From positions 1 to 27,610 of the IMG/VR virus record IMGVR_UViG_3300013132_000207: 27,610 nt of DNA; one strand, written 5' to 3'. Within the stretch, counting starts at the first letter, position 1, and every line of letters starts with the position of its first letter. This document shows, in pieces, positions 1 to 27,610 of the stretch. Origin of the DNA: a virus. The notes beneath the pieces are model-generated. The model did no database searches, was not told where the DNA came from, and saw only the letters and a program-made list of their open reading frames with translations. The translations under genes and the position numbers were made by a program.

Positions 1-387
1 AGCAAGGTTGTATGCAATGATATTTGCAATTGCTGGGTCTACATCTGCTAGTGAGAATAACTCAAGAGCACGGGTTACTAGGACAGCATTACCATACTCG
101 TTAAGAGTAATGGTTACTGATGTTGGGGTAGTAAGTGCAACTGCATCTGGGTCTGTTGTTTCAGTCAGAGTGCTTGTTGCTGCATCCAAGTCAACATAGC
201 GCTGTAGCACTACGGTTGAGCCTGGAATTGCTTGGCGTGCAGGACGCTTATCTGCTACAGAACGAAGTAGTGGTTCTGAGCGGAGGGCGAATTCTAGAAG
301 ACGGTCATATGCCTTCTGTACTAAACCTGCGCCACCTACGGTTCCTCCGAGTGTTGCGGAGCCCGTCGATGTAAAGGCGTTAGCCAT
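1..387 (-). CDS. Major capsid protein, N4-gp56 family (5' part, truncated by window edge)
   Basis: The first 129 residues of a head shell protein; the gene runs off the left edge. The pattern resembles the N4-gp56 capsid family: an early YDRLLEFALRSEPLL helix, a KRPARQAIPG stretch, a VVLQRYVDLDAATSTLTE strand region, then a P-T-SVTITLNEYGNAVLVT segment and a D-V-D-PAIA helix. Members of that family share a RP-IP-G, F-R-x-L-x-ATT-LTEG, QYG-YV order. The ATG has a strong upstream GGAGGTG ribosome site, six bases away, as expected for the most abundant virion protein. It lies directly downstream of the scaffold gene, the usual scaffold-capsid order. The family call is from remembered pattern, not a search; the C-terminal half cannot be inspected. 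Confidence 0.85.
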   Translation of the reverse strand, partial: MANAFTSTGSATLGGTVGGAGLVQKAYDRLLEFALRSEPLLRSVADKRPARQAIPGSTVVLQRYVDLDAATSTLTETTDPDAVALTTPTSVTITLNEYGNAVLVTRALELFSLADVDPAIANIIAYNLA

Positions 388-412
388 TTGTCACCTCCAA
401 GTGACTAGATAA

Positions 413-901
413 TTAGGATTGGGTTTGCGAACGCAATAGAGCAAGGATTTCATCCTCGGATTGAGCATTTGCCAATCGCATCTCTAAATCTTGCGCTCTA
501 TTTGGTGATGATGTACCCCTAGCGACATTATCCATTTGACGTAGATTTTGTATATCGTCTTGGTCGATTTCTTGCTTAGGTTGGACTTCAAATCCAAACA
601 CATCAGCATTCTGGTCGAGCCACGATGTAATTGCTTCTTCAGAAGCATCTAAATCAGTCGGTACGAATTTTGCCACTTTGGTGTTCACACCACGGGATGT
701 AAGAACATCCTTAAGTACCCGCTCTCGTTGGGTCTTAGTCAACTCACCAAGAGTTGATTCTAATTCTTTTGCTTTCTTCTGTTCGGCTTTTAAAGCCTTA
801 CGAAGTTTCTTAACGAGGTCTGTATCGGCGTTGTTGAATTCGAACTGCGCAGTATCGTCTTCATCTTCGTCGTCCCAGTAGTTATCGCGGTCGTTGCTCA
901 T
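413..901 (-). CDS. Capsid scaffolding protein
   Basis: A 162-aa acidic, highly charged protein with no cysteine. An Asp/Glu-rich N-terminus (DDEDEDD) is followed by a heptad-like coiled coil around residues 28-65 (LVKKLRKALKAEQKKAKELESTL is split by charged positions), then a segment with K-AKFVPTDLDAS typical of actinophage scaffolds, and a Gln-rich helical tail. Scaffolds guide assembly of the procapsid and then leave or are cleaved. The position immediately upstream of the capsid gene supports the call. GGGAGAGG lies before the ATG. The gap to the preceding gene (902-1019) is the only sizeable one in the head operon and holds a hairpin. Confidence 0.8.
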   Translation of the reverse strand: MSNDRDNYWDDEDEDDTAQFEFNNADTDLVKKLRKALKAEQKKAKELESTLGELTKTQRERVLKDVLTSRGVNTKVAKFVPTDLDASEEAITSWLDQNADVFGFEVQPKQEIDQDDIQNLRQMDNVARGTSSPNRAQDLEMRLANAQSEDEILALLRSQTQS

Positions 902-938
902 AGCAACCTCTCCCTTTGTTAGTAGTTAGCGTATGCCT

Positions 939-964
939 CAATATCAATCGGGGAATCGATATTG
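939..964 (-). promoter_or_regulatory. Hairpin in the leader between the 572-aa protein and scaffold genes
   Basis: Read on the minus strand this forms an 11-bp RNA stem (two G-U pairs) closed by a CCCC tetraloop. It sits in the 118-bp gap 902-1019, which has no gene. There is no U-run after the stem, so it is not a standard intrinsic terminator. A processing site or a structured 5' leader that sets scaffold/capsid expression apart from the upstream genes is a reasonable guess. I saw no convincing -35/-10 pair in the gap. Confidence 0.4.
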
Positions 965-1019
965 GCTCATACTACCAGTCTTGTACACCGCACGGGGCTG
1001 GTTGGTCCGTGTCGGGATT

Positions 1020-2738
1020 CTATATTATGCCTGCTCTAGACCTTGAAAGAGAAACTCCTCTAGCGGTTCCTGATTGTCCTGTGAACTCTGCTATTTCTCT
1101 TCCTTCAAGTCGTTTCCTGCGTTCAGATGCTGTGCCTAAAAACTCTTCTGCTTCTAGTTCTTTCTGAATTTCAGTAATCTCGCTTCTTGGCATTCTTTCA
1201 TAAATTGAAGCAAATTTAGCAGTAGGCATTAATCTCTGTGCTATGTTCTCAAAGCCTTGCGCTGCTGATGCTCCAATCTGCGCTTCATTTAATCCAAGCC
1301 CTAGTAGACCAGCAGCAGCCTGTTCAAATCTTGTAGCATCGAATGTAATGCCTTGTCCAGCACGACGAATAGCCTCAGTAGAGAATGCTGCGGTAGCCCT
1401 CTTTTGTTTTAGGGTCTCTTGACCTAAATCTGGGTCAAGGTAGAAATCCGTTAAGTCAGCAGATTCATTTATATACTTTAATTGACGTAAGGCATCTATG
1501 TATGCAGGGTCAGCATTTATGGCTTTAAGCCTTGCTGTATTTGCATCAGCATCAAACATTGCTACTGTTTTATTATTTTTAACGTATTTCTTTAGAAAAT
1601 CTTTAGACGTAAATTTAGAATTTAGATTGTATTTAGCGCTAATTTCTTTATAGCCTTCTACAGCATTGTATAATTCTGAAGGAGGCTTAGGTCTAACTAA
1701 ACCTTCGTTAAGATAACCATATTCAGCGTAGAATGGTGAGTCTATCTTTTTGCCATCTTTAAAAGTATAATCTTTTGAGTTTAAAAATATTGCTACAGCA
1801 TTATCGTAATCTAATCCATCTTTTAGTAAAGCCGATAAGAATGAAGTTGAAGAATCTATGATAGATGAGTTAAATCCCATACCGCGTAACATTGCTTTAA
1901 GTACATCCGTACTGTTTGAAGAGGTTCCAGTTGTACCACCAGTTGTACTACCTGTTGTACCACCTGTAGTACCACCAGTAGTTCCACCTGTAGTACCACC
2001 TGTAGTACCACCAATGGTACCACCTGTAGTACCACCAGTGGTACCGCCTGTGCTACCGCCTGTACTGCCACCAGTATAACCAGTAACGTTTCCATCTTTG
2101 TCTAAGACAGGTTTTGGCTGAACTGTTAAAGCATTAGCACCTACGGCTGAACTGGCAGTAGCCTGAGTATTACCGCCAATAGCGCGAGAGCCATATTTAG
2201 CCATATTCTCTGGAGTATTTGGAGCACGATATAGTCTCCAGTTTCCTGTGTTTACGCCACCAATCCAGGAATAGTAATAGATAAAGTTATCATCTGCTTC
2301 TGGAGCATCAGGTCTTACGGCATAATTAGCCATAGGGTCGCTTTGCGCCCTACTCATTGCTTCTGAAGCCATACGCTGTTCGCGTGTTCTTTGCAACTCG
2401 TCCATACGCTCTTCACGAGTTTGAGCAGTAATTGAAGCAGAGGTAAATCTGTTGGCTACAGCAGAAGTGTTAGTTAAGACTGGCGATTCGGCTACTTCTT
2501 TAGCAGAAGTTTCTACTGCTTTTGCTTTATCTGTTTCTTCCTTTGCTCTAACAGAAGCAGGACTTGTTGCAACTGTTGCTTTAGGTTGCGATTTAGTTTT
2601 TGCTGGTTGATTCTGCGCAACAATAGACCTTGCACCAATTGTTCCAGACTCCTGTGCTGCTATAGGAGTAGGATTCATAACAAGATTAGCCCAGTCAATA
2701 CCAGAGAAATCAAAGTCAAGCGATAAGTTAAAGTCCAT
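1020..2738 (-). CDS. Virion-associated protein with TTGG-repeat linker (function unknown)
   Basis: A 572-aa protein in the head module. The N-terminal third is Ala/Ser/Thr/Gln rich and low complexity. Around residues 215-275 there is a flexible linker made of TTGG-like tetrapeptides. The C-terminal part is helical: a run from about residue 285 to 470 with Tyr/Asp-rich segments, then a charged amphipathic tail (EITEIQKELEAEEFLG, ERRKRLEGREIAEF). No signal peptide or enzymatic motif is seen. The ATG follows AGGA and is 3 bases past the previous stop. The linker and the place between portal and scaffold suggest a minor head or internal (ejected) protein; I do not recognise a family. Confidence 0.65.
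   Translation of the reverse strand: MDFNLSLDFDFSGIDWANLVMNPTPIAAQESGTIGARSIVAQNQPAKTKSQPKATVATSPASVRAKEETDKAKAVETSAKEVAESPVLTNTSAVANRFTSASITAQTREERMDELQRTREQRMASEAMSRAQSDPMANYAVRPDAPEADDNFIYYYSWIGGVNTGNWRLYRAPNTPENMAKYGSRAIGGNTQATASSAVGANALTVQPKPVLDKDGNVTGYTGGSTGGSTGGTTGGTTGGTIGGTTGGTTGGTTGGTTGGTTGSTTGGTTGTSSNSTDVLKAMLRGMGFNSSIIDSSTSFLSALLKDGLDYDNAVAIFLNSKDYTFKDGKKIDSPFYAEYGYLNEGLVRPKPPSELYNAVEGYKEISAKYNLNSKFTSKDFLKKYVKNNKTVAMFDADANTARLKAINADPAYIDALRQLKYINESADLTDFYLDPDLGQETLKQKRATAAFSTEAIRRAGQGITFDATRFEQAAAGLLGLGLNEAQIGASAAQGFENIAQRLMPTAKFASIYERMPRSEITEIQKELEAEEFLGTASERRKRLEGREIAEFTGQSGTARGVSLSRSRAGII
1929..2078 (-). repeat. In-frame minisatellite, 12-bp unit, about 12 copies
   Basis: A tandem array of 12-bp units read on the minus strand as GGN-GGN-ACN-ACN, giving a Thr-Thr-Gly-Gly linker with Ser or Ile replacing Thr in a few units. 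Third-codon positions vary between units while the peptide stays the same, which suggests selection on the linker rather than very recent expansion. The plus strand reads as a GTACCACC-like pattern. Confidence 0.9.
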
Positions 2739-2741
2739 TTA

Positions 2742-4100
2742 TTATCCTATTTGTAGTTGACTCTTGAGGGATTGGGCTACGTTTACTGATTGGTTTATGG
2801 CTCTAGAGGTTCCTCCACTGCGAGTGTCGTCCATAGTTAAACTAGATAATTCAAAATCGTTAGGTAAACGATAGTTACCTTTATCATCTTTATAGTTTAA
2901 TATACGAACCATAAGTGGGTCATCTATTCCAATAGAAGTTTCTAAAGCCTCAGAAAGAAAGTTTGAGTATCTATCTATTATAGGTTTAGCATCATTACCT
3001 GCAGCAATGTCTGGGGCTAGGCTCATAAAACGCTTTGCAACGCTATTACGAATATTTGATTGATACTGACCCAGCAATTGAGCCGCAACTTCAGCATTTC
3101 CAGTTCCAATAATCTTGGTTATCGTAGGTGCTGCTTCTTCAAATGTAGGTGGTTTTTCAAGGTTATTGTTACTAACTTGAACCATAGCATCATAAATAGT
3201 CTTGGCTGCTCCGCCAATCTTTTCCATATTCCATTGTTTTGTTGGAAAGTTAACGGCTAAGTAATTAGCCATAAATTGTTTTTGTTCTTCTGAGGTAAAT
3301 CCTTCGCCAGCAATCATCGTTTCGCTAGTGGTTACTGGTTCGTACTGCTTTACGCCTTTAGCATCAACAAGTGGTTTAAACTTAGGTTTTCCGTTTTTGT
3401 CTTTCTTTTGCTTGCCAGTTTTGCTATCATAGACTGGCACCATAACAACTTGGCTACGCGCTTGAGTAGAAGGAGTTTGAGCCTTTACTTCTGCGTTCCA
3501 TTTTTTCTGAAAATCTGTTATTAAGTCATTGCCAGGAGCAATGTTATATGCTAACATAAAGGCATCGGTTAAAGCATTAGTAGCATCGCCAATGTCTTTT
3601 AACTGTAACGCTCTGCTGATTTGAGTGCTAAACTTAGTAGTAGTATCTATCTGCTTAGGACCTGCTCCTGGACGTGCGCTCAAGGCAGAAAGGAACTGAA
3701 TTACATCTGTTTGACCCATTGCAAGTGAGTCTTGGATAGCCTTGGTTAGACCAGACTGGTCAGCACCTTCTACAATACCTAGAGGGCTTTTACCCTTAGA
3801 GTATCCTTTAGCCCTTAGAAGAGCCTGTAGTTCTTGGAAAGCATTATTAAATTTAGTTCCAGCACTAGGAGCAGTTCCTACAAGTCCAGCATATAGTTTA
3901 TTAAACTCACGTGCTTGTGCTAGCGGGTCAGTTGCTCCTAAGTATCTAACATATGGGTCACTAGCCAAAGCCTCAGGTGTTAAGAGAACTTGTTGGCTTA
4001 TTGACTGAAAAGCAGTCTTAGTTTGCTGATAAGAACCTTGTCCTGTTTGGTATTTCCTTACATCAGATGGCCCTGGGCTTGAGGTGAACTGCTCTGCCAT
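2742..4100 (-). CDS. Structural-module protein of unknown function
   Basis: A 452-aa mostly helical, soluble protein with no membrane segment. It begins with a Ser/Gln/Thr-rich tail (FTSSPGPSDVRKYQTGQGSY) of the kind that precedes many virion proteins. A Lys-rich loop is at about residues 223-250 (SKTGKQKKDKNGKPKFKP), and the end is Gln/Ser-rich. Start ATG with GGAAGG upstream. It lies 4 bp after the giant protein gene and 3 bp before the next, so it is made from the same message. No family recognised; from its place it may be an internal virion or ejection protein that works with the 1934-aa protein. Confidence 0.65.
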   Translation of the reverse strand: MAEQFTSSPGPSDVRKYQTGQGSYQQTKTAFQSISQQVLLTPEALASDPYVRYLGATDPLAQAREFNKLYAGLVGTAPSAGTKFNNAFQELQALLRAKGYSKGKSPLGIVEGADQSGLTKAIQDSLAMGQTDVIQFLSALSARPGAGPKQIDTTTKFSTQISRALQLKDIGDATNALTDAFMLAYNIAPGNDLITDFQKKWNAEVKAQTPSTQARSQVVMVPVYDSKTGKQKKDKNGKPKFKPLVDAKGVKQYEPVTTSETMIAGEGFTSEEQKQFMANYLAVNFPTKQWNMEKIGGAAKTIYDAMVQVSNNNLEKPPTFEEAAPTITKIIGTGNAEVAAQLLGQYQSNIRNSVAKRFMSLAPDIAAGNDAKPIIDRYSNFLSEALETSIGIDDPLMVRILNYKDDKGNYRLPNDFELSSLTMDDTRSGGTSRAINQSVNVAQSLKSQLQIG

Positions 4101-4104
4101 TTAC

Positions 4105-7100
4105 CTAACCTTCCAGTTGTGAGGCGAATACGCCATAGTACATACGTCTAAATGATGGATTTTCTGTCATTAACATCTCTGCTTTAGCCACAAGGTTATC
4201 ACGCAAGATAGTTGCATAACCGCCTTTAGCCTTAATGCTTGCATAGTTAGACACTTTTAACTCGTTAAGTAGATTTTGGAACTCTACGAACATAGGGTAG
4301 AACTCGCTAATCTGAGTATAGATTGGTGATTCAGCAAAGGCTGAGTCTTGCAATGCCTTGCCAATTCTGTCAATCTTTTCAAAAGCGGTGCTTGTTCTGA
4401 TAGTCTCAGGTGGTTTTCCACCATACTCTTTATCAAGTTGGGCTATTTGGTCTACATACCAGAACTGTGTGTATCCACCAGCAATTTGCTCTTCGGCTAT
4501 TTGGTCTTTACGCATAGCGTAAATCATACCCTCGGCTTCGCGCTCTAACTCATCTGCTGATAAAGGTCTGCGAACCCCGCTTTTCTTTTGCCAGTTGTAA
4601 TACTTTACGGCAAACTCTCCCCCACCAGGGAAGAAGTAGGGGACAACATCAGAGGTTGATTTAGCGTACACTTCTGCTGTATCTGGATTATTATTTAAAA
4701 ATGTCCAAGCATCGTCAGTTCCACTAACAGAAGAAGTGCTTTCAGTAAGAGCAATGAGAATGTTATTCTTGCCAAAAGTATCGGCAAGTTGACGCACTGC
4801 TGTGCCGTAATCACCAGGGTTCTCTTCTTGAATCTTGTTCCAGTACTGGTATAGCATAGTGCCAGTCATAAACTTCATCTTGTTATCAGGATTCTTTATT
4901 CTTGCTAGTACCTCCGCTTGAGGTGTAGCAGGTGAAATGCTTTGGAATAATGCTTGCCACATACCTAAAGACTTAGATATACGCTCAGCATCGTTAAATA
5001 ATTGATTTCTTACAGAGTCATTAGATAGTGGGTCTTCACCATATTCACCTGTAGATGCTAAATAAGATGCCCAGTCTTTAATGCCACGATTAACTAATGT
5101 AGAATCACCTAGGCCATAAAGTACTAATTTTTTCAACCAAGATGGAAATACTACATCTGCTGGGCTCTGTATAGCACCAAAAGGCGTAACAAGGTCACGC
5201 AAGACATCGTATCCTGAACCAAAATTATTGATTCTACCAGACATAACAAAAGCCATTTGACCAACAGGACCAATGCCAGGCACAAGCGGGTTAGCCTGTC
5301 CAAACGCTAAGTTAAGTGATTGTACTGGAGCAGTCATTTGTAGTGCATCGCGCATATCAATGTTTTTGCCAGCCAAAGCACCAAGTACGCTACCAACTAA
5401 TGGCATTTTAAACTTATAGTCTTCACTGTTAGGGTCTTTGTAAAAGAACCCTTGGTCATCATCGTATGTCATTCCTGTGACATCGTAGATAGTATTAGAG
5501 CCTTCTTTTGTCAAAGAATCAAACGCTCTGCCAAAACGATAGAGAGGAACTGGATTTTTAAAAGCCAATTCGCCCCATTTGTATATTGTGTTTGTGTGGG
5601 CTTGTGCGAACGGGAATACTAAACGTAGCGCTTGAGACCATTGTTTCTGTCTAGCAGCATCATAAAATAGGGTTGATATTCTCTTGCTAGCCTCTGTAGC
5701 AGCAATACTGTCAATATTCTGTAGGGTGTGAGTTCCAAGAAGGTCTCCACTCTTTTGACGTCTAGCAATTTCTCTTTCAATGGTTCTAAGAACAGGGTTA
5801 ACAGGACCAACACCGCGAGCCTTACCGCCAATTACTTTGCTTATAGGGGCAAGGGCCTTAACAGCATTAGGCTGTAATTTCTTTAAGTCATCTAGGCTAA
5901 GCATTCCTGCGTATTTGCCGATGTTATCCCAGTATGAAATAATATACTCAGGTCCAAAGTTATACTTGCCTTCAAACTTAGCAGCAGTTGCAAAAAACCA
6001 ATCAATATATTGAGTTAATTTTTTACCACCAGGCATCATTGAATAGACTGGCTTTTGGACAATTACTGTAGAATTAGTTAGGTTTTCTCGCTTGATAGTT
6101 TTTTCTAGAACTTCTTTAAATTTTTTCTCAAGAATACCTAACTGAGCAGGAGTCTTAACTCCACCAGTTAACCAAGGTGACTTAAGGGTTATAAAGTTAC
6201 CAGCCTCAGTTGCGACCTTTGCTTCACCAGCAATGATATCCATAATGATATTAGAGGCGCTACCGTTGCCAGCAACAGCCTTGATGCGGTTAGCATAAGT
6301 TTCATTACCAGGTGTCTCATCGAATAAGTATTTAAAAATATTTTCAAGATTTAAATTATCTTTAGATGGGGCTTTTTCTGGGTCCATCAAAAAGATTCTT
6401 TTAATTCCTGGATTTTTCTCGAATGCACCAAAGGTCATATCCCGAATAGGGTTTCCTGGTTTATCAAATTCATTTACAAGGCGTGTCGCAAAAGCCCTCT
6501 TTGCGTCTTCATCACCTAGTTGCATAAGTCTAGCAACAGCAGGATATAAATCATCTACTGAATAACGATTTAATACAAATGATAGACCCTCATAATAATC
6601 TGGAGAGGTACTATCTACCAGACTGTAATCTTTAAATATTTCTGCTTTACGGCTTTGTTGATAGTCAGATACTGATTCTTTGCGAGCAACTTGTAATTGA
6701 AAACCTTTTACGGCATCTGATACATCGCCATCGGTTAAATCCATAGGCAAGAACTTGTTGCCTAAAGCATCATACTGCCATCTTCCGACTTTTTCTGCTA
6801 TTTTGTTAAGCGGACCAGTTTTACCTGATGTAGCCATAACGAAAGAGATAAACTGGAATGGATGACTAAAAATACTGGCGTGACCAGAGAACATCTGGCG
6901 CATTTGCATTTCACCAATGTTACGAAGAATATAAGATACACGAAATACTAACTGAGCAGTTCTCCAAACATCTCCTAGTTCTTCTGTTAAGGCTCTAGTT
7001 GCTCTTGCTCCGTGTTTTAATTTAGATTTTTCGTAACGTAAAAACGTTTTCATAATTGTTTGGCTATCAGGCAAGAAAGCCGTGCTCTTTAACATTTGGT

Positions 7101-9909
7101 CTAGACCTACTGCTGCTCCTAATGAAATAGGTTCATCTCCAGCAAATGGAATGAATGTAGGTGTTTCGCCCATAGCACGTTGGATAGTTGAGTATTGTTC
7201 TCCTACATTTTTTTCAGAAGAACCTAGTTTAACTACTTTTGCTAAGTCCGCAGACTCTTTTGCTGATAGACCCATTTTGGTTGCTATCATCTTCGTCAAA
7301 TCGACCATACCTTTATCGATTATAGCACCACGCTCTACAGCGCTTTCAGCCTTGTATAACTTGCCTAAAAGGTCATCTATAAATGCTTCTTGAGCCTTAG
7401 AACCAATAACAACTTTAAATTTAGCGGAACTTACCCAGTTCTCTACGGCTTGTATGGTTCTAGTGCCATCACCAAGGTTTACTGCAGTAGAACGTACAAA
7501 GTATCTACCAAAGGTTCTATCTAACTTCTCTGCTACTTTTACGAGTTTTACATCTGAGGAATCAACCAGTTTCATTGCTGGGTTGCCTAGTATACCAGTT
7601 TGAGCGCGTAACGATAAAGAACGAAATACCTGAAGGTCAGCCATATCAGGATTCAAGATTGAAAGGAAAGTTGCTAAAACCTCATCAGGAGTCTTGGCAG
7701 CAGCCAAAGCCTTTACTGTATCGTACTCAAGTTTATTGCCAAAGAAACGTTGTATCTTAACAGGGTCTGTCTCTTTTGCAACAATTTCAGCAATGCGAGA
7801 AAAGTTTCTACCAAGTAAATATTTAAGTGGCTTAGAAAAATCTTCTGCTAGGTTACCGCCAAAGTAATCAGTAAGACCAACTTGGCTACTTACCCATTCG
7901 CGTAGGATGTTCTTTTCGGATAACTCAGAATTAATTTCTACAATTCCACGTAGACCTTTGTACTCTGGGTCACTTAATAATCTAGTTGCTGTTGCAGTAT
8001 CTTGATTTGCTACTTCACGGAATATGTCAAGTTCTTTGACTCTTTCAGCAAAAGCATCGCGTTCAACTATAGCCTTATCTAAATCTGCTTGTGCTTTAGC
8101 AATAGACTCGTCGTTGGTTTTAAGACCTTGTACCAATTTAAGCATATTAGGACCGAGGTTAGTTGGGTCCGCAATCTCTGCTAGCGCATTGCCAATTTCT
8201 GCTTGTACAATTCCATAATATGGCTTTGTTGCGCTTAGTAAGAATCCACCAGTTTCTCCGTAGATACTACGTACGTTAGCAATAGCATCCCAATCCCAAA
8301 TCTTAGACATCTCATCAAAAGCCAACTGCATTGCTTTAGTGCTACCAGATGCACCAATTTTTACAAAGAAGTCACTTAGTGTTCTAAAGTTACCTGGTTG
8401 GTCATTAAAGAGTGTAGCCCAGGCATAACCTTTAAGGGACATAACATCTTCTTGTGACAGTTTAGTAACGTCAGCAAATATGTTTCTAATTGGACGTTCT
8501 ATGCTTGTATCATTAGCAATTGCCTTTAGGGCGTCTAAAAATTGAGTACGGCGGAATTGTTCAGCCTGAAATGCTTTACCAGTAAAAGAACTTAAGTCAG
8601 CAGTAAGGTCTAATACTTCTAAGGCTTCATCGGTAAGAGCAGTTACAAAGTACTCGTCAAGACCGTGTGCGCCGATAGAGAGTTTACCAGCAGAAGGTAG
8701 TTCATCTAATATGATGTTGCCTTCAGCAAATCCTTTGGTGTTTTTAGCATCTGCACCAAGTCTACCAATAGCCCTTACGAGTTCTCCGCTTTGGACTTTA
8801 TCATTAGTTGAAATATATCTTGTAATGTTTTCAACAGATAGTGTCTCTTGAGCGATAGGGCTTTTCTTTAATTCTTCTCCACTTATCTTAGTGACATTTA
8901 GAATAGTGCCTAAAGTTTCAGAAAGTGCGCTAGACTTTTGTTGTTCAACTTCGAGAAGTTTACGTTCTTTCTTTAAAACTCTATCTTCGACTCGTTTAGC
9001 ATTTTTCTTTACTAAATCATAACGTTTACGCTCTAAACCAGTAATTGCAGCATCTAAATCTTCTAAACGCTTAGCCTTTGGTTGATTAAAAGGCTCAGCC
9101 TCTTTAACCATTTCACGAACTTTTTTGGTTTGTCTAGCACCTTTACCTAGTGCACCAAAAGCAAGGTAGGTTGTAGGGTCTGCTGCTAAGTTTAAAGTAG
9201 CATCAATAAGCCCTGACATCACTCTATATGCAGTCTGGTCAGGAGTTGCGCCTACTGATTTAGCAGCAAAGCGTCCAATAGTAAAAGATTCACCAAAAAC
9301 TTTGCCATAAGCACTCATAGCCTTGGCTTGGTCTTTGCCAACACGGCTTTCAGGGTTAATAAAAAACCCAGAGCCTGTATCTACGCCTGGTTTACCGCCA
9401 AATGTGTCAGCAAGTAACGCTCCAAGTTGTGTTTCTTTACCATAAAGAGGCTTTGGCATCTTTCCAGTTGAAATATCACGTACTGCAGCCGTAAGACTAT
9501 CATAAGGATGACGTAATGCAGCAAAAGTTAGGCGAGTAGCGCCTTTAAATGGGTCATAAATAGCATTACGAAACGTATCTCCGATAGCACCAAGAAAACC
9601 ACGGTCTTTTTTAACAGTAGATTTGATTTTATCTAAGTTTAAAGCATCATTTTTAAGTTGCGATATGCCATCCATAGATACAATCTTGCCAATTCCAGGC
9701 GTATTAACCGTAAGTCCTTGGCTGACCATAGCCATAACTAGGTCTTTACTCATACCAGGATATTTATTAACTATTTGTTCAAAGTTAGTATACATTGCTG
9801 GTTGCAGAGTATTCATTTGAATAGCAATTCTGCGGCGCAAAGAATCCTGGCTATTGTTATAGACAGCCTGAGCAGCAGGACCTAAAGTAGGTTGTTTTAA
9901 TTCAGCCAC
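4105..9909 (-). CDS. Giant (1934-aa) probable internal virion/ejection protein
   Basis: The largest gene in the window, encoded right after portal and two small genes. The N-terminus has a helical segment (residues ~20-75) and Gly/Ala-rich hydrophobic patches near residues 100-260. A Lys/Glu coiled coil spans ~280-325. The rest is long and helical. A conserved-looking aromatic region near residues 1430-1640 includes FPFAQAHTNTIYKWGELAF, then amphipathic Gly-rich stretches (GSVLGALAG). I looked for a T7-like or N4-like RNA polymerase signature, a transglycosylase Glu motif and a zinc-protease HExxH and saw none I trust. Giant proteins between portal and capsid in short-tailed phages are commonly carried in the capsid and ejected with DNA; that role is inferred. 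GTG start; coupled closely to the upstream gene. Confidence 0.7.
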   Translation of the reverse strand: MAELKQPTLGPAAQAVYNNSQDSLRRRIAIQMNTLQPAMYTNFEQIVNKYPGMSKDLVMAMVSQGLTVNTPGIGKIVSMDGISQLKNDALNLDKIKSTVKKDRGFLGAIGDTFRNAIYDPFKGATRLTFAALRHPYDSLTAAVRDISTGKMPKPLYGKETQLGALLADTFGGKPGVDTGSGFFINPESRVGKDQAKAMSAYGKVFGESFTIGRFAAKSVGATPDQTAYRVMSGLIDATLNLAADPTTYLAFGALGKGARQTKKVREMVKEAEPFNQPKAKRLEDLDAAITGLERKRYDLVKKNAKRVEDRVLKKERKLLEVEQQKSSALSETLGTILNVTKISGEELKKSPIAQETLSVENITRYISTNDKVQSGELVRAIGRLGADAKNTKGFAEGNIILDELPSAGKLSIGAHGLDEYFVTALTDEALEVLDLTADLSSFTGKAFQAEQFRRTQFLDALKAIANDTSIERPIRNIFADVTKLSQEDVMSLKGYAWATLFNDQPGNFRTLSDFFVKIGASGSTKAMQLAFDEMSKIWDWDAIANVRSIYGETGGFLLSATKPYYGIVQAEIGNALAEIADPTNLGPNMLKLVQGLKTNDESIAKAQADLDKAIVERDAFAERVKELDIFREVANQDTATATRLLSDPEYKGLRGIVEINSELSEKNILREWVSSQVGLTDYFGGNLAEDFSKPLKYLLGRNFSRIAEIVAKETDPVKIQRFFGNKLEYDTVKALAAAKTPDEVLATFLSILNPDMADLQVFRSLSLRAQTGILGNPAMKLVDSSDVKLVKVAEKLDRTFGRYFVRSTAVNLGDGTRTIQAVENWVSSAKFKVVIGSKAQEAFIDDLLGKLYKAESAVERGAIIDKGMVDLTKMIATKMGLSAKESADLAKVVKLGSSEKNVGEQYSTIQRAMGETPTFIPFAGDEPISLGAAVGLDQMLKSTAFLPDSQTIMKTFLRYEKSKLKHGARATRALTEELGDVWRTAQLVFRVSYILRNIGEMQMRQMFSGHASIFSHPFQFISFVMATSGKTGPLNKIAEKVGRWQYDALGNKFLPMDLTDGDVSDAVKGFQLQVARKESVSDYQQSRKAEIFKDYSLVDSTSPDYYEGLSFVLNRYSVDDLYPAVARLMQLGDEDAKRAFATRLVNEFDKPGNPIRDMTFGAFEKNPGIKRIFLMDPEKAPSKDNLNLENIFKYLFDETPGNETYANRIKAVAGNGSASNIIMDIIAGEAKVATEAGNFITLKSPWLTGGVKTPAQLGILEKKFKEVLEKTIKRENLTNSTVIVQKPVYSMMPGGKKLTQYIDWFFATAAKFEGKYNFGPEYIISYWDNIGKYAGMLSLDDLKKLQPNAVKALAPISKVIGGKARGVGPVNPVLRTIEREIARRQKSGDLLGTHTLQNIDSIAATEASKRISTLFYDAARQKQWSQALRLVFPFAQAHTNTIYKWGELAFKNPVPLYRFGRAFDSLTKEGSNTIYDVTGMTYDDDQGFFYKDPNSEDYKFKMPLVGSVLGALAGKNIDMRDALQMTAPVQSLNLAFGQANPLVPGIGPVGQMAFVMSGRINNFGSGYDVLRDLVTPFGAIQSPADVVFPSWLKKLVLYGLGDSTLVNRGIKDWASYLASTGEYGEDPLSNDSVRNQLFNDAERISKSLGMWQALFQSISPATPQAEVLARIKNPDNKMKFMTGTMLYQYWNKIQEENPGDYGTAVRQLADTFGKNNILIALTESTSSVSGTDDAWTFLNNNPDTAEVYAKSTSDVVPYFFPGGGEFAVKYYNWQKKSGVRRPLSADELEREAEGMIYAMRKDQIAEEQIAGGYTQFWYVDQIAQLDKEYGGKPPETIRTSTAFEKIDRIGKALQDSAFAESPIYTQISEFYPMFVEFQNLLNELKVSNYASIKAKGGYATILRDNLVAKAEMLMTENPSFRRMYYGVFASQLEG

Positions 9910-9912
9910 TAC

Positions 9913-10332
9913 TTAGCCCCGTTTTTCTTCGTTATACGCTTCTACAATTCTAGCAAGTTGTGGAGTTGGATTAGCAAGGTACATAGCACGGGCTAGTAAC
10001 TCGCCTTGATTAATATCATCAACAGGTGTCATCAGAGCAGAACGGTCACGACCAGGACCACCAGCAGCACCATCAGAAAGTGGCACTCCTTCTTCACCTT
10101 GTGCCATTAAATTAACAGCAGGTAAGGAGTTAGCAAGAGGATTAGCGGGAGCAGGTTCTGCTACTTTAGTAATAGCGCCTTGTGATAATTCGCTTAGTTC
10201 CTTACGTTGTCCGTAAGTACCACCAGAAGCCTCAGCAATGTTTTTTCCTTCGCGCTGAATCTTTTTTACGTTACCTAAATCTTCACGACGAGCATATACT
10301 CCAGGACCGCCAGGAACATCTTGCATTGACAT
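9913..10332 (-). CDS. Small head-module protein, unknown function
   Basis: 139 aa, Gly/Pro/Ala-rich and probably largely disordered, with a basic patch at residues 15-30 (RREDLGNVKKIQREGK) and a helical C-terminus (GELLARAMYLANPTPQLARIVEAYNEEKRG). It is 3 bp downstream of the 87-aa gene and 3 bp before the giant gene. No family recognised. A head-completion or internal structural role would fit the position, but nothing in the sequence proves it. Confidence 0.6.
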   Translation of the reverse strand: MSMQDVPGGPGVYARREDLGNVKKIQREGKNIAEASGGTYGQRKELSELSQGAITKVAEPAPANPLANSLPAVNLMAQGEEGVPLSDGAAGGPGRDRSALMTPVDDINQGELLARAMYLANPTPQLARIVEAYNEEKRG

Positions 10333-10335
10333 AGT

Positions 10336-10599
10336 TTAGTCCTCATCTTCGTCGAAATCATCCAGTGGGTTTTTAATCGGGTCGGTTGGGTCAATTATCC
10401 AGTTAGGATAACTTGACCTATCCATAGCAAATGCTAAAGCAGTAGATTCGTCCATGCCTGCTTTGCGTAGTGCATCATAAACTTCTTTAGTTGCAATAGC
10501 CCAGAAATCTAACTTAGTTAGAATTGGGTCTTTTACTGTTTTAGGTCGTCGTGTCATTTTCTTGACGACTTTCTTAACTGGCTTCTTCTTAGTAGCCAT
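10336..10599 (-). CDS. Small charged head-module protein, unknown function
   Basis: 87 aa with a striking charge split: a Lys-rich N-terminus (KKKPVKKVVKKMTRRPK), a compact helical centre (FWAIATKEVYDALRKAGMDESTALAFAM) and a very acidic tail (DDFDEDED). The basic arm could contact DNA or an acidic partner. It is 1 bp from the portal stop and 3 bp from the next gene, so co-translated with portal. Function unknown. Confidence 0.65.
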   Translation of the reverse strand: MATKKKPVKKVVKKMTRRPKTVKDPILTKLDFWAIATKEVYDALRKAGMDESTALAFAMDRSSYPNWIIDPTDPIKNPLDDFDEDED

Positions 10600-10600
10600 A

Positions 10601-12334
10601 TTAACCTGCTAATCCAGCCAAGATACTTGCTAGGTCAGTAGGAGCAGTAGGGGCCCCGCCAGAGGCGCCAGGAGCGACTGGGGACGTAGGCGTCTCAACT
10701 GGAGCCTGTGTGCCTGGCGGAACCATCTCTTCCTGCATAGGCTGTTCAGGCGCGGGTTGCGGTGTAAATACAGCCAGTGCAGCAGCCTCTATAGTGTCCC
10801 CTTTGCGACGACGTTCAATAACGTCGGCAATTTTTTGAATTAGCATAGATGGGTCTTGACCTTGAGCAGCCATAGCAGGAATTGCTTGGGCTGTTGCTGT
10901 TACAGCAGCGGCTAGATTGCTACGCATTTTTTCAATTTCAATACGTTGTTCTTCCATAGAAACGTTAACGTTCCACGGTAATTCACGTCGTATGAAATCC
11001 TTGGATACTAAATCAGCACCAAGTGCTTGAAGAGAGAAAATCAGAGCGCGCGATGGGTCAAGTCCTGCCATTAAACCGTAACGTACTTCAATAGAAGAGT
11101 CACCTTCAATGTCTTTGCTTGGTTTGTACTTTAACTCGTACGGAGTACCCTGCGCTGTACCTCTGACATTCTTTTCTTTATCGAAAAGGACTTCGTCCAT
11201 CTCGAAACACGTTTTTAGAACATCCTCTAGTGTTTCACCAAGGATAGTCTGTCCTGCTTTAATCTGCGAATCAAAAGCACCAAGTAGTGCTTGTACGCCT
11301 TGTCCAGTAATAATGCTGGCATCAATGTTACCAGTTCTACCTTCAGGATAGCGAGCACCTAAACGTAATTCTGCTTGTAGGGCTGCTTGTTCCTGGAATG
11401 CCGCTGGTGGCATATCTAATCTTACTCTGCCAACACCTGCTGGATTAGAAGTACGAATAATTGAATCTGGACCCATAGGAAGGTCAACAACATCAGATGG
11501 AACAACCAATGGTGCTTGGATTGACTTCTCTGCTGCTTCCATAGCAAGGTTAGCAAAACGAGCACGGGCAAGTTGTACATAGAGTACATCATCAAACTGT
11601 CCGCGCATTTCATCGTCAATAGTAGGACGCTTTGCGATGTAGACAGTCATCTTACCAAGAAGGTTAGGTGCTGCGTTTAGAACAAAGTTACTTCTGCTAG
11701 GTAAGTAAAGAACAGTAACGTCTTTATCTGTATAGCGAATCATTTCAACCATTGAGTTTGTATCTTGGTTGAATCCATCACGTCCAAGTAGGAACGGTGC
11801 GTACTCAGGATACTCTACTGCAAGTTCGCCAATGGTTTTATAGTAACGCTTTGCGTATGCTACGCATCTACCAAATCTATCAAAGTCTGGATAGACACCC
11901 ATAGGGTCTTCTACGCGAATGCGAGGTAGGTCTGCCTCAAAGTCTGGCTCAACGTGAATTGGCAAAAATCCATAAGTAAAGTACCAGTCAGCACCAGAAT
12001 ACATTTGAGACTGCAAGCGTGAGTGATAAATGTAATTGTTTGCAATCATCGTACGCTTGTCAGCAAATGCTCGTGCTTTATCGCTATTAACGTTCATTGC
12101 TGAACAATTAAAAGATGGTAATGGTGCTAGTACTTCAGCCAAGTCACGTGCAGCAACGTCAACGAAGTTGGCAACCATAGACTTGTCCATACCTTCAGGG
12201 AATAGGTCTGGGTAGATTTCGCCCATCTCTCCCTTGCGTACAGCAAGGATATCCGACATACGCGCATCGCGGTCAGCGTTACGCATCTTGATATTATCGA
12301 CGCGCCGCGCTATAGATTGGATATCAAATTCCAT
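10601..12334 (-). CDS. Portal protein
   Basis: 577 aa, the ring through which DNA enters and leaves the head. It follows the large terminase directly. The N-terminal domain (residues ~1-240) is alpha/beta with the pattern W-YFTYGFLPIHVEPDF, RVEDPMGVYPDFDRFGR and AYAKRYYKTIGELA that is typical of portals in this actinophage group. Long helices come later and a Pro/Ala/Thr-rich tail closes it. I place the start at the ATG at 12334, preceded by AGGA, 7 bp after the terminase stop; an ATG 30 bp earlier would overlap terminase by 23 bp and lacks a ribosome site. Confidence 0.85.
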   Translation of the reverse strand: MEFDIQSIARRVDNIKMRNADRDARMSDILAVRKGEMGEIYPDLFPEGMDKSMVANFVDVAARDLAEVLAPLPSFNCSAMNVNSDKARAFADKRTMIANNYIYHSRLQSQMYSGADWYFTYGFLPIHVEPDFEADLPRIRVEDPMGVYPDFDRFGRCVAYAKRYYKTIGELAVEYPEYAPFLLGRDGFNQDTNSMVEMIRYTDKDVTVLYLPSRSNFVLNAAPNLLGKMTVYIAKRPTIDDEMRGQFDDVLYVQLARARFANLAMEAAEKSIQAPLVVPSDVVDLPMGPDSIIRTSNPAGVGRVRLDMPPAAFQEQAALQAELRLGARYPEGRTGNIDASIITGQGVQALLGAFDSQIKAGQTILGETLEDVLKTCFEMDEVLFDKEKNVRGTAQGTPYELKYKPSKDIEGDSSIEVRYGLMAGLDPSRALIFSLQALGADLVSKDFIRRELPWNVNVSMEEQRIEIEKMRSNLAAAVTATAQAIPAMAAQGQDPSMLIQKIADVIERRRKGDTIEAAALAVFTPQPAPEQPMQEEMVPPGTQAPVETPTSPVAPGASGGAPTAPTDLASILAGLAG

Positions 12335-12341
12335 TATAGTC

Positions 12342-14213
12342 CTATTCGTACATAGACAACTCATAATCGTTCACATTAACTGTGTAACGGTTATCTAGTT
12401 GTCTTCTTGTAGCCCATCGGTTTGAGATGTGGCTTTGGTTGATACTAGCATTACTTATCATTTCTCTGGCACGTAGTTCACAGAACCAGAGAGCCATCAC
12501 ACAGTCAGTCTTACCCTTAGTATCAGGAGTCCAGGTTATAAGTTGCTGGATTAGAGCCTTGATACCTTCAGAGTTATCCTGTGACGGTAATTCTATTAAG
12601 TTATCTTTTTGATGTACATTGTTTCGCATAGTACCGAATAGTCCACTCATAGCCGCTACGCCGAATGCGGTATCCCATTTGTTCTTACCAGTAAACTGGC
12701 TGGAGAACCTGACTCCGTTAGAAGCCAAGTAAGAACGCAGGTCATCATCTAGGGCGTACGCCTTCTGGTGTGCGTTGATTTCGATACGTAATTCTTGTGG
12801 GTGGTACACATTAGTCCAGTCTTCAATCAACTGGCGAATCTTCTGAGGTGTTGGGTCTGACATATTAACGCAGTCAAGTATATACCTCTTGCGGGTGTTA
12901 CGGTCTACTGTAAGCATAACAGCAGCAGTATTACCTGTCATAGCAGGGTCTAACCCCATTATGGTATACCAAGACCCGTACTCTTTAGGATGCCCGTTAG
13001 AACCAGGCTTTAGAGGTCCCCTTCTTCGAAGTCTATTGATTGTACCTTGTACGCATACAGGGGAAAATATAGAGTCCTCTTGGACATCTTGCTGTTGGTA
13101 CACAAGCGCCCAGGCCGACGGGCTAACTTCGGAACGTCTGCGAAAAAGTGCTGGTCCATCCCATTTAGGATAGAGACCATTCTCATCAGGTTGAATATTT
13201 TCATCCGAACCTTCCCAAGGGATGTGGCTTTTAGGCCATAGGGTAACCCAGTTCTCAGGGTCTTCATCTAACTCTAGAACTGCTGGCATAGAGAAATACG
13301 TGAAAGGGGTCTTACCGCTTGTCCAGTGGTCGCCATTGCGAATTTCTCGGTATAGGTCGTTAGAGGCTATACGGGTTCCTACAATGAGCAGTTTACCAGA
13401 ATCACCAAGACGGGTTACTACGTCTCGCTGGAGCCAGAGGAGTTGCTTCTCCCATTCGTGTGCGTTGGATGTCGTAACAACGTCATCAAGGATAACGAGA
13501 TTTGAGCGTGCTCCTGTAATTTGTCCACCAATACCAAGGGCTTGTACTGTCGGGTCTTTCTCCGTCGAGTCGCGGCTGAGATAAATCCTGTCAGCCTTCC
13601 AAGTATCCGCATCTTCTTTCCATCCCCCACTGCTGCCATAGACAGCCTGTAGTTTTGACCAGCGCTCGTGGCTCAACCGCTGCTTGATGGAGTAGAGATA
13701 CTCTTTAGCGCGTTCTTGAGTCTTAGAGACAATCGTAATCTTGATATTCGGGTCCATCGCAATTCGATAGACGCAGTAGTTAACTGTAATGACTGTTGAC
13801 TTGGCGTGTTCAGGGGGTACATTTACCAGTAATCTTTTAGGGCTGGCTGGCTCATAGGTCATCGCTGGGTGTAGGTAGGACGGCTCGCGCCCCTCAAGAA
13901 CATCTATCCAGGACCTGTGATGGGGGAAGATAGGGGAGTCTAAGAACTCAGATGAGAACTCCTCAAAGCCTATCTTAAACTTTGCATCCCCCGTGACAAT
14001 GCTGAGGGTGCGCTCGCCTTCTATTCTGGCTGCTTCCAAATTACGCATAAATTGGGCATCTTTGCGCCAGTCTTTCATCACGTCAGGCTTCCTACCAGAG
14101 CGAGCAATCGCATCTTGAAGGTCTAACCCTTGACGGACAAAATCTAATACCTTGGCCTTAGCCTCTCGGAGTTTGGCCACATTGTGGTGCTCTTGACCAC
14201 CCTTAGCAGCCAT
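12342..14213 (-). CDS. terL: Terminase large subunit (ATPase-nuclease)
   Basis: 623 aa, the DNA-packaging motor. Residues ~30-60 form a helix-turn-helix-like segment (ARSGRKPDVMKDWRKD) that may do the DNA-recognition job of a small subunit, as no separate terS is visible. ATPase: Walker A PPEHAKST at 133-140, Walker B LVILDD at 239-244, coupling motif IVGTR at 277-281. Nuclease (RNase H fold): D422 in MGLDPAMTG, E478 in LRIEIN, D570 before CVMALWF. All key residues are present. Starts at ATG with CGGAGG six bases upstream. It is the first gene of the leftward head operon, behind a 180-bp structured leader. Confidence 0.95.
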   Translation of the reverse strand: MAAKGGQEHHNVAKLREAKAKVLDFVRQGLDLQDAIARSGRKPDVMKDWRKDAQFMRNLEAARIEGERTLSIVTGDAKFKIGFEEFSSEFLDSPIFPHHRSWIDVLEGREPSYLHPAMTYEPASPKRLLVNVPPEHAKSTVITVNYCVYRIAMDPNIKITIVSKTQERAKEYLYSIKQRLSHERWSKLQAVYGSSGGWKEDADTWKADRIYLSRDSTEKDPTVQALGIGGQITGARSNLVILDDVVTTSNAHEWEKQLLWLQRDVVTRLGDSGKLLIVGTRIASNDLYREIRNGDHWTSGKTPFTYFSMPAVLELDEDPENWVTLWPKSHIPWEGSDENIQPDENGLYPKWDGPALFRRRSEVSPSAWALVYQQQDVQEDSIFSPVCVQGTINRLRRRGPLKPGSNGHPKEYGSWYTIMGLDPAMTGNTAAVMLTVDRNTRKRYILDCVNMSDPTPQKIRQLIEDWTNVYHPQELRIEINAHQKAYALDDDLRSYLASNGVRFSSQFTGKNKWDTAFGVAAMSGLFGTMRNNVHQKDNLIELPSQDNSEGIKALIQQLITWTPDTKGKTDCVMALWFCELRAREMISNASINQSHISNRWATRRQLDNRYTVNVNDYELSMYE

Positions 14214-14246
14214 ATAAAACCTCCGTTATAAAATCCCCCTTCGCTC

Positions 14247-14344
14247 AGCGCCTTCAGGCGCTTCGCTACCCCCTTGCGAGGCAGCCCCATAGGCTGCCGA
14301 GCGGGAAGGATAAACTCACTAGGGACTTCCGTTCGTTTATCCTT
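14247..14344 (-). promoter_or_regulatory. Structured leader of the terminase operon
   Basis: On the minus strand, before the terminase ATG, lie several perfect inverted repeats: a 10-bp pair AAGGATAAAC/GTTTATCCTT (14306-14315 with 14335-14344), a 7-bp stem GGCAGCC/GGCTGCC (14280-14298) and a 6-bp AGCGCC/GGCGCT stem (14247-14262). A 9-bp pair, 14330-14338 with 14374-14382, shares bases 14335-14338 with the 10-bp pair, so the two stems exclude each other. This is the arrangement of an attenuator or a regulated leader; no U-rich terminator follows except a short ATTTT next to the ribosome site. Confidence 0.5.
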
Positions 14345-14396
14345 ACATATATACTAACCCGTTCAAATACCAAAAACGAACGCTTTGTTATCAAAT

Positions 14397-14409
14397 TGTT
14401 ATAATTATA
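14397..14409. promoter_or_regulatory. Candidate divergent promoter core
   Basis: The 10-bp palindrome TATAATTATA (14400-14409) gives a perfect -10 box on each strand. On the plus strand it is an extended -10 (TGTTATAAT, from 14397). Neither direction has a good -35, so strength is uncertain. It lies in the divergent gap where leftward head genes and rightward island genes must both begin. The 14214-14787 gap has no gene I would defend. Confidence 0.4.
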
Positions 14410-14474
14410 GGTACAATACGGACATTTGTATGCCCCAAATACTGGAAAAATATTATTTGCGGAGAGTGTATACT

Positions 14475-14489
14475 AACGGCTCCGCCGTT
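14475..14489. repeat. 15-bp palindrome AACGGC-TCC-GCCGTT
   Basis: A perfect 6-3-6 inverted repeat in the divergent control gap. It has the same geometry as the dispersed GTACGA palindrome but unrelated arms. Could be an operator or a small hairpin; no T-run follows. Confidence 0.5.
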
Positions 14490-14573
14490 TAAAGCATTGG
14501 GGTCGCGCTAGCGACTCGAAAGGCTTTTTGCTTTCCGATAGGTAAGGTTCTGTGGAGTAGGACCATCGGAGTG

Positions 14574-14599
14574 GCGAGCGAGCGAAGCGAGCGAGCGCG
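14574..14599 (+). repeat. GCGA simple repeat
   Basis: About six GCGA units with one A insertion in the middle, forming a purine-biased, GC-rich tract in the control gap. No gene overlaps it. Meaning unknown. Confidence 0.7.
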
Positions 14600-14682
14600 T
14601 TTTTAAAACGGATTCCACTGATTAAGGGTCGGTTTGTGTTGGGCGGGAGTCTGCGCGAGGGGTTGGGCTTGAGCGTGGGGCT

Positions 14683-14697
14683 GTACGATTCTCGTAC
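14683..14697 (+). repeat. Dispersed palindrome copy 1 (TTC centre)
   Basis: GTACGA-TTC-TCGTAC, flanked T/A. Intergenic; ends 15 bp upstream of the -35 box of the promoter for the 212-aa gene, a position suited to control of that promoter. Confidence 0.95.
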
Positions 14698-14712
14698 ACC
14701 TTGCGCGGTGAT

Positions 14713-14741
14713 TTGACCTTTTAGGGAAATGAGAGTAAACT
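14713..14741 (+). promoter_or_regulatory. Sigma-70-type promoter for the 212-aa gene
   Basis: TTGACC at 14713-14718, a 17-bp spacer, and TAAACT at 14736-14741; predicted start near 14748, 40 bases before the ATG. Good match to a vegetative promoter. It is bracketed by palindrome copy 1 upstream and by a second inverted repeat over the -10/+1. Confidence 0.75.
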
Positions 14742-14754
14742 GGGCTTTGCCCAG
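14740..14754. promoter_or_regulatory. Inverted repeat over -10/start of promoter (CTGGGC-TTT-GCCCAG)
   Basis: A perfect 6-3-6 palindrome overlapping the last -10 bases and the predicted transcription start. The location is that of a repressor operator; it could also be a hairpin at the very 5' end of the message. Confidence 0.5.
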
Positions 14755-14787
14755 ATAGGGTGAAATAAATAATCAAAGGATAAAGAA

Positions 14788-15426
14788 ATGGCAAAGAAAG
14801 AAAGCAAGGAAAAAGCAGTAAAGGCTTCACACGACATCAATGATGAATTAGTGCGCGAACTCTCAGCTTCCTTCAATGTGAATCTAGAGAAGGCTTGGTG
14901 GGTCAAGGCTCGCAAAATGGTAGAAGGTGGCGCGATTTCTGTCCGTGGTCTTAAAGCCACGATTAAGAAAGTTGAAGACACTTTCGGCAACGCTCCAACT
15001 CTGCGCTCTAGTTGGTCGCAATACTTCGAAGACGCTTTCAAGGTCGAGGACTTGGAAGGCGGTAAGGCTCAGACCCTCAAAGCAATTCTGAATCTTACGA
15101 TTCAAGCAACACGCAAGGCTGGCGGTCGCGATGGATTCGCTGAAGTCATTAAAGGTGTAAAGTCTTTTAGTGAACTTTCTAAGAAAGTTGAAAAGATGCC
15201 AAAGCCTCAAAGTGGGTCGAGCGATGAACCAAGCCTCGCTGACTTGAAAGCGGCGCTCGCTACTGCTGACGGCGTGGTGTTAATTGCGCTGACCGCGCTC
15301 CGCGCTCTTTCGGGAGATGAGGCGCTAGTCAAAGACTTCGGCAAGGCTGAGGAATTGGCTAAGGTCTTGAAGGCGATGACCGCCAACTCTCGCGCGGTTG
15401 CGGTTAGCCACCCTGTAAGCGCGTAA
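14788..15426 (+). CDS. 212-aa protein of unknown function, first gene of the plus-strand island
   Basis: A soluble Lys/Ala-rich protein, almost wholly helical by composition. Basic N-terminus (MAKKESKEKAVKAS), helical core with NVNLEKAWWVKARKMVEGG and TFGNAPTLRSSWSQYFEDAF at residues ~30-90, then a Ser/Pro linker (MPKPQSGSSDEP, ~138-150) and an Ala/Leu-rich C-terminal helix bundle. No cysteine motif, membrane segment or known catalytic signature. The ATG has AAGGA upstream and a good promoter 47 bp before it, and the gene ends in a strong hairpin, so it is its own transcription unit. An early, abundantly made protein is plausible (inferred). Confidence 0.8.
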   Translation: MAKKESKEKAVKASHDINDELVRELSASFNVNLEKAWWVKARKMVEGGAISVRGLKATIKKVEDTFGNAPTLRSSWSQYFEDAFKVEDLEGGKAQTLKAILNLTIQATRKAGGRDGFAEVIKGVKSFSELSKKVEKMPKPQSGSSDEPSLADLKAALATADGVVLIALTALRALSGDEALVKDFGKAEELAKVLKAMTANSRAVAVSHPVSA

Positions 15427-15438
15427 GTTCCAAGCGCC

Positions 15439-15468
15439 AAGCGCCTGACCCTTCGGGGTTGGGCGCTT
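15439..15468 (+). terminator. Strong hairpin after the 212-aa gene
   Basis: A 13-bp uninterrupted RNA stem (two G-U pairs) closed by a C-UUCG-G tetraloop, starting 12 bases after the stop codon. There is no U-run right after, which is common in actinobacterial terminators but lowers certainty. An AAGCGCC direct repeat precedes the stem. Confidence 0.6.
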
Positions 15469-15478
15469 CGTGCTGTCC

Positions 15479-15493
15479 GTACGATTATCGTAC
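15479..15493 (+). repeat. Dispersed palindrome copy 2 (TTA centre)
   Basis: GTACGA-TTA-TCGTAC; with CC/GG flanks this is a perfect 9-1-9 palindrome (15477-15495). Intergenic, 10 bp past the terminator hairpin. Confidence 0.95.
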
Positions 15494-15510
15494 GGCGCGC
15501 GCGAAAAAAA

Positions 15511-15696
15511 TTTGTGTTGAGAAAAGTTTGTGCCGAAGGCTCCTTTTGTGTTGGGTTTGTGTGGAGAGTTTGTGTGGAGAGGTTTGTGTCGGGTGAGTTT
15601 GTGTTGGGGTGGGTGATAGATATAGCCGTGTTGCCATGTACGAGAATCGTACGGCACTCACCACCACACCAATACCTAGCCGAAAGGTTTGTGTTG
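15511..15696 (+). repeat. Iteron-like cluster of TTTGTGT repeats
   Basis: Eight copies of TTTGTG(T/C)nG begin at 15511, 15527, 15545, 15556, 15569, 15583, 15598 and 15688. The first seven are 11-18 bp apart. The tract 15507-15610 is strongly G/T-rich on the plus strand. No gene is likely here: the overlapping minus-strand reading frame is a Thr/Gln/Pro low-complexity shadow of the repeats. Two more copies flank the island at 14633 and 20023. Binding sites for a protein, possibly replication-related, are a fair guess. Confidence 0.75.
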
Positions 15697-15727
15697 GTGG
15701 TGGTATAGAGATAGCCGAGTTGCCCAT
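15598..15727 (+). repeat. Pair of ~40-bp imperfect direct repeats
   Basis: 15598-15637 and 15688-15727 both read TTTGTGTTGG-GTGG-TATAGA-ATAGCCG-GTTGCC-AT with a few changes, exactly 90 bp apart. Palindrome copy 3 follows the first repeat directly and is absent after the second. Confidence 0.7.
15638..15652 (-). repeat. Dispersed palindrome copy 3 (GAA centre)
   Basis: GTACGA-GAA-TCGTAC, the reverse orientation of the TTC form. Intergenic, between the two 40-bp direct repeats. Confidence 0.95.
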
Positions 15728-15745
15728 AACTACACCCATTGGGAG

Positions 15746-15774
15746 TTGACTTAGCCACCCTACTATGGGATAAT
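15746..15774 (+). promoter_or_regulatory. Sigma-70-type promoter of the amidoligase operon
   Basis: TTGACT at 15746-15751, a 17-bp spacer, and GATAAT at 15769-15774; predicted start near 15781, one base before the first of three hairpins. It would drive the 15882-19849 gene string. Confidence 0.75.
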
Positions 15775-15781
15775 ATGCTTA

Positions 15782-15858
15782 CCGCAGGTCATACCTACGG
15801 GGAGTGGTGCTGTGCTGACCTTTATCCCAGCACGGCACTACTCGTACGATTCTCGTAC
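15782..15858 (+). promoter_or_regulatory. Leader RNA of three back-to-back hairpins
   Basis: Three stem-loops follow one another from the predicted transcription start: 15782-15800 (7 pairs, one mismatch, CAU loop), 15802-15843 (16 uninterrupted pairs with two G-U, 10-base loop) and 15844-15858 (palindrome copy 4). The ribosome site GAAAGGA and ATG 15882 come 24 bases later. No U-run, so not a plain terminator. I do not recognise a known riboswitch class. Confidence 0.6.
15844..15858 (+). repeat. Dispersed palindrome copy 4 (TTC centre)
   Basis: GTACGA-TTC-TCGTAC, directly abutting the 16-bp hairpin and 23 bp before the ATG at 15882. Confidence 0.95.
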
Positions 15859-15881
15859 ACCTACAACCGAAAGGAAAAGCA

Positions 15882-16199
15882 ATGGCTCGACTAGGCGTAG
15901 TTGATGAGAGTCTGAACTATCGGTGCGATACACCGATTAGGTTCAAGATTACCGATTACAACTTCCGACCAATTAAGACAAGCGATACGCGTATACGGCT
16001 ATTCGAATTGGAATCGTATCGCAACCTATGGGGCGCAGTTTATCCTATGGAGTTGATGGGTTGGAACAAGCGCAAGAAAATCAAGACTTGGGTGCTGGCT
16101 TGTAAAGACATTGACTACACCCAATACGCTTTACAAAGAGGGCAACTCTGCCCTTGTGATATATGTGGAAAGGAGAATCGTGTATCTGACTCAATATGA
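15882..16199 (+). CDS. 105-aa protein of unknown function with C-terminal Cys motif
   Basis: First gene after the operon promoter. Rich in Arg, Tyr and Ile, with a beta-like pattern at residues 15-60 (PIRFKITDYNFRP, RIRLFELESY). The C-terminal CPCDICG (three Cys) could bind a metal together with the Cys in LACKDI. Clear GAAAGGA ribosome site before the ATG. Overlaps the next gene by 20 bp. No family recognised. Confidence 0.7.
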   Translation: MARLGVVDESLNYRCDTPIRFKITDYNFRPIKTSDTRIRLFELESYRNLWGAVYPMELMGWNKRKKIKTWVLACKDIDYTQYALQRGQLCPCDICGKENRVSDSI

Positions 16200-16362
16200 T
16201 ATATTCGCAATTATCATAGCGTTGCTAGGTTTGATGTTTCTTGTATTCACAACCTTCCGCGCTAACGCTCGACTAACACGCCAGCGTGATGAGTGGCGAG
16301 GACAAGCCATCGAACTATACAACGAAGTCAAACTGTACGAGAATCGTACAGAGAGGATATAA
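16180..16362 (+). CDS. Small membrane protein (60 aa)
   Basis: One hydrophobic segment at residues ~8-24 (IFAIIIALLGLMFLVF) followed by a basic, helical cytoplasmic-type tail (RANARLTRQRDEWRGQAIELYNEV). I place the start at GTG 16180 because AAGGAG lies five bases upstream; a longer reading frame from 16111 has no ribosome site. Its last residues, LYENRT, are encoded by palindrome copy 5. Ends 1 base before the next ATG. Resembles Rz-like or other small phage membrane proteins only in layout; function unknown. Confidence 0.65.
   Translation: MYLTQYDIFAIIIALLGLMFLVFTTFRANARLTRQRDEWRGQAIELYNEVKLYENRTERI
16335..16349 (-). repeat. Dispersed palindrome copy 5 (GAA centre, coding)
   Basis: Inside the 60-aa gene near its 3' end, read as Y-E-N-R-T, and also 14 bp upstream of the amidoligase ATG, so it serves as coding sequence and as upstream region. 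Confidence 0.95.
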
Positions 16363-16363
16363 A

Positions 16364-17974
16364 ATGCCAAGCACCGCTTCAGTAGCAATACTTGGAACGG
16401 GGGTCTGCCCTTACTGCCAAGAGCCTAGTGTTTTATACACTCACTCGCTGGCACACACTATGCCTCTGGTTCATTGGACAGGTGATTCAATGACTAGGCG
16501 CTACGCTGGTTGCTCACCTTGTGAGCGCACCAATATCAGAAATAATTTTCGCTATGGTAGTGTACCAGAGGAAATGACGGCTGAACTAGAGATAATATCG
16601 GAACAGTTGCTTACGCTTACTCCGTATCAGACATCGAACTGCGAGTCCTGCGAGCGACCTTTGCTCGACAGTTCCAGTTTGAACTCGACATTGGAGCCTT
16701 ATATCGAAAATAGGTATATCGCTACACAGGCTCAGACAAATCTTGATGATGAGCGTACGATTATCGTACACCGCCGTTGTAGTTATACAACTAATTGTTG
16801 CGATAGAGTGCTTAGCAATTCATCACACGAGCCAATGTATGTAATATACAACAGAGAGGGTAGCCTATGTCGGCAATGCCTCGAGGTAGAAATGAGAGAG
16901 AGAGGACATAACTTCGAAGATGATTACTTCTTGTGTAATGGTTGCGACATCTATTGCCACAACACGGAAAGACGAAACTTCCGAAGTAGGCGATACTGTG
17001 AGAGTTGCCACGACAACAATGTTAGTTTCTGTGGTGAGTGTGAAACTGAATATTGGTCAGACGACTATCACAATTGTAATGAGAACAGCGAATCACTTAT
17101 CCTTGACTACGGCTACAAGCCACGCCCGATATTCTACGGAAAGAACTATAACCCGAAAGAGCGTTTATTTTTCGGGCTGGAACTCGAAGTCGAATCGGTC
17201 AGAGGAGATAGAGAGGACAACGCTAGTATCGTGAAAGAATTACTAGGCGATAGGGTCTATCTCAAAGAAGATGGCTCGCTTAGAAATGGCTTTGAGATAG
17301 TGTCGCACCCTCACTCACTCGAAGCCTTCCGCAAGGAGTTTAATTGGTCATCTTTCTCGCGCTTCCGCAATATCGGTCTGCGCTCTTGGGATACTGGCAC
17401 TTGCGGTATTCATATCCACATATCACGCGATGCTTTCGGTCCTGTGTACGAGAGTCGTACAGGGCAACCCTATGACCCTTGGTCTGATGATATGACTTAT
17501 GCTGAAAGGCAGAAGTATTACAGAACAAGACAGACACACGAACTCAAGTTCATCAAACTTATCTACGACAATGATAGGCAAGTCTGCCGACTTGCTGGGC
17601 GATATAGCGAGGACTATGCCAACTTCGCAGATAAGGGAAGGCTGACTCGTAAAGTCAGGCGTGGTGAAACTAGCGGTGGCAGACACGCTGCGGTTAATAC
17701 CGAGAACGAAAGCACTCTAGAAGTGCGCGTATTCAAGGGCTCTTTAGCACCTGAGCGCGTGTTAGCGTGTCTAGAGTTCGTACACTCTGCTGTTGAGTAC
17801 ACACGCGACCTCAAGGTTAGCGGGAATACTATTCCACTCAGCGCAGGTAAAGTTAAACCCACAGCCTTAACTTGGTTAGCATATTCAAGTTATGTCTATA
17901 CACACTCAGAGCAATACCCCAACTTAACTTCTCTAATGGTCAGAACCTTTGACCGAGATAATTTAGAGGAATAG
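16364..17974 (+). CDS. Putative amidoligase with N-terminal zinc-finger array
   Basis: 536 aa. The N-terminal half is full of paired cysteines (15/18, 50/53, 93/96, 145/146, 169/172, 191/194, 212/215, 223/226), suggesting several zinc ribbons or treble clefs. The C-terminal half matches the putative amidoligase family (Pfam Amidoligase_2; glutamine-synthetase-like fold): ELE at 273-275, DGS at 303-305, E311 in GFEIVSHP, HIHIS at 350-354, and ExR at 453-455 followed by a long helix. These enzymes are predicted to join a carboxylate to an amine using ATP. The next gene is a glutamine amidotransferase, a known partner type. Start ATG 16364 has GAGAGGA upstream; a longer frame from 16286 lacks one. 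Two palindrome copies (6 and 7) lie inside. Substrate unknown. Confidence 0.8.
   Translation: MPSTASVAILGTGVCPYCQEPSVLYTHSLAHTMPLVHWTGDSMTRRYAGCSPCERTNIRNNFRYGSVPEEMTAELEIISEQLLTLTPYQTSNCESCERPLLDSSSLNSTLEPYIENRYIATQAQTNLDDERTIIVHRRCSYTTNCCDRVLSNSSHEPMYVIYNREGSLCRQCLEVEMRERGHNFEDDYFLCNGCDIYCHNTERRNFRSRRYCESCHDNNVSFCGECETEYWSDDYHNCNENSESLILDYGYKPRPIFYGKNYNPKERLFFGLELEVESVRGDREDNASIVKELLGDRVYLKEDGSLRNGFEIVSHPHSLEAFRKEFNWSSFSRFRNIGLRSWDTGTCGIHIHISRDAFGPVYESRTGQPYDPWSDDMTYAERQKYYRTRQTHELKFIKLIYDNDRQVCRLAGRYSEDYANFADKGRLTRKVRRGETSGGRHAAVNTENESTLEVRVFKGSLAPERVLACLEFVHSAVEYTRDLKVSGNTIPLSAGKVKPTALTWLAYSSYVYTHSEQYPNLTSLMVRTFDRDNLEE
16755..16769 (+). repeat. Dispersed palindrome copy 6 (TTA centre, coding)
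   Basis: Inside the amidoligase gene, the only coding copy in a different frame (read as R-T-I-I-V, residues 131-135), between two cysteine pairs. Confidence 0.95.
17446..17460 (-). repeat. Dispersed palindrome copy 7 (GAG centre, coding)
   Basis: Inside the amidoligase domain, read as V-Y-E-S-R-T (residues 361-366), eight residues after the HIHIS motif, probably a surface loop. Confidence 0.95.
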
Positions 17975-17975
17975 T

Positions 17976-17990
17976 GTACGATTCTCGTAC
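17976..17990 (+). repeat. Dispersed palindrome copy 8 (TTC centre)
   Basis: In the 32-bp gap between amidoligase and amidotransferase, 1 base after the stop and 16 bases before the next ATG, just upstream of the AAAGGA ribosome site. Confidence 0.95.
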
Positions 17991-18006
17991 AGAAAGGATA
18001 TGAACA

Positions 18007-18897
18007 ATGTGTATGCTATGCGTAGTTCCTCCTAATGTTATCCCTGATAAAGATATGCTGGAGAACTCTTGCTTAAATAATCCACACGGATTCGGTTATG
18101 CTATCGCTATACCGAAGGAGGAAAGAATACAGGTCTTTACCTCTATGAACGCTGATGAGTGTATCGCTAGGTTTCTATTCGACAGAGCCTTATACCCTGA
18201 AGCACACGCTATATTCCACGCTAGATATGCTACTCACGGAGCGAGTAATCTAGCCAACTGCCACCCGTTCAAGGTTATTGATGATAAGACATACCTTGCT
18301 CACAATGGTGTCTTACCTATCTTGGAATCTAACAAAGATGATAGGAGCGATACCCGTATATTCGCTGAGGACTTGATGCCTGCCATCGGCGGTGTTGTAG
18401 CCCTAGACAATTCGCAAGTATGGAATATGCTTGAGGATTTTACCACAGGCTCTAAGGTTGCTTTTCTATCAGTAGACCCGAGAGCAAAGCACGAACTCTA
18501 TCTATTACACGAAGAGAAGGGACATTTCGACAAGAGTGGCGTGTGGTGGTCTAACGATACTTGCTATCTAGACTATGCGTATCCGTATGCTTACAACAGG
18601 TATATGTCCCATTACTTACACGACACCAAAGATGTGGAGAAGGGTATTCCTAATGATGACCCTGATACTTACTTCCTTGAGTGCCACACTTGCGACTCAG
18701 TACAAGAGTATTGGGAAGCATTGAAAAAAGGTAATACTTCTTTCTGCGGTACTTGCGGTACTTGCTATGACTGTAATACGCACAAGAATAACTGCCTATG
18801 CTATCAAGGAAGGCAGGTGTACGATTCTCGTACAGCCAAGCACGGCTTGATAAAAAATCCAGAAACCGAGATACCAGCGTGGGGGTGGTATTACTAA
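18007..18897 (+). CDS. Class II glutamine amidotransferase with C-terminal zinc ribbon
   Basis: 296 aa. An Ntn-type amidotransferase releases ammonia from glutamine with an N-terminal Cys; here Cys2 would be exposed after Met removal. Family marks in order: HGFGYA 27-32, R73 in HARYATHG, NCHPF 84-88, AHNG 98-101, SDTRIF 114-119. A second domain has CHTC at 226-229 and C247/C250/C253/C256/C263/C265, a likely zinc module. Only 32 bp after the amidoligase gene, it is a natural ammonia supplier for it, though it could also act alone. AAAGGA precedes the ATG. Residues 271-276 (VYDSRT) are encoded by palindrome copy 9. Confidence 0.88.
   Translation: MCMLCVVPPNVIPDKDMLENSCLNNPHGFGYAIAIPKEERIQVFTSMNADECIARFLFDRALYPEAHAIFHARYATHGASNLANCHPFKVIDDKTYLAHNGVLPILESNKDDRSDTRIFAEDLMPAIGGVVALDNSQVWNMLEDFTTGSKVAFLSVDPRAKHELYLLHEEKGHFDKSGVWWSNDTCYLDYAYPYAYNRYMSHYLHDTKDVEKGIPNDDPDTYFLECHTCDSVQEYWEALKKGNTSFCGTCGTCYDCNTHKNNCLCYQGRQVYDSRTAKHGLIKNPETEIPAWGWYY
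18819..18833 (+). repeat. Dispersed palindrome copy 9 (TTC centre, coding)
   Basis: Near the 3' end of the amidotransferase gene, read as Y-D-S-R-T immediately after the zinc-ribbon domain. Confidence 0.95.
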
Positions 18898-19062
18898 ATG
18901 ATAAATGGTATGTTAGTCAATGGCTTCATAGTACGAGCCAAAGAAGGCAACCTCAGTTATGGCTTGTTTCCTAGCGTGGAGGCGGCAAATGCGTGGGTAG
19001 AGATGATGACGATTCCTGTCGCTATCGAACCTGTGTACGCGCCGACTTTTAATCGTGGGTAA
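18898..19062 (+). CDS. 54-aa protein of unknown function
   Basis: Starts on the base after the amidotransferase stop (TAA-ATG) and overlaps the next gene by 8 bp. The peptide begins MINGMLVNGFIVRAKEG and continues with SYGLFPSVEAANAWVEMM, a small strand-strand-helix pattern. No ribosome site of its own is clear, so it probably relies on re-initiation. A second in-frame ATG is at codon 5. Function unknown; the tight packing is the main support. Confidence 0.55.
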   Translation: MINGMLVNGFIVRAKEGNLSYGLFPSVEAANAWVEMMTIPVAIEPVYAPTFNRG

Positions 19063-19276
19063 AAAGCCGTGGAAGCCTGTACCACCGACTCCCTACTATT
19101 ACAGTAAGCGAGCCGAAATGTTTTCCGCTAGTGCTGATAAGGCGCTAGCGGAGGGCAGAATCATCGATAGTTCTGCTCTGATGCTCAAAGCCATTGAGTA
19201 TCGTACCCTAGCGGGGCAACTCCCGTTAGAGAAAGAAATAAATGACGACAATATACAACGAAAGGGAGTGCTATAA
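19055..19276 (+). CDS. 73-aa helical protein of unknown function
   Basis: GTG start overlapping the previous stop. A Pro/Lys/Tyr N-terminus (GKKPWKPVPPTPYYY) leads into one long helix pair (residues ~18-58; YSKRAEMFSASADKALAEG, ALMLKAIEYRTLAGQL) like a single TPR-type hairpin. Overlaps the following zinc-ribbon gene by 35 bp. Function unknown. Confidence 0.6.
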   Translation: MGKKPWKPVPPTPYYYSKRAEMFSASADKALAEGRIIDSSALMLKAIEYRTLAGQLPLEKEINDDNIQRKGVL

Positions 19277-19403
19277 ATGTGGCGTGGCTTTAGTTGTCCC
19301 ACGCTATGATGATAGTGCTTATTCGTACTGTTCAGCGTGTGCGTTCTCTAAGTTAGGAGTGTACGATTCTCGTACACTTGATGTGGGTGATGATGATAGA
19401 TAA
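19242..19403 (+). CDS. 53-aa zinc-ribbon protein
   Basis: ATG 19242. Cys pairs C10/C13 (ECYKCG) and C30/C33 (YCSACA) separated by 16 residues make a classic small zinc ribbon. After it, GVYDSRT at 39-45 is encoded by palindrome copy 10, then an acidic tail (DVGDDDR). It overlaps the preceding gene by 35 bp and ends 4 bp before my preferred WhiB start. Probably a small nucleic-acid- or protein-binding factor; target unknown. Confidence 0.65.
   Translation: MTTIYNERECYKCGVALVVPRYDDSAYSYCSACAFSKLGVYDSRTLDVGDDDR
19361..19375 (+). repeat. Dispersed palindrome copy 10 (TTC centre, coding)
   Basis: In the zinc-ribbon gene, read as Y-D-S-R-T, and 32 bp upstream of the WhiB ATG at 19408 (5 bp before the alternative ATG 19381). 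Confidence 0.95.
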
Positions 19404-19407
19404 TCAT

Positions 19408-19734
19408 ATGCCCGTATTCGAAGAGAAAGCGCTATGCGCTGAATATCCAGCAGAGTGGTGGTTCCCGCAGGAAGTCGCGGGAACTTCTACTCAATGGTCG
19501 CGTACTCCAGACGCAATGAAGGCTAGGAAAATCTGCGAAGGTTGCCCTGCCCTTATGGAGTGCCGAAATTACGCTCTTGCCTACTCAGGTTTGGCTGGCA
19601 TTTGGGGAGGTATGGACTACCAAGAGCGTAGAGTAATACAGAGCACACTCGGTATCACGCCCATTTTTATGATGGACACTTACGATACTAGAGTGCCGAA
19701 AAAACCGCTAGATGAGGAGGTATCATTTGATTGA
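19408..19734 (+). CDS. whiB: WhiB-family iron-sulfur transcription regulator
   Basis: 108 aa. Four cluster cysteines C10, C43, C46 and C52 in the family layout (C - CxxCPxxxxC), the G-I-W-G-G turn at 64-68, and the WWFP after the first Cys. WhiB proteins bind a 4Fe-4S cluster and act with the actinobacterial primary sigma factor. Phage-encoded WhiB is known (mycobacteriophage TM4 gp49 interferes with host WhiB2). The start is uncertain: ATG 19408 lies 4 bp after the previous stop, ATG 19381 would add nine residues and overlap; neither has a clear ribosome site. It may regulate host or late phage promoters, and could be connected to the palindromes (inference). Confidence 0.92.
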   Translation: MPVFEEKALCAEYPAEWWFPQEVAGTSTQWSRTPDAMKARKICEGCPALMECRNYALAYSGLAGIWGGMDYQERRVIQSTLGITPIFMMDTYDTRVPKKPLDEEVSFD

Positions 19735-19849
19735 AAATAATGATGAGTACTTTCCTTATGAAAGCGTAGGAGAACAATTAGCACTCATATTCTGGATACT
19801 TTACGGAGTATCTGGAATCTTTGGACTCCTATTGTTAATAGCAATATAA
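19727..19849 (+). CDS. 40-aa membrane protein, TTG start
   Basis: TTG at 19727 with an excellent GAGGAGG seven bases upstream, overlapping the WhiB stop by 8 bp. An acidic N-terminus (MIENNDEYFPYE) is followed by one membrane helix (residues ~19-40, ALIFWILYGVSGIFGLLLLIAI) that runs to the very end. Last gene of the plus-strand operon. Function unknown; holin-like or regulatory micropeptide possible. Confidence 0.65.
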   Translation: MIENNDEYFPYESVGEQLALIFWILYGVSGIFGLLLLIAI

Positions 19850-19856
19850 CCTAACT

Positions 19857-19871
19857 GTACGAGAATCGTAC
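19857..19871 (-). repeat. Dispersed palindrome copy 11 (GAA centre)
   Basis: The last copy, 7 bp after the final island gene and directly abutting the stop codon of the convergent minus-strand gene; the terminator follows. Confidence 0.95.
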
Positions 19872-19872
19872 A

Positions 19873-20016
19873 CTAAGCCTCTACCGCTTCGGCGGTAGGG
19901 GTTTTTTTAATGCCTTCACACTCACACCCTGTACAATATTGATGTAGTTCTCTAGCCAATAATTCCTGTCCTAGTTCGCGCTTGTGCGCTTCCCACCCAC
20001 AAGACGCGCACTTCAC
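19873..20016 (-). CDS. 47-aa zinc-finger protein
   Basis: GTG start overlapping the upstream stop as GTGA. CxxC at residues 3-6 (KCASCGW) and C28/C31/C33 (YCTGCEC) separated by a helix (EAHKRELGQELLARELHQ). The last codons coincide with the plus-strand terminator stem. It is the final gene of the long leftward replication operon. Small actinophage zinc proteins of this kind are common; function unknown. Confidence 0.68.
   Translation of the reverse strand: MKCASCGWEAHKRELGQELLARELHQYCTGCECEGIKKTPTAEAVEA
19878..19908 (+). terminator. Intrinsic terminator of the plus-strand operon
   Basis: A 10-bp stem (CTACCGC/GCGGTAG core) closed by UUCG and followed by seven T. A textbook terminator on the plus strand. 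It lies wholly within the 3' coding part of a convergent minus-strand gene, where it encodes part of the peptide TPTAEAVEA. Confidence 0.92.
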
Positions 20017-20288
20017 GAAAGGTTTGTGTTGGACTCAGGATAGACATTGCCGTTTTCTGGGACAGACTTTGCCGCATCGTCACCTTCATTAAACAATTCA
20101 ACAATACCTTCGTAGAAGGTGTCGATTAACTCAGCCATAATATATGTTTTTACTGCAAGGTTGTGAACTGCTTTGGCCAAGTCATCTAATACTTTAATAA
20201 ACTCTGCATCTTCTTTTTCAGTCCAACTCTGGTCCTTCAATTTGCTCTCCAAAGTCTCCAGCATCTCCTTCAATGGAGTCTGTTCCAT
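20013..20288 (-). CDS. 91-aa helical protein of unknown function
   Basis: ATG 20288 has AAGGAGG upstream; the longer frame from 20333 (GTG) has no ribosome site. Acidic and helical throughout (PLKEMLETLESKLKDQ, EDAEFIKVLDDLAKAVHNLAVKTYIMAELIDTF split at charged residues). Its start lies inside the last 71 bp of the sigma-like gene. Its end contains a copy of the CGAAAGGTTTGTGTTGG element also seen at 15681. Function unknown. Confidence 0.7.
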   Translation of the reverse strand: MEQTPLKEMLETLESKLKDQSWTEKEDAEFIKVLDDLAKAVHNLAVKTYIMAELIDTFYEGIVELFNEGDDAAKSVPENGNVYPESNTNLS

Positions 20289-20904
20289 CTTCGTCCTCCT
20301 TGTAGTCACGTTCTTTGCGTGGTCTACTACCACCTAGTATATTTAGTAAACTATTTAAAGCACGGTTGACGCGCATACGCGCGGCATCTTCAGATATCCC
20401 TAACTCCTGAGCAAGTGTAGAGTTATCAGCACCGTCTCCGAACCTATGGTAGATAACAATGAACTGTTCCTCTGACATCTTAGCCATAGCCTTTTCAAGG
20501 TCCGCCACCATAGCAAGCCAGTTGTTTCCTTCAGAAGCAACCTTCTTGTTGGCTGCAAAGCCAATGTCGTTCAGCGCTGGAGCAGTTGAATCCCCACGCA
20601 GTACAGCAGGAAGCAATAACTCTAGAACATTCTTATCATAGTAATAGTTATCTTCTACTCTATAACCCGCAACTTTAGCCTTCTCTTTCTGGCAGTAATC
20701 TTTAGCAGCATTACGCAGAGAGCGAGCAATTAACTTTACGGACTGTTTATCGTCTAACTTTTCCCAAGCCTTGACTTTGTTAGGGTGTTCTAAAAACCAT
20801 AACCATAACTCTTGGCGAATGTCGTCAGCATCCACCATACGAAACTTACGAGTAAACTCGTAGCCAAGATGTGCTACAAGGTTCTCGTATTTTTCTATTA
20901 CCAC
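20218..20904 (-). CDS. RNA polymerase sigma-factor-like protein
   Basis: 228 aa. Residues ~1-75 resemble sigma region 2 (DADDIRQELWLWFLEHP, then an AKDYCQKEK helix), and residues ~135-190 resemble region 4 with a helix-turn-helix (NSTLAQELGISEDAARMRVNRAL). Between them is an unusually long linker; the tail is acidic (KEDEDGTDSIEGDAGDFGE). Sigma-like proteins in phages redirect host RNA polymerase to middle or late promoters. GTG start overlapping the previous stop. A non-sigma HTH regulator with similar layout cannot be excluded. Confidence 0.75.
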   Translation of the reverse strand: MVIEKYENLVAHLGYEFTRKFRMVDADDIRQELWLWFLEHPNKVKAWEKLDDKQSVKLIARSLRNAAKDYCQKEKAKVAGYRVEDNYYYDKNVLELLLPAVLRGDSTAPALNDIGFAANKKVASEGNNWLAMVADLEKAMAKMSEEQFIVIYHRFGDGADNSTLAQELGISEDAARMRVNRALNSLLNILGGSRPRKERDYKEDEDGTDSIEGDAGDFGEQIEGPELD

Positions 20905-21665
20905 TCGTACACTTCTCCCTCTACTGTAAAAGAACGACCAATGATAGGAACGTTTACAGGAACTACGTTGCTACGACGAATATACAAAACAGTAAATCCT
21001 TGTTGCCAGTTAGCAGCACCAGTAGTCAAGTAATCTGCTTTGTTCAAGTCCATCAAGTGTCCGACTTCAACTCCAAAGAGTCTTGAACTAATCCGCCCAT
21101 TGTAGCCGACGTGATAGTGCTGGATACCTTGCCTGTGGGTGTGTCCACATACGACAGATAATCCGATACGTCTCGCAAGGTTAAGCGCAGTTCCTCCCGC
21201 AGTTTGTAGAAGACTCCCCTCATCTCCGTGGGCAAGAGCCCATCCTGGGGCAAACTGCCAGATTTTATCGTGATATTTAATATCAAGTTCGTGGTATCTG
21301 AGCAATTCCTCATATTCCAAAGCGCGGAGCCCAGCAAGTGCAGGGGCGTACTTGTCGATGTAATTTCCGATTCTGTCACCGTGATTACTCCTCATAACGT
21401 GAAATGGTTTATCTCCCAAAGCATCTTTAAAACGTTCCATAATATCAGAAGTCTTATCAAGACCTGATTGTAAAGTCTTAGCATACTCTGCTGCTCTACC
21501 CTTATTCCATCGAGATGGTTCAGGGCTATCTGCTTCATCACCTACACAGTAGAGTTCGTCAGGTTCAAAGTTATAGACGAAATCAGTTAGTGCGGTAATT
21601 GCTCTGGCATCGTGGCTAGGTGCTTGGATATCTGAGATAACTACAACTCGTTTGAGTTTGCTCAC
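20898..21665 (-). CDS. Calcineurin-like metallophosphoesterase
   Basis: 255 aa. Motifs in order: D12 (ISDIQAPSHD), GDEAD 42-46, SNHGDR 93-98, AHGDEG 145-150 and GHTH 174-177, the two-metal phosphoesterase signature. In motif I the usual D-x-H is D-x-Q (Q14), a variant metal ligand. The Asn-His motif is shifted to SNHGDR. Substrate not predictable; nuclease, cyclic-nucleotide or DNA-end processing roles all occur. GTG start in a GTGA overlap with the HNH gene. Soluble. Confidence 0.88.
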   Translation of the reverse strand: MSKLKRVVVISDIQAPSHDARAITALTDFVYNFEPDELYCVGDEADSPEPSRWNKGRAAEYAKTLQSGLDKTSDIMERFKDALGDKPFHVMRSNHGDRIGNYIDKYAPALAGLRALEYEELLRYHELDIKYHDKIWQFAPGWALAHGDEGSLLQTAGGTALNLARRIGLSVVCGHTHRQGIQHYHVGYNGRISSRLFGVEVGHLMDLNKADYLTTGAANWQQGFTVLYIRRSNVVPVNVPIIGRSFTVEGEVYEW

Positions 21666-21973
21666 TTTTTCTTCTTCTTTCGCTTAGGCGCAGCCTTTTT
21701 TTTAGCACGGCGTTTGTTCTCCATAGCAACATTTTTGCTTTTGGATACTACGCGGAGATTAGATTTACGGTCATCACCAGCACGACCCTTGTTGTTTTTG
21801 TGGTCTACTTCTTTATTACGCGGAAGAGACTTTCCAGTACTGTCTTCGTAATCAACACGGGCTTTGTTAGAAGAAGTAGTAACAGTTGTACCGTCTTTCT
21901 TCTTGCGTTTGAAAACATAGATAGGTCTACCTCCGTTTTGCTTGCTTCCTTTGTAAGGTCCAAATCTTTTCAT
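21662..21973 (-). CDS. HNH-type endonuclease
   Basis: 103 aa, very basic. An N-terminal strand-rich part (GGRPIYVFKRKKKDG) leads to an HNH core: VDH in NKEVDHKNNKGR, then NLRVVSKSKN, with Asn in the second and third positions as usual. The C-terminus is a Lys/Arg run ending in poly-Lys. I prefer ATG 21973 (ATGA overlap with the preceding gene) to ATG 21982, whose AGAGG is only three bases away. May be a homing-type or DNA-processing nuclease; it is in the operon rather than inserted in a gene. Confidence 0.75.
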   Translation of the reverse strand: MKRFGPYKGSKQNGGRPIYVFKRKKKDGTTVTTSSNKARVDYEDSTGKSLPRNKEVDHKNNKGRAGDDRKSNLRVVSKSKNVAMENKRRAKKKAAPKRKKKKK

Positions 21974-22281
21974 TTGTCCCATTTTCCTCTCAATACGAGC
22001 AATCCAATGATTGCATAGTTTGCCATATCTTTAAACGAATCCTCAAGAGATTCGTGTTGTGGATTTTTTCTAGAATCCACAAGATTATTTATACGGGCTA
22101 ACTTATCGTGCATCCTTACACGAAGCCCATTGACTGGACCACCTGGACTATCTGAGATATTCCTTGGACCGTAATCTTTATGTTTGGAGAGAAGCAAAAT
22201 TTCTAGTTCAGCAAAGACATCATAAACATCTAACTCAAACTTAGAAGGACGCTCTTCCAAAGGGTCAATCTTTTTTGTCAA
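21970..22281 (-). CDS. Nucleotide-modification-associated domain 1 (DUF1599-like) protein
   Basis: About 103 aa, all-helical. The pattern LLLSKHKDYGPRNIS, GLRVRMHDKLARINNL and DSFKDMANYAIIGLLV is the hallmark of this phage family, thought to be related to all-alpha NTP pyrophosphatases (MazG-like) and linked to nucleotide pool or DNA-modification work. I choose TTG 22281, which has GGAGG six bases upstream, over ATG 22299, which has none. Overlaps the preceding gene by 17 bp. Confidence 0.75.
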   Translation of the reverse strand: MTKKIDPLEERPSKFELDVYDVFAELEILLLSKHKDYGPRNISDSPGGPVNGLRVRMHDKLARINNLVDSRKNPQHESLEDSFKDMANYAIIGLLVLRGKWDK

Positions 22282-22609
22282 GTTCTTCCTCCAGTTCATC
22301 TATTAAATCTTCCATATTGGATTGAATAGTTACCTCTTCTAGGAACTCTTTGAGAGTGTCCTCAGATGAGTTTACCATAAGCAAAGTCGTACTTTGGATA
22401 AGTTCCATAGCCTCTTTAATGCCATTACTAAATAACAAAACGTTATGTAACTCTCTGAGAAATCCAAAGAAGTTAAAGGTACAGTCTTCTCCTAATGGTA
22501 ACATCCAAGAATACTGAATACCGCAATGCTCAAGATATCTGAAAATATCACGACTTGCATAGTCGCACTCTTCGCATTGATATAAACCTTTGTCATTAGG
22601 TAATAACAT
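22265..22609 (-). CDS. 114-aa protein with N-terminal zinc finger, unknown function
   Basis: A C2HC-like finger at residues 12-29 (CEECDYASRDIFRYLEHC) followed by a hydrophobic/aromatic helix (FNFFGFLRELHNVLLF) and an acidic helical tail ending EELEEELDKKD-like. The ATG overlaps the primase stop (TAATG), so it is coupled to primase. It may be a primase or helicase accessory protein; that is inference from location only. Confidence 0.65.
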   Translation of the reverse strand: MLLPNDKGLYQCEECDYASRDIFRYLEHCGIQYSWMLPLGEDCTFNFFGFLRELHNVLLFSNGIKEAMELIQSTTLLMVNSSEDTLKEFLEEVTIQSNMEDLIDELEEELDKKD

Positions 22610-23232
22610 TACTGAGCACCTGCTATCTTTTCTTTGAAGTAGTCTGCTCCGTGAGTCCGATAGAGCGAATTAACATCTTCGCCTTCTGGCGCTTGTATGA
22701 CGATAAGGTTGGACAATTCTCGAGAAAGGGACTTACCGAAATCATAGCCTGCATTGTCTCCGTCCGCGAAGAGGAAAACCTTATCGAAGTCAGCCAAGAG
22801 CCTATTGTAATGTTTCTTCCAATTATTGACGCCAGGGACACCAACTGACGGAATGTTACAAACCAAGTCCAAACTAATGGTGTCGATTTCGCCCTCACAT
22901 ATACATATGTATGACGATGCACGGAAAAGCGCTCCCACATTATACAAGTGTGTCGTAGCCCCAGCCATTCCCATATACTTGGGTTCTTCGTGTCCGAGAC
23001 TCCTGAAACGCAAGTCAACAACACCAGACTTTGTGATGTAAGGGATGCAGAGCCTATTCGTATACGCTTCATATCCTGTCAGCGGGTCTAAGACGACGCC
23101 CAAGCGTGCTTTGGTTGCTGCCTCCATTGTTATGCCGCGTTCTGCGAGGTATTCCTCTGCTTCTGGCAGAGCGCTGTGGTAATACTTTGCCGCTTTTGTT
23201 AAAGATTCCCTCTGTGATGCTGATTGCTTCAC
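22609..23232 (-). CDS. DNA primase, TOPRIM (catalytic) part
   Basis: 207 aa. N-terminal helical part (YYHSALPEAEEYLAERGI, then KARLGVV) typical of DnaG-type primases, then the TOPRIM fold: EGEIDTISL with the catalytic Glu, and FADGDNAG with the Asp pair. It lacks the zinc-binding domain, which is in the upstream frame. GTG 23232 has AAGGAAGGGG about nine bases upstream, so internal initiation is possible; alternatively a +1 ribosomal frameshift joins the two parts. Makes RNA primers for lagging-strand synthesis with the nearby ATPase. Confidence 0.85.
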   Translation of the reverse strand: MKQSASQRESLTKAAKYYHSALPEAEEYLAERGITMEAATKARLGVVLDPLTGYEAYTNRLCIPYITKSGVVDLRFRSLGHEEPKYMGMAGATTHLYNVGALFRASSYICICEGEIDTISLDLVCNIPSVGVPGVNNWKKHYNRLLADFDKVFLFADGDNAGYDFGKSLSRELSNLIVIQAPEGEDVNSLYRTHGADYFKEKIAGAQ

Positions 23233-23443
23233 GAAACTTGACCCCTTCCTTTTGCATAATTATAGCATAACCATCGCCTTTTGTTTGGCAAGCAAAGCAA
23301 CAGAAAACATTCTCGTCAAGATTAACTGTTGCAGAGTTATGTCTATCATCGTGGAACGGGCACTTGATGGAGAACCACCCACGACGAGTTGGTACGGTTG
23401 CTCCATAATGCTCTAAAATCACTGATATATCAGGCTTTTCCAT
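23069..23443 (-). CDS. DNA primase, zinc-binding (CHC2-type) part
   Basis: 124 aa. Zinc-binding CHC2-like module: CPFHDDRHNSA and CCFACQTKGD at residues ~28-55, as in DnaG N-termini. From about residue 82 the reading frame no longer looks like primase (Arg-rich SARSRGIPRRTRHNNGG), because it is an out-of-frame reading of the TOPRIM part's N-terminus. The 164-bp overlap with the downstream part is far longer than any other in this operon. Could end in a short functional protein or be extended by frameshift. Confidence 0.8.
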   Translation of the reverse strand: MEKPDISVILEHYGATVPTRRGWFSIKCPFHDDRHNSATVNLDENVFCCFACQTKGDGYAIIMQKEGVKFREAISITEGIFNKSGKVLPQRSARSRGIPRRTRHNNGGSNQSTLGRRLRPADRI

Positions 23444-23777
23444 CGTTTATCGCCTTCCTAAGTAATCCTACCCACACTGCTACAGGCATTGTAGCATACC
23501 ATTCAGCAGGGTCTCCCTTGCCTTTGCGCTTATGAATTACTGTCCCTGTCCAAGCCTTTGAGTTCTTTGTTTCAATTTCTAATTCTGCTAACCAACCAGC
23601 AAGGTCTAACTTTGCGTGGTTCTTAATTTCAATACAGACACCATTGATACCTGAGATATCACCCTTATCCAGAGTGGCTCCCGCAAGCCGTCTTTCTGCA
23701 TACGGGAACCACTGTTGGAGATACTTAACTACATCTCTCTCTGCTTGAGAGCCCTTGATTTTGGATTTGCTAGACAT
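23430..23777 (-). CDS. Holliday-junction-resolvase-like PD-(D/E)XK nuclease
   Basis: 115 aa. Layout of archaeal-type/phage resolvase-like nucleases: KGSQAERDVVKYL (Glu of the first helix), RLAGATLDKGDISGI (GD), VCIEIKNH (E-x-K) and a Gln-free helix after it. ATG is in a TAATG overlap with the preceding stop. Would cut recombination or replication intermediates before packaging. Substrate not certain; a related single-domain nuclease is possible. Confidence 0.8.
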   Translation of the reverse strand: MSSKSKIKGSQAERDVVKYLQQWFPYAERRLAGATLDKGDISGINGVCIEIKNHAKLDLAGWLAELEIETKNSKAWTGTVIHKRKGKGDPAEWYATMPVAVWVGLLRKAINDGKA

Positions 23778-24211
23778 TAGTACCAGCCGTTAGACTGCCA
23801 ATGAGACCACGCAATGGTTGGAGTACCGTAGCGATGGACGATATACTTGAGTCCTTTAGAAACCTGATATTCAATTGTTGAGTCTTCTGGTGTTCTCAAT
23901 ACTTGAGCGATACCATAAGCACTCGAGTGAGGGTTCTTGGCTTTCCAGTTCCAAGCAGATTCTTTACCCCACAACTTGGCAAGCGCACTCCATTCTTGTC
24001 GTGCATTCTTACCAAACATTTTATTAACTTTTTGTTTTGCGATTGATTGGGCTAACATTTTAGGACTTGGTAAAACAGTTTCTGTTTTTCCTAATGAAAC
24101 CATAATTGGTTTCAAATGAGTCGCTTTAATGAGCCACGCACCCACACCGTGGGGCAAGGTTGCCACAAATATTGCAATCGCGGATATTGTTGATACTGTC
24201 GATAGTTTCAT
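23777..24211 (-). CDS. Exported lytic-transglycosylase-like protein
   Basis: 144 aa. N-terminal hydrophobic segment (residues ~6-27, TVSTISAIAIFVATLPHGVGAWL) after a short basic start, likely a signal peptide or anchor. The C-terminal domain matches the SLT-like pattern of actinobacteria: ALAKLWGKESAWNWKAKNP with the catalytic-type Glu, SSAYGIAQ, and GLKYIVHRYGTPTIAWSHWQ ending in NGWY. It would cleave peptidoglycan. GAGGAG overlaps the previous stop. Placed oddly inside the replication operon, away from the lysis genes; may act on entry, on superinfection or on the cell wall during early infection (inference). Confidence 0.8.
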   Translation of the reverse strand: MKLSTVSTISAIAIFVATLPHGVGAWLIKATHLKPIMVSLGKTETVLPSPKMLAQSIAKQKVNKMFGKNARQEWSALAKLWGKESAWNWKAKNPHSSAYGIAQVLRTPEDSTIEYQVSKGLKYIVHRYGTPTIAWSHWQSNGWY

Positions 24212-24213
24212 CT

Positions 24214-24417
24214 TTACTCCTCAATGGGTGCGGTAGCCTGCGTTCCACAGTCAGCGCACTCCATATCTAGAAAATACATCCCTATAGTGTTGTCTTCTGC
24301 GAAAACAACTTTGAGATTCCATACGAAACTCCCACAGATGCACACCGTAGTTGGATTACCACGGATATCCATCGCCTTGTCATAACTCGGTTTGAGTTCT
24401 GCAATAGGTTTAGTCAT
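24214..24417 (-). CDS. 67-aa zinc-ribbon protein
   Basis: Cys pairs CIC at 26-28 and CADC at 54-57, with an intervening strand-rich region (FVWNLKVVFAEDNTIGMYFLDM), make a likely zinc ribbon. ATG in a TAATG overlap with the ATPase stop. Possibly helps the replication ATPase; not recognised as a named family. Confidence 0.7.
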   Translation of the reverse strand: MTKPIAELKPSYDKAMDIRGNPTTVCICGSFVWNLKVVFAEDNTIGMYFLDMECADCGTQATAPIEE

Positions 24418-25205
24418 TAAGACCTGTCAGGTATATCAGACACATCCATAATCTCGGGATTAAACTGCAACCAATGAGCCGTATCCCCCGAAGGGTCTGC
24501 TTTGCCATATCGGTTCTTTACGGGCGCAACGGCTATATATCCTGGCGCGTTGGAACCTACCGTGCAAATCAGGGCAGGTAATTGCGCTACCATCCCCTGA
24601 AGCGCGCTCCGTGGTTGGCACGGATTACCTGAATACGACTCTTTGGTGTGATGCAGTACAAGCACAGCAGAATTGGTATCCCTTGCGAGATACTTCAATT
24701 CCTTTATTGTGGAGCGCATACCAGCAAACTCTTCTCCGCCATCATTGGAGATATCCATAAGGTTATCTACAACGATGAGAGTAGGGGCGCAACCCCACAA
24801 CTCTTCAAAAGCAAGAACTTCTTGGTCAACATCAGCAAGCGAAGGCGCTGCTTCAAATGACCAGAAGATATGCCCTGAAGAATCATTTATTATTTTTCTT
24901 GATTCGGCAACATCTTTAACGAGCATTTCTTCTGCATCGCTTTGGGTCTTGCCAGTTATCATTGATAGTAAACGCATAGCCATTGTATGCGCGTTTGTGT
25001 CGGCACTTACATACAGTGTTGGGACTTTGGCGCGCAACGCCATAGCCAGTGCTAGTGTCGACTTACCAGCACCAGGGGTACCAGCAATCATCGACACTTC
25101 AGCACGTCTAAGTATAATCTTATGCGCTTCGAAAGTTCGGAACACGGATGGAAGTGGTTCGCCACCTATGTCCGCGCTGCCAACCGCACGGGCAAGGGTT
25201 CTCAT
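24417..25205 (-). CDS. RecA/DnaB-like replicative ATPase (AAA_25-like)
   Basis: 262 aa. Walker A GTPGAGKST at 42-50, a YVSADTNAHTMAMRL segment, Walker B TLIVVDN at 142-148, and a VLVLHHTKE sensor strand at 181-189, followed by a Gly/Arg loop. This is the RecA-like core of hexameric DnaB or RepA-type helicases, without an N-terminal DnaB domain. Co-encoded with primase, so it is probably the replication helicase or its loader. Start ATG 25205 is 3 bp after the previous stop with no strong ribosome site. Confidence 0.85.
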   Translation of the reverse strand: MRTLARAVGSADIGGEPLPSVFRTFEAHKIILRRAEVSMIAGTPGAGKSTLALAMALRAKVPTLYVSADTNAHTMAMRLLSMITGKTQSDAEEMLVKDVAESRKIINDSSGHIFWSFEAAPSLADVDQEVLAFEELWGCAPTLIVVDNLMDISNDGGEEFAGMRSTIKELKYLARDTNSAVLVLHHTKESYSGNPCQPRSALQGMVAQLPALICTVGSNAPGYIAVAPVKNRYGKADPSGDTAHWLQFNPEIMDVSDIPDRS

Positions 25206-25208
25206 TGG

Positions 25209-25622
25209 TTAGAATGTACTCCATTCAGCATCATTGCGCTTTAGGAATATTGGTTCGCACTGGTCAGGAGTTCCCTTTGGAGTTGAGCACATATATGCTT
25301 TCCAAGGACCCTTAGCGCTAGCGCCTTGTCTCTTAGTCATAGGACCGTGCTTACAAGTACGACCAGTTGGTACGGTGCTAGGCGTTGTTGTCTGTGAGAC
25401 AACACTCGCTGGAATAACAGCGGTTACGTTATTAACTGCTTGCTTTATCGTAACAGGTGCTCCCTCAATAGAGGTAGCCATTGTAGTAATTGCTCCCTCG
25501 GCTCCATCGACACCGAGTACTTCGACTAGATTACTCTTAAAATCGGCAAATGTATCTGCTCCGATTACAAAAATTCTCCCGTCATTTAGTTTACTGCTGA
25601 CTTGGAAGTTTGCCCCAGCCAT
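25209..25622 (-). CDS. 137-aa protein with C-terminal zinc-binding motif
   Basis: ATG 25622 with AAGGAG upstream (a longer frame from 25670 has none). N-terminal alpha/beta part (FQVSSKLNDGRIFVIGADTFADF), a Thr/Val/Pro-rich linker at ~75-100, then C-x-H ... C ... C (TCKHGPMTKRQG, MCSTPKG, QCEPIF), a probable zinc site. Position next to the helicase and nuclease suggests a ssDNA-binding or replication accessory role; that is a guess from context. Confidence 0.7.
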   Translation of the reverse strand: MAGANFQVSSKLNDGRIFVIGADTFADFKSNLVEVLGVDGAEGAITTMATSIEGAPVTIKQAVNNVTAVIPASVVSQTTTPSTVPTGRTCKHGPMTKRQGASAKGPWKAYMCSTPKGTPDQCEPIFLKRNDAEWSTF

Positions 25623-25729
25623 TATTTCTCCTTTGTTGTCTGTTCGTTTTTGAACCCTGTATTGTCCCAAGCATCAACCATTTCATCAATGGTTCTACGA
25701 ATAGGGAAGATATCATCCACTATACTCAC
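25622..25729 (-). CDS. 35-aa small protein between nuclease and zinc protein
   Basis: GTG 25729, nine bases after GGAG, overlapping the nuclease stop by 17 bp; the end overlaps the next ATG as TAATG. The peptide (MSIVDDIFPIRRTIDEMVD, then AWDNTGF) is acidic and helical. An in-frame GTG at 25720 is an alternative. The unbroken chain of overlaps is the main support. Confidence 0.45.
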   Translation of the reverse strand: MSIVDDIFPIRRTIDEMVDAWDNTGFKNEQTTKEK

Positions 25730-26489
25730 TAGACTTTGCTCCGTTCATCCACTTGCAATATGATAGCACACCGCACTTTCCGCAGTTGCTGAAGTTAGGC
25801 AAAAATATATCAGCCTTACGTGCCTTATCGAATCCCAAGAATATGCTCTCAACCTTATCAGGTTGGAGATGTTCAAGATTCCAAGTAGTGATACTACCAG
25901 TACGTGCATCCCAAAAGCCAGCCTTATCGACTGATATACCCTGCTTGTCTAGAGCCCAAGCGTAGACCGCTAGTTGCAGGGGATGCCTCTGAGATGACGC
26001 ACCAGTCTTGATATCGACAAGCACCCTATTGCCGTCGTAATCAACCAATACACGGTCAATGGCAAGTTTGACCATAGTATCGCCCAATGCAATCTCATAT
26101 TGTTTCTCAATAAAATCTTCGTATACACTCCAACCTTTGTCAGGGTGCATAAAGTCTGCCCAGCGGTCTAGCATCCACAAGCCTTCGCCATACCACCAAG
26201 AGATATCTTCACGACCACGAAACTCCCAAGAGTTCATATCACCGTGAAGTGCTTCATCTTCTTTAATCTGATTGAACCAGACATCGTTCCATAGTTCATC
26301 AGTGTTATTGGTTTTACCCAAATCTAACTTATCGAAACGTTCGGTAGCCTTATGGACAGCAGACCCACCCGTGAACCATACTGCGTGTTTCTCGGGTACG
26401 CCTTGTAGTTTTGTTAGGTTGTATTTCCAGCCACATTCTTGCCAAGTATTGAAGGAAGAATATGATATATGTTTAGGTAATTCGCTCAT
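25713..26489 (-). CDS. Cas4/RecB-like PD-(D/E)XK exonuclease with Fe-S cysteines
   Basis: 258 aa. Starts with the YSSFNTWQECGWKYNL motif of RecB-family nucleases. Catalytic set: H46 in GSAVHKATE, D145 in AIDRVLVD, D159/K161 in VLVDIKTG, Q172 and Y176 in QLAVYAW. Four cysteines, C19 and C236/C239/C245, in the Cas4/AddB arrangement, likely holding a 4Fe-4S cluster. It would process DNA ends during recombination or replication. ATG in an ATGA overlap with the 44-aa frame. No cas genes or arrays are nearby, so CRISPR adaptation is unlikely. Confidence 0.9.
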   Translation of the reverse strand: MSELPKHISYSSFNTWQECGWKYNLTKLQGVPEKHAVWFTGGSAVHKATERFDKLDLGKTNNTDELWNDVWFNQIKEDEALHGDMNSWEFRGREDISWWYGEGLWMLDRWADFMHPDKGWSVYEDFIEKQYEIALGDTMVKLAIDRVLVDYDGNRVLVDIKTGASSQRHPLQLAVYAWALDKQGISVDKAGFWDARTGSITTWNLEHLQPDKVESIFLGFDKARKADIFLPNFSNCGKCGVLSYCKWMNGAKSSEYSG

Positions 26490-26620
26490 TCCTCAAGGCT
26501 ATCACAGTCACATAACTCCTCGCAGGTTAGGTCGCACTCGTCCCAGCCCAGCCAGTCCCCTTGAAGTGAATAGGGTTCGCCGAAAAGACTTTGAATAAAA
26601 CGTTGCCACAATGAACGCAT
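26486..26620 (-). CDS. 44-aa acidic Cys-rich small protein (overlapping frame)
   Basis: ATG with AGGAG six bases upstream and an ATGA overlap with the nuclease start, both good signs. Peptide: amphipathic start MRSLWQRFIQSLFG, then an acidic tail with C29, C33, C37 and C39. It shares 94 bp with the FmdB-like gene in another frame. Real and coupled, or a by-chance frame under the better-supported zinc-ribbon gene. Confidence 0.45.
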   Translation of the reverse strand: MRSLWQRFIQSLFGEPYSLQGDWLGWDECDLTCEELCDCDSLEE

Positions 26621-26703
26621 TTTATCTCCTGATTATTCCCAAACGGAAGAGTTAATTCTTGGACGGTATCACAAGTCCTACACTCGTAATCGTATACTGG
26701 CAA
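26527..26703 (-). CDS. FmdB-family zinc-ribbon protein
   Basis: 58 aa from a TTG start with AGGAG six bases upstream. Begins MPVYDYECRTCDTVQEL, has a second CVHCG at 29-33 and ends FKGTGWAG, which is the full FmdB/CxxC-CxxC regulatory-protein signature (MPxYxYxC..C, C..CG, FKGxGW). Members are putative regulators with zinc ribbons. It is the first gene of the long leftward replication operon. The weak start codon suggests low expression. Confidence 0.8.
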   Translation of the reverse strand: MPVYDYECRTCDTVQELTLPFGNNQEIKCVHCGNVLFKVFSANPIHFKGTGWAGTSAT

Positions 26704-26887
26704 TTTTGCTCCTATATGCCTGAACCCCAGATTCTAAGAAATGCCCCCCTTACCCCCCCATAAAAATGAGGTGGCTAGGAGACTAGGTTAGGCTATGCCG
26801 TCACCCCGTCATCTGAAGTTTCTGCCCCACGGTTTCCCGTGAAACAATAATAACATATAAATATTTTTCCCGCATATAAAGAAAATA
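26704..26887 (-). other. Gene-free leader upstream of the replication operon
   Basis: No gene longer than a few codons on either strand. Holds an A/T-rich tract (26845-26880), a GTTTC-CCGT-GAAAC inverted repeat, and two G-runs on the minus strand (26744-26758). A promoter for the replication operon should be here, but I find no clear -35/-10 pair. Confidence 0.5.
26832..26845. promoter_or_regulatory. parS-like inverted repeat / GNRA hairpin
   Basis: GTTTCCCGTGAAAC matches 13 of 14 bases of the bacterial ParB site core GTTTCACGTGAAAC, breaking the symmetry at one central base. On the minus strand the shifted sequence CACGG-GAAA-CCGTG instead forms a 5-bp stem with a GNRA tetraloop. Which reading matters is not decidable here. 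Confidence 0.4.
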
Positions 26888-26924
26888 GACCCCCATCCTA
26901 TGGGATTACCACAGGTAGGGGGTC
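26888..26924 (-). terminator. Terminator downstream of the lysis genes
   Basis: Read on the minus strand: GACCCCC/GGGGGTC 7-bp stem with partly paired interior, then TATTTTCTTTATA. Lies 38 bp past the holin stop, so it would end the endolysin-holin message and separate it from the replication operon. Confidence 0.65.
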
Positions 26925-26962
26925 AAAGTGTCTAAAAACACCCTTAGAAGGCGTTTAAAGGA

Positions 26963-27148
26963 CTATTTAGAGCCTCTGCCAAACTCGCCAGCAGATGGGT
27001 CTAACCACTTAAGGACAGGTCCGAGGAAACCAGCAAGGGCTGCTGTTCCCAGCACCTTCAGGTTAGTTTCTCCAGCAAGGTATAGTGCGACTGCAGCGGC
27101 TGCTGCGGCACGGAACCAAGTAAAAGATACTTGTTTGAATTGTTCCAT
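26963..27148 (-). CDS. Holin-like membrane protein
   Basis: 61 aa. One to two hydrophobic segments: residues ~12-27 (FRAAAAAAVALYLAG) and ~30-46 (LKVLGTAALAGFLGPVL), then WLDPSAGEFGRG, an end common among actinophage holins. ATG overlaps the endolysin stop by one base (TAATG), giving the usual lysis pair. It would permeabilise the membrane to release or activate the endolysin. Confidence 0.82.
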   Translation of the reverse strand: MEQFKQVSFTWFRAAAAAAVALYLAGETNLKVLGTAALAGFLGPVLKWLDPSAGEFGRGSK

Positions 27149-27609
27149 TAGATTGCCTTTCGTTTAGGTTTATGAATAGGACAGCACGTGCATACTATCC
27201 GTGGTTCAGATGCTACCACTTTTTTCTTAGGTTGGGGGGTAAGGCTAGCCAAGACCTGATTCAGGACTTTAGGCTGATTTACCCACCAGAACCAAGGGCT
27301 AGTGTCATTAGATTTATCAGCATTGATAGAAATATGAAGATGCCGAGTGTGAGGGTTGCTACCACTGTAAGGACGATTACCAGACTTAGCCCTATCACGG
27401 GACCAGATTTTCTTATTAAAGATGAGATAAGAGACTCGTTCGTCCTCTTTAAGTTTTTCAAAGATAACAGCACAGTCTACTCCCTTATCAGGGTCGTGGG
27501 TCAAGTCTACTGCTAGCCCAGTATTGTGGTCCGAATTCGGGCTGGCTTTCTGATGCGCTAACGAAGGCAACAACCCGTCTGATAGTTTCTTGCGCTTCGG
27601 AAACAACGC
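27148..27609 (-). CDS. Endolysin, M15-like peptidase (N-terminus outside window)
   Basis: At least 153 residues; the frame is open to the right edge, and the first in-window candidate (TTG 27606) falls inside a conserved part (FPKRKKLSDG), so the true start lies beyond. Zinc-peptidase motifs: SDHNTGLAVDLTHD (His and Asp ligands) and HTRHLHIS (last His ligands), as in D-Ala-D-Ala or L-Ala-D-Glu peptidases of the VanY/M15 type. Ends with a Lys-rich, Cys-containing tail (CTCCPIHKPKRK) that could bind metal or cell wall. Followed directly by holin. Confidence 0.85.
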   Translation of the reverse strand, partial: ALFPKRKKLSDGLLPSLAHQKASPNSDHNTGLAVDLTHDPDKGVDCAVIFEKLKEDERVSYLIFNKKIWSRDRAKSGNRPYSGSNPHTRHLHISINADKSNDTSPWFWWVNQPKVLNQVLASLTPQPKKKVVASEPRIVCTCCPIHKPKRKAI

Positions 27610-27610
27610 T

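Follow-up and report, generated by a model that had tools for sequence, protein, structure and literature searches.

For cluster A actinophages, detailed descriptions exist of dispersed operator arrays and of the repressors that co-evolve with them (PMC6550527, PMC9283540). Mycobacteriophages of this cluster, such as L5, Bxb1, and TipsytheTRex, encode a repressor that works with both operators and stoperators (PMC6550527, PMC9283540). Their sites are 13 bp long, asymmetric, oriented with transcription, and present in 20-30 copies per genome (PMC9283540), while the binder is a monomer with a helix-turn-helix and a stoperator domain, and the phages themselves are temperate (PMC6550527, PMC9283540). 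The locus considered here lies in a 27,610-nucleotide virus record from IMG/VR, analysed in its entirety and referred to as the window. It shares with cluster A many dispersed copies of one short site per phage near gene junctions, a phage-coded binder (here proposed to be the product of an island gene, fam10), and co-variation of site and binder between related phages leading to distinct specificities. The likeness to L5 stoperators in logic, suggested in the earlier note, is thus supported by the many dispersed sites and by the joint variation of binder and site. Unlike those of cluster A, however, the fam10 sites are palindromic (15 bp with 6-bp inverted arms) and orientation-free, and they number 5-12 per phage within one operon only; fam10, unlike the cluster A repressor, has no recognisable family in PHROGs, Pfam, or NCBIfam and gives weak fold matches. 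Because site symmetry and distribution fail to correspond and the binder has no family match, the array appears from sequence comparison to be a palindromic, one-operon counterpart of the cluster A stoperators in logic rather than a member of that group.

ParB-parS systems provide a second point of comparison, as they likewise involve palindromic sites of 15-16 bp, present in several copies, read by a dimer, and capable of diversifying in specificity. The present system differs in that no ParA is found, fam10 has no ParB/CTPase domain by sequence (Pfam and NCBIfam, 51 members), and its sites are spread through an operon of other genes. The ParA family PF13614 was absent from nine phage records, which may be incomplete, and was found in 14 of 14 control genomes. 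The nearest cultured backbone relative found is Planktophila phage LanE43AprF5 (OX376641; PMC10202952), with a terminase 57.5% identical; it has in common the gene order around the island and the WhiB and sigma-like genes, whereas its island lacks fam10, the amidoligase, and the GATase, and it carries no GTACGA site and no comparable array. A near-identity search of annotated phages with the window gave no match, no terminase relatives were found among GTDB genome contigs, and a palindromic one-operon array had no description in the literature searched, which mostly excluded subscription papers.

The palindrome array and its island

The array occupies an island whose genes lie on the plus strand, while nearly all other genes of the window are on the minus strand. 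The first island gene is fam10 (14788-15426), encoding a 212-aa, all-helical orphan protein that is the proposed cognate DNA binder. It is followed by a called 105-aa ORF with no assigned function (15882-16199), a 536-aa amidoligase-like protein (16364-17974; phrog_16683, with a weak match to the amidoligase phrog_7469), a class II glutamine amidotransferase-like (GATase) protein (18007-18897; PF13230), a small conserved ORF (fam9, 19055-19276), a small zinc-ribbon-like ORF (19242-19403), and a WhiB-like protein (19378-19734; PF02467), all on the plus strand. Promoters and terminators were called in the window from consensus matches only; on this basis, the same strand carries a promoter-like element ahead of fam10 (14713-14741, with TTGACC at 14713 and TAAACT at 14736-14741), a second one within the island (TTGACT-17-GATAAT, 15746-15774), and an intrinsic terminator-like hairpin at the island end (19875-19904). 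Gene order is constant in relatives, running from the terminase (minus strand) through plus-strand fam10, small ORFs, the amidoligase-like and GATase-like genes, further small ORFs, and WhiB to the sigma-like gene (minus strand).

The earlier note had reported eleven copies with perfect arms, confined to this island and absent from the remaining ~22 kb, and both points were confirmed: a search of the 27,610-base window allowing two mismatches gave 11 matches to GTACGANNNTCGTAC, and every GTACGA-N3-TCGTAC match fell within 14683-19871, with none elsewhere. Dinucleotide-shuffled versions of the window gave a mean of 0.68 matches and a maximum of 3. The centre counts also stood (TTC/GAA 8, TTA 2, GAG 1), while the outer flanks required correction, with a left-hand T and a right-hand A in seven copies instead of the eight claimed and the other four carrying C/G, T/G, C/A, and C/A.

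The array edges were likewise as first described, from just before the first promoter to just before the terminator. Site 1 (GTACGATTCTCGTAC, 14683-14697) lies 15 bp 5' of the promoter-like pair of fam10, site 2 (15479-15493) 52 nt past the fam10 stop, and site 3 (15638-15652) between fam10 and the amidoligase gene. Sites 4 (15844-15858) and 5 (16335-16349) are located immediately 5' of the Shine-Dalgarno sequence of the 105-aa ORF and of the amidoligase start, respectively; sites 6 (16755-16769) and 7 (17446-17460) fall within the amidoligase gene, and site 8 (17976-17990) abuts its stop codon. Site 9 (18819-18833) is at the 3' end of the GATase gene, site 10 (19361-19375) at the 3' end of the zinc-ribbon ORF upstream of WhiB, and site 11 (19857-19871) past the last island ORF, 3 bp before the terminator stem.

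Since the window is a whole record, the rest of the genome can be assessed in relatives only. IMG/VR was scanned for the exact 15-mer with a TTC or TTA centre, and the full records of matches, which are metagenomic contigs and partly truncated, were examined. Dozens of contigs carried several copies, always in the same plus-strand island. Each full relative record contained one array of at most 12 sites over about 4-5.7 kb and none elsewhere (contigs up to 42.5 kb); in records of 38-42 kb the sites were likewise limited to one island, and arrays reaching a contig end were shorter. Confinement to one module also extends to relatives across half-site types: in 36 complete islands, each with 4-12 sites, 319 sites lay inside and 1 outside. 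Single matches to the 15-mer occurred in many viral contigs and were read as chance or as contig ends. No array was present in GTDB bacterial or archaeal contigs, in which a 17-mer search gave 35 scattered single matches in unrelated taxa, read as chance.

Site positions are conserved in relatives, a point on which the earlier note had made its proposal depend. A site lies 2-4 nt past the amidoligase stop in 32 of the 36 complete islands, irrespective of half-site type, and spacing in these islands is more even than random (CV 0.53 vs 0.91), although positions are partly homologous between loci and are therefore not independent draws. Compared with two relatives whose islands are 88-89% identical at the nucleotide level, the arms agree at 131 of 132 bases, whereas the three-base centres agree in only 23/33 and 26/33 positions and the 20-bp flanks in 86%. 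Retention of the arms while neighbouring DNA diverges suggests selection on the sites.

The consensus of 247 distinct exact sites is S-Y-GTACGA-TWA-TCGTAC-R-S, and its details bear on whether the palindromes act as DNA or RNA. Hairpins in the transcript, with a role in processing, stability, or protein binding, might be considered because every DNA palindrome can fold as RNA and both-arm changes between half-site types preserve pairing. However, the -1/+1 flanks (Y and R) vary independently (T/A 114, C/A 77, C/G 26, T/G 26; chi-square p 0.27), the -2/+2 flanks show no pairing preference either (109 non-pairing vs 75 pairing), and centre orientation is mixed. Positions 7 and 9 are mostly complementary (TWA or AWT centre), which fits a DNA site of two-fold symmetry but not an RNA loop, as only a one-base loop would be left. 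Rfam gave no match. The RNA reading was rejected on flank independence and is very improbable, and the preference of the earlier note for a protein dimer on DNA is sustained by the independent flanks, the complementarity reaching into the centre, and the conserved positions.

Half-site types and the proposed fam10 reader

Relatives were also collected independently of the site, using terminase, amidoligase, and GATase alignments. These scans revealed phages that share the backbone and the island but repeat other palindromes, whose half-sites occupy the same island positions. With a 3-bp spacer, the alternative half-sites are GTACGG, GTAGGA, GCAGGA, GTTGGA, GTCTGA, GTGCGA, GTTCGG, GGTCGG, GTTAGG, GTGGGG, and GCTCGG, while GTTTGG has a 4-bp spacer; all fit G-N-N-N-G-R. 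There are thirteen types in all, of which twelve were seen with their own version of fam10 and one (GCTCGG) without its fam10. The centre is usually TWA in types with A at base 6 and usually AWT in those with G. In three loci (L204, L281, and L288), which the automatic search missed, the GTACGA array is weaker and its spacer is the 4-bp TATA. Operator types differ even among phages with 80-88% identical terminases, and the copies of an array all switch type in step with fam10. Repeats that are mobile or drifting and have no regulatory role could produce numerous near-identical copies both within and between genes, but positions conserved across half-site types refute this explanation, which the restriction of sites to a transcription unit and their concerted change with fam10 also contradict; it is scarcely credible.

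Presence and absence single out fam10 as the candidate reader. Among 62 non-redundant loci spanning terminase to GATase, with an array defined as at least four exact copies, an array was found in 44 of 45 loci with fam10 and in 0 of 17 without it (Fisher 2e-14), the sole fam10 locus below threshold being L204 with its weaker GTACGA-N4 array. In the reverse direction, the 15-mer was close by in all 34 contigs retrieved with the fam10 protein alignment alone. The binder could instead be WhiB, the phage sigma-like protein, a small island ORF, or a host regulator, as WhiB, the sigma-like gene, and small ORFs all lie in or beside the island. Nevertheless, in the nine testable island-bearing loci without fam10 and without an array, WhiB and the sigma-like gene were present in 9/9, the zinc ribbon in 7/9, and fam9 in 4/9; the amidoligase and GATase likewise occur in array-free islands, and fam10 is the only shared island family absent from all of them. 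WhiB and the sigma-like protein, both named as possible binders in the earlier note, were consequently rejected, since both occur in phages without arrays, and its statement that no repressor gene was in view was also not borne out, as among the conserved families only fam10 tracks the array. A host protein would leave unexplained both the differing operators of phages with such similar terminases and the match between operator and fam10 type, and bacterial and archaeal genomes contain no arrays. Overall, a binder other than fam10 is distinctly unlikely.

A residue-to-base correspondence also points to fam10. Covariation was analysed over 25 fam10 clusters (60% identity, same half-site), and residue 78 gave the strongest link to base 3 among all fam10 columns (z 7.3). 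Q78 accompanied A3 in 16/16 clusters and never another base, R78 or K78 occurred with G3, and E78 with C3, whereas T3 occurred with S, G/A, P, or N at this residue and once with K, the exception to the rule being the GTTTGG phages (K78 with T3). Contacts of Gln with A, Arg or Lys with G, and Glu with C are familiar from side-chain/base recognition. Residue 79 follows base 4 in part (Y/F with C, D/H with G), and in the window Q78 and Y79, on helix 74-87, match A3 and C4 of the half-site. Bases 2 and 6 had no clean single fam10 determinant in the 25 clusters; many columns correlate with base 6 because it separates two large subfamilies. A fam10 tree built without columns 78 and 79 requires at least 11 changes of half-site type and at least 5 changes at base 3. 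A change at A3 goes with a change at Q78 in 3/3 phylogenetically independent pairs, too few for significance, so that with just three independent contrasts relatedness keeps some probability as the cause of the residue-base link. A switch between GTAGGA/GCAGGA (Q78) and the sister type GTTGGA (P78) is seen within proteins 70-74% identical. Taking presence and absence together with the link between residue 78 and base 3, fam10 very probably reads the palindrome as its cognate dimeric binder.

By sequence, fam10 gave nothing credible against PHROGs (15 members), Pfam and NCBIfam (51 members), PADLOC, or PDB, and tblastn detected no fam10 in annotated phages. The protein is predicted to be helical (pLDDT 86), with helices 52-66 and 74-87 well predicted and the latter at pLDDT above 90. 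Fold searches with two models returned no known DNA-binding fold and no convincing relative, for which reason a helix-turn-helix in fam10 is something we infer; the matches obtained (ParB, Noc, and the clamp-loader collar) were weak and inconsistent, and they were given no weight.

Candidate functions of the array

The explanation that best joins these observations, and one we consider moderately probable, is that the sites are fam10 operators serving dimer binding, operon autorepression, and an immunity type. A fam10 dimer very probably places one subunit on each S-Y-G-N-N-N-G-R half-site, inserting helix 74-87 into the major groove, where residue 78 touches base 3. It would fill the 5-12 evenly spread sites from its own promoter through the operon to the terminator and repress its own operon, acting on the promoter and also obstructing elongating polymerase as a roadblock, so that the plus-strand module (amidoligase, GATase, WhiB) would be turned off or held down during infection. 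Autorepression through this combination of promoter action and roadblock is evenly balanced between right and wrong. A series of roadblocks would fit the sites at gene ends, before Shine-Dalgarno sequences, inside long genes, and before the terminator, while roadblock alone hardly accounts for the site that follows the last gene. In most phages site 1 precedes the fam10 promoter, and in L276, L286, L293, and L302 it lies downstream; owing to this variable placement, classical promoter occlusion is best taken as provisional.

The same region invites the view that fam10 acts in activation or antitermination and needs the sites to keep polymerase going through the only plus-strand operon. In many phages site 1 precedes the -35 hexamer by 13-29 bp, its centre in the window is near -58, a class I activator position, and sites precede several Shine-Dalgarno sequences. 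Yet the distance between site 1 and the promoter varies to the point of reversal in the four loci just named, which speaks against an activator of fixed geometry without proving repression; a site past the last gene would be useless for activation, and action at the RNA level is disfavoured by the independent flanks. This function is unlikely.

Somewhat more credit, though still as a minority reading, may be given to fam10 as a centromere-binding or DNA-organising protein, with the array as a site of parS type or for condensation, by which this region of the phage genome is shaped, segregated, or marked, and with secondary effects on transcription. Such a role would accommodate the even spacing over about 5 kb, the sites inside genes and at both island ends, and a diversified specificity, which fits partition incompatibility too; moreover, the best, albeit very weak, fold matches of the first fam10 model were ParB and Noc (Z 3.4, rmsd 6.8). 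These matches sank among unrelated rows with the better model (pLDDT 86), however, and ParA was not found, ParB families gave no match in Pfam, PHROGs, or NCBIfam, and the placement of the sites follows gene junctions and the transcription unit.

With respect to lifestyle, the integrase families PF00589 and PF00239 were absent from the nine records, which may be incomplete. As neither integrase nor ParA was found, a lysogenic role is unsupported, and any immunity conferred by fam10 as a repressor would, speculatively, operate in lytic co-infection or a carrier state. Operator type has changed at least 11 times between relatives, so that fam10 may act on co-infecting phages of the same type and not on other types. 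The repeated changes in fam10 specificity recall the immunity types of cluster A phages (PMC6550527). A tentative and rather doubtful extension is that fam10 represents a new DNA-binding family with a readable residue-to-base code and at least 12 mutually blind types, mediating self/non-self discrimination between co-infecting lytic phages; the operon would then be covered from promoter to terminator by identical palindromes with no lysogeny switch involved. An apparently unrelated and unannotated protein family appears to use cluster A logic with palindromic sites in environmental phages. The 13 half-site types and the more than 50 protein/site pairs constitute a natural experiment on joint specificity change, in which a protein and about ten scattered sites shift together, and they predict individual contacts. 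If binding is confirmed, they would supply binders orthogonal to one another and a way into the regulation of phages without genetics.

The host is suggested by the cultured backbone relative and by WhiB only; that relative infects 'Ca. Planktophila', among the most abundant freshwater bacterial groups. The array-bearing group consists of freshwater phages.

Repeats on the island strand and the fam10 leader

A second repeated element, GTTTGTGT(T/C/G)GG, is present in the window at positions 14632, 15582, 15597, 15687, 20022 and 24993, all on the plus strand, which is the strand of the palindrome-bearing island. The element also recurs in eight relatives with a similar placement, namely near the first palindromic site, in the gap between fam10 (the first island gene, encoding the proposed palindrome binder) and the amidoligase-like gene, just past the island, and often approximately 5 kb further on, while no copy was detected on the opposite strand in the nine records searched. 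The element could serve as a promoter recognised by the sigma-like protein of the phage, or as a signal for replication or packaging that is specific to one strand. Downstream (3') of the fam10 -10 element, many relatives share a common leader around ATTCTCTTA(G/T), from which the window's own leader (14742-14787) diverges. In some relatives, the leader contains a short inverted repeat, TTATCA...TGATAA, and a leader structure is possible.

The amidoligase-amidotransferase gene pair

In these islands, the amidoligase-like gene always adjoins a class II glutamine amidotransferase-like gene (16364-18897 in the window), and both are also carried by relatives lacking palindrome arrays. Annotated relatives of the amidotransferase occur in Marvin-like phages (Mycobacterium phage Marvin). 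A role of the pair in cell-wall or peptide modification is possible.

Predicted binder residue and possible distant relative of fam10

Contig 3300012665_000361 (L370/L468) carries an array with the half-site GCTCGG, and its fam10 falls off the contig. According to the proposed code, which matches fam10 residue 78 to half-site base 3, the corresponding protein should have a small residue, N or P at this position, with K less likely. The fam10 model also matched A0A6G6XMX5, a predicted viral protein of 243 aa in BFVD, with a Foldseek probability of 0.99 but an E-value of 0.013, a TM-score of 0.38 and 14% identity; this protein, from a cultured phage, may be distantly related to fam10.
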